Part shown: positions 1 through 64,000 of the stretch, one piece after another
Layout: each line of letters opens with the position of its first letter
Position numbering within the stretch: position 1 is the first letter of the stretch
Source of the DNA: Mesorhizobium sp. NZP2298
Lineage (GTDB): Bacteria > Pseudomonadota > Alphaproteobacteria > Rhizobiales > Rhizobiaceae
Reading direction: 5' to 3'
NCBI RefSeq assembly: GCF_013170825.1
Contig: NZ_CP033365.1
Location: forward strand, 1,054,001-1,118,000
DNA: 64,000 nucleotides
Notes under the pieces: generated by a model
Databases searched by the model: none
Seen by the model: the letters and a program-made list of their open reading frames with translations, nothing else
Told to the model about the DNA's origin: nothing
Translations under genes and position numbers: made by a program

Positions 1-645
<645 letters not shown>

Positions 646-853
646 TTCGGCTCCGTCGATGGCGGACGCTTGAAGCACGGGCGTCACGCATTGTCGGAGC
701 GCCTTTTAGCAGGAACGGCAAAGCGAGCAAGCACGCGCGGCGCCAGACTGATGATCCAGCGCTGCTCTCCGTCCTGCCGGAGGGTGCGCCAGCCTCGCAT
801 CTGGCGCCGGCGCGACGCATCTTGTATAGGCTGTGCATTCCCAGGGGCCTTCC

Positions 854-1495
854 ATGTCCTTCATTCCCGACACCACCACGCTGATCCAGTTCGCCGTCGC
901 CACCGTGATCCTGGCGATCACCCCCGGCCCCGACATGACGCTGTTCGTCTCGCGCACGCTGAGCCAGGGGCGCGTCACCGGCTTTGCCTCGATGGCCGGC
1001 GCGCTATGCGGCACGCTGATCCACACCACGCTGGTGGTAGTCGGCGTCTCGGCGCTGATCGTCGCCTCGCCGATGGCCTTCTTCGTGCTGAAGATCTTCG
1101 GCGCCGGTTATCTCGTCTTCCTGGCCTGGCAGGCGATCGCCAAGGGCTCGGCCTTTTCGCCGGAAAAGAAGACGGGCCCGCGGATCTCGCTATTGCGCAG
1201 CTGGGCGTCAGGGCTCGGCGTCAATCTGCTCAACCCGAAGATCATCCTGTTCTTCATGACCTTCCTGCCGCAATTCGTTTCCGCGCATGATCCCAACGCG
1301 CCCGGAAAGCTGTTCTTCCTCGGCGTCATGTTCATCGTGCTGTCGATCCCGGTGACAGTGCCGATGGTGCTGGCGGCGGAAAGGTTTTCGGCGGCGATGA
1401 AGGCCAGCCCGCGCGTCACGCGGGTGGTCGACTATCTCTTCTCCGGCGTGTTCTCGGCCTTCGCGCTCAGGATCCTGACCGCCCAGGCGAAGTAG
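854..1495 (+). CDS. LysE/RhtB family amino-acid exporter
   Basis: Predicted inner-membrane exporter of the LysE/RhtB family, which pumps amino acids or their derivatives out of the cell. The 213-residue length fits the family. The N-terminus carries the typical ITPGPDM motif after the first hydrophobic helix, followed by further hydrophobic segments that suggest about six membrane spans. The ATG at 854 (MSFIPDTTTL) is preferred over an upstream in-frame start at 833 because an AGGGGCC ribosome-binding sequence lies just before it and family members start there. The 3' end overlaps the end of the opposing membrane-protein gene by 29 bases. The substrate cannot be told from sequence. Confidence 0.9.
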   Translation: MSFIPDTTTLIQFAVATVILAITPGPDMTLFVSRTLSQGRVTGFASMAGALCGTLIHTTLVVVGVSALIVASPMAFFVLKIFGAGYLVFLAWQAIAKGSAFSPEKKTGPRISLLRSWASGLGVNLLNPKIILFFMTFLPQFVSAHDPNAPGKLFFLGVMFIVLSIPVTVPMVLAAERFSAAMKASPRVTRVVDYLFSGVFSAFALRILTAQAK

Positions 1496-1949
1496 GGGCG
1501 TCCCTGTCCTTCCACCAGCTTCCGGCCCAGCGCCCGGCGCTCAGCCAGTAGAAGATGCCGCCGACCATGCCGCCGCCGATGACGGCCATGATGGCGCTGG
1601 TGTCGGTCACGGCGAAGATGGACTCTTGGGCGTGATCGACCAGGCCAAGGAAGGCGGCCGCCACCACCGCACCGGCCAGCGCATAATACAACCAGTCGCG
1701 CCGGCCGAGGATTTCGGCAACCAGGATGACGATCGCCGCTGGCATGAAGGCGAAATAGGCGACGAACAGGGCGACGAAGGGAATCGAGAAATACAGCGAG
1801 GCGGTTGCGACCGGCTGCGCATGCTGCGGCGCATAGCCGAGCGAGGCCAGGAACAGGATGTTGAGGAAGGCGCTCGCCGCCAGCGACGCGACGGCATAGC
1901 CGAACAGGATGATGGCAAGGCGCACGATATAGGCGACGAGACGGTTCAT
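1467..1949 (-). CDS. Small four-helix membrane protein, third of a tandem paralog set
   Basis: A 160-residue hydrophobic protein starting MNRLVAYIVRLAIILFGYAV, with about four predicted membrane helices. I do not recognise a named family. The middle holds an AEILGRRDWLYYALAG stretch followed by a glycine-rich C-terminal helix ending in YWLSAGRW. Both features recur in the two genes upstream, so the three look like diverged tandem duplicates. Its ATG overlaps the stop of the previous gene by four bases (ATGA), which implies translational coupling in one transcript with rlmN. Its stop lies inside the 3' end of the convergent LysE-type gene. Its function is unknown. Confidence 0.75.
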   Translation of the reverse strand: MNRLVAYIVRLAIILFGYAVASLAASAFLNILFLASLGYAPQHAQPVATASLYFSIPFVALFVAYFAFMPAAIVILVAEILGRRDWLYYALAGAVVAAAFLGLVDHAQESIFAVTDTSAIMAVIGGGMVGGIFYWLSAGRWAGSWWKDRDAPTSPGRSGS

Positions 1950-2395
1950 CCCGCATCTCGCTGTATGGGACGGCCAGACTTGCGCCCCGCCAGAAGCCAG
2001 TAGACCGACCCGGCGGCGGTGCCGGCGGTGGCCAGGAACCCGAGAAAGCCCGGATTGAAAACAAAGCCTCCAGCCGAGCCGGGAACAAAAACGCCAAATG
2101 CGATGGAGGTGATCGCACCCGTGACCGCGAAATAGAACCATCCTCGCAGCGACAGCCGTTCGGCAAGCAAGATCGCGGGGCCGACGATCAGCAGCGCGCA
2201 GATCGCCACGGTCAACACGGCGAGCGGGAACGAACCCAGCCAGTCGAATGTGAAGACCAGGGACCAGTTGCCGTATTCGATCCCTTCCAGAAGGGTGATC
2301 AGCAGCACAGGCACCAGGATTGATGTCAGCACAGCGGCGACATAACCGACTGCTATGATGACGAAGCGCTTGAGCCCGGCAAGGGGACGGTTCAT
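1946..2395 (-). CDS. Small four-helix membrane protein, second of a tandem paralog set
   Basis: A 149-residue membrane protein ([20 protein letters not shown]) with about four hydrophobic helices and no recognised domain. It shares the pattern of its neighbours: a hydrophobic N-terminal helix, a second pair of helices ending in LLAERLSLRGWFYFAVTG, and a small-residue-rich last helix ending in VYWLLAGRKSG. Its first two residues and overall start resemble the downstream gene. The start overlaps the stop of the upstream paralog by four bases (ATGA), and its own stop overlaps the start of the next one in the same way. I infer one operon with rlmN. Function unknown. Confidence 0.75.
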   Translation of the reverse strand: MNRPLAGLKRFVIIAVGYVAAVLTSILVPVLLITLLEGIEYGNWSLVFTFDWLGSFPLAVLTVAICALLIVGPAILLAERLSLRGWFYFAVTGAITSIAFGVFVPGSAGGFVFNPGFLGFLATAGTAAGSVYWLLAGRKSGRPIQRDAG

Positions 2396-2829
2396 CGGGC
2401 CGTCCTGATGCGCGTGTCGCTCGGAAGCAGTCCCATGGCCAGTCGGTAGACGGCGCCGCCCAGGCTACCCGCAACGATCAGGGCAATCAGCAAATCGAGC
2501 GCGGGCCGCGTCCGCGCCATCGGATAGATCTGCATGATCGCGAACATAACGGTTCCCACAAGGGCGCCGCCGAGGATCGAAAGTCTCCACCCCCGGCGCC
2601 CCGTCAGTTCCGATACCACAATCAACGGTACCGCGGGGAGCGCGCCATAAATGGCGGCTATTATCGTGCCAGCGACCAAGGCCACCACCTGGTCTTTCAG
2701 ATCGAAGAAAAGCCGGCCGCTGCGCCAAAAGATGGAAGCGTCTTCGTACAAAAGAAACACAAGGGGCATGACGAGCGAGGCTGATGCATAGGAAATGGCG
2801 ACAGCCGCCAGTCGCCAAGAAAAGCTCAC
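2392..2829 (-). CDS. Small four-helix membrane protein, first of a tandem paralog set
   Basis: A 145-residue membrane protein read from a GTG whose bases overlap the TGA of rlmN (GTGA). The protein begins [21 protein letters not shown] much longer upstream in-frame extension exists, but it runs antiparallel in sense to nothing useful and lies entirely inside rlmN in another frame, so I rejected it. The middle carries [20 protein letters not shown], matching the E-x3-RR/RxW pattern of the two downstream paralogs. About four membrane helices are visible. The coupling to rlmN is by position only, and a functional link to rRNA methylation is not implied. Function unknown. Confidence 0.7.
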
Positions 2830-4058
2830 GCTTCGCCGTGCCCCGCGATCATCATGGCTTCCAGCGCCAGCCGGTCGACCTTGCGCATGCGCTCCGATTC
2901 CGACTTGAGCTGACCGCAGGCGGCCAGGATGTCGCGGCCGCGCGGGGTGCGGATCGGCGAGGCATAGCCGGCATTGTTGATGTAGTCGGCGAATTTCTCG
3001 ATCGTCTCCCAGTCCGAGCACTGGTAGTTGGTGCCCGGCCATGGGTTGAACGGGATCAGGTTGATCTTGGCCGGAATGCCCTTGAGCAGCTTGATCAGGC
3101 CCTTGGCGTCCTCGATGGAATCGTTGACGTCCTTCAGCATCACATATTCGAAGGTGATGCGCTTGGCGTTCGACAGGCCAGGATAGGCGCGGCAGGCGGC
3201 GATCAGTTCCTTCAGCGGATACTTCTTGTTGATCGGCACCAGCAGGTCGCGCAGATCGTCATTGGTGGCATGCAGCGAGATCGCCAGCATGACGCCGATC
3301 TCCTCGCCGGTGCGGAAGATTTCCGGCACGACGCCGGAGGTAGACAGCGTGATTCGCCGCTTGGACAAGGAAAGCCCGTCGCCGTCGGAGGCGATCAGCA
3401 GCGCCTTCTTCACCGCCTCGAAATTGTAGAGCGGCTCACCCATGCCCATCATGACGATGTTGGACACCTTGCGGCCCTCCGCCGGCACGATGGCGCCGTC
3501 CGGCGTGTCGCGGTCGGGGAAATCGCCCAGCCGGTCGCGCGCTGTGAGCAACTGGGCGAGGATTTCCTCAGTGGTGAGATTGCGCACCAGCTTCTGCGTG
3601 CCGGTGTGGCAGAAGGAGCAGGTCAGCGTGCAGCCGACCTGCGAGGAGATGCAGAGCGTGCCGCGGCCCTCTTCGGGAATATAGACGGTCTCGATCTCGA
3701 CCGGCCGGCCGGCGCCGCGCGGCGGAAAGCGGAACAGCCATTTGCGGGTGCCGTCGGAAGAAATCTGCTCCTCGACAATTTCGGGCCGCGCGACGGTGAA
3801 ATGCTTGTCGAGCTCGGCGCGCAGATCCTTGGAGATGTTGAACATGCCGGCAAAGTCGGAAACGCCGCGCACATACATCCAGTGCCAGAGCTGCTGGGCG
3901 CGCATCTTTGCCTGGCGCTCGGGCACGATGCCGGACGCGACGAGCGCCTCGCCAAGCTCTGCGCGCGTCAGGCCGATCAGCGATGGCTTCTCGGGCGCGG
4001 CGCGGGCGCGCAACGCGTCACGGGCACCCGCAGTGGTGAGGTCGAAGGAAAGGGTCAT
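2826..4058 (-). CDS. rlmN: Dual-specificity rRNA/tRNA adenine-C2 methyltransferase
   Basis: RlmN is a cytoplasmic radical-SAM enzyme that methylates C2 of A2503 in 23S rRNA and A37 in some tRNAs, tuning decoding and peptidyl-transferase function. The 410-residue length is within the family range. The iron-sulfur cluster motif CTLTCSFC gives cysteines at about residues 143, 147 and 150. A second conserved cysteine lies near the C-terminus in an AACGQLKSE context, fitting the methyl-carrying cysteine of the family. The N-terminal accessory domain and the GMGEPLYNF stretch are also typical. Three small membrane-protein genes follow with overlapping starts. The ATG at the complement of 4056-4058 gives the expected N-terminus. 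Confidence 0.97.
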
Positions 4059-4230
4059 GGTCGCACTGATATAAGCGGTTTGCGGCCGATTTCATCCATC
4101 GTGCCGGGAACTGAAGCGCGGCGCATAGCACAGGTTGAGGGCAGAGTCATGCGGGGAGCCCTCGCGTGCCGGGCTGGCCGTATGCGTCGGCGCCGTGTTA
4201 GGGCTCGATCCTCCCCTCCCGAGGACAGAC

Positions 4231-5586
4231 ATGGCCGGCACATCACGAAAATATCCCATGCTGCGGCGCTCGCGCGCGATGTGGGGCTCCCGGCGCGTGT
4301 GGCAGCCGCGCCTGGTGTTCTGGGCGGGAGCGGTCTCGATCGGCGTCATCAGCGTGCTGTTCGCGGTGCTGGCCGACAAGGCGCAGGCGCTGTTCCATGT
4401 CATGATCGGTGATGGCGGCGGCTGGCGCTTCTATCTGCCGCTCATGGTCACGCCGCTTGGCTTCGTGCTGTGCGCCTGGCTGGCCCAGGCTTTCTTTCCG
4501 GGCTCGCAAGGCAGCGGCATTCCGCAGGCGATCGCCGCGCGCCATTTGCGTGACGACGACGATCGCAACCACCTGCTCTCATTGCGGCTGGCGGCCGGCA
4601 AGATCGCGCTCACCATCGTTGGCCTGTTCTGCGGCGCTTCCATCGGTCGCGAAGGCCCGACCGTGCAGGTCGGCGCCTCTCTAATGCTGCAGGCGGCGCG
4701 CTGGGGCGGCATGGCGCAGGCGCGGGGCCTGATCCTGGCCGGGTCGGCCGCCGGCATCGCGGCCGCCTTCAACACCCCACTGGCCGGCATCGTCTTCGCC
4801 ATCGAGGAAATGGGTCGCACCTATGAAGCGCGCACCAACGGGCTGGTGCTGACGGCGGTAATCCTGGCCGGCCTCGCATCGCTCGGCCTGCTCGGCAACT
4901 ACACCTATTTCGGCATCTCCAGAGACACGATCTCGTTCGCCGCCGAGTGGCCGCTGGTGCTTGCCTGCGGCGTCATCGGGGGTGGCTTCGGCGCGCTGTT
5001 CTCGCTGCTGGCGCTGAAGATCACGCGGCGGATCCGGCGCTGGCACACGCAGCAGCCCCTGGCTCGCGCGCTGCTGGTGGCCGCATTCTGCGGGCTCGGC
5101 GTGGCGGTGATCGGCATTGCGTCGGGCGGGCTGACCTTCGGCACCGGCTACGCGCAGGCGCGCGGCGCGGTGGAGGGTATGCCGCTGCCGTGGCTCTTCT
5201 TCGTGGAAAAATTCCTGGCCGGGCTGCTATCCATGGTTTCGGGCATTCCGGGCGGCATTTTTGCGCCCTCGCTGGCGGTCGGCGCCGGTATCGGCAGTTC
5301 GCTCGGCCTTTTGTTCGGCGCCAGCGCGGGAGCCGCCGCGCTGCTCGGCATGGCCGGCTATTTCGCCGGTGTGGTGCAGGCGCCGATGACGGCTTTCGTC
5401 ATCATCCTGGAGATGACCGGCAATCACGATAATGTCATAGCGCTGATGCTGGCCTCGATGCTGGGCTACGGCACGGCGCGGATGATCTCGCACGAACCGC
5501 TCTATCACGCGCTGTCGCGTGTCTTCATCGCCGAGGCGATCCGGCGTCGGCGGGCGGAGGCAGCGCCGGAATCCGGTCATGCCTGA
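4231..5586 (+). CDS. ClC family voltage-gated chloride channel/antiporter
   Basis: Integral membrane ClC protein that moves chloride, in many bacteria by exchange with protons. The 451 residues contain the three ion-pathway signatures in order: GSQGSGIPQ at about 91-99, GREGPTVQVG at about 139-148 and GIPGGIFAPS further on. The glutamate in GREGP corresponds to the family's gating glutamate. Many hydrophobic helices span the protein, and no cytosolic CBS domains follow. I chose the ATG at 4231 because GAGGACAG lies just upstream. An in-frame start at 4135 would add a non-membrane, low-similarity tail. It is transcribed divergently from rlmN and followed by a strong hairpin. Whether it is channel or antiporter cannot be settled here. 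Confidence 0.93.
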   Translation: MAGTSRKYPMLRRSRAMWGSRRVWQPRLVFWAGAVSIGVISVLFAVLADKAQALFHVMIGDGGGWRFYLPLMVTPLGFVLCAWLAQAFFPGSQGSGIPQAIAARHLRDDDDRNHLLSLRLAAGKIALTIVGLFCGASIGREGPTVQVGASLMLQAARWGGMAQARGLILAGSAAGIAAAFNTPLAGIVFAIEEMGRTYEARTNGLVLTAVILAGLASLGLLGNYTYFGISRDTISFAAEWPLVLACGVIGGGFGALFSLLALKITRRIRRWHTQQPLARALLVAAFCGLGVAVIGIASGGLTFGTGYAQARGAVEGMPLPWLFFVEKFLAGLLSMVSGIPGGIFAPSLAVGAGIGSSLGLLFGASAGAAALLGMAGYFAGVVQAPMTAFVIILEMTGNHDNVIALMLASMLGYGTARMISHEPLYHALSRVFIAEAIRRRRAEAAPESGHA

Positions 5587-5593
5587 AAAGCAG

Positions 5594-5620
5594 AAGGCCG
5601 GGCTTTACGGCCCGGCCTTT
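5594..5620. terminator. Hairpin terminator between convergent clc-type gene and ialB
   Basis: AAGGCCGGGC at 5594-5603 pairs perfectly with GCCCGGCCTT at 5610-5619 around a 6-base loop. The T-run is short on the plus strand. On the minus strand the stem is followed by CTGCTTTT, so it may serve both convergent genes. Confidence 0.75.
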
Positions 5621-5651
5621 GCGTCAAAGCGAAGCTCTGCCTACTCGCATC

Positions 5652-6155
5652 CTACTTGCATTTGGCGATCGACGACAGCGCAGCCGAAATGCCCTTCAGC
5701 GAGAAGACATAGGAGGTGGGATTGCCGCGGCCGGATTTCGCCGTCACCTTCATGTCCGAACCGGTCTTCATGGCGGCGATCAGCACGGGTTCCTCGGCGG
5801 CGTTCTCGACCCAGGCCGACTTGCCGCGCGTGAACATCGAGAACGACTTCTTGTCGATGGTGACGGTTGCCTTGGAACCTTCCTGGAAATTGTAGCCGGC
5901 AATGAACTGCGGCTCATAGGACACCTGCTGGCCGGGCCGCTGGCTGACGAAGAAGAACATATCGCCATGGTCGAGCGTCGGCGGCTGCTTGTCGGTCGGC
6001 ACGGTCAGCACGTAGCAGACCTTGCCGCCCTGCGCCTGATAGCTGTAGGTGCCCCAGGCATTGTGCTGGCCGATCTTGGTCGCCTGCTGCGCCAGTGCCG
6101 GCGCTGCTGAGGCCGCCAGGACCAGGCTCGAAACTAGTGCTATCAATCCGCGCAT
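5652..6155 (-). CDS. Invasion-associated locus B (IalB) family periplasmic protein
   Basis: A 167-residue secreted protein of the IalB family, named from Bartonella and widespread in rhizobia, where its exact biochemical role is unclear. A clear signal peptide (MRGLIALVSSLVLAASAAPA, cleavage probably near ALAQQ) is followed by a beta-rich domain. The family's paired cysteines are present, one in KVCYVL and one at the C-terminal KCK. It stands alone between a hairpin terminator and a short gap. A role in envelope stability or host interaction is family-level inference only. The start is well supported by the signal peptide. Confidence 0.85.
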   Translation of the reverse strand: MRGLIALVSSLVLAASAAPALAQQATKIGQHNAWGTYSYQAQGGKVCYVLTVPTDKQPPTLDHGDMFFFVSQRPGQQVSYEPQFIAGYNFQEGSKATVTIDKKSFSMFTRGKSAWVENAAEEPVLIAAMKTGSDMKVTAKSGRGNPTSYVFSLKGISAALSSIAKCK

Positions 6156-6430
6156 CGTCTTTCCCGTATTCCAAATGGTGCGGAGGCGGGCCGCCTGGCG
6201 TCCTGCCGTCGCTTCATTTTGATTTAATCTGGGTTACCAAACGGTGAATTTCCCTCAACAAAAGGACGCTCACCCCAGGAAACCGCCGCCATTCCCGCGC
6301 CGCCGCCCTTGTCAGCAGCCGGCGCGACGTCCCTTCGGCGACTTGGAGGGCACGAAAGCGGCAAGAGTTTGACTTTTCAAGCGGGCCCGCGAACGCCTCC
6401 ATCCACAAGATGCGCGCCACGTGAAGACGA

Positions 6431-6793
6431 TCAGCCCTTGTCGGCGATGGCGTCCTTGGCGGCCTGGCGATGCGCCGGCGTGATGTGGGCGCTGACGGCG
6501 GTGATCGCGGCGGTCAGCACGGCGATGTCGTCGGTGAAACCGAGGCCGAAGATGAAGTCGGGAATGAGGTCCACCGGCAGGACGAAATAGCCGAGCGCCG
6601 CCACCAATATGCCCTTGGCGCGCAATGGCGTGTTCTTGTCCATGGCGCAGTAATACGCGGCGACGACGTCTTCCATGAAGGGGATCTGCCGCGCGGCCTT
6701 CTTGGCCGTGCGCCAGAATTTCTCGCGCACTTCGCCCTCGCCGCCCAGCCTGTCGCCAAAGCCGAAGAAATCAAAACCGGGTTGTTGCGCCAT
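6431..6793 (-). CDS. YkvA family (DUF1232) membrane protein
   Basis: A 120-residue protein with the DUF1232 core. The stretch AALGYFVLPVDLIPDFI, about two thirds along, is the diagnostic PxDxIPD helix of the YkvA family. The N-terminal half is charged and the C-terminal half contains hydrophobic helices. The family's function is not established. I start at the ATG whose complement is 6791-6793, with GGAGTG a few bases upstream. A TTG codon immediately before it is a possible alternative and would add one residue. The gene is on the same strand as phhB, which lies about 140 bases upstream of it. Confidence 0.85.
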   Translation of the reverse strand: MAQQPGFDFFGFGDRLGGEGEVREKFWRTAKKAARQIPFMEDVVAAYYCAMDKNTPLRAKGILVAALGYFVLPVDLIPDFIFGLGFTDDIAVLTAAITAVSAHITPAHRQAAKDAIADKG

Positions 6794-6931
6794 CAATCAC
6801 TCCTAGCGGTCTCACGCGCGTCCTGGCGCATGCCTCGCGAGGGAAAATGTGGTGAAAGGTGAACCCCGGTGCAAGATGCCGGTACCGATTTGGGATTCTC
6901 CGCTGCCTTGGCGACCGTGCGATACCAGGCA

Positions 6932-7228
6932 TCAACCACCGGCAAAGCGGTTCATTTTCTTCGCCAGTTCAATGTCGAGCGCGGTTACGCCACCGGCGTC
7001 ATGGGTGTTCAGCGTCACGTCCACGGTCTTGTAGACGTTCGACCAGTCGGGATGATGGTCCATCTTTTCGGCTGCCAGCGCGACTCGGGTCATGAAGGCG
7101 AAGGCTTCGGAAAAATTGTTAAAGACGAAGCCGCGCCTGATCGAGGCGCCGTCCGTGGCCAGCGACCAGCCGCCGAGTTCGGCAAGGGCAGCGGTGATGG
7201 CGTCCTTGCTGAGTTTTTCTCTCGTCAT
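6932..7228 (-). CDS. phhB: Pterin-4a-carbinolamine dehydratase
   Basis: This small cytoplasmic enzyme dehydrates 4a-hydroxytetrahydrobiopterin, recycling the cofactor of phenylalanine hydroxylase. Some relatives also act in molybdopterin or other pterin metabolism. The 98 residues contain the active-site block [16 protein letters not shown] with the conserved histidine pair, followed by THDAGGVT, both diagnostic of the family. No phenylalanine hydroxylase gene is in the window, so the true substrate partner is unknown. It is transcribed away from the adjacent phosphatase gene and shares an upstream region of about 100 bases with it. Confidence 0.93.
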
Positions 7229-7333
7229 GATGATTTCCCGTGCTATTTCGAATTTCGACCCTCACCATACTGCAAGTCGCCCAAAAGTGTTTTGCGGTTT
7301 TGGGGTTCCAAATGCACAAACGGCGCATATCGA

Positions 7334-7849
7334 ATGAGCGTAACGCCCATAAATTCCATCCTTTTCGTCTGCCTCGGCAATATCTGCCGGTCGCCGCTGG
7401 CAGAGGGCGTTTTTCGCGCCGTTTGGGCCGAGCGCGGCTGGGGCCGCGATATCCGGCTCGATTCGGCGGCGACCAGCGGCTGGGAGGTCGGCTCGCCCCC
7501 CGATCCACGATCGATCGCGGTTGCGATGCGTCATGGCGTCGATATTTCCGGACAGAGGGCGCGCAAGATCACGCCGCAGGATTTCTCCCGTTTCGACCTG
7601 GTCCTTGGCATGGACCGCTCGAATGTCGCCGACCTGAGGGCGCTGGCGCCGGCCGCGCGGGACCGGGTGCAGCTCTTCCTGGAGTTCGCGCACGGACAGG
7701 CGCGCGACGTGCCCGATCCCTACTATGACGGGCCGGAGGCCTTTGCCGAGGTCTATCGCATGATCCGCGAGGCGTCGGAGGCGCTGGCGACACGGCTGGC
7801 CGCGCGGGCGTCGGTGCCCGACAGCGGCCAGGCCTCCTCGACGATATAA
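7334..7849 (+). CDS. Low-molecular-weight protein-tyrosine phosphatase
   Basis: Cytoplasmic phosphatase of the LMW-PTP family (arsenate reductase-like fold). The catalytic P-loop CLGNICRS places the nucleophile at Cys13 and the phosphate-binding Arg at 19. The general acid Asp is in the DPYYDG motif at about residue 128. The 171 residues exceed the usual 150-160, because the last 25 or so are encoded in a region that overlaps the end of the opposing thpR gene by 97 bases. The ATG at 7334 is chosen over upstream in-frame starts because the protein then begins immediately before the first beta-strand. Whether the target is a tyrosine kinase of exopolysaccharide synthesis, as in other bacteria, cannot be told here. 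Confidence 0.92.
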   Translation: MSVTPINSILFVCLGNICRSPLAEGVFRAVWAERGWGRDIRLDSAATSGWEVGSPPDPRSIAVAMRHGVDISGQRARKITPQDFSRFDLVLGMDRSNVADLRALAPAARDRVQLFLEFAHGQARDVPDPYYDGPEAFAEVYRMIREASEALATRLAARASVPDSGQASSTI

Positions 7850-8349
7850 GGGCCGCCGCCGACCGAATCGCGCGACGACATCAGGACGAAGCGGCCGATA
7901 CGAAAAGGCAGCGTGGAGAAATTGCCACGAGCCGAAAGATACTGGGCGACATCCAGCGGGCTCGAATTGCGCAGCCGCGCCAGCGTCACATGCGGCATGA
8001 ACTTGCGGGGATCGGCGGGAATGCCGAGCCGCTGGCAGATGCGGTCGATCTCGCCCTGAAGCCCGGCCAGATCGGGCGAGGCGGAAGCGCCGGCCCACAC
8101 CGCATGCGGCTTCTTCTGGCCAAAGGCGCCGACACCGGACAGGGTCAGCGAGAAAGAGGGCCGGTGGACGCGGTCCAGCGCATTGGCGATCTCGTCGGCG
8201 ACATGGCCCTCGACATCGCCGATGAAGCGCAGCGTCAGATGGTAGTTTTCGACATCGATCCAGCGCGCCCCGGGCAGGCCGCCCCGGAGCAGGGACAGCG
8301 AAAGAGCGGCGTCACGCGGAATTTCGAGGGCGGTGAAAAGACGCGGCAT
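7753..8349 (-). CDS. thpR: RNA 2',3'-cyclic phosphodiesterase (2H family)
   Basis: Cytoplasmic 2H phosphoesterase that opens 2',3'-cyclic phosphate RNA ends and was historically called 2'-5' RNA ligase. The 198 residues contain the two hallmark histidine motifs: HLTL at about residue 37 and HVTL at about residue 120. I use the ATG at the complement of 8347-8349 (MPRLFTALEI), since family members begin directly with this beta-strand and a GGAGG-like site precedes it. Upstream in-frame codons are less likely. The conserved domain ends around AWPL. The remaining 25 or so residues lie in the antisense overlap with the phosphatase gene and look like read-on tail. Confidence 0.9.
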   Translation of the reverse strand: MPRLFTALEIPRDAALSLSLLRGGLPGARWIDVENYHLTLRFIGDVEGHVADEIANALDRVHRPSFSLTLSGVGAFGQKKPHAVWAGASASPDLAGLQGEIDRICQRLGIPADPRKFMPHVTLARLRNSSPLDVAQYLSARGNFSTLPFRIGRFVLMSSRDSVGGGPYIVEEAWPLSGTDARAASRVASASDASRIMR

Positions 8350-8476
8350 GAAGAGCCTCCCTTCCTCGAATCGAACTGTCATCCATAGCGAATCATCGAT
8401 AGTCGAATGGAGCAAGAGGTTTATTGGCCACAGGCTTTGCCAAAAGTTTCCGCAAGGGAAAGCAGTTTATCCAGCC

Positions 8477-9121
8477 TCATGAGCCGCCTGGCACCGCCGC
8501 GATGGTCTTCTCGACCGTCGGCAGGATGCGCTCGACCATCCGGTCGACACCGCTTGCGTTCGGATGCATGCCGTCCTCGAGCTGCAGGCCGGGCTGTCCG
8601 GCGACGCCGTCGAGGAAGAACGGATAGAGCGCGACATCGTATTTCCCAGACAGGTCCGGAAAGATGGCGTCGAAGGCGTTCTGGTAGTCGGCGCCGAGAT
8701 TGGGCGCGGCGCGCATGCCGGCGAGCAACACAGCGATCTTGCGCTGTTTGAGCTTGCCGAGCATCTCGTCGAGGTTCTTCCTGGTGATGTCGGGCGAGAT
8801 GCCGCGCAGCATATCGTTGGCGCCGAGTTCGAGGATGACCAGCTGCGTGCCGTCCGGCACCGACCAATCGAGCCGCGCCAGCCCGCCGCTCGTGGTGTCG
8901 CCGGAAACGCCGGCATTGGCGACGGTCACGTCATGGCCCTTGGCACGCAGCGCTGCCTGCAATTTGTCGGTAAAGCCTTGGTCGGGCCCAAGCCCGAAGC
9001 CCGCCATCAAGCTGTCACCGAAGCCGACGATCTTGAAGGGCTCGGCACGCGCCGACGAAATGGCGCCGCAAATGGCGAGGAAAAGGACCAAGCCTGCGGC
9101 TATCTGGCGTTTGAAAGACAT
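8477..9121 (-). CDS. TesA-like arylesterase/lysophospholipase (SGNH hydrolase)
   Basis: A 214-residue secreted hydrolase of the SGNH family, related to E. coli TesA, acting on thioesters, aryl esters or lysophospholipids in the periplasm. It has a signal peptide of about 26 residues ending SSARA. The SGNH blocks are all present: GDSL with the nucleophilic serine near residue 37, a Gly block around NAGVSGDT, GAND, and the C-terminal DGMHPN that carries the catalytic Asp and His. It is divergent from a YbbA/YbbP-like ABC exporter, the same gene neighbourhood as tesA-ybbA-ybbP in E. coli, which supports the assignment. The physiological substrate is not known. Confidence 0.93.
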   Translation of the reverse strand: MSFKRQIAAGLVLFLAICGAISSARAEPFKIVGFGDSLMAGFGLGPDQGFTDKLQAALRAKGHDVTVANAGVSGDTTSGGLARLDWSVPDGTQLVILELGANDMLRGISPDITRKNLDEMLGKLKQRKIAVLLAGMRAAPNLGADYQNAFDAIFPDLSGKYDVALYPFFLDGVAGQPGLQLEDGMHPNASGVDRMVERILPTVEKTIAAVPGGS

Positions 9122-9208
9122 GCGGCAGGCCCCATATGACCAAGGAATTCTTCCGGCGACGGCCTCCGGCGAGCAGAGCCATCATCCCTGATATAGGACG
9201 CTTTCATT

Positions 9209-9904
9209 TTGACAGAAGCCGTCATCGCGCTGAAAGACGTATCCCTGACGCTCGGCGAAGGCGCGTCGTCAGTCCATGTGCTGAAGGGCGTCAGCCTCGA
9301 GGTGGCGCGCGGCGAGGCGACCGGCATCGTCGGTCCGTCGGGGTCCGGCAAGTCGACCTTGCTGATGGTGCTGGCGGGGTTGGAACGGATCGATTCGGGT
9401 ACGGTACGAATCGCCGGCGAACTCCTGAATGGCAAAAGCGAGGATCAGATCGCTTCGTTTCGTGGCCGAAACATTGGCATCGTCTTTCAGTCCTTCCACC
9501 TCATCCCCAACATGACCGCGCTTGAAAATGTCGCGGTGCCGCTGGAGCTGGCCGGTCATGCCGATCCGTTTTCGGTGGCGGCGCGCGAGCTGGCGGCGGT
9601 GGGCCTCAGCGACCGCGTCACCCATTACCCCGGCGAACTATCCGGGGGCGAACAGCAGCGCGTGGCGATCGCCCGGGCGCTGGCACCCTCGCCGCGCATT
9701 CTCATCGCCGACGAGCCGACCGGCAATCTCGACCAGGCTACGGGGCGGCAGGTCGCCGACCTCCTGTTCGCCAAGGCGGCCGAGCGCGGCATGACGCTGG
9801 TGCTGGTTACACATGATCCCGCACTCGCGGCGCGCTGCGCGCGCCAGGTGTCGATGCGCTCCGGCCGTATCGAGGCGCCGACCCCATTGAAGGTCACCGC
9901 CTGA
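9209..9904 (+). CDS. ABC transporter ATPase, YbbA/LolD type
   Basis: The nucleotide-binding subunit of an ABC exporter. In 231 residues it shows a Walker A GPSGSGKST at about 42-50, signature LSGGEQQR at about 144-151 and Walker B ILIADEP at about 164-170 followed by TGNLD, the pattern of MacB/LolD/YbbA ATPases. The start is TTG at 9209. No better ATG lies upstream, GGAC sits about ten bases before it, and the protein then begins at the expected first strand. Its stop overlaps the start of the permease gene by one base (TGATG), so the two are co-translated. The E. coli homolog pair is unassigned functionally, with links to envelope lipid or peptide handling. Confidence 0.93.
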   Translation: MTEAVIALKDVSLTLGEGASSVHVLKGVSLEVARGEATGIVGPSGSGKSTLLMVLAGLERIDSGTVRIAGELLNGKSEDQIASFRGRNIGIVFQSFHLIPNMTALENVAVPLELAGHADPFSVAARELAAVGLSDRVTHYPGELSGGEQQRVAIARALAPSPRILIADEPTGNLDQATGRQVADLLFAKAAERGMTLVLVTHDPALAARCARQVSMRSGRIEAPTPLKVTA

Positions 9905-12453
9905 TGCCGCTGGCACGGACGCTGAAGCTCGCCGTCCGCTTTTCGTTGCGTGAGATGCGCGGCGGCTTGTCCGGCTTCCTGATCTTTCTCGCCTGCATCG
10001 CGCTCGGCGTCGCGGCGATCGGCGGTGTCAATTCGGTTGCCCGTTCGATCAGTGCCGGCGTCGCCAACCAGGGCCAGACGCTGCTTGGCGGCGATCTTCG
10101 CTTCCAGATCAACCAGCGCGATGCCAGCCAGGCCGAACATGGCTTCCTCGACGGGCTGGGCGTTGTCTCACGCACCGTCAGCATGCGCTCGATGGCGCGT
10201 CTGGCGGACGGCTCCGACCAGGCGCTGGTCGAGGCCAAGGCGGTCGACGATGCCTATCCACTCTATGGCGCGCTGGAGACGGAGCCGGCGCTGACAGAGC
10301 AGGAATTGTTCGGCGAAGAATTCGGCGTGTTTGGCGCGGCGGCGCCCGATCTTCTGTTCGAACGGCTGCATCTCAAGCTCGGCGACCGGCTGAAGCTCGG
10401 CACCGCCACCTTTGAACTGCGCGCCAGGCTGGTCACCGAGCCGGATGCCGTGTCCGACGGTTTCGGCTTCGCGCCAAGGCTGATGATCTCGACAGAGGGC
10501 CTGGGAGCGACCGGGCTGGTGCAGCCGGGCAGCCTGGTCGAAAACGCCTACAAGATCCGGCTGCCCGCCGACGCCGACGAGGCACGGCTCAAGGCCATAC
10601 AGGATCAGGCGGCCAGGGATTTTCCGGAAGCTGGCTGGTCGATCCGCACGCGCGGCAACGCCGCCCCCGCTCTGTCGTCCAACATCGAGCGCTTCTCGCA
10701 GTTCCTGACGCTGGTCGGGCTGACGGCGCTGGTGGTCGGCGGTGTCGGCGTCGCCAATGCGGTGCGCGCCTATCTCGACGGCAAGCGCGGCGTCATCGCC
10801 ACCTTCAAGAGTCTCGGTGCTTCCGGCGGCTTTGTCTTCACCGTCTATCTCGTGCAAATCCTGATCATAGCGGCACTCGGTATCGCTGCCGGTCTGGTGC
10901 TCGGCGCGCTGATGCCTTTTGCCGCAAGTGCGGCGCTTCAATCCGTCATTCCGGTGCCGGCGCAAGGCGGCTTCTATCCCGGCGCGCTCGGCATGGCGGC
11001 GCTGTTCGGGCTGCTGGTGACGCTGGCCTTCGCGCTGCTGCCGCTCGGACGCGCCCGCGACGTGCCGGCGACGGCGCTGTTTCGGGAGATGGGCCTGGAA
11101 GGCCGCGGCTTTCCGCGCCTTGTCTATACTGCCTCCGCTGTCGGCATCGCGTTGCTGCTGGCGGTTCTGGCCATCCTCTTGTCCGGCGACCAGCGCATCG
11201 CCTCGATCTTCGTCGGCGCCACCATCTTTTCCTTCCTGGTGCTGCGTCTGGTCGGAGCGTTGGTGCAATGGGTGGCAAGGAAGAGCCCGCGCGTGCGCTC
11301 CGTGGCGCTCCGCCTCGCCGTCGGCAACATCCATCGACCAGGCGCCTTGACGCCATCGGTGGTGCTGTCGCTGGGGCTCGGGCTGACGCTGCTGGTGACG
11401 TTGGCGCTGATCGACGGCAATCTGCGGCGGCAGATCTCAGGCAGCCTGCCGGAGCGGGCGCCGAATTTCTTCTTCGTCGACATCCAGAGCAGCGATGTCG
11501 ATGCGTTCTCGGCCCTGGTCGGCAAGGAGGCGCCGCAAGGGACATTGGTCAAGGTGCCGATGCTGCGCGGCCGGGTGATGGCGCTCAACGGCGTCGCCGT
11601 CGACAAGGTCAAGGTGCCGGCCGAGGGCGCCTGGGTGCTGAAAGGCGATCGCGGCCTGACCTATGACGCCAGGCGGCCGGAAAACGCGACGCTGACCGAG
11701 GGCGAATGGTGGCCGGACAATTATGCCGGCGAGCCGCTGGTCTCCTTCTCGGCGCAGGAAGGCAAGGAGATCGGGCTGAAGCTCGGCGACACCGTCACCG
11801 TCAATGTGCTTGGCCGCAACGTGACGGCCAGGATCGCGAACTTCCGCCAGGTCGAGTGGGAGACGATGGGCATCAATTTCGTCATGGTGTTCTCGCCCAA
11901 CACATTCGCGGGCGCGCCGCATGGCTGGATGGCGACGCTGACTGAAAAGAGTGCCTCGACGGCCGACGATGCCCGCATCCTCAATGCCGTTACCCGCGCC
12001 TTCCCGGCGGTGACGACGGTGCGCGTCAAGGACGCGCTCGATGTCGTCAACCGGCTGGTCGGCCAGCTCGGCACGGCGATCCGGGCCGCGGCCGGTGTGG
12101 CGCTGATCGCTTCGGTGCTGGTGCTGGCAGGCGCGCTTGCCGCCGGCAACCGGGCGCGCATCCACGACGCCGTGGTGCTGAAGACGCTCGGCGCGACCAG
12201 GAGGACGCTGATAACGGCATTTTCCCTGGAGTATATGCTGATCGGATTGGCCACGGCGATCTTCGCGCTGGCCGCCGGCGGCATCGCGGCCTGGTACATT
12301 GTCGCGCGCATCATGACGCTGCCATCGCATTTCATGCCGGAGGTGGCCGTGGCGACCATCGTCTTTGCGCTGGTCATCACGGTCGGCATCGGTCTTGCCG
12401 GTACCTGGCGGGTGCTCGGCCACAAGGCGGCGCCGGTGCTGCGCGACCTGTAG
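9904..12453 (+). CDS. ABC transporter permease, YbbP-like FtsX family
   Basis: An 849-residue inner-membrane permease that partners the preceding ATPase. It has a single N-terminal helix (LIFLACIALGVAAIGG), a large periplasmic MacB-like region, a first FtsX membrane domain around residues 270-400, a central membrane pair, a second periplasmic region and a C-terminal FtsX domain. This is the duplicated architecture of E. coli YbbP. The signature KSLGASGG in the first FtsX domain is repeated as KTLGATRR in the second, consistent with two coupling-loop regions. The neighbouring TesA-like esterase suggests a shared envelope role, but transport substrate is unknown. The ATG overlaps the ATPase stop. 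Confidence 0.93.
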   Translation: MPLARTLKLAVRFSLREMRGGLSGFLIFLACIALGVAAIGGVNSVARSISAGVANQGQTLLGGDLRFQINQRDASQAEHGFLDGLGVVSRTVSMRSMARLADGSDQALVEAKAVDDAYPLYGALETEPALTEQELFGEEFGVFGAAAPDLLFERLHLKLGDRLKLGTATFELRARLVTEPDAVSDGFGFAPRLMISTEGLGATGLVQPGSLVENAYKIRLPADADEARLKAIQDQAARDFPEAGWSIRTRGNAAPALSSNIERFSQFLTLVGLTALVVGGVGVANAVRAYLDGKRGVIATFKSLGASGGFVFTVYLVQILIIAALGIAAGLVLGALMPFAASAALQSVIPVPAQGGFYPGALGMAALFGLLVTLAFALLPLGRARDVPATALFREMGLEGRGFPRLVYTASAVGIALLLAVLAILLSGDQRIASIFVGATIFSFLVLRLVGALVQWVARKSPRVRSVALRLAVGNIHRPGALTPSVVLSLGLGLTLLVTLALIDGNLRRQISGSLPERAPNFFFVDIQSSDVDAFSALVGKEAPQGTLVKVPMLRGRVMALNGVAVDKVKVPAEGAWVLKGDRGLTYDARRPENATLTEGEWWPDNYAGEPLVSFSAQEGKEIGLKLGDTVTVNVLGRNVTARIANFRQVEWETMGINFVMVFSPNTFAGAPHGWMATLTEKSASTADDARILNAVTRAFPAVTTVRVKDALDVVNRLVGQLGTAIRAAAGVALIASVLVLAGALAAGNRARIHDAVVLKTLGATRRTLITAFSLEYMLIGLATAIFALAAGGIAAWYIVARIMTLPSHFMPEVAVATIVFALVITVGIGLAGTWRVLGHKAAPVLRDL

Positions 12454-12619
12454 TCCCTGGCCGGACTCTCCAATCCCTGGGGGGCGGAGCGGGCCCTCTG
12501 CAATTAAATCTTGGTAAGGATGCCGGCCCGGAAGCCCGGAGAATCGGCATTTCGGCCTCTCACGAACCGTTACATCCGGTTACGGTCTTGTTCTTGACGC
12601 GAATAACCATCATATTTCG

Positions 12620-12690
12620 CCACAGGCATGCTGGAGTCCCGCCAGCGGCGCCTGGGTCCGCAAGAGGCCCGACACCGGACGGGGCAGAAG
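12620..12690 (+). promoter_or_regulatory. Probable ybhL leader RNA
   Basis: Immediately upstream of the Bax-inhibitor-1 gene lies a GC-rich stretch with hairpin potential. CTGG at 12631-12634 can pair with CCAG at 12642-12645, and the same CCAG can instead pair with CTGG at 12652-12655. A third stem pairs GTCCG at 12656-12660 with CGGAC at 12676-12680. A structured ybhL element is known in Hyphomicrobiales upstream of this gene family (Rfam ybhL), so the position fits. I assign it by position and pairing, not by alignment, and the boundaries are approximate. Confidence 0.5.
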
Positions 12691-12705
12691 CAATAGAGGA
12701 TTCCA

Positions 12706-13479
12706 ATGGCTGATCCCATTCGCAATTATCAGACGTCGGCGGTGCCCGGCGTCCGCGCCGACATCGATCAGGGCCTGCGCGCCTATATGATCAAGGTCTA
12801 CAATCTGATGGGGCTTGGCCTCCTCATCACCGGCCTTGCCGCCGTCGGCACGATCATGCTGGCCACCACCACCGATCCGGCCTCGGCTGTCGCAACGCTG
12901 CCGAGCGGCGAGATGCTGACGTCCTTCGGCTATGCGATCTTCGGGTCGCCGCTGCGCTGGGTGGTGATGCTGGCGCCGCTGGCCGCCGTGTTCTTCCTGT
13001 CGTTCAGGATTCAGTCGATGAGCGTCGCCGCCGCGCAGACCACGTTCTGGGTCTATGCCGGTCTCGTCGGCCTGTCGCTGTCGTCGATCTTCCTGGTCTA
13101 CACCACGGCCAGCATTTCGCAGACCTTCTTCGCCACGGCCGCTGCTTTCGGTGCGCTGTCGCTGTTCGGCTACACGACCAAGCGCGATCTGACGGCGATG
13201 GGCTCGTTCCTGATCATGGGCGTGTTCGGCATCATCATCGCGTCGGTGATCAACATCTTCCTGCAGTCGTCGGCGCTGTCCTTTGCCGTGTCGGCGATCG
13301 GCGTCTTGGTCTTCGCCGGCCTGACCGCCTACGACACGCAGAAGATCAAGGAGATGTATTTCGAGGGCGATGTTTCCGATGTCGCCGGCCGCAAGGCCAT
13401 CATGGGCGCGCTGAGGCTCTATCTCGATTTCATCAACCTGTTCATGTTCCTGCTTCAGTTCATGGGCGACCGCCGCTAA
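12706..13479 (+). CDS. Bax inhibitor-1/YccA family membrane protein
   Basis: A 257-residue integral membrane protein of the BI-1 family (YbhL/YccA), which in bacteria is linked to calcium leak or control of membrane proteolysis by FtsH. Seven hydrophobic helices are visible, and the C-terminal family signature FAGLTAYDTQKIKEMY followed by ALRLYLDFINLFMFLL is clear. The short soluble N-terminus (MADPIRNYQTSAVPG) is typical of the alphaproteobacterial subgroup. A likely structured leader precedes it and a hairpin terminator follows, so it is probably a single-gene transcript. Exact role in this organism is unknown. Confidence 0.93.
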   Translation: MADPIRNYQTSAVPGVRADIDQGLRAYMIKVYNLMGLGLLITGLAAVGTIMLATTTDPASAVATLPSGEMLTSFGYAIFGSPLRWVVMLAPLAAVFFLSFRIQSMSVAAAQTTFWVYAGLVGLSLSSIFLVYTTASISQTFFATAAAFGALSLFGYTTKRDLTAMGSFLIMGVFGIIIASVINIFLQSSALSFAVSAIGVLVFAGLTAYDTQKIKEMYFEGDVSDVAGRKAIMGALRLYLDFINLFMFLLQFMGDRR

Positions 13480-13520
13480 GGCACGGTCCGCTTCATGGTC
13501 TGACTGGACCATCGGGTTTG

Positions 13521-13553
13521 GAAAGGGCGGCCCAAGGGCCGCTCTTTCCTTTT
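13521..13553 (+). terminator. Rho-independent terminator after the BI-1 gene
   Basis: GAAAGGGCGGCCC at 13521-13533 pairs with GGGCCGCTCTTTC at 13536-13548 with one mismatch, followed by CTTTT. The stem ends in a tight loop of two to four bases. Confidence 0.8.
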
Positions 13554-13602
13554 GTGCCGGCGTTTGCTGTTATCGGAAGCAGGCAGAAGGCTTGCATGAA
13601 GA

Positions 13603-14184
13603 ATGTGCACTATCGTGATACGGCCGGCGACTTCGGCCGACCTCGACACCATCACCGAAATCTATGCCGACGCGGTGACCCATGGCACGGCGAGCTATGA
13701 GCTGCAGCCGCCAGGCCGCGCGGAGATGGGCACGCGATTCGCCACGCTCACGGCCGGCGGCTTCCCGTATCTGGTGGCGGAAAAGGACGGCGCTGTGCTT
13801 GGCTATGCCTATGCCGGCGCCTTCCGGCCGCGCCCGGCCTACCGCTTCATCGTCGAGGATTCGGTCTATGTCGCGCCCGAGGCCAAGGGCCAGGGTGTCG
13901 GCCTCATGCTGATGCGCAGCCTGATCGCGGCGGCCGAGGCGGCAGGCTTCCGCCAGATCGTCGCGGTGATCGGCGACGGCCATCCAGGCAGCGCCTCGGT
14001 CAAGCTGCATGAAAAGCTCGGCTTCCGCCACTCAGGCCGGCTCGAAGGCTCCGGCTACAAGCACGGGCGCTGGCTGGACACGGTGTTCATGCAGCTCTCA
14101 CTGAATGGCGGCGCGTCGTTGCCGCCTGACCCGGCCTCGCTGCCTGAGCGGAAGTTTCGGGGGGAAGAGGAACTGAAGAACTGA
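13603..14184 (+). CDS. GNAT acetyltransferase, phosphinothricin-type
   Basis: A 193-residue cytoplasmic N-acetyltransferase close to the phosphinothricin/methionine-sulfone acetyltransferase group. After the N-terminal MCTIVIRPATSADL, the sequence has the family's EIYADAV motif and the acetyl-CoA loop EAKGQGVGLMLM at about residues 86-97, then HEKLGFRHSG near the C-terminus. The ATG at 13603 is kept because it gives the usual start just before the first beta-strand. An overlapping ATG at 13596 reads another frame. The last codons and the stop lie inside a GAGGAACT-type repeat, so the C-terminal tail varies with repeat content. Substrate may be an amino-acid analogue, which is family inference. 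Confidence 0.88.
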   Translation: MCTIVIRPATSADLDTITEIYADAVTHGTASYELQPPGRAEMGTRFATLTAGGFPYLVAEKDGAVLGYAYAGAFRPRPAYRFIVEDSVYVAPEAKGQGVGLMLMRSLIAAAEAAGFRQIVAVIGDGHPGSASVKLHEKLGFRHSGRLEGSGYKHGRWLDTVFMQLSLNGGASLPPDPASLPERKFRGEEELKN

Positions 14185-14292
14185 GGAACTGAGGAACTGA
14201 AGAAAAAGAAAATAAAATAATATCAGGCGTTTAGCGCCTATTCTCCTCAGTTCCTCAGTTCCTCAGTTCCTCAGTTCCTCAGTTCCTCAGTT
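14171..14292. repeat. Inverted pair of 8-bp tandem arrays between convergent genes
   Basis: Four AACTGAGG-type units lie at 14171-14202 (the first and last are AACTGAAG), and six perfect CCTCAGTT units lie at 14245-14292. The two arrays are reverse complements, so the region can fold as a long hairpin. The spacer contains its own small hairpin, AGGCG at 14225-14229 with CGCCT at 14235-14239. The stop of the GNAT gene (14182-14184) is inside the left array, and the stop of the DUF2794 gene follows the right array by seven bases. Confidence 0.9.
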
Positions 14293-14298
14293 GCCCCT

Positions 14299-14682
14299 TC
14301 ACGCCTCGACCACTTTCAGCTTGCTGTCGAAGACGCCGAGCACGCGGCCGAGTTCTTGCCCGCGCTTGAGGATGCGGCCGCCGGCGGCGATAACGGCGAA
14401 GGCGCCCTGCTTGCGCGCCAGTTTCGGATCCTTCACGATCTGGAACAGCGGCACTTCGCTGGCGCGGCGGAAGACGGAAAACACCGCCCTGTCGGTGAGA
14501 TGATCGATGGCGTAGTCGCGCCATTCATTGGCGGCGACCATGCGTCCGTAGAGTCTGAGGATCTGGTCCAGTTCACGCCGGTCGAACCGCACCGGCTCGA
14601 GGCGCTCGCGTCGCGCCTCGTGCAGCGGGATCAATATTGCGGATGCGTCACCATCCCCCGTCCCGCCGCTGTCATCGCTCAT
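14299..14682 (-). CDS. DUF2794 domain protein
   Basis: A 127-residue cytoplasmic protein of the DUF2794 family, confined to alphaproteobacteria, whose function is unknown. The recognisable core runs from VRFDRRELDQILRLYGRMVA through EWRDYAIDH and ends in the VLGVFDSKLKVVE tail. I start at the ATG whose complement is 14680-14682, with AAGGATCGAGG upstream. A longer in-frame extension to 14838 lacks family resemblance and would run into the region of the candidate RNA. It converges on the GNAT gene across an 8-bp repeat array. No functional prediction is justified. Confidence 0.85.
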   Translation of the reverse strand: MSDDSGGTGDGDASAILIPLHEARRERLEPVRFDRRELDQILRLYGRMVAANEWRDYAIDHLTDRAVFSVFRRASEVPLFQIVKDPKLARKQGAFAVIAAGGRILKRGQELGRVLGVFDSKLKVVEA

Positions 14683-14869
14683 GCCTCGATCCTTCAAAAT
14701 GAATCTTTGCCAACCAAAATTGGCCCCTTCGCGCCGCAATTGCAAGAGCCGGCGAAGCGACTGCAGGGGCGCGCCTTTTTCGTCACGTCCAGTCACGTTT
14801 GCGAAACGCATGTTGGAATTGGTGATGCTTCGCCACATTTCTGCCTTTTTTTATCCGCGCTCATGCCCC

Positions 14870-15056
14870 AATGTCCGACGAATTTACCGGCGTTGCCTGA
14901 GACGGTTCGGTCCGGCACCGGCTCGTAAACCCCAAGCCCCCCGCCCACGGGTCTGCGTCGGATCGAACCAACCTCGGTTTTTCCCCGGAAGAATCGGGTG
15001 CGACGATCCCAAAACCTAAATGACCGGCGTCAGAAGCAAGCTGACGTCGGTTTTTT
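14870..15056 (+). ncRNA. Candidate structured small RNA, possibly 6S RNA-like
   Basis: The segment can fold into a long interrupted rod. GGTTCGGTCC at 14904-14913 pairs with GGATCGAACC at 14960-14969 with one G-U pair. CTGAG at 14897-14901 pairs with CTCGG at 14973-14977, and CCGG at 14887-14890 with CCGG at 14985-14988. An unpaired bulge separates the last two stems, as in 6S RNA. A terminator follows on the same strand. Coordinates of the 5' end are approximate. The 6S assignment is a guess from shape and size only. Other small RNAs would fit equally. Confidence 0.42.
15022..15056 (+). terminator. Strong terminator of an unseen plus-strand transcript
   Basis: GACCGGCGTCAG at 15022-15033 pairs over 12 positions (two G-U) with CTGACGTCGGTT at 15041-15052, followed by six T. 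No plus-strand protein gene ends nearby, so it implies a small RNA gene upstream. Confidence 0.8.
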
Positions 15057-15198
15057 CATGCGCCGGTCGAAAGTGATGCCGCCAAGCCGTCGTCATTCCA
15101 GGGGCGGAAGGACGCGAAGTGGCCGAGGAACTAGGCCTGGGGCCGCGACGGAACTTCGCCCGGAGATAACGAAGGCAGGGTCGTTTCGGCTGTTTTCG

Positions 15199-15984
15199 TT
15201 AAGGCTTGTGGATGAAAGCAGCGCCGAGGATGGGGCCCGGCATGCCGTCCTTGCCGACCGATTGCAGCAGGACGGCGCAGCCGCCCTTCTTTGTGATCTC
15301 GCTCAACGGCAGTTCATAGCGCTGCGCCTTGCCGTGCCACATGCCGGCGGTCTGGATGCTGGTGACGGCGTTCCAATAGGTCATCTTGCGGCCGGAGTTC
15401 TCGCCCTGGGCGATCTTGACCGTCTGGGGCGGCTCGAAATAGACGATCACGACATGGGCATCGTTGGGGCCGGTGCCGGCGTCGCCGGCATCGATGATCA
15501 CGCGGTCGCTGGTACGGCTGATCTTGACGGGCACATGCATGCCTTCGCCGGATTTCGCCATGCGGGCGAGCGCGCCGTTGACCTCGCCACGATTGGCGCC
15601 GTTGACATGCACACGGCCATTGAGGACTGCCTGCGGCGTATAGACGGAGCGGCTGCCGAAGGCGCGCATATAGTCATTCTGCCGCTCGGTGTTTTCCTTG
15701 CGGCTCAGCGTGTCCTTCCAGCCGAGATAGTCCCAATAATCGACGTGGTAGGAGAGCGCGACAATGTCTTCCCTGGTGGCAAGTTCGGCGAAAAACGCGT
15801 CGGCCGGCGGACAGGAACTGCAGCCCTGGCTGGTGAACAGTTCGACCACGCCGAGCGGCTTGTCGGGCTGGGCTTTTTCGGCCTGGACTCTTTCGGACTC
15901 GCCGGCATGGCCGGCATCGGCAAAAGCCGAGAAGGCCAGCGCAAAGGCTGCCAGCCACAGTGATCTTCGCCAGGCCATGACCAT
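15199..15984 (-). CDS. DUF1223 family secreted thioredoxin-fold protein
   Basis: A 261-residue secreted protein of the DUF1223 family. A signal peptide occupies about residues 1-27 (MVMAWRRSLWLAAFALAFSA onward). The mature part starts with a thioredoxin-like strand, LGVVELFTSQGCSSCPPAD, giving a CxxC pair at about Cys55 and Cys58. The family's function is unknown, though the motif points to thiol-disulfide chemistry in the periplasm. A second ATG six bases downstream of the first is an equally possible start. It is divergent from the ceramidase-like gene. It sits close to the acnA-ccm region, which also includes a periplasmic thioredoxin (CcmG), but a link is only suggestive. Confidence 0.88.
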   Translation of the reverse strand: MVMAWRRSLWLAAFALAFSAFADAGHAGESERVQAEKAQPDKPLGVVELFTSQGCSSCPPADAFFAELATREDIVALSYHVDYWDYLGWKDTLSRKENTERQNDYMRAFGSRSVYTPQAVLNGRVHVNGANRGEVNGALARMAKSGEGMHVPVKISRTSDRVIIDAGDAGTGPNDAHVVIVYFEPPQTVKIAQGENSGRKMTYWNAVTSIQTAGMWHGKAQRYELPLSEITKKGGCAVLLQSVGKDGMPGPILGAAFIHKP

Positions 15985-16163
15985 TCCAATTCCCGCCGGT
16001 GGCGCCGGCTTTGTTCTGATTAGCTGAAATATGTGGCAGAAGCGGAAGTCAACGGGAAGTCACGTTGCGGTGAAATTTTTGCCATTGCAACCGAAGGTAA
16101 GGGCGCAATAGGAGAGACATTGCATTTCATGACGTGGTTCGATTCGGGGATGGCATCATCACC

Positions 16164-16847
16164 ATGTGGCAAACTCTCCTGACCCCTGTCGATCTCTATT
16201 GTGAGCGGACCGGACCTGGACTTTGGGCCGAGCCGACGAATGCTTTGACTAACCTTGCTTTCATTGTCGCGGGACTATGGGGTGTACGGGAAGTACGCCG
16301 ACTGAAAACCGGGACCTTCGCCGAAGTGCTGGCCTGGTGGGTCGTGGCGATCGGCATCGGCTCGACGATCTTCCATACCTTCGCCACCAAGGGCACGGTC
16401 TGGATTGACGTGCTGCCGATCGCCGGCTTCACACTGGCTTACACGCTGTTCAACCTGCGCCGCTTCCTGGGGATGGAATGGGGCAAGGCGATTGCGGTCT
16501 TCGTCGTCTTCTATGCGGTGGCCGGGGCGGTAAGTTTCGCCGTGCCGGATTGGCTGCGTCAGGCGTCAAACGGCACGACGGGCTACCTGCCGCCGTTCCT
16601 GGCGCTTGCCTTCTTCGGTGTCTGGGTGACGGTGAGCGGCAACCGGGCCGGCTGGTACAATCTTACCGGGTCGGCGATCTTCGTGGTGTCCGTCATCTTG
16701 CGCATGATCGACCCGATGGTCTGCACCGGCTTTCCGCTCGGCACGCACTTCCTGTGGCACATCTTCAACGGGCTGATGCTGGGCGTGCTGCTGGCCGCCG
16801 CGGCGCGCTATGGCGCGCCGAAGGGCAGTAGGGCAGTAGGGCAGTAG
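16164..16847 (+). CDS. Ceramidase-family (PF05875-like) membrane hydrolase
   Basis: A 227-residue membrane protein with about seven helices resembling the alkaline ceramidase family, whose members hydrolyse amide bonds in lipids. It begins MWQTLLTPVDLYCERTGPG and continues WAEPTNALTNLAF, the conserved N-terminal block. Family metal-binding residues are represented by STIFHTFA and by THFLWHIFNG near the C-terminus. I prefer the ATG at 16164 to an upstream GTG at 16134, because the family N-terminus begins there. The last eight or so residues (GSRAVGQ) and the TAG stop are encoded by the first copies of a 13-copy octamer array. The bacterial substrate is unknown. Confidence 0.85.
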   Translation: MWQTLLTPVDLYCERTGPGLWAEPTNALTNLAFIVAGLWGVREVRRLKTGTFAEVLAWWVVAIGIGSTIFHTFATKGTVWIDVLPIAGFTLAYTLFNLRRFLGMEWGKAIAVFVVFYAVAGAVSFAVPDWLRQASNGTTGYLPPFLALAFFGVWVTVSGNRAGWYNLTGSAIFVVSVILRMIDPMVCTGFPLGTHFLWHIFNGLMLGVLLAAAARYGAPKGSRAVGQ

Positions 16848-16926
16848 GGCAGTAGGGCAGTAGGGCAGTAGGGCAGTAGGGCAGTAGGGCAGTAGGGCAG
16901 TAGGGCAGTAGGGCAGTAGGGCAGTA
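16823..16926. repeat. Thirteen-copy perfect 8-bp tandem repeat
   Basis: Thirteen head-to-tail copies of GGGCAGTA span 104 bases at the convergent junction of the ceramidase-like gene and acnA. The first copies encode the end of the ceramidase-like protein and contain its TAG stop. After the array, the sequence holds partial reverse-complement units (TACTGCCCTGC at 16955-16965). The array ends 58 bases before the acnA stop. Confidence 0.95.
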
Positions 16927-16983
16927 GGGAGATGACTTCCTTGCCCTGCTCCATTACTGCCCTGCTGCCTTATTCCCTTGCGA

Positions 16984-19674
<2,691 letters not shown>

Positions 19675-19875
19675 GTGCGATCCGTCCTTGTCTGTTCAGC
19701 CTGAAAGGGAACGGACGCCGATGGCATGCAATCACGCGCAAAGGTGCGGGTACGGCCATTTCCGCTGTCCGCTCCCAAGCAACCCGAGCCGTTCAAGGCG
19801 GCGCGTGCGCTGGTTCGGCGCAAATTCTGTTCCCGAGCCGACCGCTGGCACGGATGCACCGCATATAGAGAATTT

Positions 19876-19892
19876 TCTGGAATAGTTCTAGA
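19876..19892. promoter_or_regulatory. Candidate Irr-type iron-control box
   Basis: TCTGGAA, three bases, then TTCTAGA forms an imperfect inverted repeat resembling the Irr box of rhizobia (TTTAGAA-N3-TTCTAAA style). It lies 68 bases before ccmA and about 200 before acnA. Both heme export and aconitase are known targets of Irr in related bacteria, which makes the site plausible. It is a single imperfect match found by eye. Confidence 0.4.
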
Positions 19893-19959
19893 CAGTTGGA
19901 GAGCAAATTTGTGCGATGCGGCAGCGCTCGCGAAACATTGTTTTCAGGGCAGGCGAGGA

Positions 19960-20685
19960 ATGCGGCTTATCGCCGAAAATCTGGGCGGCGAACGCGGCGG
20001 CGAGGCGGTATTTTCCGGCATTGGCTTCGCCCTCGGCGATGGCCAGGCGCTGGTCGTCACCGGACCGAATGGATCTGGCAAATCAACCTTGCTCAGGATC
20101 ATCGCCGGGCTGCTGCCGAAGGCGGAAGGTCGATTGCTGATCGAAGACGGCGGCGATGACTTTCCGTCGATTGCTTCGGCCTGTCATTATCTCGGTCACC
20201 AGAATGCGATGAAGACCGCGCTGAGCGTCACGGAAAATTTGCGCTTCTGGCACGACTTCAACGGCGATGGAGATGCCGGGGTCGAAGAGGCGCTGGAAAC
20301 GGTCGGGCTTGATGGCATCGGGCATCTGCCGTTCGGCTATCTGTCGACCGGGCAAAGGCGCCGCGCGGCGATCGCGAAACTCCTGGTCAGTCACCGGCCA
20401 GTGTGGCTGCTCGATGAACCGACGGCGGGGCTGGACAAGGCTTCGGAGGAGCGATTCGCTGGGTTGATGACAAGGCATTGCCGGTCTGGTGGGATGATTG
20501 TAGCGGCGACGCATCTGCCGCTGGGGATCGAGGGGGCGAAGGAATTGGTGATGGGGCATTCACCCTCCCCCTTGTGGGGAGGGTCGATCCGCGAAGCGGA
20601 GCGGGGGGGATCTCTTGTGATGGCCGCCGCTCCCCACCCCGGCGCTGCGCGCCGACCCTCCCACAAAGGGACGGTGAAGTGCTAG
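19960..20685 (+). CDS. ccmA: Heme exporter ATPase for cytochrome c maturation, tail from a repeat
   Basis: CcmA is the ATPase of the CcmABCD complex, which releases heme-loaded CcmE for cytochrome c assembly at the inner membrane. It shows Walker A GPNGSGKST, a degenerate signature LSTGQRRRAAIAKLL and Walker B PVWLLDEPTAGLD, as expected for CcmA. The ATG at 19960 follows GCGAGGA and gives MRLIAENLGG. The family is about 200 residues, but this protein has 241. Its last 40 or so residues, after about residue 200, come from a palindromic intergenic repeat (20561-20676) that reads through in frame. The gene overlaps ccmB by seven bases. The extra tail is probably tolerated. Confidence 0.93.
   Translation: MRLIAENLGGERGGEAVFSGIGFALGDGQALVVTGPNGSGKSTLLRIIAGLLPKAEGRLLIEDGGDDFPSIASACHYLGHQNAMKTALSVTENLRFWHDFNGDGDAGVEEALETVGLDGIGHLPFGYLSTGQRRRAAIAKLLVSHRPVWLLDEPTAGLDKASEERFAGLMTRHCRSGGMIVAATHLPLGIEGAKELVMGHSPSPLWGGSIREAERGGSLVMAAAPHPGAARRPSHKGTVKC
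20561..20676. repeat. Palindromic intergenic element inside the ccmA-ccmB junction
   Basis: A 116-base imperfect palindrome. CACCCTCCCCCTTGTGGGGA at its left end is mirrored by the complement of TCCCACAAAGGGACGGTG at its right end. The left arm is itself a hairpin, CCCTCCCC with GGGGAGGG. Elements of this type are frequent between Mesorhizobium genes. Here it lies inside the coding sequence of ccmA and its right end (AAAGGGACGG) forms the ribosome-binding site of ccmB. Confidence 0.8.
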
Positions 20686-21344
20686 CCCTCTTCGCCCGCG
20701 ACATCCGCCTCAACATCCGCGCCGGCGGCGGCGCGCTGACCGGCGTCATCTTCTTCCTCGCCGTCATCGCCACCATCCCCTTCGGTGTCGGGCCGGACCT
20801 GAAGCTGCTTGCCCGTATCGGCCCGGCGATCCTGTGGATCGGGGCTCTGCTCGCCTGCCTGCTCGGGCTCGACCGGCTGTTCCAGGCCGATCGCGAGGAC
20901 GGCTCGCTCGATCTCCTGGTGCTCGGCAACGACCGGCACATGCTGGCGCTGACGGTGCTGGTGAAGTGCCTCGCGCATTGGGCGGGCAGCGTGCTGCCGC
21001 TGGTCATCGCCGCGCCCCTGCTCGGCCTGTTCATGAACATGGAGCCGCTCGCCATCGGCGCCACGGCGCTCACGCTTCTGGTCGGCACGCCGGCCATCAC
21101 CTTCATTGGCGCGGCAGGTGCGGCGGTGGCGGTGGCGCTGCCGCGCGGTGGACTTCTGATCTCCGTGCTGGTGCTGCCGCTGACCATCCCGGTGCTGATC
21201 TTCGGCGTTTCGGCGAGCTATGGCGCGACCGCAAATCCCGATCCGTTCCTGCAGCCCTTCCTCATTCTTGCCGCGCTGACCTTGTTTCTTGCCGTGCTGG
21301 GGCCGGCCTCGGCGGCGCTGGCACTGCGGCATGGAACCGATTGA
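20679..21344 (+). CDS. ccmB: Heme exporter permease CcmB
   Basis: CcmB is an integral membrane subunit of the CcmABCD heme-handling ABC complex. The protein has 221 residues, the usual length, and about six hydrophobic helices, starting MLALFARDIRLNIRAGGGAL. The FARDIRLNIR start and LFQADREDGSLDLLVLG stretch are characteristic. The start is GTG at 20679, overlapping the ccmA stop. The start region lies just after a repeat element that supplies AAAGGGACGG as ribosome-binding site. The next gene in the same direction is ccmD, since ccmC is missing (see the 21345-21505 entry). Confidence 0.93.
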   Translation: MLALFARDIRLNIRAGGGALTGVIFFLAVIATIPFGVGPDLKLLARIGPAILWIGALLACLLGLDRLFQADREDGSLDLLVLGNDRHMLALTVLVKCLAHWAGSVLPLVIAAPLLGLFMNMEPLAIGATALTLLVGTPAITFIGAAGAAVAVALPRGGLLISVLVLPLTIPVLIFGVSASYGATANPDPFLQPFLILAALTLFLAVLGPASAALALRHGTD

Positions 21345-21505
21345 GCGAGGTTGGCCATGGTTTGCGCGACATCAAGGGCCGCGGCACGGTGGCCACGTAT
21401 GTTTGAAACCACGGTGCGTTGCACAGCCGTAGGCAGGCCGTTAAGGGGAAGAATGATCGAACGAGGCGGAAGGTTGGAAAGAGGCGCGCCGATGGAGCGG
21501 CAGGC
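21345..21505 (+). other. ccmB-ccmD spacer where ccmC is expected
   Basis: Most Hyphomicrobiales have ccmC, about 250 residues with a WWD heme-binding motif, between ccmB and ccmD. Here only 161 bases separate the two genes. No frame encodes a WWD-like segment or membrane helices. A 50-codon frame from ATG 21357 (MVCATSRAAARWPRMFETTV) to TGA at 21507-21509 overlaps the ccmD ATG as ATGA. It could be a scar of a deleted ccmC or chance. I do not call it a gene. Confidence 0.5.
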
Positions 21506-21679
21506 ATGAGTGCGCATGCACTCTATGTCACGGCCGCCTATGGCATCACGGCGGTCGTTCTGGCCGGGCTGATCGGCTGGATCCTGCTCGACCAAAGGGG
21601 GCGCAAGCGGGATCTTGCCGAACTGGAAGCAGCAGGCGTGCGGCGACGTTCCGACAAGGCGGAGGCTGAGAAGCCGTGA
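21506..21679 (+). CDS. ccmD: Heme exporter protein CcmD
   Basis: A 57-residue single-pass inner-membrane protein that stabilises the CcmABC-CcmE interaction. It shows one hydrophobic helix (VLAGLIGWILLDQRGRKRDL) and then a charged C-terminal segment, as in CcmD. Start MSAHALYVTAAYGI at ATG 21506 has GGAGCGGCAGGC upstream. A longer in-frame start at 21419 is possible but gives no extra conserved part. The stop overlaps the GTG start of ccmG (GTGA). Confidence 0.88.
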   Translation: MSAHALYVTAAYGITAVVLAGLIGWILLDQRGRKRDLAELEAAGVRRRSDKAEAEKP

Positions 21680-22251
21680 GCAGCGAAACCGAAACCCCGA
21701 CGCGCGGGCGCCGCCTGTTCGTGCTATTGCCGCTCCTGGTCTTTCTCGGCCTTGCCGGCCTGTTCCTGTCGCAGCTTTTGTCGGGACGCGATGTCTCGGA
21801 AGTGCCTTCGGCGCTGATCGGGATGCCGGCGCCGCAGACCAATCTGCCGGCGTTGGAGGGATCAAACCTGCCGGGACTCGACTCCAAGGCGTTCGCCGGC
21901 AAGGTCACGCTGGTCAATGTGTTTGCGTCATGGTGCGCGCCGTGCCGGGAAGAGCACCCGGTGCTTCTGGCGCTGTCGCAGGACAAGCGCTTCGTAATGA
22001 CAGCGCTGAACTACAAGGACCGGCCGGAAAACGCCCGCCGGTTCCTCGGCGATCTCGGCAATCCGTTCCAGGCGATCGGCGTCGACGAAGCCGGCCGTAC
22101 GGCGATCGACTGGGGCGTCTATGGCGTGCCGGAAACCTTCGTTATCGGCAAGGACGGCAAGATAGCCTACAAGCATGTCGGCCCGCTGACGGCGGAGTCG
22201 GCGCAGACGCTGCTGTTGCCGCAGATCGAGAAGGCGCTGGCGGCGCATTGA
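21676..22251 (+). CDS. ccmG: Periplasmic thiol-disulfide oxidoreductase CcmG/DsbE
   Basis: CcmG keeps apocytochrome c cysteines reduced for heme ligation. The 191-residue protein has an N-terminal anchor helix (LFVLLPLLVFLGLAGLF) and a periplasmic thioredoxin domain with the WCAPC active site (Cys87, Cys90), then the family GVYGVPETFVIGKDGK. The start is GTG at 21676, overlapping ccmD's stop by four bases. It ends directly before a shared palindromic repeat. Redox function is family knowledge. Confidence 0.95.
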   Translation: MSSETETPTRGRRLFVLLPLLVFLGLAGLFLSQLLSGRDVSEVPSALIGMPAPQTNLPALEGSNLPGLDSKAFAGKVTLVNVFASWCAPCREEHPVLLALSQDKRFVMTALNYKDRPENARRFLGDLGNPFQAIGVDEAGRTAIDWGVYGVPETFVIGKDGKIAYKHVGPLTAESAQTLLLPQIEKALAAH

Positions 22252-22407
22252 TATTCAGGTGATGCCGGCCTGCAAACGGCGGCTTCCTGCGCTTCCCCGT
22301 TCCACTGCGTCGCAGTAGAACTGAGCTCACGTCCGGAAAGTACGCTCCGCTCCGGTTCTCGGAATCCACCGTTTTCGATTCGACCTGACCTGAATCTCAG
22401 CGCGCCT
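22251..22407. repeat. Dispersed palindromic repeat, copy 1
   Basis: The element starts ATATTCAGG at 22251 right at the ccmG stop and ends CCTGACCTGAATCTCAGCGC by 22404. Its ends share ATTCAGGT/ACCTGAAT as inverted arms. Copy 2 at 32613-32697 keeps both ends but lacks about 70 internal bases. Confidence 0.75.
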
Positions 22408-22434
22408 GGGTGGCGCGTGTCACGAGACTTGAGA

Positions 22435-22599
22435 TTAGCCGTAGATCTGCTTGTGGATCTGGTAGAGCATTTCCGAGCGGTCGGCGCGCATGTCGGCCAG
22501 ATCGCGGCTGGAGAAGCTGTCGATTTCGGCGACGAGGCGGTTGTAGTGCTTGCGCTTGGCGATGCTGCTGCGAGCGCGGTTCATGAGATCGAAGATCAT
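22435..22599 (-). CDS. Small DUF1127 protein
   Basis: A 54-residue protein starting MIFDLMNRARSSIAKRKHYN, with the DUF1127 pattern of an N-terminal amphipathic segment followed by DLADMRADRSEMLYQIHKQI. DUF1127 proteins in Agrobacterium and related bacteria affect RNA turnover and phosphate signalling through protein contacts, while the role here is unknown. The ATG at the complement of 22597-22599 follows GGAACCC. A perfect 15-bp inverted repeat lies 75-115 bases upstream. An upstream in-frame extension would be 35 residues longer but lacks conservation and would include the operator. Confidence 0.8.
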   Translation of the reverse strand: MIFDLMNRARSSIAKRKHYNRLVAEIDSFSSRDLADMRADRSEMLYQIHKQIYG

Positions 22600-22673
22600 A
22601 GCAAGGGTTCCTTCTATGCCGCATTCTGGCGGCCGGTTCTTCCTCCCTTGGTCAATACGGAACATGACATAGT

Positions 22674-22713
22674 AATGGTGCATTGCAAAAAGAAGATGTT
22701 GCAATGCACCATT
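22674..22713. promoter_or_regulatory. Perfect 15-bp inverted repeat upstream of DUF1127 gene
   Basis: AATGGTGCATTGCAA at 22674-22688 is the exact complement of TTGCAATGCACCATT at 22699-22713, with a 10-base spacer. Each arm contains a TGCA-N-TGCA half site, and a third TGCA follows at 22713-22716. This is most easily read as an operator for a dimeric regulator. Confidence 0.7.
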
Positions 22714-22894
22714 GCACGCAGCGCATAGCCGGTTAATCGAGTCCTAAGGCGCGTCTTGGCCGCACGGTCGCGGGGCAGCGGAGCCGCATGGCAGCTTCCT
22801 CTCCGTTTTGTCATACAAATTGCGAAGGCGCCGTCTTGCCAGATCGATCGCGGGCTGGCTTGATCTGCCGTCACGTGATGCCGGGAGGAAATGC

Positions 22895-23815
22895 ATGGCG
22901 GCCGCAGATTATTATGAAGTTCTCGATCCGCGCTTCGCGCGCCTGTTCAATGGCAGCGCGCAGGTGGAGAAGCTGTTCACCGGATGCCGCTGGGCGGAAG
23001 GGCCGGCCTGGTTCGCCGCCGGCCGCTATGTCGTCTGGTCCGACATTCCGAACAACCGCATGCTACGTTACGACGAGACGGACGGCAGTGTCAGCGTCTT
23101 CCGCCAGCCCTCGGGCAATTCCAATGGCAACACCGTCGACCGGCAGGGCCGGCTGGTCACTTGCGAGCATTCGGGCCGCCGCGTCAGCCGCACCGAGCAT
23201 GACGGCTCGGTCACCACCATCGCGGCCAAGTGGAAGGGCAAGCGGCTGAATTCGCCCAACGACGCGGTGGTGAAATCCGACGGCTCGATCTGGTTCACCG
23301 ACCCGACCTACGGCATCGACACCGACTATGAGGGCGACAAGGCCGAGAGCGAGATCGGCGCCTGCCACGTCTACCGGGTCGATCCCGATAGCGGGGACGT
23401 CGAGGCCGTCATCACCGACATGGTCAGGCCCAACGGGCTTGCCTTCTCGCTCGACGAGAGCCTGCTCTATGTCGTCGACACCGGCCGCACGCATGGCGCC
23501 GAGAATCCGGCGCATATGCGGGTGTTCAACGTCGGCAAGCACGGCAAGAAGGTTTCGGGCGGCAAGGTCTTCGCCGACTGCACGGCCGGCCTGTTCGACG
23601 GCTTCCGGCTCGACGCCGACGGACGCATCTGGACCAGCGCCTTTGACGGCATCCATTGCTACGATCCGGACGGGACGCTGATCGGCAAGGTCAAGGTGCC
23701 CGAGGTGACCGCCAACTGCGTGTTCGGCGGCGCCAAGCTGAACTGTCTCTACATCGCGGGCACCACCTCGCTCTATTCGGTGCGGCTGATGGTGAACGGG
23801 GCCAAGACCTATTGA
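22895..23815 (+). CDS. SMP-30/gluconolactonase family protein
   Basis: A 306-residue six-bladed beta-propeller of the SMP-30 family, lactonases that hydrolyse sugar or other lactones with a divalent metal. Repeats such as AEGPAWFAAGRYVVWSD, NSPNDAVVKSDGSIWFTD and RPNGLAFSLDESLLYVVD carry the metal-binding Glu, Asn and Asp positions. The ATG at 22895 follows GGGAGGAAATGC. An in-frame upstream start at 22808 lacks this support. There is no signal peptide, so it is probably cytoplasmic. It is followed by a tautomerase gene in the same direction. The substrate is not predictable. Confidence 0.9.
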   Translation: MAAADYYEVLDPRFARLFNGSAQVEKLFTGCRWAEGPAWFAAGRYVVWSDIPNNRMLRYDETDGSVSVFRQPSGNSNGNTVDRQGRLVTCEHSGRRVSRTEHDGSVTTIAAKWKGKRLNSPNDAVVKSDGSIWFTDPTYGIDTDYEGDKAESEIGACHVYRVDPDSGDVEAVITDMVRPNGLAFSLDESLLYVVDTGRTHGAENPAHMRVFNVGKHGKKVSGGKVFADCTAGLFDGFRLDADGRIWTSAFDGIHCYDPDGTLIGKVKVPEVTANCVFGGAKLNCLYIAGTTSLYSVRLMVNGAKTY

Positions 23816-23974
23816 GGCTGGACACTCTTATTTGGCGGGTTTTGATGGCGCTCCTGCGCATAAAAGGGGTGCCCGCCGCGCCGAAGTTGCCGAAGCGGCC
23901 ACCATTCAGTCCGTCGGAGAGGCTTTCAAAGCAGCTTCTTGCCGGAAAGCAGAAAAACCCAAGGGGAGAGCGTC

Positions 23975-24181
23975 ATGCCATTCGTCAACATCCGCATCGT
24001 CAAGGAAGTGATCGCCGCCGATCCGGCAGGCAAGAAGGCTGATATCGCCAAGAAAGTCACGGCGGCCATCATGGATGCCACCGGGCTCGGCAATGACGAT
24101 GTCTGGGTGGTTTTCGAAGAGGTCAACGCCCGCGATTGGTATGTCGGCAAGACCGATGTCGAGACCCTGCGGAAGGGTTAG
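23975..24181 (+). CDS. Tautomerase family protein (4-oxalocrotonate tautomerase-like)
   Basis: A 68-residue tautomerase. The mature protein would begin with Pro (after Met), the catalytic base of this family, in MPFVNIRIVKEVIAADPAGK. Family members of this size form hexamers that act on 2-hydroxymuconate-like compounds, but this subgroup is diverse. AAGGGGAGAG lies just upstream of the ATG at 23975. An earlier in-frame start at 23939 would bury the catalytic Pro, so it is rejected. It lies downstream of the SMP-30 gene, spaced 160 bases. Confidence 0.88.
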   Translation: MPFVNIRIVKEVIAADPAGKKADIAKKVTAAIMDATGLGNDDVWVVFEEVNARDWYVGKTDVETLRKG

Positions 24182-24234
24182 GGCGGAGAGAGTGGCAACC
24201 CTCAACGTTAGAGATTGGTCGAAGCTCTCAACTT

Positions 24235-24290
24235 CGTCATCCTAGGGCGAAGCAGTCGCGAAGCGACGTCGCGGAGACCCTAGGATGACG
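24235..24290. repeat. Palindromic element, CGTCATCCT family
   Basis: A 56-base near-perfect palindrome. CGTCATCCTAGGG at 24235-24247 is the exact complement of CCCTAGGATGACG at 24278-24290. A small inner hairpin GTCGC-GAA-GCGAC lies between. The outer CGTCATCCT/AGGATGACG arms recur in the larger element at 45503-45656. Confidence 0.8.
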
Positions 24291-24293
24291 ACC

Positions 24294-24827
24294 CTATGTT
24301 TGCCTGCGAATAAAGTCCGCGAAGGCCTGCACGGCGTCGCGCATCGCCAGCACATTCGCCTCGTCAGCCAAAATAGCCGCCACCTCCGGCGGCTTCTTCC
24401 CCAACAACGCAATCTCCAACCTGTCCTCATACATCGCGAACGACATGGTCCGCATGATCTCGGCCAAAGCGGCACGCGCAAATAGCGAGCGGGGCGAGGC
24501 GTGCACTGGCATGGCCGGCTTGGCGACGGCGGCGTCGCGCGAGACCAGCCAGTCGAGCGCGTTCTTCAGCCCGCCCGGCACACCATGGGCATATTCGGGA
24601 CAGGAGACGATGAGGCCGTCGGCGCCAGTGACGGCGTCGATCAACCTGGAGGCTTCGGACGGCGTGCGCTCGCCCTCATCGTCCGGATTGAAGATCGGCA
24701 AGCGGCCGAGCCCATCATGGACAGTGACACGGCAGCCAGGCGGCGCGTTGCGCGCCAATGCCGCGAGCAAGGCCGAATTGGTGGAGGCCGCCCGCAGGCT
24801 GCCGGAGATGGCAAGGATGTTCAGCAC
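24294..24827 (-). CDS. NADPH-dependent FMN reductase-like flavoprotein
   Basis: A 177-residue flavodoxin-fold protein of the NADPH-dependent FMN reductase group (ArsH/ChrR/azoreductase relatives), a cytoplasmic quinone, azo or chromate reductase. The flavin-binding loop ISGSLRAASTN near the N-terminus and the PEYAHGVPGGLKNALDWL block are typical. I start at GTG (complement of 24825-24827), giving MLNILAISGSLRAAS, since this is the family N-terminus. There is no strong ribosome-binding site, so the exact start is uncertain. The 38-base gap to the preceding PPOX gene suggests one transcript. Confidence 0.85.
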   Translation of the reverse strand: MLNILAISGSLRAASTNSALLAALARNAPPGCRVTVHDGLGRLPIFNPDDEGERTPSEASRLIDAVTGADGLIVSCPEYAHGVPGGLKNALDWLVSRDAAVAKPAMPVHASPRSLFARAALAEIMRTMSFAMYEDRLEIALLGKKPPEVAAILADEANVLAMRDAVQAFADFIRRQT

Positions 24828-24864
24828 AGTCGGCGAGGCCAGTTCGGACGAATCGCTGGGAAAC

Positions 24865-25485
24865 CTACCACATGGTCTGCTTGTAATCGTCGTCGAGCCA
24901 GCGGTCGGTCGCCTCGGCCGAATCGGCGAGCGCCAGCTGATCGCGCAGGATCTGGCCGAGTGTCGGCAGAGTGGCACGGTCGTACCAGCTCTCCGGCTTC
25001 CACAGATCGGAGCGCATGAAGGCCTTGGCGCAATGCATGTAGGCAGCCTTGACGGCGACGACGATGACGCTTTGCGGCTCCTTGCCGTCGACGGCCAGGC
25101 GCTCGCGCAGATTTGCATCGACGGTGATGCGGGCATCGCCGTTGACGCGCAGCGTCTCGTTCATGCCGGGGATGAGGAAGAGCAGTCCGACCGAGGGATT
25201 GCGCAGGATGTTCTCCAGCGTATCCAGCCGGTTGTTGCCTGGCCGGTCGGGAATGGCGATGGTGCGGTCGTCGAGAATGGCGGCGAAGCCTGGCTTGTCG
25301 CCCTTCGGCGTCACGTCGGCATTGCCGGCGCCGTCGGACGAACCGATCAGCACGAAGGGGCTCTTGCCGATGAAGGAACGGCAATGGCCGTCGAGCGCCT
25401 TCAGCTCCTTGCGGATCGAGCCGTCGGTCGGGCGCGGCGTCTTGTAGATCGTCCGAAGCTCTTCACGCGTGGTGACGAATTCCAT
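24865..25485 (-). CDS. Pyridoxamine 5'-phosphate oxidase-family FMN-binding protein
   Basis: A 206-residue split-barrel flavoprotein of the PPOX superfamily subgroup with MSMEG-type proteins, starting MEFVTTREELRTIYKTPRPT. Conserved blocks include FVLIGSSDGAGNADVTPKGD and the barrel strand NRLDTLENILRNPSVGLLFL. Members bind flavin or heme and act on varied substrates, so true pyridoxamine oxidation is unlikely. It is cytoplasmic and probably co-transcribed with the flavodoxin-fold gene downstream. Confidence 0.88.
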   Translation of the reverse strand: MEFVTTREELRTIYKTPRPTDGSIRKELKALDGHCRSFIGKSPFVLIGSSDGAGNADVTPKGDKPGFAAILDDRTIAIPDRPGNNRLDTLENILRNPSVGLLFLIPGMNETLRVNGDARITVDANLRERLAVDGKEPQSVIVVAVKAAYMHCAKAFMRSDLWKPESWYDRATLPTLGQILRDQLALADSAEATDRWLDDDYKQTMW

Positions 25486-25509
25486 GGCTCTCCCCCTCTT
25501 TGTTTTGAC

Positions 25510-25552
25510 GCAATTCCCCAGGGAGAGCGCTACGCGCCTTTCCTGGAATTGC
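25510..25552. repeat. Small rhizobial intergenic palindrome
   Basis: GCAATTCC at 25510-25517 and GGAATTGC at 25545-25552 bound an inverted repeat with a GAGCGC core. A similar motif appears widely between Mesorhizobium genes. It sits between the PPOX gene and yciB. Confidence 0.55.
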
Positions 25553-25566
25553 TCTACTTGCAGGTC

Positions 25567-26241
25567 CTACTTGCCTGCCTTCTCTTCCCCGCTCGCCTTG
25601 TCGTCCAGGGAATGGCGCAGGATCAGCGGCATCTGGCTGAAGGTGAACAAAAGCGTGATCGGCATGATGCCCCAGACCTTGAAGGTAACCCAGGCATCGG
25701 TGGAGAAATTGCGCCACACCACTTCGTTGACGACGGCCAGGAACAGGAAGAACAGGCCCCAGCGGAACGTGAGTTTTTTCCAGCCTTCGGCATCCAGCTT
25801 GAAGGCTGAATCGAAGACATAGCCGAGCAGCGACCTGCCGAAGAACAGGCCTCCGAGCAGCACGCCGCCGAACAGCGTGTTGACGATGGTCGGCTTCATC
25901 TTGATGAAGATGTCGTCCTGCAGATAGAGCGTCAGCGCGCCGAAGATGAAGACGACGACGCCCGAAACCATCGGCATGATCGGCAAGGTGCGCGTCAGCA
26001 GCCATGAGGCGATCAGCGCGATGGCCGTGGCGGCCATGAACAGGCCGGTGGCGACGAAGATCGGGCCGCCGAATTCGCCCAGGACCGGGAATTTCTGCAC
26101 CAGCCATTCGCCGCGCGCATTGGCGAAGAAGAAGACCAGCAGCGGCCCAAGCTCCAGCACCAGCTTGAGCAGGGGATTGACGCCTTCCTTCTTCTCTTTC
26201 TGCGGGTCGGACGGATCGCGTTCGAGAATGGGTGGGTTCAT
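25567..26241 (-). CDS. yciB: Septation protein A (YciB/IspZ family)
   Basis: A 224-residue inner-membrane protein with about six hydrophobic helices ([20 protein letters not shown] soluble N-terminus). The family motif [20 protein letters not shown] and the C-terminal [19 protein letters not shown] are typical of YciB, which in other bacteria interacts with division and elongation factors and affects envelope synthesis. The soluble C-terminal tail ([10 protein letters not shown]) is charged. It is followed in the same direction by ftsY, a common arrangement in rhizobia. Confidence 0.9.
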
Positions 26242-26285
26242 GATCTTCCTTCTTACGCACGATCCCGTTCAAAGGGATCATGCCG

Positions 26286-27296
26286 TTACGCCACTCCAGC
26301 GATCGCCCTGGCGAATTCGCTTGCCGAGAAAGGCTCGAGGTCGTCGACCTGTTCGCCGACGCCGATGAAATAGACAGGCAATTTGTGCTTTGCCGCGATC
26401 GCCACCAGAATACCGCCGCGCGCCGTGCCGTCCAGCTTGGTCATCACCAGGCCGTTGACGCCGGCGATGTTGCGGAAGATCTCGACCTGGTTGAGCGCGT
26501 TCTGGCCGGTGGTGGCGTCGACCGTCTGCAGCACCGTGTGCGGCGCTTCCGGATCGAGCTTGCCGAGCACGCGGACGATCTTTTCCAGTTCCGCCATCAG
26601 CTCGGTCTTGTTCTGCAGCCGGCCGGCGGTGTCGATGATAAGCACGTCGGAGCCCGCCTCTTTCGCCTTCTCGAAAGCGTCATAGGCGAGGCCGGCGGCA
26701 TCGGCGCCGATCTTGGAGGCGATGACAGGCGACTTCGTGCGCTCGCCCCAGATTTTCAATTGTTCGATCGCGGCGGCGCGAAAGGTGTCGCCGGCGGCGA
26801 GCATCACCGACAGGCCGCCATCGGTCAGTTTTGCCGCCAGCTTGCCGATGGTGGTGGTCTTGCCAGTGCCGTTGACGCCGACCACCAGGATGACATGCGG
26901 CTTGTGCGAGAGGTCGAGTTCCAGCGGCCGGGCGACGGGGGTCAGCACCTTCTCCACCTCGGCCGCCATGACGGTGCGCACGTCCGTATCGGAGACGTCC
27001 TTGCCATAGCGGCTGGCGGCCAGCGCGTCGGTGATGCGAAGCGCGGTTTCCATGCCAAGGTCGGCGCGGATCAGCACATCCTCCAGGTCCTGCAGCGTTT
27101 CCTCGTCCAGCTTGCGCTTGGTGAAGACGCCGGCAATGTTGCCGGTGAGCTCGCGCGACGAGCGGGCCAGCCCGTCCCGCATGCGCTGGAACCAGGAGCG
27201 CCGCAGCGCCGGCTCCGGCGCCTTCACCGGCTCGGCCTTCTGCTCGACCTTTTTCGCCACCGTCACCTTGCCGGGAGCGGGTTTCGACTCAGGCAA
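26286..27296 (-). CDS. ftsY: FtsY NG-domain GTPase, downstream half of a split ftsY
   Basis: FtsY is the membrane receptor of the signal recognition particle. The NG domain here has P-loop GVNGTGKTTT at about 140-149, DTAGR, and TKLDG in the G domain, plus the preceding N-domain helices. The frame continues upstream as coding-like sequence rich in Pro, Ala and Glu, but the only available starts are TTG at 27294-27296 and internal ATG codons further in. The acidic first half of the gene (27289-28179) is in a different frame, so this half may be expressed by re-initiation or the gene may be frameshifted. NG alone can support targeting in E. coli when a short helix precedes it. The start is uncertain. 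Confidence 0.85.
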   Translation of the reverse strand: MPESKPAPGKVTVAKKVEQKAEPVKAPEPALRRSWFQRMRDGLARSSRELTGNIAGVFTKRKLDEETLQDLEDVLIRADLGMETALRITDALAASRYGKDVSDTDVRTVMAAEVEKVLTPVARPLELDLSHKPHVILVVGVNGTGKTTTIGKLAAKLTDGGLSVMLAAGDTFRAAAIEQLKIWGERTKSPVIASKIGADAAGLAYDAFEKAKEAGSDVLIIDTAGRLQNKTELMAELEKIVRVLGKLDPEAPHTVLQTVDATTGQNALNQVEIFRNIAGVNGLVMTKLDGTARGGILVAIAAKHKLPVYFIGVGEQVDDLEPFSASEFARAIAGVA

Positions 27297-28179
27297 GGGT
27301 TGTGGGGCCGGTGGCGGGATGGGCTGCGGCTCGGGCGCGATCTCGGCAATAACGGGCTGCGGCGCGACCGGCGCGGGTGCAGCTTCGGGCGGCGTGCGCT
27401 TTACCTCCTCCTCGATGGGGAGGTCCCAAGCGAAGCGTGGGGTGGGGGTGGGTGACTGGCGCTGGCGTCGGCGCTGTCACTTCACCCGACGTTTGCGTCG
27501 ACCTCCCCATCGAGGGAGGGTGAGATTCTTCCTTCTCCCCGTCACTATACGGGGAGAAGGTGCCGGCAGGCGGATGAGGGGCGGCGCTGACCTCGGAAGT
27601 CGGCTGTGTGGAAGGCACGGCCGGTGGCGGCACTTCGACCGGCGCGGGTTGTTCGGCTGGAACCTCGGCGGGTGGGGCCGGCACTTCGATCGGTGCTGGT
27701 TCCGGCTGCCGTTCGGGGCGCGGCGGCGCAATCTCCGGCTCAGCGGGAGCAGGGACTTCTTGCGGCTGCGGTTCGGGGGCGGGCTCCGGAGCAGGCGGGG
27801 GAAGCGGAATTTCCTCGGGTGGCGGCGGCTCGACAGGCCTTTCAGGCGCGGGTTCTTCTTCCGGCGCGGGCTCCTGCAGCGGTTCCGGCTTGGACGGAAC
27901 AGTCGGCTCAGGCATCGGTGGGATGGTCGGAGCCGGTTCGACAGGCGCCGGTTCCGGCTGCAGTGCTACAACAGGCTCGACCGCTGGTGCCGGCACCACC
28001 TCCGCCTCGGGCTGCGGCTCGTCGCGCTTCAAGAACTCTGGAACGACCTGTTCGGCCGCCGGTTTCAGCGCATCGAGCTGGTCCCATTTGATCGGGGGCA
28101 GCGGAGCGGTCTCGTCGACGCGCTCCTCGACAACCTCTTTCTTGCCGAACGAAAATATCTTCTTGAAAAAACCAGCCAT
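27289..28179 (-). CDS. ftsY: FtsY acidic N-terminal region, first half of a split ftsY
   Basis: The 296-residue frame starts MAGFFKKIFSFGKKEVVEER, the typical FtsY membrane-contacting N-terminus, followed by a long Pro/Glu/Ala-rich segment like the FtsY A domain. It carries no GTPase motif. From about residue 220 the sequence is made of two repeat elements (27404-27520 and 27531-27586), and the last 40 residues (rich in Arg and Ala) are read in the wrong frame relative to the NG domain. A single-base shift would join it to the NG frame. It could be a true frameshift, a sequencing error, or programmed frameshifting. Confidence 0.7.
   Translation of the reverse strand: MAGFFKKIFSFGKKEVVEERVDETAPLPPIKWDQLDALKPAAEQVVPEFLKRDEPQPEAEVVPAPAVEPVVALQPEPAPVEPAPTIPPMPEPTVPSKPEPLQEPAPEEEPAPERPVEPPPPEEIPLPPPAPEPAPEPQPQEVPAPAEPEIAPPRPERQPEPAPIEVPAPPAEVPAEQPAPVEVPPPAVPSTQPTSEVSAAPHPPAGTFSPYSDGEKEESHPPSMGRSTQTSGEVTAPTPAPVTHPHPTLRLGPPHRGGGKAHAARSCTRAGRAAARYCRDRARAAAHPATGPTTLA
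27404..27520. repeat. Palindromic repeat inside ftsY, larger element
   Basis: CCTCCTCCTCGATGGGGAGG beginning at 27404 mirrors GACCTCCCCATCGAGGGAGG near 27500-27519, so the two ends are inverted over 15 perfect bases (CTCGATGGGGAGGTC). It lies in the Pro-rich part of FtsY and coincides with the frame change. Confidence 0.8.
27531..27586. repeat. Palindromic repeat inside ftsY, smaller element
   Basis: CCTTCTCCCCGT at 27531-27542 pairs perfectly with ACGGGGAGAAGG at 27549-27560, followed by a GTGCCGGCAGGCGGATGAGG tail. This is a commonly seen rhizobial intergenic repeat, here inside a coding frame. Confidence 0.8.
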
Positions 28180-28191
28180 GCTTTGCGTTTC

Positions 28192-29532
28192 TCAGGCGGC
28201 GCGTGCGGCAAGCGGGGCTGCGATCAGCCGGATACCATCGTGGCCAGTAATTGTCGCTTCGACGATCTCGCCCGGCGCGCCGGTGCCGAGTGCGGCGAGT
28301 GTGAATCCTTCGGTGCGGCCGAGGCCGTCACGCTCGATCAGGATCGATTGCCGGGTTCCCGCAAGCGATGACAAATGGCGCCGGTAGGCAGCTTCGCCGG
28401 CGGCGCGCAGCCGGGCGGCGCGCTGCTTGACCACCTCGCGGCGCAGCTGCGGCATGCGCGCGGCGGGCGTGCCTTCGCGCGGGCTGAACGGGAAGACGTG
28501 AAGGTGGGTCAGGCCGCATTCCTCGACGATTTTTATCGAGTTCTCGAACATGGCGTCGGTCTCGGTCGGGAAGCCGGCGATGATGTCGGCGCCGAAGACG
28601 ATCGCAGGGCGCAATTTGCGCACATCCTCGCAGAAACGGATCGACTGGTCGCGCAGATGCCTGCGTTTCATGCGCTTCAGGATCATGTCGTCGCCCGACT
28701 GCAGCGACAGATGCAGATGCGGCATCAGCCTGGATTCGGTGGCGATGGCTTCGAGCAATTCCTCGTCGGCCTCGATCGAATCGATCGAGGATAGCCGCAG
28801 CCGCTTCACGTCGGGCACCTGCCTGAGAATGGTCTTCACCAGTCTGCCAAGCTTGGGCGAGCCCGGCAGGTCAGCGCCGAAGCTGGTCATGTCGACACCG
28901 GTCAGCACGATCTCGGCATAGCCGTTGCCGGCGAGCCGCTTGACCTGTTCGACCACGGCGCCCATCGGCACCGAGCGCGAATTGCCGCGACCGTAAGGAA
29001 TGATGCAGAAGGTGCAACGGTGGTCGCAGCCATTCTGCACCTGGACGAAGGCGCGGGCGCGGCCCTCGATGGCGTCGACCATATGGCCGGCGGTCTCGCG
29101 CACAGAGAATATGTCGTTGACGCGGGCCTTCTCGGTGTCGTTGACGCCGAAATCGGGCAGCGCGCGGTAGGAATGCGCCTTGAGCTTCTCTTCATTGCCG
29201 AGCACGAGATCGACCTCGTCCATGGCGGCGAATTTTTCCGGCTCGGTCTGCGCGGCGCAGCCGGTGACGATGATGCGCGCCTGCGGGTTGTCGCGGCGCG
29301 CCTTGCGGATCGCCTGTTTGGCCTGGCGCACCGCCTCGCCGGTGACGGCGCAGGTGTTGAAGATGACAGCGCCACCGTCCAGCGCGCCAAGACCGGCGCT
29401 CTCGGCCTCGCGCCGCATCACTTCGGATTCATAGGTGTTCAGCCGGCAACCGAAGGTCACCACGTCAATGCGGCTGGGGGCCTCGGAAAGGGAGCCGTCG
29501 ACATGAGAGCTCCTGGGCAGAGCAACCGACAT
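28192..29532 (-). CDS. mtaB: tRNA t6A37 methylthiotransferase
   Basis: MtaB is a radical-SAM enzyme that adds a methylthio group to t6A at position 37 of tRNAs reading ANN codons. In 446 residues it has the N-terminal cluster cysteines at about Cys29, Cys61 and Cys92, and the radical-SAM motif GCDHRCTFC with Cys169, Cys173 and Cys176. A C-terminal TRAM-like tail follows. I start at the ATG overlapping the dapF stop (TGATG), giving [21 protein letters not shown] further upstream start is unsupported. Operon with dapF. Confidence 0.95.
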   Translation of the reverse strand: MSVALPRSSHVDGSLSEAPSRIDVVTFGCRLNTYESEVMRREAESAGLGALDGGAVIFNTCAVTGEAVRQAKQAIRKARRDNPQARIIVTGCAAQTEPEKFAAMDEVDLVLGNEEKLKAHSYRALPDFGVNDTEKARVNDIFSVRETAGHMVDAIEGRARAFVQVQNGCDHRCTFCIIPYGRGNSRSVPMGAVVEQVKRLAGNGYAEIVLTGVDMTSFGADLPGSPKLGRLVKTILRQVPDVKRLRLSSIDSIEADEELLEAIATESRLMPHLHLSLQSGDDMILKRMKRRHLRDQSIRFCEDVRKLRPAIVFGADIIAGFPTETDAMFENSIKIVEECGLTHLHVFPFSPREGTPAARMPQLRREVVKQRAARLRAAGEAAYRRHLSSLAGTRQSILIERDGLGRTEGFTLAALGTGAPGEIVEATITGHDGIRLIAAPLAARAA

Positions 29533-30416
29533 CAGGCCGCGCTTTCGGTGTCGCGGGCCCAGGTGCCGGTCGAAGGATCGAAGCTGCCGGAAAATTCCCA
29601 CTCGGCCGCACCCGTCAGGATGACGTGATCGTCATCGCGCCATTCGACATGCAGCGTGCCGCCGCCGGGGGTCAACAGGCTGACGCTGCGTCCGGTCCGC
29701 TTGGTGCGCGCTGCTGCCACCACCGCGGCGCAGGCCGCCGAGCCGCAGGCCTTGGTCAGGCCGGCGCCGCGCTCCCAGGTGCGGATGATCATGCTCTCGG
29801 GAGACGTGACCTGGGCAATGGTGATGTTGGCGCGCTCGGGGAAGATCGGGTGGTTCTCGAGCAGCGGGCCAAAGCGGTCAAGCTCATAGGACCAGACGTC
29901 GCGGTCGACCCAGAAGATGGCGTGCGGATTGCCCATCGAGACGGCCGAAGGCGAATGCAGCACGGGCGCATCGATCGGGCCGATCTGCAATTCGATCATG
30001 CGGGTGTCGCGGAACTCCTCGGCGAGCGGAATCTCCTGCCAGCCGAAACGCGGCGTGCCCATGTCGACCGAGATCGTGCCGTCGGCATGTTCCCTGGCGT
30101 TGAGGATGCCGGCACGGGTCTCGAAGGTAAATGTCTTCTGGCCGGTCTCGGCGGCAAGCGCCTGGACGACGCAGCGCATGCCGTTGCCGCAGGCCTGCGC
30201 ACTGGTGCCGTCCGAATTCAGGATGTCGACATAGTAGGCCGTGCCCGGTGTCTTGGCGTCATGGATGGCCATGATCTGGTCGAAGCGGGTCGCGGCATCG
30301 GCGTTCAGCGCAAGGGCGGCCGCCGCCGTCACCTGATCGGCACGGCCGCGCATATCGGCAACGATGATCTCGTTGCCGATGCCGTTCATCTTGGCGAAGG
30401 GGGCGGTGCCTGCCAT
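29532..30416 (-). CDS. dapF: Diaminopimelate epimerase
   Basis: DapF converts LL- to meso-diaminopimelate for lysine and peptidoglycan synthesis in the cytoplasm. The 294-residue protein shows the two catalytic cysteines: Cys76 in QACGNGMRC and Cys224 in KACGSAACA. The start [20 protein letters not shown] is the family N-terminus. A second in-frame ATG four codons earlier (MTGRMAG) is possible. It shares one base with the mtaB start. It is oriented away from the small DUF1328 gene's upstream neighbour. Confidence 0.96.
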
Positions 30417-30513
30417 TCTTCCGGTCATTCCGTGTCCATTTGGCGCTATATGGCGGAAACGGGCGGGAATTACCAGTGCGCAGGCGTGTTCAGTCACGGC
30501 GAAGACGCCGGGA

Positions 30514-30675
30514 TTAGGTCACGGCAAAGATGCCAAGCACGACCAGCAGGAAGATGACGAGAACGATGCCGATGAGGATGCGCGCGCCTGTGGCGGCGGC
30601 TCCGGCCAGCGCCGGCATGCCGAGCAGGCTCGCCGCCGCGGCGATGATCAGGAGAATGATGATCCATTTGATCAT
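30514..30675 (-). CDS. DUF1328 family small membrane protein (YtjA-like)
   Basis: A 53-residue protein, [20 protein letters not shown] onward, made of two hydrophobic helices separated by a glycine/alanine-rich turn. The KWxIxxLIIAxxASLLG start and LGIFAVT end match the DUF1328 (YtjA) family of tiny membrane proteins, whose role is not established. It is too short for a 60-residue cut-off, and I found it by direct reading. GCATTCCC precedes the ATG and no strong ribosome-binding site is visible, so the start is a little uncertain. Confidence 0.75.
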
Positions 30676-30768
30676 GGGAATGCCTCGCGAACCGACACAT
30701 TTTGAAACCGCATGAAGAACGCGGCTGTCGTGCCTAGGTTCCCGCGAGCCGCGAAGCCGGCTCCCGGT

Positions 30769-31788
30769 TCAGGGCGCGACGGTCTTGGGCACGTCCCAGA
30801 CCTCGCCCGGCCGCAAGGCGCGAAAGTGTTCCTGCGGCAGGCCCTCGGCGTCAAGCGCCTCGGCAAGTTTGCGGACCGGCTCGTCCATCGGTTCGTCGGT
30901 GAGCTGGAAGGTGCCCCAGTGGCAGCCGGCGGCGAAGGCGGCATCGCACAGCTTCATGCCTTGCACCGCTTCCTCCGGGTTCTGGTGCTGCGGCGCCATG
31001 AACCAGCGCGGCTCGTAGGCGCCGATCGGCAGGATGGCGAAGCGGAAGCCGCCATGTTTCGTCGCCATCAGCCGGTAGTTGATGCCGTCGTGGAAGCCGG
31101 TGTCGCCGGCGAAATAGATCTTGCCGCCCGGCGTCTCGATGACGAAGCCGGCCCACAGTGCCATGCGCCGGTCACGCGCGCCGCGTGCCGACCAGTGATG
31201 CGCCGGCTCGATGTGGACGAAAACGCGGTCACCGAGATCGATCCTGCCGCCCCAGTCATATGCCGAAAGACGCATGCCGGGAACCGCCTCGCCGATGAGG
31301 ACATCGTTGCCGAGCGAGGTGACCACCATCGGATCGTGGCCGGCCTTGAGCTGCTTCAGCGTGGCGAGGTCGAGATGGTCGTAGTGATTGTGGCTGACCA
31401 GGACGAGGTCGATCGGCGGCAAGTCGGCGAAGGCGATGCCCGGCGGATTGACGCGTCTTGGCCCGGCGAAGGAAAACGGCGAGGCGCGTTGCGACCAGAC
31501 CGGATCGGTGAGTATGTTCAGCCCGGCGGTCTGGATCAGCAGTGTGGAGTGACCGACCATGGTCACCGTGAGCTCGGCACCCTCGACCTTCCCGGCGGGC
31601 CTTGCCTGCGGAAAGGGGTTCGCACTGGTCGCGGGCCATTTCGCGCGCTGGCCATTGAACTGCCATTTCAGCAGATCCACGAAGCGGCCGGGCATCCGGC
31701 CGCCCGGGTTGAAGAACAGGGTGCCATCGAAATGGTCGCTGGGCGGACCGCTGTAATAGCGGTTGGCGGCTTTCTTTCTCGCGGCCAA
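30769..31788 (-). CDS. Metallo-beta-lactamase fold hydrolase (UlaG/NAPE-PLD type)
   Basis: A 339-residue cytoplasmic MBL-fold hydrolase. The metal-binding motif SHNHYDHLD gives His133, His135, Asp137 and His138. Further metal residues lie in IEPAHHWSARG and FAGDTGFHDG. The arrangement resembles NAPE-PLD or UlaG lactonases. I place the start at TTG (complement of 31786-31788), with GGGAG eight bases upstream. The in-frame extension to 31914 contains unrelated sequence. Substrate unknown; phospholipid-like or lactone substrates are family possibilities. Confidence 0.85.
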   Translation of the reverse strand: MAARKKAANRYYSGPPSDHFDGTLFFNPGGRMPGRFVDLLKWQFNGQRAKWPATSANPFPQARPAGKVEGAELTVTMVGHSTLLIQTAGLNILTDPVWSQRASPFSFAGPRRVNPPGIAFADLPPIDLVLVSHNHYDHLDLATLKQLKAGHDPMVVTSLGNDVLIGEAVPGMRLSAYDWGGRIDLGDRVFVHIEPAHHWSARGARDRRMALWAGFVIETPGGKIYFAGDTGFHDGINYRLMATKHGGFRFAILPIGAYEPRWFMAPQHQNPEEAVQGMKLCDAAFAAGCHWGTFQLTDEPMDEPVRKLAEALDAEGLPQEHFRALRPGEVWDVPKTVAP

Positions 31789-31930
31789 GGTGTGCTCCCG
31801 CGTTTCGGTCCCTAGACATAGGTCCTGCGTCGGTCGGCGCAAGCGCCGAATGGCGAAGGCGCAAGCCTTGCAGGCTGGGATTGCGGAGGCCGGGCAGCAA
31901 GCCGGCCGGTCCATCCTGATTGCGATAAAT

Positions 31931-31960
31931 TTGCAACAAATCTTGCTACAAACCCTATTT
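31931..31960 (+). promoter_or_regulatory. Candidate sigma-70 promoter of the omp19-like gene
   Basis: TTGCAA at 31931-31936 and CTATTT at 31955-31960 are separated by 18 bases and lie about 100 bases upstream of the lipoprotein gene in an AT-rich patch. By-eye match only. Confidence 0.3.
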
Positions 31961-32059
31961 TAACCATATCGGGTTGAAATTTCGCCACCTTCTCCATCTT
32001 GGTGGAGGTGAGAGATTGCGCGGACGGCGTCCCCCCAGCCGGATCCGACGGAGGTTGGA

Positions 32060-32599
32060 ATGAATTTTTCGAAAAGCGGCCTGGCGGCCGTATCGCTGGC
32101 GGCGCTCGTTGCGAGTGGCTGCTCAACCTCACGGTTCTCGTCGATGGACGACCAGCAGCCGGCGCCACTGCAGCCAGCGCCGGCTGGCCAGGTGACCTCC
32201 AACCAGCTGCCGCCGCCAGCCTCGCCCGGCACCACCGACCCGTCGCAGTTCCCGACCGCTCCGGCGAATACGCAGGTCGCGTCCTTGCCGCCGGACGGCT
32301 CGGCACCCGCCGGTGCCTCGGATCTCAGCGCGGCAAGCGTCGCCGGCGTCTGGAACGCCAGCGTTTCCGGCCAGAGCTGCAAGATCGCGACGCCGCAGAC
32401 CAAGTTCGGCGCCGGCTTCCGCGCCGGGCCGCTGCACTGCCCGGCGCCGATCGATGGCATCAAGTCGTGGAATGTCGCCGGCAAGCAGCTGACGCTTTAT
32501 GATGAGAATGGCGGTTCGCTGGCGCGGCTCTATTCCTCGGGCGGCTCGAAATTCGACGGCCAGACTTCCAACGGGCAGCCGATTTCGCTTACAAGGTAA
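32060..32599 (+). CDS. Omp19-like lipoprotein with AprI/Inh inhibitor domain
   Basis: A 179-residue outer-membrane lipoprotein homologous to Brucella Omp19, which inhibits host proteases. The signal peptide ends with the lipobox ASGC, lipidated at Cys21. A Pro/Ala-rich linker (about 30-80) leads to a beta-barrel domain with SVAGVWNASVSGQSCKIATP and a second cysteine in GPLHCPAP, which form the typical disulfide. GGAGGTTGGA lies directly before the ATG. Target protease is not known. It is followed by a dispersed repeat. Confidence 0.9.
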   Translation: MNFSKSGLAAVSLAALVASGCSTSRFSSMDDQQPAPLQPAPAGQVTSNQLPPPASPGTTDPSQFPTAPANTQVASLPPDGSAPAGASDLSAASVAGVWNASVSGQSCKIATPQTKFGAGFRAGPLHCPAPIDGIKSWNVAGKQLTLYDENGGSLARLYSSGGSKFDGQTSNGQPISLTR

Positions 32600-32612
32600 G
32601 CTGGATATGCCG

Positions 32613-32697
32613 ATATTCAGGCGATGCCGGCCTGCGGACGGCGGCTTCTCGAAAGCCGACATTCTCGGCTCGGCCTGACCTGAATCTCAACACACCT
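32613..32697. repeat. Dispersed palindromic repeat, copy 2
   Basis: ATATTCAGGCGATGCCGGCC at the left end and CGGCCTGACCTGAATCTCAA at the right end match the copy at 22251-22407. The centre is about 70 bases shorter. Confidence 0.75.
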
Positions 32698-32729
32698 AGT
32701 CCTCCCCGGACTGAACAACGACGTGACCG

Positions 32730-33929
32730 ATGCATCTGCGTGACGGCCTCCAGACCCATGCGACCGTCAGGCAGCGCTACGACCATCTGGTGGAAACCGG
32801 CGCGATCGAGCGCGATCCGGCGCAAGAGCGCATCGCCGCCGCGCTCGACCGGCTGACATCGGAAATCTCGGCAAAACGGCTGGCGCACAAATCCAGTGCG
32901 CTGGGCTGGCTGTTTGCCCGCAAGCGCGAGACGCGTGAGATCGTCAAGGGCCTCTACATCCATGGTGGTGTCGGCCGCGGCAAGACCATGCTGATGGACA
33001 TGTTCTTTGAGCTGCTGCCGGTCCGGCGCAAGCGTCGCGTCCACTTCAACGACTTCATGGCCGACGTGCAGGACCGCATCCAGAAGCACCGGCAGGCGCG
33101 CAAGAATGGCGACGTCAAGGAAGACGATCCGATCCCACCCGTGGCAAAAGCCCTGGCCGAGCAGGCCTGGGTGCTGTGCTTCGACGAGTTTTCCGTCACC
33201 GACATCGCCGACGCGATGATCCTGTCCAGGCTGTTTTCGGCGCTGTTCGCCAATGGCGTGGTGCTGATCGCCACCTCGAACGTGGCGCCGGAGGATCTTT
33301 ACCGCGACGGGCTCAACCGCCAGCTGTTCCTGCCGTTCATCGGCATTCTGGAACGGCACGCGCAGGTGCTGTCGCTCGACAGCGACAAGGATTACCGGCT
33401 GGAAAAGCTCGCCCGGACGCCGGTCTATGTCACGCCGGCCGACGCGGAAGCCGACCGCGCGCTCGACGAGGCCTGGCAGGCGATGACGCGCGGCGCGCCG
33501 ACAGCCGCGACGTCGCTGACGCTGAAGGGCCGGCAAGTCGTGGTGCCGGCTGCCGCCGGCGACGCGGCGCGGTTTGCCTTCGCCGACCTCTGCGAAAAAC
33601 CCCTCGGCGCGCGCGATTTCCTGGCCATCGCCGGACGCTTCTCGACGGTCTTCATCGACCACGTTCCGGTTCTGGGGGAGAGCAAGCGCAACGAGGCCAA
33701 GCGCTTCATCCTGTTGATCGACACGCTCTACGACCACCATGTGCGCCTGGTGGCGAGCGCCGAGGCGCCGCCGCAAGAGCTCTATGTGGCCAAGCGCGGC
33801 GTCGAGGTGTTCGAGTTCGAGCGCACCGCGTCACGCCTGATCGAGATGCAGAGTCGCGACTGGCTGGAAGACTGGGCGGAGCGGCGGAAAGAGAAGGCGG
33901 CCCCGGAAGCGTCGCGCGCGCAGGCGTAG
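32730..33929 (+). CDS. zapE: Cell division ATPase ZapE (AFG1 family)
   Basis: ZapE is a cytoplasmic ATPase of the AFG1 group that in E. coli associates with the Z-ring during division under stress. The 399-residue protein has Walker A GGVGRGKT at about 79-86 and a Walker B region CFDEFSVTDI further on. The central GRxxR-like RQLFLPFI segment and the C-terminal FELFERTASRLIEMQS-type block also match the family. The ATG at 32730 is preferred, with TAGTCC... no clear ribosome-binding site. It precedes the TCA operon by 357 bases. Confidence 0.93.
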   Translation: MHLRDGLQTHATVRQRYDHLVETGAIERDPAQERIAAALDRLTSEISAKRLAHKSSALGWLFARKRETREIVKGLYIHGGVGRGKTMLMDMFFELLPVRRKRRVHFNDFMADVQDRIQKHRQARKNGDVKEDDPIPPVAKALAEQAWVLCFDEFSVTDIADAMILSRLFSALFANGVVLIATSNVAPEDLYRDGLNRQLFLPFIGILERHAQVLSLDSDKDYRLEKLARTPVYVTPADAEADRALDEAWQAMTRGAPTAATSLTLKGRQVVVPAAAGDAARFAFADLCEKPLGARDFLAIAGRFSTVFIDHVPVLGESKRNEAKRFILLIDTLYDHHVRLVASAEAPPQELYVAKRGVEVFEFERTASRLIEMQSRDWLEDWAERRKEKAAPEASRAQA

Positions 33930-35255
<1,326 letters not shown>

Positions 35256-35300
35256 ACCCCGCCAAAAACAACCCCGGCAAAGACCTGGAGATAGTTCCCG

Positions 35301-36494
<1,194 letters not shown>

Positions 36495-36498
36495 GCGG

Positions 36499-36870
36499 AT
36501 GCCTCCGCGCAAGATAAACCTGGTCGAGGCGGCGGACGCGAAGATCACCGCGGTATTCGATCCGCATATCGCCGGCGACGTGAACGACAGTCAGGCGAAG
36601 GTCGCCAAGTTCGGCGAGGTTTTCGACTGGCACGCGCATGAGCATGAGGACGAAGCCTTCCTCGTGCTGCGCGGGCGCATTGCCATCGATTTCCGCGACG
36701 GCCCGGTCGAGCTTGGCGAGGGCGATTTCATCGTCGTGCCGCGTGGCGTCGAGCACCGGCCGCGTTCGCTGACCCAGGAGCCCGTGGTGCTGATGTTCGA
36801 GCCGGCGACGACGCTCAACACCGGCAATGCCAAGAGCGACCTTACCGTCACCGACCTGAAGCGGCTCTGA
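36499..36870 (+). CDS. Cupin domain protein between sucC and sucD
   Basis: A 123-residue cupin. The metal motif [19 protein letters not shown] holds the His and Glu of cupin motif 1, and [14 protein letters not shown] holds motif 2. The function is unknown; many single-domain cupins bind metal and small ligands. It starts four bases after the sucC stop and is followed three bases later by a DUF1579 gene, so the two are in the suc operon. No link to succinyl-CoA is apparent. Confidence 0.85.
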
Positions 36871-36873
36871 CCG

Positions 36874-37371
36874 ATGAACGCGGCTTCCTTCTCCTCGCTC
36901 TCGGCCGAACACCAGCGCCTGCAGGCGCTGGTCGGCGCGTGGCGTGGCGAGGAAGAGGTGGCGGACACACAATGGGCCGATGGCGGCCCGGCGACGTCGG
37001 AAGTGCTGGCGGAGGCACAGTTCGGCGGCCTGTTCGTGGTGCAGCGCTATCGCCAGCGCCGCGACGGCACGATTTCCTTCGGTTCGCACAACGTGTTCGG
37101 CTTCGACCAGCAGAACAGCGTCGTCACCATGCACCAGTTCGATTCGATGGGCTTCGTGCCGACCTCGCCGGCCACGGGCACGTGGAACGGCAGCGAGCTC
37201 AATCTGGAGCGGTCATCACCGCGCGGCTCGGCGCGCGTGACGTATATTCTTGACGATGCCGACACCTACCGCATGCGATTGCATTTCAAACCCGCCGGCA
37301 GCGATGCATGGCAAGACATGGTGAGCGGCGTCTACAAGCGCGTCTCGCCTTCCTCGATCAACGGTTTTTAG
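36874..37371 (+). CDS. DUF1579 family protein
   Basis: A 165-residue protein of the DUF1579 family, predicted to form a lipocalin-like beta-barrel. Typical features are an N-terminal LQALVGAWRGEEEV block, the YRQRRDGTISFGSHNVFG stretch and a C-terminal WQDMVSGVYKRV. Function unknown. It lies three bases after the cupin gene and 12 before sucD, so co-transcription is likely. Confidence 0.8.
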   Translation: MNAASFSSLSAEHQRLQALVGAWRGEEEVADTQWADGGPATSEVLAEAQFGGLFVVQRYRQRRDGTISFGSHNVFGFDQQNSVVTMHQFDSMGFVPTSPATGTWNGSELNLERSSPRGSARVTYILDDADTYRMRLHFKPAGSDAWQDMVSGVYKRVSPSSINGF

Positions 37372-37383
37372 AAAAGGGCTCCG

Positions 37384-38286
37384 ATGTCCATTCTCGTCGA
37401 CAAGAACACCAAGGTGCTGGTGCAGGGCCTGACCGGCAAGACCGGCACGTTCCATACCGAACAGGCGCTGGCCTATCACGGCACCAAGATGGTGGGTGGC
37501 ATCCATCCCAAGAAGGGCGGCGAGACCTGGACCGGGTCGAAGGGCGAAAGCCTGCCGATCTTCGCCACCGTCGCCGAAGGCAAGGAAAAGACCGGCGCCA
37601 ACGCTTCGGTCATCTATGTGCCGCCGGCTGGCGCCGGCGCAGCGATCCTGGAGGCGATCGAGGCGGAAATCCCGCTGATCATCTGCATCACCGAGGGCAT
37701 TCCGGTGATGGACATGGTCAAGGTCAAGGCGCGGCTCGACCGCTCGACCTCGAGGCTGATCGGACCGAACTGCCCGGGCGTGCTTACCCCTGACGAATGC
37801 AAGATCGGCATCATGCCCGGAAACATCTTCCGCAAGGGTTCGGTCGGCGTTGTTTCGCGCTCGGGAACACTTACCTATGAGGCCGTGTTCCAGACCACCA
37901 ATGTCGGCCTCGGCCAGACCACCGCCGTCGGCATTGGCGGCGATCCCGTCAAGGGCACCGAGTTCATCGACGTGCTCGAGATGTTCCTCGCCGACGACGA
38001 GACCAAGTCGATCATCATGATCGGCGAGATCGGCGGTTCGGCCGAGGAAGACGCCGCGCAGTTCCTCAAGGACGAAGCCAAGCGTGGCCGCAAGAAGCCG
38101 ATGGCCGGCTTCATCGCCGGGCGGACGGCGCCGGCAGGCCGTACCATGGGCCATGCGGGCGCGGTCATCTCCGGCGGCAAAGGTGGCGCCGAGGACAAGA
38201 TCGCGGCAATGGAATCGGCCGGCATCAAGGTCTCGCCGTCACCGGCGCGGCTTGGCACGACGCTGGTTGAAGCCATCAAGGGCTGA
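37384..38286 (+). CDS. sucD: Succinyl-CoA synthetase, alpha subunit
   Basis: The alpha subunit carries CoA binding and the phosphorylated histidine. In 300 residues it starts [20 protein letters not shown] and has the CoA-binding [10 protein letters not shown] and the phosphohistidine block [10 protein letters not shown]. Length and motifs fit SucD. It is followed by a spacer of 136 bases with two hairpins, then sucA. Confidence 0.98.
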
Positions 38287-38349
38287 ATCTGGCGCCGGTT
38301 GTGGAATGAGGGCCAACGACGGTTCGTTGGCTTTTGAGGGGACAAGAAG

Positions 38350-38412
38350 GGCGGGTGAACCGCCCACTATCGCGGCCCTGCCGCAAACGTAAGGAGACGG
38401 AGCGCTGCTCCG
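38350..38412 (+). promoter_or_regulatory. Two hairpins in the sucD-sucA spacer
   Basis: GGGCGG at 38350-38355 pairs with CCGCCC at about 38361-38366, and CGGAGC at 38398-38403 pairs with GCTCCG at 38407-38412. AAGGAG (38391-38396) lies before the second hairpin, which stands between that possible ribosome-binding site and the sucA ATG at 38423. The role is unproven. Confidence 0.35.
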
Positions 38413-38422
38413 CTGAAACGAC

Positions 38423-41410
38423 ATGGCAAGACAAGATCAGGCCAACGACCAATTTTCGCTCACCTCATTCCTTTATGGCGGCAACGCCGATTACATCGAC
38501 GCGCTCTATGCCGCCTACGAGGACGATCCCGCCTCGGTCAATCCCGAATGGCAGGAGTTCTTCGCTGGCCTGAAGGACGATGCCGGCGATGTACGCAAGA
38601 ACGCCAAGGGCGCCTCCTGGGCCAAGCCCTCCTGGCCGCTGCAGGCCAATGGCGAGCTGGTGTCGGCGCTCGACGGCAATTGGGGCATTGTCGAGAAGCA
38701 TCTGGAAAAGAAGGTCAAGGACAAGGCGGTCACCAACGGTGTCGTTCTTTCCGACGCCGACGTGCACCAGGCGACGCGCGATTCGGTGCGCGCCATCATG
38801 ATGATCCGCGCCTACCGCATGCGCGGCCATCTGCACGCCAATCTCGATCCGCTCGGCATCGCCAAGCCGCTCGAGGACTACAATGAATTGTCGCCCGAGA
38901 ATTACGGCTTCACCGAAGCCGACTACGACCGGCCGATCTTCCTCGACAATGTGCTGGGGCTCGAATTCGGCACCATCCGGCAGATGCTGGAGATCCTGAC
39001 CCGCACCTATTGCTCGACGCTGGGCGTCGAATTCATGCACATCTCGGACCCCGAGGAGAAGGCCTGGATCCAGGCACGCATCGAGGGCGCCGACAAGGAA
39101 ATCTCCTTCACCACCACCGGCAAGAAGGCGATCCTGCAGAAGCTGGTCGAGGCGGAAGGCTTCGAGCAGTTCATCGACGTCAAGTACAAGGGCACCAAGC
39201 GCTTCGGCCTCGACGGCGGCGAAGCGCTGATCCCGGCGCTGGAGCAGATCGTCAAGCGCGGCGGCCAGCTCGGCATGAAGGAGATCGTGCTCGGCATGGC
39301 CCATCGCGGCCGCCTGAACGTGCTCAGCCAGGTGATGGCGAAGCCTCACCGCGCCATCTTCCATGAGTTCAAGGGCGGCTCGGCCGCACCTGACGAGGTG
39401 GAAGGCTCGGGCGACGTGAAGTACCATCTCGGCGCCTCGTCGGACCGTGAGTTCGACGGCAACAAGGTCCACCTGTCGCTGACGGCCAACCCGTCCCATC
39501 TGGAAATCGTCGACCCGGTGGTGATGGGCAAGGCGCGCGCCAAGCAGGATTACCTGTTCGGCCGCGGCCGCGAGGAGATCGTGCCGCTGGAGGAGCGCGC
39601 CAAGGTGCTGCCGCTGCTCCTGCATGGCGACGCCGCCTTCGCCGGCCAGGGCGTGATCGCCGAAATCCTCGGCCTGTCGGGCCTGCGCGGCCACCGCGTC
39701 GCCGGCACGCTGCATTTCATCATCAACAACCAGATCGGCTTCACCACCAATCCGCGCTTCTCGCGCTCGTCGCCCTATCCGTCCGACGTCGCCAAGATGA
39801 TCGAGGCGCCGATCTTCCACGTCAATGGCGACGACCCCGAAGCCGTGGTCCACGCCACCAAGGTGGCGATCGAATTCCGCATGAAGTTCCACAAGCCGGT
39901 GGTCGTGGACATGTTCTGCTACCGCCGCTTCGGCCACAATGAGGGCGACGAACCGGCCTTCACCCAGCCGATCATGTACCGCAACATCCGCACCCACAAG
40001 ACGACGGTGCAGATCTATGGCGACCGGCTGATCGCCGAGGGCCACCTCACCCAGGCCGAGCTCGACCAGATGAAGGCCGACTGGCGCGCGCATCTGGAAT
40101 CCGAGTGGGAAGTCGGCCAGCACTACAAGCCCAACAAGGCCGACTGGCTGGATGGCGCCTGGTCCGGCCTGCGCACGGCCGACAACCAGGACGAACAAAG
40201 GCGCGGCAAGACCGCCGTGCCGGTCAAGACGCTGAAGGAAATCGGCAAGAAGCTGACCGAGGTGCCGAAGGGCTTCGAGGCGCACAAGACCATCATCCGC
40301 TTCCTCGAAAACCGCCGCGAGGCGATCGAGTCCGGCGAAGGCATCGACTGGTCGACGGCCGAGGCGCTGGCTTTCGGCGCCATCCTGCTCGACGGCAATC
40401 CGATCCGCTTGTCGGGGCAGGATTCCGAGCGCGGCACCTTCTCGCAGCGCCATTCCGTGCTCTACGACCAGCGCGACGAGACCCGCTACATCCCGCTCAA
40501 CAATCTGTCGGCGGCGCAGGCCGGCTACGAAGTCATCAACTCGATGCTGTCGGAAGAGGCGGTGCTGGGCTTCGAATATGGCTACAGCCTGGCCGAGCCG
40601 AAGGCGCTGACCTTGTGGGAAGCGCAGTTCGGCGACTTCGCCAACGGCGCCCAGGTGGTGTTCGACCAGTTCATCTCGTCGGGCGAGCGCAAGTGGCTCA
40701 GAATGTCGGGCCTCGTCTGCCTGCTGCCGCATGGCTATGAAGGCCAGGGTCCGGAACACTCCTCGGCAAGGCTGGAGCGCTTCCTGCAGCTTTGCGCCGA
40801 AGACAATATGCAAGTGGCCAACTGCACCACGCCGGCCAACTACTTCCACATCTTGCGCCGGCAGCTGAAGCGCGACTTCCGCAAGCCGCTGATCCTGATG
40901 ACGCCGAAGTCGCTGCTGCGCCACAAGCGGGCGGTGTCGACGCTGCCGGAAATCTCAGGCGAGAGCTCGTTCCACCGGCTGTTGTGGGACGACGCCCAGC
41001 TGTTGCCCAACCAGGCGATCAAGCTGACCAAGGATTCGAAGATCCGCCGCGTCGTGCTGTGCTCGGGCAAGGTCTATTACGACCTCTACGAGGAGCGCGA
41101 GAAGCGCGGCATCAACGACATCTATTTGCTGCGCGTCGAACAGCTCTATCCGTTCCCGGCCAAGGCGCTGATCACCGAACTGTCGCGTTTCCGCAACGCC
41201 GAGATGGTGTGGTGCCAGGAGGAGCCCAAGAACATGGGCGCCTGGTCGTTCATCGACCCGTACCTGGAATGGGTGCTGGCGCATATCGACGCCAAGCATC
41301 AGCGGGTTCGCTACACCGGCCGCCCGGCAGCCGCGTCGCCAGCGACCGGCTTGATGTCCAAGCACCTAGCCCAGCTCGCCGCCTTGCTCGAAGACGCGCT
41401 CGGCGAATAG
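38423..41410 (+). CDS. sucA: 2-oxoglutarate dehydrogenase E1 component
   Basis: Thiamine-diphosphate E1 subunit of the 2-oxoglutarate dehydrogenase complex. The 995-residue length fits. The N-terminus carries FLYGGNADYIDALYAAYEDD, and HRGRLNVL is the catalytic-domain motif. GDAAFAGQGVIAE binds the cofactor. The C-terminal transketolase-like part includes LLPHGYEGQGPEHSSARLER. The enzyme decarboxylates 2-oxoglutarate and transfers the succinyl group to SucB. Confidence 0.98.
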   Translation: MARQDQANDQFSLTSFLYGGNADYIDALYAAYEDDPASVNPEWQEFFAGLKDDAGDVRKNAKGASWAKPSWPLQANGELVSALDGNWGIVEKHLEKKVKDKAVTNGVVLSDADVHQATRDSVRAIMMIRAYRMRGHLHANLDPLGIAKPLEDYNELSPENYGFTEADYDRPIFLDNVLGLEFGTIRQMLEILTRTYCSTLGVEFMHISDPEEKAWIQARIEGADKEISFTTTGKKAILQKLVEAEGFEQFIDVKYKGTKRFGLDGGEALIPALEQIVKRGGQLGMKEIVLGMAHRGRLNVLSQVMAKPHRAIFHEFKGGSAAPDEVEGSGDVKYHLGASSDREFDGNKVHLSLTANPSHLEIVDPVVMGKARAKQDYLFGRGREEIVPLEERAKVLPLLLHGDAAFAGQGVIAEILGLSGLRGHRVAGTLHFIINNQIGFTTNPRFSRSSPYPSDVAKMIEAPIFHVNGDDPEAVVHATKVAIEFRMKFHKPVVVDMFCYRRFGHNEGDEPAFTQPIMYRNIRTHKTTVQIYGDRLIAEGHLTQAELDQMKADWRAHLESEWEVGQHYKPNKADWLDGAWSGLRTADNQDEQRRGKTAVPVKTLKEIGKKLTEVPKGFEAHKTIIRFLENRREAIESGEGIDWSTAEALAFGAILLDGNPIRLSGQDSERGTFSQRHSVLYDQRDETRYIPLNNLSAAQAGYEVINSMLSEEAVLGFEYGYSLAEPKALTLWEAQFGDFANGAQVVFDQFISSGERKWLRMSGLVCLLPHGYEGQGPEHSSARLERFLQLCAEDNMQVANCTTPANYFHILRRQLKRDFRKPLILMTPKSLLRHKRAVSTLPEISGESSFHRLLWDDAQLLPNQAIKLTKDSKIRRVVLCSGKVYYDLYEEREKRGINDIYLLRVEQLYPFPAKALITELSRFRNAEMVWCQEEPKNMGAWSFIDPYLEWVLAHIDAKHQRVRYTGRPAAASPATGLMSKHLAQLAALLEDALGE

Positions 41411-41461
41411 AGCAGAATTGGGCAAGATAAAGAACAGAACCGACAAGAACGGACAGGCACA

Positions 41462-42742
41462 ATGGCTACCGAAATCCGCGTTCCCACTCTCGGCGAATCC
41501 GTCACCGAGGCGACCATCGGCAAATGGTTCAAGAAGGTCGGCGATGCCATTGCCGTCGACGAACCGCTGGTCGAGCTCGAAACCGACAAGGTGACGGTGG
41601 AGGTTCCGGCCGCGGCCGCGGGCATCCTTTCGGAGATCGCGGTCAAGGAAGGTGAAACGGTTGGCGTCGGCGCGCTTCTGGGGTCGATCTCGGCCGGTGG
41701 CGCCGCCGCCGCACCCGCGACCAAGTCGCAGGCGGTGTCTCAGGCCTCGTCGCCGGATGCGGCGTCGACCACCAAGCAGGCCGCGGCCGAGACCGCCAAG
41801 ATCGCCGGCGATGCCGGCGCGGTCGAGCCGCGCTCGATGCCGCCGGCGCCGGCCGCCGCAAAACTGATCGCCGAGAACAATCTGTCGGTCGACCAGCTTT
41901 CCGGCTCGGGCAAGCGTGGCCAGGTGCTGAAGGGCGATGTGCTCGACGCCGTCTCCAAGGGCGCGCCGTCACAGCCGGCCGAGACGCCAAAGGCGGCGCC
42001 GGCGCCGATCGCGGTGCGTGCGCCATCCGCGGGCGACGATGCCTCGCGCGAAGAGCGCGTGCGCATGACCAAATTGCGCCAGACCATCGCGCGGCGGCTC
42101 AAGGAAGCGCAGTCGACCGCCGCCATGCTCACCACCTTCAACGAGGTCGACATGTCGGCGGTGATGGCGCTGCGGACCAAGTACAAGGACGTGTTCGAGA
42201 AGAAGCACGGCGTGAAGCTCGGCTTCATGGGCTTCTTCACCAAGGCCGTCACCCACGCGCTGAAGGAAATCCCGGCGGTCAATGCCGAGATCGACGGCAC
42301 CGACATCATCTACAAGAATTTTGCCCATGTCGGCGTCGCTGTCGGTACCGAGAAGGGCCTCGTCGTGCCGGTCGTGCGCGATGCCGACCAGATGTCCATC
42401 GCCGAAATCGAGAAGGAAATCGGCCGGCTGGGCATCGCCGCGCGCGACGGCAAGCTGTCGGTCGCCGACATGCAGGGCGGCACCTTCACCATCTCCAATG
42501 GCGGCGTCTATGGCTCGCTGATGTCGACGCCGATCCTCAATGCGCCGCAGTCGGGCATTCTGGGCATGCACAAGATCCAGGACCGGCCTGTCGTGGTCGG
42601 CGGCCAGATCGTCATCCGGCCGATGATGTACCTGGCGCTGAGCTACGATCACCGCATCGTCGACGGCAAGGAAGCCGTGACCTTCCTGGTGCGCGTCAAG
42701 GAAAGCCTCGAAGATCCGGAACGGCTGGTGCTCGATCTCTAG
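41462..42742 (+). CDS. sucB: 2-oxoglutarate dehydrogenase E2 component (dihydrolipoyl succinyltransferase)
   Basis: E2 core subunit with 426 residues. The lipoyl domain includes [13 protein letters not shown] with the lipoylated lysine at about Lys43. A Pro/Ala linker leads to the E3-binding segment around [17 protein letters not shown], and the acyltransferase domain ends with the active-site [15 protein letters not shown]. It follows sucA by 51 bases and is separated from lpdA by two extra genes. Confidence 0.98.
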
Positions 42743-42800
42743 GATTGGTGCTGATCCGGAGTTTGCACTGCAAGCCGGAGGAAGGGATCTGCGCAGCAGG

Positions 42801-43304
42801 ATGACGACTCCAAGGAGCGTTTTGATCTCGACCATCGTGGGCGGCACGGCGCTGGCGGCGGCCAACGCGCATGCTGCCTGCCCCATCGAACTAGCCGTCT
42901 ACGGCGACCCTCAAAGCGGTAGCGAAATAGACTTCACGCCAACCGGCACCTCGGCCACCGTCACCAATACATTCCGCATGATCCTCGACAACAATGTGGT
43001 GCTGAACGGCATCGTCATGTGGAACGAAGGTGTTTCCAGGCCGAACGGCGCGCTGATGTACAAATGCCCGGAAGGCGACACCACCGGCGATGAACTCGCC
43101 GCCTGTACCCCCTGGCACGGCGTCATCTATACGTCTGACGACAAGGGCAGCATCGGGCTGTTGCCGGCGGAAGGCGTCGAGGCACCGAAGACGCTGATCC
43201 TGCCGGATCTCGGTCCGATGCTGCATCAGTCCACCGCCTATGGCGGCAGCGGATTTTCGAAAGTGCCGTCGGATGTGTTCACGCTGAAGGGATGCCAGGA
43301 ATGA
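42801..43304 (+). CDS. Secreted protein of unknown function
   Basis: A 167-residue protein with a signal peptide (MTTPRSVLISTIVGGTALAA, cleavage near AHAACP). The mature part holds several cysteines and acidic, proline-poor beta-like stretches. I do not recognise a family. ATGA overlap with the following SDR gene shows coupling. It sits inside the TCA operon between sucB and lpdA. The GATCGACC... upstream has no strong ribosome-binding site. Confidence 0.7.
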   Translation: MTTPRSVLISTIVGGTALAAANAHAACPIELAVYGDPQSGSEIDFTPTGTSATVTNTFRMILDNNVVLNGIVMWNEGVSRPNGALMYKCPEGDTTGDELAACTPWHGVIYTSDDKGSIGLLPAEGVEAPKTLILPDLGPMLHQSTAYGGSGFSKVPSDVFTLKGCQE

Positions 43305-44056
43305 GGGAGGCGCAAAAGGTGCTGCTGGTCACCGGCGGCAGTCGCGGCATCGGCGCCGCCGTCTGCCGGCTAGGGGCCAAGGCCGGTTATCGCCTGGCGG
43401 TCAACTATGCCTCGAACCAGGTTGCCGCCGATGCGCTGGTCGGCGACATCAAGGCCGCCGGCGGCGACGCTTTCTCGGTCAAGGGCGATGTCGGCAGCGA
43501 GGCCGATATCCTGGCCATCTTCGACGCGGTGGACCGCATTTATGGGCGGCTCGATGTTTTCGTCAACAATGCGGGCATCGTCGACGCCAAGGCGCGCGTC
43601 GACGAGATGAGCGCGGCACGGCTCGAACGCATGATGCGCATCAATGTCGTCGGTTCCATCCTCTGCGCCCGCGAGGCGGTCAAGCGCATGTCGACCCGTC
43701 ATGGCGGCAAGGGCGGAGCGATCGTCAATATCTCGTCGGTCGCGGCGGTGCTGGGCGCGCCGGACAATTATGTCGACTATGCCGCCTCCAAGGGCGCCAT
43801 CGACACGTTCACCGTCGGGCTCGCCCGCGAGGTGGCGCTGGAAGGCATCCGCGTCAACGCGGTGCGACCGGGCATCATCGACACCGACATCCACGCCTCC
43901 GGCGGACAGCCGGACCGGGTGGCGCTGATCCAGGACACGCTGCCGATGAAAAGAGCCGGCACCGCCGATGAAGTCGCCGCTGCTGTTCTCTATCTTCTAT
44001 CCGACGCCGCATCCTATACGACAGGCGCGATCCTGAATGTCAGCGGCGGCCGCTGA
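43301..44056 (+). CDS. Short-chain dehydrogenase/reductase
   Basis: A 251-residue SDR. It has the Rossmann motif TGGSRGIG at about 11-18, NNAG around 89-92, Ser at about 145, and the catalytic YAASK (Tyr160, Lys164). It probably acts on an alcohol or ketone with NAD(P)H; substrate unknown. The ATG overlaps the preceding stop (ATGA), and the stop is 23 bases before lpdA. An earlier in-frame ATG (43292) is possible. Confidence 0.93.
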
Positions 44057-44079
44057 GCGCCAAGCAAAGGGAAACAAAC

Positions 44080-45486
44080 ATGGCTTATGACGTCGTTATC
44101 ATCGGATCGGGACCCGGCGGCTATGTCTGCGCCATCAAGGCGGCGCAGCTTGGGCTGAAGGTCGCGGTGGTCGAGAAGAACGCCACCTTCGGCGGCACCT
44201 GCCTCAACATCGGCTGCATCCCGTCCAAGGCGCTGCTTTATGCCTCCGAAATGTTCGCCGAGGCCGGCCATTCCTTCGACACGCTCGGTGTCGAGATCGC
44301 GGCACCCAAGCTCAACCTCAAGAAGATGATGGCGCACAAGGATGCGACTGTGTCGTCCAACGTCAACGGCGTCGCCTTCCTGTTCAAGAAGAACAAGATC
44401 GACAGCTTTCGCGGCACCGGCAAGGTGGTCGCGGCCGGCAAGGTGTCGGTGACTGGCGAGGACGGCAAGGTCGAGGAGATCGAGACCGGGAACATCGTCA
44501 TCGCCACCGGTTCGGACGTCGCCGGCATTCCCGGCGTCAAGGTCGATTTCGACGAGAAGGTGATCGTGTCGTCGACGGGCGCGCTGTCGCTGGACAAGGT
44601 TCCCGGCCATCTGGTGGTGGTCGGCGGCGGCGTCATCGGGCTCGAGCTCGGCTCGGTGTGGGCGCGGCTCGGCGCCAAGGTCACCGTGGTCGAGTTCCTC
44701 GACACGATCCTCGGCGGCATGGACGGCGAGGTCTCCAAGCAGTTCCAGCGGCTGCTCTCCAAGCAAGGCTTCGAGTTCAAGCTCGGCGCCAAGGTCACCG
44801 GCGTCGCCAAGGCCAAGAAGGGTGCGACCGTCACCTTCGAGCCGGTGAAGGGCGGCCCCACCGAGACCATCGCTGCCGACGTCGTGCTGATCGCCACCGG
44901 CCGCCGCGCCTTTTCGGACAGTCTCGGGCTGAAGGAAGCGGGCGTCGAGGTCGACGAGCGTGGCCGGGTCAAGACCGACGGGCATCTCAAGACCAACGTG
45001 CCCGGTATCTATGCCATCGGCGATGTCATCGCCGGGCCGATGCTGGCGCACAAGGCCGAGGACGAGGGCGTGGCGGTGGCCGAAACCATTGCCGGCCAGG
45101 CTGGCCATGTGAACTATGAGGTCATTCCGAGCGTCGTCTACACCAGCCCTGAAATCGCCTCGGTCGGCAAGACCGAGGAAGAACTGAAGAAGGCCGGCAT
45201 CGACTACAAGGTCGGCAAATTCCCGTTCAGCGCCAATGGCCGGGCACGCGCCATGCTGCACACCGACGGCTTCGTGAAGATCCTCGCCGACAAGGCCAGC
45301 GACCGCGTGCTCGGCGTGCATATCGTCGGCTTCGGTGCCGGCGAGATGATCCACGAGGCGGCGGTGCTGATGGAGTTCGGCGGCTCATCGGAGGATCTTG
45401 CCCGCACCTGCCATGCGCATCCGACGATGTCGGAAGCGGTGAAGGAAGCGGCGTTGGCCACCTTCTTCAAGCCGATCCATATCTAG
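44080..45486 (+). CDS. lpdA: Dihydrolipoyl dehydrogenase (E3)
   Basis: FAD-dependent E3 that re-oxidises dihydrolipoyl groups of the 2-oxoglutarate dehydrogenase complex with NAD. The 468 residues include the FAD motif [17 protein letters not shown], the redox disulfide [13 protein letters not shown] (Cys41, Cys46), NAD-binding [15 protein letters not shown] and the C-terminal HAHPTMSE with the active-site His-Glu pair. AAAGGGAAACAAAC lies before the ATG. It closes the suc operon. Confidence 0.98.
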
Positions 45487-45502
45487 GGGGCACCCAATGC
45501 TT

Positions 45503-45656
45503 CGTCATCCTGTGGCGGAGCAAGGAACGGAGCGACGCGGCGTAGACCATAGGATCCATGCCGTGACTTCAGAGCCCCCAACGGCCATGAATTCTGCTCC
45601 GCGGCGACCTGGTCGAGGTCGCGGCATGGATCCTCGGGTCAAGCCCGAGGATGACG
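45503..45656. repeat. Large palindromic element, CGTCATCCT family
   Basis: Outer arms CGTCATCCT at 45503-45511 and AGGATGACG at 45648-45656 match the smaller element at 24235-24290. Inner arms AGGATCCATGCCG and CGGCATGGATCCT are also complementary, and CCTCGGG-TCAAG-CCCGAGG is a further hairpin. It lies after lpdA and before the Pro/Ala-rich gene, with no gene in it. Confidence 0.75.
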
Positions 45657-45683
45657 ACCGGGCGAAACGACGGTCATCGCTCA

Positions 45684-45714
45684 AAACAAAACGGCCCGCT
45701 TTTCAGCGGGCCGT
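45684..45714 (-). terminator. Terminator of the Pro/Ala-rich membrane-protein gene
   Basis: ACGGCCCGCT at 45691-45700 and AGCGGGCCGT at 45705-45714 form a 10-bp stem with a 4-base loop. Read on the minus strand it is followed by TTTTGTTTT, so it ends the minus-strand gene at 45736. Confidence 0.8.
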
Positions 45715-45735
45715 TCGTATCTGGTATCGAGCCGA

Positions 45736-46035
45736 TCAGTTGGCCGGAGCAGGCGCCGGGGCGGGTGCAGGCGCTGGTGCCGGAGCAGGCGCGGGTGCCG
45801 GAGCCGGAGCGGGTGCCGGAGCGGGCGCAGGTTCGGCTGGCTTCATCGGTTCAGCCGGCGCGGGTGCCGGAGCCGGTGTGCTCGCCGCCGGCGGCTCGGC
45901 GGGTGCCGGATGCTCGCCGCTTCTGCCGAAAACGTAATACGCGACAATCGCCAGGATAACGACGACCAGCGCAATCAGCCAGGGGCTGCCGCCCCCGCCG
46001 CTTGGCCTGGGAGTGTCGTTCGATGGATTCGCCAT
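45736..46035 (-). CDS. Membrane-anchored Pro/Ala-repeat protein
   Basis: A 99-residue protein with an N-terminal soluble segment, one hydrophobic helix (WLIALVVVILAIVAYYVFGR) and a long C-terminal Pro-Ala alternating tail (EPMKPAEPAPAPAPAPA onward). I recognise no family; such tails are seen on envelope-spanning anchors. The coding repeat uses mixed Ala and Pro codons. Low-complexity sequence makes homology unreliable. A terminator follows. Function unknown. Confidence 0.65.
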   Translation of the reverse strand: MANPSNDTPRPSGGGGSPWLIALVVVILAIVAYYVFGRSGEHPAPAEPPAASTPAPAPAPAEPMKPAEPAPAPAPAPAPAPAPAPAPAPAPAPAPAPAN

Positions 46036-46161
46036 AAAAGTGTCCTCCGTGGATGAAAATGATCAATCAACAGCCATCAACGCGCAACCGTTGAATGGGT
46101 TTCACGCTAGGGAAGGAAAGCGCCGAAAACGCGGCGTTAGGACCCCCCGCTGCCGTCCGAC

Positions 46162-47229
46162 TCAATTGACGGCGGTGACAGTATAGCCGGCTTTGCGGAA
46201 ATCCTCGACCAGTCCCTGCGGACCAGGAAGGTGCAGCGCGCCGACCGCCATGAAGGCGTTGCCCTTGGCCAGGATCGGCTCGGCGTGATCGATCATCACC
46301 TTGTTGCGGCTGGTGATCATGGTTTCCTCGAAGGCCGCATAGCCGGCCGCGTCGTTCTGCTCTTCGGGCATGGCGGCGCGGAACAGCGGCCAGAACATGC
46401 CGGTTTCGCCGCGCTGGTAGAGCAGGATCATGGTCTCGTTGATGTCGTTGACCTTGTCGCCGAGCTTCAGCGTGTCGACGAGGCCCTTCATGTGAAAGGC
46501 GAGCGGCAGCGAGGCCATGGCGCGCAGCTGGCTCTCGGCCGTTTCCAACCCTTCCACCGGCTTGCCGGCGGCCTTGGCGCCCTCGGCCAGCTTGACGTCG
46601 AGCACCGGGGCGCCGCCGGACTGGCGGGCGAGTTCGCAGGCCGGAAGCGCCATCATGGCCGAAAGCATCCACGGCTTCATCTTGGCGACCGTTGCCGGCG
46701 GAATGCCGCGCGCATCGAGCGCGGCATTCATGGCCGCCGCTTCGTCCGGCGACAGCAAGGACGACAGCGTCGTGGAGTCGGTGAACATCATCAGGTCCGG
46801 CTCCTTGAGTATCGCCGTCATCATCTTCTGCTTGTCGAGCACGTCGGTGGTTTCGATGATGAGGGTGCCGGCGGCGTCAAAGGCTTTCTGCGCGTTCGGC
46901 GGCAGCGTGGTGACGCGCGGGTCGGTCATGTGCATGGTGCCGAACAGGTAGGATGGCTGTTCGCCTGGTTTTTCCAGCTTCCACAACAGGCCCTTGCCAT
47001 TGAGCGTCGCGGCGGCTTCCGCCTCGATCTTGCTGTAGGTGGCAGGGCTGCTCTTCTGCAGGGCCGAGACCATGTCGGCGCCGGTGCAGGTCGGGATTTC
47101 CGCATGCGCCCTGCCGGCCGCGAACAACAGCACGGCAAGGAAGGACAGGAAAAACAGCACGTTGAGCGCGACAAGCAGCTTCAGCGACATGGAAGCTGCA
47201 CGGTCAGCGATGGCAATGATACGTTTCAT
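46162..47229 (-). CDS. TraB/GumN family protein
   Basis: A 355-residue secreted or membrane-anchored protein. It begins with a hydrophobic signal or anchor (residues about 15-45, SLKLLVALNVLFFLSFLAVL), then the TraB/GumN domain: YLFGTMHMTDPR near residue 90 and NAFMAVGALHLPGPQGLVED near the end, with the conserved GxxH pairs. The family's enzymatic role is uncertain; TraB-like members are proposed metallo-peptidases. It is transcribed toward the Pro/Ala gene. No partner genes. Confidence 0.85.
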   Translation of the reverse strand: MKRIIAIADRAASMSLKLLVALNVLFFLSFLAVLLFAAGRAHAEIPTCTGADMVSALQKSSPATYSKIEAEAAATLNGKGLLWKLEKPGEQPSYLFGTMHMTDPRVTTLPPNAQKAFDAAGTLIIETTDVLDKQKMMTAILKEPDLMMFTDSTTLSSLLSPDEAAAMNAALDARGIPPATVAKMKPWMLSAMMALPACELARQSGGAPVLDVKLAEGAKAAGKPVEGLETAESQLRAMASLPLAFHMKGLVDTLKLGDKVNDINETMILLYQRGETGMFWPLFRAAMPEEQNDAAGYAAFEETMITSRNKVMIDHAEPILAKGNAFMAVGALHLPGPQGLVEDFRKAGYTVTAVN

Positions 47230-47290
47230 GCCCTTCTTCTAAGGATGAAAAGCGGCAAAACGGTTAATTGGCAGGTCGAAATTGAAGAGG

Positions 47291-48229
47291 TCACGCCCTT
47301 GGATGCGCCGATTCGTAGATTTCGAGCAGCCTCGCCGTGTCGACGCCGGTGTAGATCTGCGTCGTCGACAGGCTGGCATGGCCGAGCAGTTCCTGGATGG
47401 TGCGCAAATCGCCGCCCCTGCCAAGCAGATGCGTGGCGAAGGAGTGGCGCAGCGCGTGCGGCGTCGCGGTGTCGGGCAGGTTGAGCGCCGAGCGCAGTTT
47501 CGCCATGTCGCGCTGGATGATGGCCGGGTTGAGCGGGCCGCCGCGCGCGCCGCGAAACAACAGGCCTTTCGGGTCGAGATGATGGGGGCAGAGCCGGCGG
47601 TATTCGGCGACTGCCCGGAGCGCCACCGGCAGCACCGGCACCAGCCGCGTCTTGCCGCCCTTGCCGGTGACGCGCAGCACGGTGTCGGCCTCCGAGGCCA
47701 GATCGGCACCGGCTAGGCCGAGCGCTTCCGAGATACGCAAGCCCGAGCCGTAGAGCAACGTCAGCACGGCTGCATTGCGGGCAGCGATCCATGGCTCTTC
47801 CGCCAGTTGACCTTCAATGGACACAACCTGTTTGGCGTCGCTTGCGGTCAGCGGTTTGGGCAGCGACTTGGGCTGGCGAGGCGCGCGTAGCGCGGCGGCA
47901 CCCGCCGCATTGGCGAGACCGCGCCGTTCCAGGAACCGCAGCAGCGAACGGATGCCGGCGAGACCCCGGCCGAGCGTGCGGGCGCCGGCGCCATCGTTGC
48001 GCCGGGCGGCGAGGAAGCCACGCAGATCGGCCGGGCGCAGATTGGCGATATCGGAAATGCCGGGCGAGCCGCCGCAATGGCCAGTAAGGAAATGCAGGAA
48101 CTGGCGCGTGTCGCGCTCATAGGCTTCCACTGTCTCGGGTGACAGACGACGTTCACGCGCGAGCATCTTCAGCCAGCTTTCACGCGCTGCCTGGAGATCG
48201 GGTTTGGCCGGGATAAGGAATTCCTGCAT
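47291..48229 (-). CDS. xerC: Tyrosine recombinase XerC
   Basis: Site-specific recombinase that resolves chromosome dimers at dif with XerD before division. The 312 residues show a SAM-like N-terminal core-binding domain and the catalytic set: Arg165 in GSGLRISEALGL, Lys190, His258 and Arg261 in HALRHSFATHLL, His284 in LGHAS and the nucleophile Tyr293 in TQIYTG. Length and order match XerC and not a phage integrase, and the neighbours are housekeeping genes. It is divergent from rimM. Confidence 0.93.
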   Translation of the reverse strand: MQEFLIPAKPDLQAARESWLKMLARERRLSPETVEAYERDTRQFLHFLTGHCGGSPGISDIANLRPADLRGFLAARRNDGAGARTLGRGLAGIRSLLRFLERRGLANAAGAAALRAPRQPKSLPKPLTASDAKQVVSIEGQLAEEPWIAARNAAVLTLLYGSGLRISEALGLAGADLASEADTVLRVTGKGGKTRLVPVLPVALRAVAEYRRLCPHHLDPKGLLFRGARGGPLNPAIIQRDMAKLRSALNLPDTATPHALRHSFATHLLGRGGDLRTIQELLGHASLSTTQIYTGVDTARLLEIYESAHPRA

Positions 48230-48273
48230 GGCGGCATTTTCGAGTATTCGGGTTAGGAAGCGGTGAAGAGCCG

Positions 48274-48309
48274 GTCATTGAAATGACAGCGGGCGATCAT
48301 TGAAATGAC
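48274..48309. promoter_or_regulatory. Paired dyads between divergent xerC and rimM
   Basis: GTCATT-GA-AATGAC at 48274-48287 is a perfect 6-bp dyad, and ATCATT-GA-AATGAC at 48296-48309 repeats it 22 bases later, i.e. two helical turns. They lie 40-75 bases before the rimM start and 45-80 before xerC. This spacing fits a dimer operator pair. Confidence 0.5.
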
Positions 48310-48348
48310 GCCGGGCTGGGGCTAGAGCAGGCCAAAGGATATTTCGCG

Positions 48349-48948
48349 ATGAGCAAGCCGCAAAACCCCGTCCAGATGGCCGTTATCGGCGCCGCCCACG
48401 GCATCAAGGGCGAGCTCAGGGTGAAAACCTTCACCGGCGAGCCGATGGCGCTGGCCGATTATGGCCCGCTCTATGCCAGGGATGGCCGTGCCTTCCAGAT
48501 AACAGACATAAGGCCGGCCAACACCGTCGTCGTGGTGCGCTTCAAGGGCATCAGCGACCGCAACGCGGCCGAGGCGCTCGCCGGCACGGAGCTGTTCGTC
48601 GACCGCTCGATGTTGCCCGACGATGGCGAGGAGGACGAGTTCTATCATGCCGACCTGATCGGGCTGGAAGTCCGGGACGATACGGGTGCCGCGCTCGGCA
48701 AGGTGATCGCGGTGCACAATTTCGGGGGCGGCGACATTCTCGACGTGACGCTTTCCGGCCGCAAGGGCGTGCTGATCCCGTTCACGCAGGCCGCCGTGCC
48801 GCAGGTGTCGATCGCCGATGGCTTCGTCCGCGTCGATCCGGCAGCAGCCGGGCTGGTCGAGGACGAGGATGGCGAAGCGCCGCGCGAGGAAGACTTCGAC
48901 CCCAAGGGCAGGCCGCGCGGACCGCGCGACGCCGGGGGCAACCGGTGA
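48349..48948 (+). CDS. rimM: 16S rRNA processing protein RimM
   Basis: RimM binds ribosomal protein S19 and helps mature the 30S head. The 199-residue protein starts [20 protein letters not shown], the family N-terminus with the GAAHGIKGE motif, and has a C-terminal PRC-barrel domain ([18 protein letters not shown]). A charged tail ([17 protein letters not shown]) extends the end. trmD overlaps its stop by four bases. rpsP, which usually precedes it, is absent here. Confidence 0.95.
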
Positions 48949-49643
48949 CATTCAAGGCTTCGGTGCTGACGCTCTATCCCGAGATGTTTCCGGGCGCGCT
49001 CGGCCTGTCGCTGGCGGGCCGCGCGCTCGAGGCGGGCACATGGTCGCTGGAAGCCATACAGATCCGCGACTTCGCCACCGACAAGCACCGCACCGTCGAC
49101 GACACGCCGGCCGGCGGCGGTGCCGGCATGGTGATGCGCGCCGATGTCTTGGCCAGGGCGATCGACCACGCCTCGCCGGGAGGCGATTTGCGTCCGCGCC
49201 TGCTGATGAGCCCGCGCGGCAAGCCGCTGACGCAGTTGCGCGTACGCGAGCTCGCCGCCGGGCCGGGCGCCGTCATCCTGTGCGGCCGCTTCGAGGGCGT
49301 CGACCAGCGGCTGATAGAGGCGCGAGGATTAGAGGAAGTTTCGATCGGCGATTTCATCCTCTCCGGCGGCGAGCCGGCAGCGCTCGTTCTGCTCGACGCT
49401 GTGGTGCGACTGTTGCCCGGCGTGATGGGCAATGCGGTGTCGGGCGAGGAAGAAAGTTTCGAGAACGGCCTGCTCGAACATCCGCACTACACAAGGCCGC
49501 AGGAATTCGAGGGACGGGAGATTCCCGAAGTGCTGATCTCCGGCAATCACAAGAAGATCGCGGCATGGCGGCGTGAGCAGTCGGAAGCGCTGACGAAAGA
49601 ACGGCGGCCGGATTTGCTCGGCGATCAGCCCTTGCCGAAATAA
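48945..49643 (+). CDS. trmD: tRNA (guanine37-N1) methyltransferase
   Basis: TrmD makes m1G37 in tRNAs, preventing frameshifting. The 232-residue protein has the SPOUT trefoil knot around [20 protein letters not shown] and the [15 protein letters not shown] motif. The GTG start overlaps the rimM stop (GTGA). Its end overlaps the convergent TauE gene by 19 bases. The normal partner rplS lies 1 kb further on in the same direction, separated by the TauE gene on the other strand. Confidence 0.96.
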
Positions 49644-50377
49644 TAAAAAGCCAGAAACAGGCCGACGGCGATGACGAAGCCGCGCACCACGTTCTGCGGC
49701 ACGCGCTTGGCGATCAAGACGCCGGCATAGCCGCCCAGCGCACCGCCGGGGATCATGACGATTGCCTGCGGCCAGGCGACGACGCCACCCGAGACGAAGA
49801 CGACGATGGCGACAGCCGCGATGATCACCGCCAGCATGTTCTTCAGCGCATTCAGCCGGTGGTAGTCGCCGGCCTGCGTCAGGCCAAGCGTTGCCAGCAT
49901 CATCACGCCCATGCCGGCGCCGAAGAAGCCGCCATAGATGGCGGTGGTGAATTGCGCCAGCGAGCCGGCGAGCGAGCCCACCGATGCCTCATGGCCGGGT
50001 TTTGGCGCCGGCCTCAGCCATGGCCCGGCGGCAAACAGCGCCGTTGCGCCCAGCAGCAGCCACGGCACCAGGACGCGAAACGAGGGGTTGTCGAGCGCCA
50101 GCAGGATCAGTGCGCCCGCCAGCGCGCCGATCGCCGAGATGAGGCAGAGCAGCAGGGCGCCGCGCCAGAAATGCCTGATGTCGTCCCGATAGGCGAGCGT
50201 CGAGGTGATGTAGCCTGGAAATTGCGTAACCGACGAGGTGGCGTTGGCGACGATCGGCGGCACGCCGACCAATGTCATGGCGCCGAAGGTGATGAAGGTG
50301 CCGCCGCCGGCGACCGCGTTGGCGGCGCCGGACAGGAAGCCCGCCAGGAAAAGCAGAATGGCGTCGAAGACAGACAT
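49625..50377 (-). CDS. TauE/SafE family permease (probable anion exporter)
   Basis: A 250-residue membrane protein with about eight hydrophobic helices and the [22 protein letters not shown] N-terminal half, which is duplicated as [17 protein letters not shown] in the second half. The family exports sulfite or organosulfonates and similar anions. I use [10 protein letters not shown] at the complement of 50375-50377; a longer upstream frame has no resemblance. It interrupts the trmD-rplS neighbourhood on the opposite strand. Confidence 0.85.
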
Positions 50378-50704
50378 GGAATGCCGCCGCGGAGACTGTG
50401 ATATTCCAGGCTTAGGAAGCTTGGCAGGCGGGTGCAACCCGGCACGGCGGGTATTACAATGGTGCCATGCAGGCAAAAAAGACTCCTGTCGGGCGTGACA
50501 AAGCGCCGAAATAGCTGTATGTGCGCGCCGAACCGGAAGAAAAATCTGCCGGGCCCGTCAACAATGACGGTGTAGTCGCCCCTGTCCGATGTCTTAGAGA
50601 CAAAAATGTCTCGGAGACAAAGGACATAGCCGAGCGGTCAATGGAACTGCAAGGCGAGCGCAGGGCGCTCTGACTGTCGGAAGAACAAGAAGTGGACTAT
50701 TGAG
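50378..50704. other. 327-base rplS leader region
   Basis: No gene. The region probably carries promoters for both rplS and the divergent TauE-type gene. At 50597-50612 lies GAGACA-AAAA-TGTCTC, a perfect hairpin, flanked by a further GAGACA at 50614-50619, giving two possible pairings. I cannot define a promoter with confidence. Confidence 0.5.
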
Positions 50705-51250
50705 ATGGATATTCTCCGTCAGCTCGAGGCCGAGCAGGCCGCCAAGATCGAAGCCAAGCGCAAGCTCCCCGAATTCCAGCCCGGCGACACCGTGCGCGTC
50801 CAGGTCCGCGTGACCGAAGGCACCCGCACCCGCGTCCAGGCCTACGAGGGCGTCGTCATCGCCCGCGCCGGTTCCGGCTTCCAGGAAAATTTCACCGTCC
50901 GCAAGATTTCCTACGGCGAAGGCGTCGAGCGCGTGTTCCCGGTCTACTCGCCGATGGTCGAAGGTGTCGAGATCGTGCGTCGCGGCAAGGTGCGGCGCGC
51001 CAAGCTCTATTACCTGCGCGATCGTCGTGGCAAGTCGGCCCGTATTTCGGAAAACACCGGCGTGCGCGCCCGCAAGCTCAACGATGAGGAGCGCGATGCG
51101 CTGAACGCCGAGAAGGCCCGCATCGAGGCCGAGAAGGTCGCCGCTGCCCAGGCGCTGGCCGCCGAGACGGCCGCCAAGGAAGCCGCCGAGAAGAAGGCCG
51201 CCGCCGAGGCTGAAGCCGCCAAGGCCGCTGAAGCGACCCCGGCCGAATAA
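50705..51250 (+). CDS. rplS: 50S ribosomal protein L19 with long C-terminal extension
   Basis: L19 sits at the 30S-50S interface. The conserved core ([20 protein letters not shown], then [20 protein letters not shown] and [15 protein letters not shown]) fills about 125 residues. The 181-residue protein then has a 55-residue tail rich in Ala, Glu and Lys, predicted helical. The tail length is unusual relative to other bacteria but common in rhizobia. A UUCG-loop terminator follows the stop. Confidence 0.97.
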
Positions 51251-51270
51251 GATTTTCGGCAATCCCATTC

Positions 51271-51297
51271 AAAAAGGCGGCTTCGGCCGCCTTTTTC
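51271..51297 (+). terminator. rplS terminator
   Basis: AAAAAGGCGGC at 51271-51281 pairs perfectly with GCCGCCTTTTT at 51286-51296 around a TTCG tetraloop. Bidirectional in form. Confidence 0.93.
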
Positions 51298-51346
51298 GTT
51301 TCACCGGACTGTGAACGCCTTCGGCCCCGGAAATCGAATTCGGGTG

Positions 51347-51393
51347 TTGACGGCATATTATCTTGTGCACTAAATAATCGTGCACAAGATAAT
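51347..51393 (+). promoter_or_regulatory. ohr: ohr promoter with OhrR-type operator
   Basis: TTGACG (51347-51352), 17 bases and CTAAAT (51370-51375) match an alphaproteobacterial promoter. It overlaps a perfect 14-bp inverted repeat: ATTATCTTGTGCAC (51357-51370) and GTGCACAAGATAAT (51380-51393), separated by nine bases. OhrR regulators bind palindromes of this form over the promoter and are released by organic peroxides. The ohrR gene follows. Confidence 0.85.
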
Positions 51394-51405
51394 TGGAGAC
51401 ATGAT

Positions 51406-51819
51406 ATGGCACTTTATACCGCACAGGCTCACGTCACCGGTGGCCGCGCCGGCCATGGCGAGACCAGCGATGGTCTGCTCAAGGTCGATCTGGCGATGCC
51501 CAAGGAGCTTGGTGGGCCGGGTGGCGCCACCAATCCCGAGCAGCTTTTCGCCATCGGCTACGCTGCCTGCTTCGAAAGCGCCATCCGCTTCGTCGCGCGC
51601 AAACAGAAGCTGCCGCTCGAGGATGCCGCGATAACCGCCACCGTCAACCTGCTGCCCAATGGCGAGGGCTTCAAGCTGGGTGTCGCGCTCGCGGCGGAGA
51701 CGAAAGGCCTTGATCAGGCGGCCGCGGAGGCGCTTGTATCGGAGGCACACAAGATCTGCCCCTATTCGAACGCCATCAGGGGCAATGTCGACGTAGCGCT
51801 TTCGGTAAAGGCGGCATGA
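51406..51819 (+). CDS. ohr: Organic hydroperoxide resistance peroxidase
   Basis: Ohr is a cytoplasmic thiol peroxidase that reduces organic and lipid hydroperoxides using dihydrolipoyl groups. In 137 residues it has the catalytic Cys55 in GYAACFESA and resolving Cys118 in KICPYS, plus Arg14 and Glu45 expected at the active site. The gene lies directly downstream of the operator. It overlaps ohrR by four bases (ATGA). The nearby lpdA and sucB could supply lipoyl electrons, which is inference. Confidence 0.95.
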   Translation: MALYTAQAHVTGGRAGHGETSDGLLKVDLAMPKELGGPGGATNPEQLFAIGYAACFESAIRFVARKQKLPLEDAAITATVNLLPNGEGFKLGVALAAETKGLDQAAAEALVSEAHKICPYSNAIRGNVDVALSVKAA

Positions 51820-52346
51820 CGACAAAAGTCGAAAAGAGAGCCAAGGATGTCCCGGCGGAGGCCGCCGGGACGTTTCACGTGCCGCGCCTCGACCAACAGC
51901 TGTGCTTCGCGCTCTATTCGGCGAGCGGGCTGATGACCAAGGTTTATCGGCCACTGCTCGAGCCGCTTGGTCTGACCTATCCGCAATATCTGGTGATGCT
52001 GGCGCTGTGGGAGCACGCGCCGAGCACCATTGGCGCGCTTGGCGAAGCGCTGGGCCTGGATTCGGCGACGCTGACGCCGCTGCTCAAGCGGATGGAGGCG
52101 GGTGGGCTCGTCACCCGCCGGCGCGATGCCGCCGACGAGCGCCGGGTGTTCGTCGAACCGACGGCCAAGGGCCAGGCGCTGCGTGCTCACATGAAGGATG
52201 TGTCCGCCGCACTCGCCTGCAGCGTGCCGCTGGAGCCTGGTGAAATGAAAGCCCTGCACGCAACACTCACCCATCTTGTCGCCGGTCTGCGCAACACTGC
52301 GACCGGTGATCGATCAGCGGAAGCGCCGGTCCCTGGCTCGAGATAA
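51816..52346 (+). CDS. ohrR: MarR-family peroxide sensor OhrR
   Basis: A 176-residue winged-helix repressor. The sensing cysteine is Cys30 in RLDQQLCFALYSAS, and the DNA-binding helix lies around TIGALGEALGLDSATLTPLL, with wing sequence VTRRRDAADERRVFVE. Oxidation releases it from the ohr operator. A C-terminal Cys (ACSVPL) could form a second site, so one- or two-cysteine mode is open. Translation is coupled to ohr. Confidence 0.93.
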   Translation: MTTKVEKRAKDVPAEAAGTFHVPRLDQQLCFALYSASGLMTKVYRPLLEPLGLTYPQYLVMLALWEHAPSTIGALGEALGLDSATLTPLLKRMEAGGLVTRRRDAADERRVFVEPTAKGQALRAHMKDVSAALACSVPLEPGEMKALHATLTHLVAGLRNTATGDRSAEAPVPGSR

Positions 52347-52503
52347 GCAGATCATCCCGAAATCCCTGAATTGAGGGCATTGGAATCCCCTTTCACGCGC
52401 GCTGACGCAGCGGACCGTCTTGCATGGCGTTTGCGGAAAGCTAAAGTCGGCGCCGGATTTCCTGTAAGCCCATCCGGGCGCTTTGAATTTTCGGGAGTGT
52501 GTC

Positions 52504-53301
52504 ATGACCAAGTCGAAACTGCTGCTGGCCGGCCTGCTTGCCCTCGTCCTGGCGCCTGTCGCCGCTTTCGCCCAGGCGCTGCCCGATCTCGGCGGCAGGA
52601 AGGTGGTGGTGGTGACCGAAAACGCCTATCCGCCGCTGCAGTTCATCGACGCCAAGACCGGCAAACAGATCGGCTGGGAGTATGACGCGATGAACGAGAT
52701 CGCCAAGCGGCTCAACTTCAAGGTCGAGTACCAGAACACCTCCTGGGACGCGATGATCCAGGCCGTTTCCGACAACCAGTACAACATCGGCATGACCGGC
52801 ATCACCATCAAGGACGACCGCAAGGAGAAGGTCGATTTCTCCGATCCCTATATGCGCTCGGAGCAGTTCATGCTGGTGCGCGGCGACGAGAGTCGATTCA
52901 CCGACGCCAAGACGTTCGGTGCCTTCAAGGACGGGCTGATCGGCGCGCAGGCCGGCACCACACCCTTCTACACCGCCGTCTACAGCGTGCTCGACGGCAA
53001 TGAGCAGAACCCGCGCATCAAGCTTTTCGAGACCTTTGGCGCCACCGTGCAGGCGCTGAAGTCCGGCGACGTCGATGTCGTGCTGACCGACGGCACCGCC
53101 GGCAAGGGTTATGTCGATGCGTCGGAGGGCAAGCTGAAGCTCATCGGCGGGCCGCTCGGCACCGAGGATTTCGGCTTCATCTTCCCGAAGGGATCCGATC
53201 TGGTGAAGCCGGTCAACGCCGCGATCGCGGCGCTCAAGGCGGACGGGACGTTCGACGCTCTGAACAAGAAGTGGTTCCTTGACTACAAGATGGGGCAGTG
53301 A
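52504..53301 (+). CDS. Amino-acid ABC transporter substrate-binding protein
   Basis: A 265-residue periplasmic binding protein (PBP type 2). It has a signal peptide MTKSKLLLAGLLALVLAPVA ending near AFAQA, and the family motif NAYPPLQFIDAKTGKQIGWE followed by the signature DRKEKVDFSDPYM. Ligand is probably a polar amino acid. GGGAGTGTGTC precedes the ATG. It is followed by a permease gene after about 105 bases. No ATPase gene is in the window. Confidence 0.93.
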   Translation: MTKSKLLLAGLLALVLAPVAAFAQALPDLGGRKVVVVTENAYPPLQFIDAKTGKQIGWEYDAMNEIAKRLNFKVEYQNTSWDAMIQAVSDNQYNIGMTGITIKDDRKEKVDFSDPYMRSEQFMLVRGDESRFTDAKTFGAFKDGLIGAQAGTTPFYTAVYSVLDGNEQNPRIKLFETFGATVQALKSGDVDVVLTDGTAGKGYVDASEGKLKLIGGPLGTEDFGFIFPKGSDLVKPVNAAIAALKADGTFDALNKKWFLDYKMGQ

Positions 53302-53406
53302 ACTCGTCTTGGCGCATTCGTGGGGTGATGCACAACTCGCGCTAGGTCCGCGCCCGGCCGGCTTGGCACCCTGCCTTCGCGATGCCCGCCTCGGCGGCCA
53401 CGCCTG

Positions 53407-54219
53407 ATGGCGCCTTCGTCCTCCTCCAACAAAGCCGAATTCCCCTGGTGGCTTGCCGTTGCCGCCGCCCTTGCCCTAGCGGCGGCTTTGTTCATCGCGG
53501 CCAGCGATCTCTACGCCCAGGTCTTCGCCACCGTCGCCAAGGGCATCGGCATCACTGTCTTCGTCACCGTGGTCGCTTTCGCCCTGGCGTCGATCATCGG
53601 CCTCGGCATCGCGCTGATGGGCCTGTCCGCGTCGCCCTGGCTGCGCCAGATCGCCCGCTTCTATGTCGAGATCATCCGTGGCGTGCCGATCCTGGTGCTG
53701 CTGTTCTGGATCGCCTTTGCCGGCGCGCCGGGCTTCGTCGCGGCCTGGAACGCGCTGACCGCGCCGCTGCAAAGCGCCGGCTATCTCGGCGAGCTTCTTG
53801 TGCGCGACGTCTCGCTGCTGTGGCGCGCCATCATGGCGTTGACCATCGGCTATTCGGCCTTCATCTCCGAGGTTTTCCGGGCCGGCATCCAGTCGGTCGA
53901 GAAAGGCCAGATCGAAGCGGCCAAGGCGCTCGGCCTGAGCCGCGCGCAGCGCTTCCGGCTGATCGTGTTTCCGCAGGCGATCCGCACCATATTGCCGCCG
54001 CTCGGCAATGATTTCGTCGCCCTGGTCAAGGATTCCTCGCTGGTCTCGGTGCTCGGCGTCGCCGACATCACCCAGATGGGCAAGGTCTATGCCGCCGGCT
54101 CGTTCCGCTTCTTCGAGACCTATTCGATAACAGCCTATATCTATCTCATCCTGACTGTCGGCCTGTCGCTGGCGCTGAGGGCGCTGGAGCGGCGCTTGCG
54201 CCGCCAGCACGAGGAATAG
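53407..54219 (+). CDS. Amino-acid ABC transporter permease
   Basis: A 270-residue inner-membrane permease of the HisM/GlnP type with about five helices. The EAA loop lies at about residues 165-195: VEKGQIEAAKALGLSRAQRF, then LIVFPQAIRTILPPLGND. It partners the binding protein. The ATG at 53407 gives MAPSSSSNKAEFPWWLAVAA; the preceding region has no strong ribosome-binding site. The needed ATPase would have to come from elsewhere. Confidence 0.93.
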   Translation: MAPSSSSNKAEFPWWLAVAAALALAAALFIAASDLYAQVFATVAKGIGITVFVTVVAFALASIIGLGIALMGLSASPWLRQIARFYVEIIRGVPILVLLFWIAFAGAPGFVAAWNALTAPLQSAGYLGELLVRDVSLLWRAIMALTIGYSAFISEVFRAGIQSVEKGQIEAAKALGLSRAQRFRLIVFPQAIRTILPPLGNDFVALVKDSSLVSVLGVADITQMGKVYAAGSFRFFETYSITAYIYLILTVGLSLALRALERRLRRQHEE

Positions 54220-54275
54220 TCTTTGGACGCAGACAGGGTTACGATCCTGTCGACATACTGGTTTGGGGAGGTCTC

Positions 54276-54911
54276 ATGATCGTCGACAAAGCCAATGCGG
54301 CGCTGGATTCCGTCTATGGCGCCGACACGCCGGAATCGCTGGCGCAAGCTTATGCCGCATGGGCCGCGACCTATGACAGCGAGACCGCCTCGCTCGGTTA
54401 TCTGCTCCCCTTCCTGATCATTGCCTGGGTGGCGCGCTATGTCCCGCCCGATGAAGGGCCGCTGCTCGATGCCGGCTGCGGCACCGGCCTGTCTGGGCCG
54501 TCGCTGAAGGCGCTTGGCTATCGTGACATTGCCGGGCTCGACCTGTCGGATGACATGCTCAGGATCGCCGGCAGCCGCAACGCCTATGGCGAGCTGAAAC
54601 AGGCGATGCTGGGTGGACCGCTGCCATGGCCGGACGGTCATTTCCGGGCCTTCTTCTCGACGGGTGTGTTCACCATCAGCCACGCTCCGGCGTCCGGCCT
54701 GCACGATCTGGTGCGCATCACCAAAAAGGGTGGCCACGCCATCTTCACTGTACGCGACCAGGTCTTTGAAAGCGGCGGCTTCCAGGCGGTGTTCGACGAA
54801 CTGGAGCGGGCGGGTAAATGGCGCCTGGCAGAGCAAAGCCCGTGGTTCCGCTGCTACGCCATCGCCGAGCCGGATGCACTGGTGAAGACGTTTGTGTTCG
54901 AGGTCTTGTGA
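54276..54911 (+). CDS. SAM-dependent methyltransferase
   Basis: A 211-residue class I methyltransferase. The SAM-binding motif LLDAGCGTGLSGPSLKALG is at about 64-82, followed by GLDLSDDMLRIA. The N-terminal helix starts MIVDKANAALDSVYGADTPE. Substrate unknown. GGGGAGG precedes the ATG. It is 57 bases after the permease gene and may be co-transcribed, but no functional link is evident. Confidence 0.88.
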   Translation: MIVDKANAALDSVYGADTPESLAQAYAAWAATYDSETASLGYLLPFLIIAWVARYVPPDEGPLLDAGCGTGLSGPSLKALGYRDIAGLDLSDDMLRIAGSRNAYGELKQAMLGGPLPWPDGHFRAFFSTGVFTISHAPASGLHDLVRITKKGGHAIFTVRDQVFESGGFQAVFDELERAGKWRLAEQSPWFRCYAIAEPDALVKTFVFEVL

Positions 54912-55233
54912 GCTGCGAGTTCGCCCGACGTTGGTGCCCTTTCTCCCTGAAAGTGCGGAAGTGAGGGTGAGGAACCCAATTCCTGCCCCGCCACGCCGCA
55001 ATTGCCGAAAAGCCAAAACATTGGTATGAGCCACGCCATGGAAGAGCTTTTTGGCGATCCGGCTTACAAGGGGTTCGTGCTGCAGGACAGAAAACGCCTG
55101 CCGTCGCGCTTCTCCGCGCGCGTGTCCGGCGCGCTGACCAGCCGACTTACCTAGGCCAACCTGTTCAGGTCGTCGCGCCGGGAACTGCCCGGCGTCTGCT
55201 CTTTCCCATTCTCATATCGACGGATTTACGCAC
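54912..55233. other. 322-base gap before leuC, with a low-confidence short frame
   Basis: The first half resembles a fragment of a rhizobial intergenic repeat (CTTTCTCCCTGAAAGTGCGG). From 55026 to 55154 an open frame of 42 codons begins MSHAMEELFGDPAYKGFVLQ and ends in SGALTSRLT. It has no recognised family. It could be a tiny conserved protein or a leuC leader peptide. I do not call it a gene. Confidence 0.4.
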
Positions 55234-56643
55234 ATGAGCGCACCGCGCACCCTCTACGACAAGATTTTCGACGACCACGTCGTCGACCGCCAGGACGACG
55301 GCACCTGCCTGCTCTACATCGACCGCCACCTCGTCCATGAAGTGACCAGCCCGCAGGCCTTCGAAGGCCTGCGCCTGAGCGGCCGCAAGGTCCGGCATCC
55401 GGAAAAGACGCTGGCCGTGGTCGATCACAATGTCTCGACCTCGCCCGAGCGCAAGTTCGGCATCAAGAACGAGGAAAGCCGCATCCAGGTCGAGGCGCTG
55501 GCCAAGAACGCCAAGGATTTCGGCGTCGAATATTATTCCGAGAACGATATTCGCCAGGGCATCGTCCACATCATCGGCCCGGAGCAGGGCTTTACCTTGC
55601 CCGGCATGACCATCGTCTGCGGCGACAGCCACACCTCGACGCATGGAGCGTTCGGTGCGCTGGCGCACGGCATCGGCACGTCGGAAGTCGAGCATGTGCT
55701 GGCGACGCAGACGTTGATCCAGCGCAAGGCCAAGAACATGCTGGTGCGTGTCGACGGCCAGTTGCCGGAAGGCGTCACCGCCAAGGACATCATCCTGGCC
55801 ATCATCGGCGAGATCGGCACCGCCGGCGGCACCGGCTATGTCATCGAATATGCCGGCGAGGCGATCCGCTCGCTGTCGATGGAAGGCCGCATGACGATCT
55901 GCAACATGTCGATCGAGGGCGGCGCGCGCGCCGGCCTGATCGCAGCTGACGAGACGACCTTCGCCTATGTCAAGGACAAGCCGCGCGCGCCGAAGGGCGC
56001 GGCCTGGGATGCGGCACTCGCCTATTGGAAGACACTGCAGTCCGACGAAGGCGCGCATTTCGACAAGGTGATCGTGCTCGACGCGGCGAAACTGCCGCCG
56101 ATCGTCTCCTGGGGCTCTTCGCCCGAGGATGTCGTCTCCGTGCAAGGCATCGTGCCGAACCCGGACGATATCACCGACGAAAACAAGCGCACCTCCAAGC
56201 AGCGCGCGCTCGACTATATGGGCCTGACGCCAGGAACAAAGATCACCGACATCGCGCTTGACCGAGTCTTCATCGGCTCCTGCACCAATGGCCGTATCGA
56301 GGATTTGCGCGCCGCCGCCAAGGTGATCGAGGGCAAGACCGTCAATCCGCGCGTCAACGCCATGATCGTGCCAGGCTCGGGCCTGGTCAAGGAACAGGCG
56401 GAAGCCGAGGGCCTCGACAAGATTTTCCTGGCCGCCGGTTTCGACTGGCGCGAACCGGGCTGCTCGATGTGTCTGGCCATGAATGACGACCGGCTGAAGC
56501 CGCATGAACGCTGCGCGTCGACCTCGAACCGCAATTTCGAGGGCCGGCAAGGCTTCAAGGGCCGCACCCATCTGGTCTCGCCGGCGATGGCGGCGGCGGC
56601 GGCGATCGCTGGCCACTTCGTCGACATCCGCGACTGGAAATAA
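55234..56643 (+). CDS. leuC: 3-isopropylmalate dehydratase, large subunit
   Basis: LeuC, with LeuD, isomerises 2-isopropylmalate to 3-isopropylmalate in leucine synthesis and is a [4Fe-4S] enzyme. The 469-residue protein starts [20 protein letters not shown]. Cluster ligands are in the [11 protein letters not shown] block and in [29 protein letters not shown] is the family signature. leuD is not adjacent. A terminator follows. Confidence 0.98.
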
Positions 56644-56672
56644 CAGCCGGCCCACACGTTCCCACGTATGAC

Positions 56673-56709
56673 AGACCCCGGACCGCATCGCGGCTCCGGG
56701 GTCTTTTTC
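56673..56709 (+). terminator. leuC: leuC terminator
   Basis: AGACCCCGGA at 56673-56682 pairs perfectly with TCCGGGGTCT at 56695-56704, followed by TTTTT. Confidence 0.9.
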
Positions 56710-56734
56710 ATTCGAGCGGCCCGCATATTCGCCT

Positions 56735-56850
56735 AGAGCCGGATGATTTCAGGTCGAATCGACCTGAAATCTGAATCCGCCTCTAGATCAAAGAGATAGA
56801 GCATGATGTCGTCCGAAAACCGCTTCACACTTTTCGGCATCATGCTCTAG
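56735..56850. repeat. Two-hairpin intergenic repeat, copy 1
   Basis: Contains GATTTCAGGTCGA-A-TCGACCTGAAATC as a perfect 13-bp dyad, then AGAGCATGATG with CATCATGCTCT as a perfect 11-bp outer stem enclosing CCGAAAA/TTTTCGG. Copy 2 at 58106-58208 is nearly identical over the first 100 bases. Confidence 0.85.
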
Positions 56851-56920
56851 GCTTAACCGCTTGTTTGGGCTTGCCCTCTACTCTCTTACGTGACGTCAAA
56901 CGAGGGGAAGTCACGGTCCT

Positions 56921-58117
56921 TTGGACACCGGCCTGTTCATAGCGCTGCTCAATCCAACGATCGCGCTGGCCCTCGGCGCGGCCTTCCTCGTGCTATGGAC
57001 CCATCAGCGCCACCGCCCCCATCTGGCCGTGCTGGCGCTCAGTTACTCACTGGCGGCGGCCGGCTTCCTGTTTCAGCATTTCACGCTGCCGGTCGGCCTG
57101 GCACCGTCCAAGCTGCTTTCCAACCTGTGCTTCTGCCTGGCCGCGTCCTGTCTCGCCGGCGCGATCGTGGCGCGCTATGGCCGGCGCGTGCCTTATTTCG
57201 GCATCGGCGCGCTGGCGGGCAGCGGTATGGCTGCCTTCTGCTGGTTTCTGTTCGTCGAGCCGGATCTCACCTGGCGGATCCTGGTGGTCAATTTCGCAAT
57301 AGGCGGCATCAGCCTGATCGCCGCCGCCGAATTGCGCACCGTGCGCGGCAACGGCCCGACGGAAAAAATCCTGCTCGCCCTGTCGCTGCTCGCCGGGCTC
57401 AATTTCTTCGTGCGGACGCTGGCTGTCATCATCGCGCACGGACCCTTCGAGAGTTACGACGAACTCCATGCTTCGTCCTATTGGACGACGGCTTTGCTGT
57501 CGCACGTGCTGTTATCCCTGCTGATCGCGCTTGCCCTGTTCACGGCCGCCGCACTCGACGTGATGAAGGCGCTCAAGGCCGAGACGCATACCGACCCGCT
57601 GTCAGGCCTGCTCAATCGGCGCGGCTTCGAGGAGCGCGCCGAGTTCCTGCTGCAGCGTTGCGCGGCGGCGAAGTTTCCGGTCGCGCTGGTGTTGGCCGAC
57701 CTCGATCATTTCAAGGCGCTCAACGATGTGCACGGTCATGCCGCCGGCGACCGCGTGATCGCCGATTTCGCCGCCAAGCTCCGGTCCGCGACCGGCGCAC
57801 GGGGTGCCGCCGGGCGCATCGGCGGCGAGGAATTCGCCGTGCTCTTGCCCCTGAGCGATCTCGCCGCCGCGCGGCTGTTCGCCGAGGCCGTGCGCACGCT
57901 CTATTCGGCGGGCGGCATCGACGGGCTCCCCGCCGGCACCAAGGTCACCGCCAGCTTCGGCGTGGCGGCCCGCAGCGGCGAGGAAGCGCTGGAACCGTTG
58001 ATGCGCCGTGCCGACGAAGCGCTCTACAAGGCCAAGAGAAATGGCCGCGACAGTGTGCGCCTTTCCTACGAACGGCCGGAAGCGATGTTCGTGCCGGAGC
58101 CGTCCAGAGCCGGATGA
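56921..58117 (+). CDS. Membrane diguanylate cyclase (GGDEF), first of a tandem pair
   Basis: Synthesises cyclic di-GMP. In 398 residues it has an N-terminal module of about six hydrophobic helices (1-215), then a GGDEF domain with LADLDHFKALNDVHGHAAGD and the active-site GGEEF at 301-305. No RxxD inhibitory site lies five residues before GGEEF (the residues there are GARG). Start TTG at 56921 follows GAGGGGAAG. The stop lies inside the second copy of an intergenic repeat. The sensor module is unknown. Confidence 0.92.
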   Translation: MDTGLFIALLNPTIALALGAAFLVLWTHQRHRPHLAVLALSYSLAAAGFLFQHFTLPVGLAPSKLLSNLCFCLAASCLAGAIVARYGRRVPYFGIGALAGSGMAAFCWFLFVEPDLTWRILVVNFAIGGISLIAAAELRTVRGNGPTEKILLALSLLAGLNFFVRTLAVIIAHGPFESYDELHASSYWTTALLSHVLLSLLIALALFTAAALDVMKALKAETHTDPLSGLLNRRGFEERAEFLLQRCAAAKFPVALVLADLDHFKALNDVHGHAAGDRVIADFAAKLRSATGARGAAGRIGGEEFAVLLPLSDLAAARLFAEAVRTLYSAGGIDGLPAGTKVTASFGVAARSGEEALEPLMRRADEALYKAKRNGRDSVRLSYERPEAMFVPEPSRAG

Positions 58118-58208
58118 CTTCAGGTCGAATCGACCTGAAGTCTGAATCCGTCCCCAATCAAAAGAGATAGACCATGATGCCGTCCGAAAACCGCTTCACA
58201 CTTTTCGG
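58106..58208. repeat. Two-hairpin intergenic repeat, copy 2
   Basis: Matches copy 1 with TTCAGGTCGAATCGACCTGA dyad conserved; the second hairpin is degraded at its right arm. It contains the TGA of the first diguanylate cyclase and lies just before the start of the second. Confidence 0.85.
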
Positions 58209-58223
58209 GGGGTGCGAAAAGAG

Positions 58224-59438
58224 ATGAGCGGCGCCAACTTCATCCTGTTGATCAATCTGTCGGTTGCCGGCCTTCTGGCGGCATCCTTCATGGCGGTCGC
58301 GTTCCATGATGCCGGCCGCGCGCCGGCACGATGGTTTGCATCAGGCTATGTCCTGGGCATGGCCTATTCGGCCATCGAATTCAGCATTCCCGCCTTCACC
58401 GATGCCCGGCTTCCGGTGGTGACCGCCTTCGCGGTTTTCCTTGGCGCAACAATAGCCTTCAATGCCGGACTGGCGCGCAAATACGGTATCGCGCCGCCAT
58501 GGCCGGCGATGCTGTTCTTCCTCGTCGCCGCCACCATCGCCGTCTATCTTGTCCAGGACCTGCCGCGCCAGTCACTGGCCCGCATGACGGCCTACCAGCT
58601 TCCCTATGCCGTCATGCAATTCGTCGGGCTGGCCATTGTCTGGTCGTCGAGGCAAAGGCATGGCCGGCTCGATCGCATCCTGATGGCCGTGCTGGCCGCC
58701 AGCGGGCTGCTGTTCGCCTCAAAGCCGTTCATCGCGCATGCGCTCGGCGGCTGGGGGGCCAATCCGCAAGCCTATCTGCAAAGCAACTACGCGCTGGTCT
58801 CACAATCGCTCGGCACTGTCTTTGCCCTGGCGCTGGCGCTGCTGATGTTGGCCATCCTGGTTCGTGAGGCGCTTGCCGAAGTGACGTCCAAGTCGGAGAC
58901 CGATACGCTCTCGGGATTGCTCAATCGTGGTGCCTTCACGCGCCAGGCCGAGCTCGCGGTGCTTGGCGCCATGCGGCAAGGCGTGCCGGTCGCCCTGGTC
59001 ATCGCCGACCTCGATCATTTCAAGAGCATCAACGACAGTTTCGGCCATGCCTCCGGCGACCGCGTGATCGAGACCTTTGCCGGTTTCCTGCGCGAAGCCG
59101 CCGCCGGCCACCATGTCGCGGGCCGCCTCGGCGGCGAGGAATTCGCAATCATCCTGCCCGGGACCAACCTCGCCGCCGCCCGGTTGTTCGCCGAAGGCAC
59201 GCGCAGCGCTTTCGGCGCGCAGCCCATCGACGGGCTGCCCGCGGACAATCGCTGCACGGCGAGTTTCGGGGTCGCCGAACTTCATCCGGGCGAAGAGATT
59301 GCCGATCTCATGCGACGCGCGGACGAGGCGCTCTATCAGGCGAAGAATGCCGGGCGCGACTGCGTACGCATTTCCGCCGGGCCGGCGGATGCCCGGGTGT
59401 CAGCCGGGTCGGAAGCCAACGCTAGCGGCAGGGGCTGA
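58224..59438 (+). CDS. Membrane diguanylate cyclase (GGDEF), second of a tandem pair
   Basis: A 404-residue paralog of the preceding gene. N-terminal helices (1-215) precede ADLDHFKSINDSFGHASGDR and GGEEF at 303-307. The preceding residues AGHH show no RxxD inhibitory site. ATG 58224 gives MSGANFILLINLSVAG. A GTG at 58212 is an alternative. The two proteins share domain order and about the same length but differ in the membrane module, so they may sense different cues. The 3' end overlaps the opposing gene by 17 bases. Confidence 0.92.
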   Translation: MSGANFILLINLSVAGLLAASFMAVAFHDAGRAPARWFASGYVLGMAYSAIEFSIPAFTDARLPVVTAFAVFLGATIAFNAGLARKYGIAPPWPAMLFFLVAATIAVYLVQDLPRQSLARMTAYQLPYAVMQFVGLAIVWSSRQRHGRLDRILMAVLAASGLLFASKPFIAHALGGWGANPQAYLQSNYALVSQSLGTVFALALALLMLAILVREALAEVTSKSETDTLSGLLNRGAFTRQAELAVLGAMRQGVPVALVIADLDHFKSINDSFGHASGDRVIETFAGFLREAAAGHHVAGRLGGEEFAIILPGTNLAAARLFAEGTRSAFGAQPIDGLPADNRCTASFGVAELHPGEEIADLMRRADEALYQAKNAGRDCVRISAGPADARVSAGSEANASGRG

Positions 59439-59784
59439 GTTCGGGCATTTCGCCGTCGGACAGTCCGTACATGTAGCTGCGGCCTTTGACGAAGACCGGC
59501 GGCCGGTAGCAATCGCTGTAGCCTGATATCTCGTCGGATTCGTTCTGGTAGATCACCTTGGGCTGGCCGGCACTGGTGTAGTCGGACAACTGCTTGGCCA
59601 GTCTGCCCTCACCGACGAGGATGCGCTTGTAGCCGGCGGCGCTGTCGATGACGAGATTGCCGAAGGAATCGGCGTAGACGCGGTCCTGATGACGGGTCCC
59701 GGCGAGCGCCGGTACAGCCAGGCCGGCAACCGAAGCCGCCATGATGATCGCCGCAAGGCGCGATCTGCCAGAGTTCGAACGCAT
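59422..59784 (-). CDS. Small secreted protein of unknown function
   Basis: A 120-residue protein with a signal peptide (residues 1-31, LAAIIMAASVAGLAVPALAG). The mature part has two cysteines (SDCYRPP and LSPCR) that may form a disulfide. No family recognised. GGAGGA precedes the ATG at the complement of 59782-59784. A TTAA-N7-TTAA site lies about 95 bases upstream. The end overlaps the diguanylate cyclase gene. Confidence 0.7.
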   Translation of the reverse strand: MRSNSGRSRLAAIIMAASVAGLAVPALAGTRHQDRVYADSFGNLVIDSAAGYKRILVGEGRLAKQLSDYTSAGQPKVIYQNESDEISGYSDCYRPPVFVKGRSYMYGLSDGEMPELSPCR

Positions 59785-60099
59785 GGCGTCCTCCGTGTTC
59801 GAGGTTGATGGGATGCATGTCGTTGCCCAAACCGCTGACGCACCTTGGAGCGACATGCACAGCCTCCTCGAATCAGAAATTAACCTTTTCTTAACCTTTG
59901 TTAAGAGGCCGGCGCGTTTGGCGGCGATGTCTCGATAAACATGGTTAATATCCGTCTGGACAAAAATCCGGCGGCCATCATTCGGCCATGCTTGACCGCA
60001 CCATCGCGGCCGGCATCAGAATGGATCTGAGGGTAACGCCGAGGCAACCTTGATCTTGGGGCGGCATCGTGGCTAGTCTGCCGCGCGGGAGGACAGCAT
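59785..60099. other. 315-base divergent intergenic region with CtrA-type site
   Basis: No gene. It contains an AT-rich patch at 59875-59960 with a candidate CtrA site and may hold both divergent promoters. No other structure is evident. Confidence 0.5.
59880..59904. promoter_or_regulatory. Candidate CtrA binding sites
   Basis: TTAA (59880-59883), seven bases and TTAA (59891-59894) is a perfect match to the CtrA consensus TTAA-N7-TTAA. The second TTAA is shared with a further TTAA at 59901-59904, spaced six bases. It lies upstream of the secreted-protein gene on the minus strand. CtrA is the cell-cycle regulator of alphaproteobacteria. Confidence 0.5.
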
Positions 60100-60525
60100 A
60101 TGGCGTTACGCCGAACGGTTTGGATGTCCGTTTTCCCGTTGCTCCTTATCGTTGCTGCCTGCGTGCCGCAGGATGACGCGCCGAAGGCGGCCAACACCGT
60201 CCCGCCCCCGCCGGCTCAGCAGTCCATCGCAGCCACGCCGCCTCCGGCACCTGCGACCAAGATCACCACCGACCTGACCGCGCCGCGATCCGGCATCGGC
60301 ACGGCCACCTACAGATGCGGCAACAACGGCATGATCACCATCCAGAATCTCGGCTCGTCGTTGCATGTGGTCGGGCCTGACGGCGCGACCGAGGAGTTTG
60401 CGGCCTCGCCCGCCAACCAGTCCAGCCGCTACCAGGAGGCCGCGACGCATGACGCAATCGTGATCGACGGGCGTGAGGCGCTGGTGATGAAGAGGGGCTC
60501 GACGCCACAGACCTGCAAGCGATAG
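60100..60525 (+). CDS. MliC-like lipoprotein (probable lysozyme inhibitor)
   Basis: A 141-residue lipoprotein with lipobox VAAC (Cys at about 21). After a Pro/Ala-rich linker it has a short beta-barrel with ATYRCGNNGMITIQNLGS and a C-terminal LVMKRGSTPQTC. The two cysteines and the overall pattern resemble membrane-bound C-type lysozyme inhibitor MliC. The match is by pattern only. GGGAGGACAG precedes the ATG. Confidence 0.65.
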   Translation: MALRRTVWMSVFPLLLIVAACVPQDDAPKAANTVPPPPAQQSIAATPPPAPATKITTDLTAPRSGIGTATYRCGNNGMITIQNLGSSLHVVGPDGATEEFAASPANQSSRYQEAATHDAIVIDGREALVMKRGSTPQTCKR

Positions 60526-60648
60526 GGCCCGCGTAAACCGCCGCGGCCTATCGCACTGCAGCGAACGCTGTGCCGGCTTCTAATCGATTGAGGCGGAAGA
60601 CCGCCGGTTTGTCAGACTAAATGACGTTTCCAAAACGATTTTCTGGCT

Positions 60649-60677
60649 TTGACGCGGTGCAAAAAGAGCATTAGAAA
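60649..60677 (+). promoter_or_regulatory. sdhC: Candidate promoter of the sdh operon
   Basis: TTGACG at 60649-60654, 17 bases, then TAGAAA at 60672-60677. It lies about 80 bases before sdhC in a stretch without genes. Confidence 0.4.
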
Positions 60678-60757
60678 CCGGCTGTCCGAAGTCGCAACCG
60701 AAAGCGGTAATGCCGCATTTCCACCTGGGGCTCCAGAGACGCCGAACTGGGGGAGCC

Positions 60758-61177
60758 ATGAGCAAATCACCAGCCACCCGCGAATTCGCCCGGCGTGAAC
60801 GGCCACTTTCGCCGCACCTGAGCGTGTACCGGCCGCCGATCACCATGACGATGTCGATCATCCATCGCATCACCGGTGGCGCGCTTTATTTCGGTACGCT
60901 GCTGGTCGCGGCCTGGCTGATGGCGGCGGCAAGCTCGCAACCGGTTTTCGATTGGGTCAACTGGGCTTTCGGCACCTGGCTCGGTCGGCTCATCCTGTTC
61001 GGCTACACCTGGGCGCTGATGCATCACATGCTGGGCGGTGTGCGCCACCTGGTCTGGGATACCGGCGCCGGCCTCGAAAAGCACACGGCCTCCAAGATCG
61101 CCTGGGCAACGCTCGCGGGTTCGATCCTGCTCACATTGCTGATCTGGGTCGCCGGCTACATGGCGCGAGGAGCCTGA
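60758..61177 (+). CDS. sdhC: Succinate dehydrogenase cytochrome b subunit
   Basis: Membrane anchor of complex II, binding heme b and quinone. The 139 residues start [31 protein letters not shown] and SIIHRITG are the family motifs. The heme-ligand histidine is probably in [13 protein letters not shown]. Three helices are visible. GGGGGAGCC precedes the ATG. sdhD follows after two bases. Confidence 0.95.
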
Positions 61178-61179
61178 CC

Positions 61180-61575
61180 ATGAGTACTGGCAAGACCGAC
61201 ATGCGCACGCCGCTGGCGAAAGTCCGCGGCCTTGGCTCCGCCCGTGAGGGCACCGGCCATTTCTGGCGCCAGCGCCTCACGGCTATCGCCAACATTCCGC
61301 TGACATTGTTCTTCGTCGGGTTTCTCATCGCGCTCAACGGCGCCGGCTATGCGGAGGTGCGCGCGGCGCTTGCCAATCCGTTCGTCGCCCTGGTGCTGGC
61401 CCTGGTGCTGGTCTCCGGCCTTGTCCATATGCGGCTCGGCATGCAGGTGATCATCGAGGACTACGTGCATGGCGAAGGCATGAAGCTGGCGCTCATCGCG
61501 CTCAATACATTTTTCACTGTAGCGGTTGGCGTCGCCTCGATCTTCGCCCTGCTCAAGCTGGCATTCGGAGGCTGA
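61180..61575 (+). CDS. sdhD: Succinate dehydrogenase membrane anchor subunit
   Basis: The second membrane anchor of complex II, 131 residues and three helices. [20 protein letters not shown] is the typical N-terminal stretch, and [20 protein letters not shown] carries the second heme-ligand histidine region. The gene starts two bases after sdhC. Confidence 0.93.
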
Positions 61576-61576
61576 G

Positions 61577-63412
61577 TTGGCCAAGGACGCGAAATCAGCC
61601 AACATGGCAGGCTATACTTTTGTCGACCACAAGTTCGACGTGGTGGTGGTCGGGGCCGGCGGTGCCGGCCTGCGCGCCACGCTGGGCATGGCCGAGCAGG
61701 GCCTGCGCACCGCTTGCATCACCAAGGTGTTCCCAACCCGCTCGCACACGGTGGCGGCGCAAGGCGGCATTGCCGCCTCGCTGTCCAATATGGGTCCGGA
61801 TTCCTGGCAATGGCACATGTACGACACCGTCAAGGGGTCGGACTGGCTCGGCGATGTCGACGCCATGGAATATCTGGTGCGCGAAGCACCGGCGGCGGTC
61901 TACGAACTCGAGCACTATGGCGTGCCGTTCTCGCGCACCGAAGAGGGCAAGATCTACCAGCGGCCGTTCGGCGGCCACATGATGAACTACGGCGAAGGTC
62001 CGCCGGTGCAGCGCACTTGTGCCGCCGCCGACCGCACCGGCCACGCCATCCTGCACACGCTTTACGGCCAGTCGCTGAAGAACAACGCGCAGTTCTTCAT
62101 CGAGTATTTCGCGCTCGACCTGATCATGGAGCCGGACGGCACCTGCACCGGCGTCGTCGCCTGGAATCTCGATGACGGCACCATCCACCGCTTCTCGGCC
62201 AAGATGGTGGTGCTGGCGACCGGCGGCTACGGCCGCGCCTATTTCTCGGCGACTTCGGCGCATACCTGCACCGGCGACGGCGGCGGCATGGCAGCCAGAG
62301 CCGGCTTCCCGCTGCAGGACATGGAGTTCGTGCAGTTCCACCCGACCGGCATCTATGGTGCCGGCTGCCTGATCACCGAAGGCGCGCGCGGAGAGGGCGG
62401 CTATCTCGTCAATTCCGAAGGCGAGCGCTTCATGGAGCGCTACGCACCGTCGGCCAAGGACCTTGCCTCGCGTGACGTCGTCTCGCGCTGCATGACGCTG
62501 GAGATCCGCGAGGGCCGTGGCGTCGGCAAGAAGAAGGATCATATATTCCTGCATCTCGACCATCTTGATCCAGCCGTGCTGCATGAGCGGCTGCCCGGCA
62601 TCTCGGAATCGGCAAAGATCTTCGCCGGCGTCGACCTGACCAAGGAGCCGATCCCGGTGCTGCCGACGGTGCACTACAATATGGGCGGCGTGCCGACCAA
62701 TTACTGGGGCGAGGTGCTGAGGCCGACGGCAGAGAACCCGGACAAGGTGTCGCCCGGACTGATGGCGGTCGGCGAGGCCGGCTGCGCCTCGGTGCATGGC
62801 GCCAACCGGCTTGGTTCGAATTCGCTGATCGACCTGGTGGTGTTCGGCCGCGCCGCGGCGATCCGCGCCGGCCAGGTCATCGACCGCAAGGCGGCGATCC
62901 CTTCGCCCAACGAAGCCTCGGTTGAGAGGATCATGGATCGCTTCGACGGACTGCGCCACGCCAATGGCTCGACGCCGACGGCGGTGCTGCGCGAGAAGAT
63001 GCAGAAGGCGATGCAGGAAGACGCTGCCGTGTTCCGCACGCAGGAATCGCTGGAGAACGGCTGCAAGCGCATTTCGGAAATCTGGGGCGAGCTCAAGGAC
63101 GTCAAGGTGTTCGACCGTTCGATGATCTGGAATTCCGACCTGGTCGAGACACTGGAACTTGAGAACCTGATGGCCAATGCCATCACCACGGTCTACAGCG
63201 CCGAGGCGCGTAAGGAGAGCCGTGGCGCGCATGCGCGGGAAGACTTTTCCGCGCGCGACGATGCCACCTGGCGCAAGCACACGCTGGCCAAGCTGAGTGA
63301 GGACGGCAAGGTGACGCTCAGTTACCGGCCGGTGCACACCGAGCCGCTGCTGGCCGAAAAGGACGGTGGCATCAGCCTCGCCAAGATCGCGCCCAAGGCC
63401 AGGGTGTACTGA
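61577..63412 (+). CDS. sdhA: Succinate dehydrogenase flavoprotein subunit
   Basis: The FAD subunit oxidising succinate to fumarate. FAD-binding [20 protein letters not shown] lies near residue 25, the flavin-linking histidine is about His57 in [11 protein letters not shown], and [15 protein letters not shown] is in the active site. I choose TTG at 61577 with GGAGG five bases upstream (611 residues). An ATG at 61604 ([10 protein letters not shown]) has no such site and is the alternative. Confidence 0.97.
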
Positions 63413-63414
63413 CA

Positions 63415-63852
63415 ATGGCGCTGGCGGCGACGGGATATTCCGGCACGCCTCTTCCGGCCAAGCTCGGCCTGAAGGACGGCATGACCGCGGCCTTTATCGC
63501 GCTGCCGCCGGAACTCGACGACCTGACGGACGCCATCGCCTTCGCCGAAGTCGATCGGCTGGCCGATTGGTCCGGCATTTCCGGCGTTGCTCTCAAATAC
63601 GACGCTGTCCACGCCTTCACCAGGCAGCGCGCCGAGATCGAGAATCGCTTGGGCGATGTCGAGGCAGCGATCAAGCGCGACGGCATGGTCTGGGTGTCCT
63701 GGCCGAAGAAGGCATCGAAAGTGCCGACCGATGTCACCGAGGGTGTCGTGCGCACCGAAGCGCTGAAGCGCGGCCTTGTCGACGTCAAGGTCGCCGCAGT
63801 GAATGAAATCTGGTCCGGGCTGAAGCTCGTCATCCGAAAGGACCTGAGGTAA
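63415..63852 (+). CDS. DUF3052 family protein between sdhA and sdhB
   Basis: A 145-residue protein matching DUF3052: GYSGTPLPAKLGLKDGMTAA at the start, VWVSWPKKASKVPTDVTEGV and VAAVNEIWSGLKLVIRK at the end. Function unknown. It starts two bases after sdhA and its stop overlaps the sdhB ATG by one base, so it is fully inside the sdh operon, which is unusual. It may be an assembly or regulatory factor, but that is a guess. Confidence 0.88.
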   Translation: MALAATGYSGTPLPAKLGLKDGMTAAFIALPPELDDLTDAIAFAEVDRLADWSGISGVALKYDAVHAFTRQRAEIENRLGDVEAAIKRDGMVWVSWPKKASKVPTDVTEGVVRTEALKRGLVDVKVAAVNEIWSGLKLVIRKDLR

Positions 63853-64000
63853 TGGTCGAACTCACGCTCCCCAAGAACTCGAAAATCCAGCAGGGCAAGA
63901 CCTGGCCGAAGCCGGAGGGCGCCACCAATCTGCGGGAATACCGCATCTACCGCTGGTCGCCGGACGATGACGAGAATCCGCGCATCGACACCTATTTCGT
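63852..64000 (+). CDS. sdhB: Succinate dehydrogenase iron-sulfur subunit, cut by window edge
   Basis: Only the N-terminal 49 codons are visible, MVELTLPKNSKIQQGKTWPK onward, ending in the EYRIYRWSPDDDENPRIDTY block typical of SdhB before the first cluster motif. It would carry the electrons from SdhA through three iron-sulfur clusters. The ATG overlaps the DUF3052 stop by one base. Confidence 0.9.
   Translation, partial: MVELTLPKNSKIQQGKTWPKPEGATNLREYRIYRWSPDDDENPRIDTYF

Follow-up and report, generated by a model that had tools for sequence, protein, structure and literature searches.

Palindromic repeats carried in frame within ftsY of Mesorhizobium, and a probable recent frameshift at one of them

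The essential protein-targeting gene ftsY, which encodes the SRP receptor FtsY, is present as two frames, one base apart on the minus strand, in the assembly of Mesorhizobium sp. NZP2298. The window analysed here is the whole 64,000-nucleotide stretch from 1,054,001 to 1,118,000 of contig NZ_CP033365.1, and positions are counted from its first letter. We conclude, at a probability of roughly 0.6 and from comparison of genome sequences, that the split is a genuine and young frameshift at a translated quasipalindrome. As judged by the same comparison, palindromes of this kind form a normal part of the ftsY coding sequence in the genus; their in-frame state is seen directly in the alignments, and we infer that they are translated with the protein.

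The ftsY locus and its palindromic elements

The A-domain reading frame (27289-28179, minus strand, 296 aa) begins with MAGFFKKIF, runs from the ATG at 28179 to a TGA at 27291-27289, and is out of register past a palindromic element that we call E1. The NG GTPase frame of FtsY (26286-27296, minus strand, 336 aa) contains both SRP54_N and SRP54 according to Pfam, which gave no domain match on the A frame. The first start codon of the NG frame is a TTG (27294-27296, minus strand), at which it overlaps the A-frame stop (27289-27291). The frame is open beyond this TTG, upstream as far as 27476, and by reading of the frames the passage from A to NG lies inside the 185 nt (27292-27476, minus strand) that are open in both. 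The arrangement is that of FtsY, with an A domain ahead of the SRP54_N and SRP54 GTPase domains; the MAGFFKKIF start is conserved in relatives, as are the N-terminal 54 codons of the A frame. The initial annotation had assigned the A part and the NG part to different frames, and we confirm this (28179-27289 and 27296-26286). A search with the NG domain gives, as a rule, two matches per genome of the genus. The second matches, of which five are listed (none from the window's genome), are only 33-36% identical, as one would expect of a paralogue, presumably Ffh, and ftsY therefore looks single copy.

The change of frame had been attributed to two palindromes. Both are present, but the change is confined to E1 (27399-27522, minus strand), which differs from an in-frame reference copy by indels of -1, -1, -1, -1, +6, +3 and -1 and whose two 16-nt arms (27410-27425 and 27500-27515) are perfectly complementary to one another. 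The other palindrome, E2 (27531-27587, minus strand), has a hairpin with perfect 12-nt arms (27531-27542 and 27549-27560) and is read in the A frame as ...PHPPAGTFSPYSDGEKE..., a form of the peptide shared with intact relatives. In intact ftsY genes, E1 reads as PHPPLDGEGRREAAGWGD...HPHPRAALGTSPIEGEVK and E2 as PHPPAGTFSPY.DGEKE. E1 copies are 123-140 nt long and are predicted to fold into nested hairpins of about -69 to -100 kcal/mol. Their length lies within the range of the palindromic repeats of Rickettsia known as RPE, about 100-150 bp. A known structured RNA at the element was considered and rejected; Rfam gave four matches with E values of 0.4-0.8, all below the gathering scores.

Both elements are repeated in the genome. 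The stretch 27380-27610 has 38 matches in the window's genome (itself, 36 in the E2 part and one in the E1 part), the in-frame E1 of a relative has 13, and E1 copies outside ftsY are found many times per genome. With gaps allowed, the window E1 shares 91-94% identity with the eight closest copies in ftsY and at most 91% with copies elsewhere, similar values that fit descent and conversion from a copy elsewhere equally well; at third positions of the NG part the window differs by 11-16% from its nearest relatives. One E1 copy (20561-20665) is read as the C-terminal tail of an ABC-transporter open reading frame (19726-20685, ccmA-like by eye), which adjoins the following open reading frame on the same strand. 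E2 occurs eight times in G000:C1 as inverted pairs about 120-135 bp apart, as if it were half of a larger composite palindrome (377747-377927, 929944-930124, 945595-945759, 1237570-1237757, 1387730-1387916, 3057815-3057996, 3403927-3404100 and 4825985-4826160).

Palindromes as coding sequence across the genus

The NG query was run on 146 Mesorhizobium genomes and ftsY stretches were taken from 144, the two others (G079 and G098) being left out since their best matches reached merely 4e-37 and 1e-35. The A-domain start was recognised in 122 of the 144 loci, including that of the window genome; among the 22 unclassified loci, eight run into a contig end and 14 are off the A-start pattern (two with runs of N), so these could hide further splits. 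The A and NG parts share one open frame in 116 of the 122 genomes, with 801 to 1476 nt between the A start and the G motif, and are split in six (the window genome, G017, G023, G049, G100 and G103). That most genomes keep a single frame, and that the NG frame ahead of its TTG matches the frame of intact relatives, bears out the earlier proposal that the two parts were once one. The accompanying proposal, that invasion by the repeats split the gene, is not supported in that form: at least one of three palindrome families is carried in frame by 88 of the 116 intact genes (E1 by 48, E2 by 62 and a third family, E3, by 31; E2 and E3 were detected by loose patterns), so invasion by itself did not split ftsY.

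E1 occurs in 79 copies at 53 ftsY loci, 72 of them within the 48 intact genes, and all 79 have one and the same orientation. Taken with the many other copies per genome, this places the element both in frame inside genes and, apparently, outside them. In 16 genomes, 15 of which had a match, the best 25 matches to the E1 peptide were all in ftsY; below them came weaker, partial matches in long frames. In a sample of 151 genomes from 109 genera of the family, four genomes had a match at 1e-6. One of these, G114, is itself a member of Mesorhizobium and has the match in a 708-aa frame; the other three gave four matches in open frames of 41-210 aa, three with internal stops. A strong match in this sample came solely from Mesorhizobium. 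On a tree of the NG domain for the 122 loci, the minimum number of changes in E1 presence is 20 for the first part of the region and 31 for the second half, counts that are inflated by tree error and recombination. Individual loci vary. L122 (G087) carries the E1 peptide three times within a single ftsY frame; in L021 (G138) and L026 (G006) the A region is very short, 801 nt separating the A start from the G motif, and E1 follows soon after the conserved N-terminus, as if the palindrome site had lost most of the Pro/Glu linker.

The reading frame of E1 is kept within ftsY. Frame-breaking indels make up 6 of 59 in intact and 8 of 12 in split genes. The 72 copies in intact genes share a common phase without exception, and in 71 the net change in length is divisible by three, although both results follow in part from the choice of intact genes, and the indel test was therefore repeated on all 79 ftsY copies. 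Here 14 of 71 indels break the frame; among 36 copies elsewhere, 176 of 216 do so (Fisher 6e-21). These 36 were chosen by length (31 from 90 rows and 5 from 13 rows, L320 being unused), and "elsewhere" means outside ftsY and may include other genes. Frame 0 is open in all 72 intact copies, while the other forward frames contain stops in 57 and 67; both constraint and shared ancestry within the gene may contribute to this. Divergence hardly differs between codon positions (0.089, 0.076 and 0.103), which argues against a strong role for the E1 peptide. On these alignments, what is kept in E1 is the reading frame, and the peptide itself is weakly conserved.

Nature and origin of the split

The six splits are six separate changes on the NG-domain tree, at different positions, and that of the window was found in no other of the 122 genomes compared. 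E1 indels shift the frame in four of the six, that is, within 11% of the length (p 0.0019): in the window genome, in G100 (-1), in G049 (-2) and in G103 (-1 and +6). The splits of G017 and G023 lie outside E1. By E1 status, 5 of 53 genes with the element are split versus 1 of 69 without it (p 0.08), and splits in the A part (6 of 122) compare with a single broken NG part in 144 loci, at a locus with runs of N (p 0.05).

A rival reading is an artefact of sequencing or assembly at a GC-rich hairpin, in which case the ftsY of the strain would be continuous with E2 and E1 in frame. We regard this as a serious alternative, although on balance an unlikely one. By eye, most of the single deletions in the window E1 shorten runs of C or G, the predicted folding of the element is very strong, and a laboratory or sequencing polymerase could likewise switch templates at the hairpin. 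To gauge the background we compared coding-like genes around ftsY (60-180 kb) with two relatives. Genes flagged as frameshifted numbered 2 of 71 in the window genome, 0 of 48 in G100, 3 of 53 in G103 (ftsY itself among the three) and 3 of 31 in G049, with 1 of 34 and 0 of 35 in the reference genomes G118 and G025. The screen left unflagged the ftsY splits already known in the window, G100, G017, G049 and G023, and is therefore insensitive in low-complexity stretches. Neither flag in the window genome is convincing: the first came from an over-long query and the gene (8477-9121) is intact, and the second is a mismatch within the first 31 residues, which G103 and G049 show too when searched with the same query. 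No frameshift is thus confirmed among the 71 other genes near the window's ftsY, which tells against an artefact, as do the substitutions and the +3 and +6 changes that the window E1 has also acquired, and the five separate single deletions, many for errors in one element.

For three of the six split assemblies the artefact has more force. The initial annotation had named the same split in relatives lacking the repeats as evidence against its own reading; G017 and G023 do break outside E1, yet around their ftsY frameshifts affect 4 of 52 (G017) and 3 of 29 (G023) of the other genes. With several frameshifts in neighbouring genes, the splits of G017, G049 and G023 are doubtful and probably are assembly errors. 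This would leave the window genome and G100, and with less certainty G103, all three of which break inside E1.

Programmed ribosomal frameshifting, which had been raised as a way of joining both frames, would find 185 nt open in both and a strong predicted hairpin at the right place. However, such a mechanism should be conserved among relatives in both split and signal, and it would be needless in the 116 of 122 genomes that are unsplit; the breaks lie at different places as six separate changes, and no shared slippery site was noticed on reading the frames by eye. We therefore rejected this explanation as highly improbable.

We next consider what the cell would make from the split gene. When the window was compared with three relatives, dN/dS was 0.02-0.10 over the N-terminal 54 codons, 0.17-0.21 over the linker ahead of E2 and 0.20-0.31 over the 40 codons that precede NG (mostly past the TTG). 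Five intact pairs gave similar values for the same regions (0.03-0.21, 0.16-0.26 and 0.22-0.31), and a loss of constraint on the A domain is thus unsupported. As both parts still look constrained, the split is either young, or tolerated with both parts in use. Candidate starts for NG are the TTG at 27296 and GTGs 25-64 nt past the A stop, with predicted Shine-Dalgarno pairing of -1.7 to -5.1 kcal/mol compared to -2.7 for the A start. NG would probably be made by initiation at the TTG or a nearby GTG, through termination-reinitiation at the overlap, although the signals are weak. Tolerance is plausible on two counts. In E. coli, FtsY remains functional after removal of most of the A domain. A review presents the A domain as a disordered region that binds lipid and SecYEG (PMC9099147). 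A stronger version would have FtsY of this strain existing now as two functional proteins, with the A part and the NG part made separately. The constraint on each part in its own frame, the overlap of the NG start with the A stop and the E. coli precedent all suit it, but a young split would show the same constraint, the NG start signals are weak, the window's split is unique among the genomes compared and the six occurrences are separate changes. We consider it improbable.

If the frameshift at this translated quasipalindrome is genuine and young, the arms of E1 suggest a cause. As a palindrome, E1 is closer to perfect in the window and in G100 than in all intact genes. Arms that match exactly over at least 14 nt are found in none of the 72 intact ftsY copies (13 nt at most) and in 12 of the 36 copies elsewhere (p 4e-7), and the window copy has 16 nt. 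After its deletion, G100 has a perfect 22-nt palindrome in a stretch that shows no more than 6 nt in 71 of the 72 intact copies and 14 nt in the remaining one. Quasipalindrome template switching is known to mutate imperfect inverted repeats towards perfect ones, with indels and frameshifts, as described in PMC7202029. We suggest the following course. Across the genus, in-frame E1, E2 and E3 have repeatedly been carried in the disordered linker that connects the membrane-binding N-terminus to NG. In these copies the E1 palindrome is imperfect, perhaps since most changes towards perfect arms would break the frame, a view prompted by the different state of copies outside ftsY. In the window E1, non-triplet indels have gathered, the arms have become perfect and the NG frame has moved by one base, as seen in the assembly; the likely cause would be template switching at the quasipalindrome during replication. 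No better arm pairing was found in the split E1 of G103 or G049 and the G100-type palindrome is present in 0 of the 36 copies elsewhere, so that template switching is at best part of the account. A broader proposal is that Mesorhizobium FtsY holds a standing set of translated quasipalindromes, in which selection for frame would hold the arms imperfect against template switching that drives them towards perfection and so repeatedly splits the gene, and that some lineages live with an A-domain anchor and a free NG GTPase; this we put forward as speculative and rather improbable as a whole.

Comparison with other palindromic repeats

The closest parallel is with the protein-coding palindromic repeats (RPE) of Rickettsia reported by Ogata and colleagues, as described in PMC3733652. 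In both, palindromic repeats lie outside genes and also in frame inside genes, where they become protein sequence. The resemblance drawn by the initial annotation holds as a way of working; by description, as distinct from a sequence match, the ftsY case works like RPE. By that account RPE occupy many genes, whereas the strong in-frame matches of E1 (best 25, in 16 genomes) are all in ftsY. Intragenic REP of the GTAG and CGTC families, as PMC3733652 presents them, are likewise palindromes in coding sequence and sometimes recur at roughly the same position of a gene across related species, as E1 does, but their units are 20-40 bp compared to about 124 bp for E1. The genes named in its section on intragenic REP are repair, tRNA and RNA genes, and ftsY is not among them. 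The rhizobial RIME, Sm-repeats and AB and C palindromes share with E1 and E2 their dozens of palindromic repeats per genome, but PMC2573895 describes them as intergenic, whereas E1 and E2 are in frame in an essential gene; this comparison is by description alone. Quasipalindrome mutation, in the account of PMC7202029, shares with E1 the passage from imperfect to perfect repeats with indels and frameshifts; at E1 it is deduced from sequence alone, and would act at a translated repeat in an essential gene. Among the open-licence PMC papers listed, no title or abstract reports palindromes in FtsY or in rhizobial coding sequence, which points only weakly to the absence of such reports.

Where ftsY of these genomes is called split or a pseudogene, the sequence at the palindromes needs to be checked. 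The best-known protein-coding palindromes are those of Rickettsia; here they would occur in a free-living genus, in one essential gene and in many species. The copies outside ftsY in the same genomes serve as a control, so that selection for frame against palindrome-driven mutation becomes measurable.
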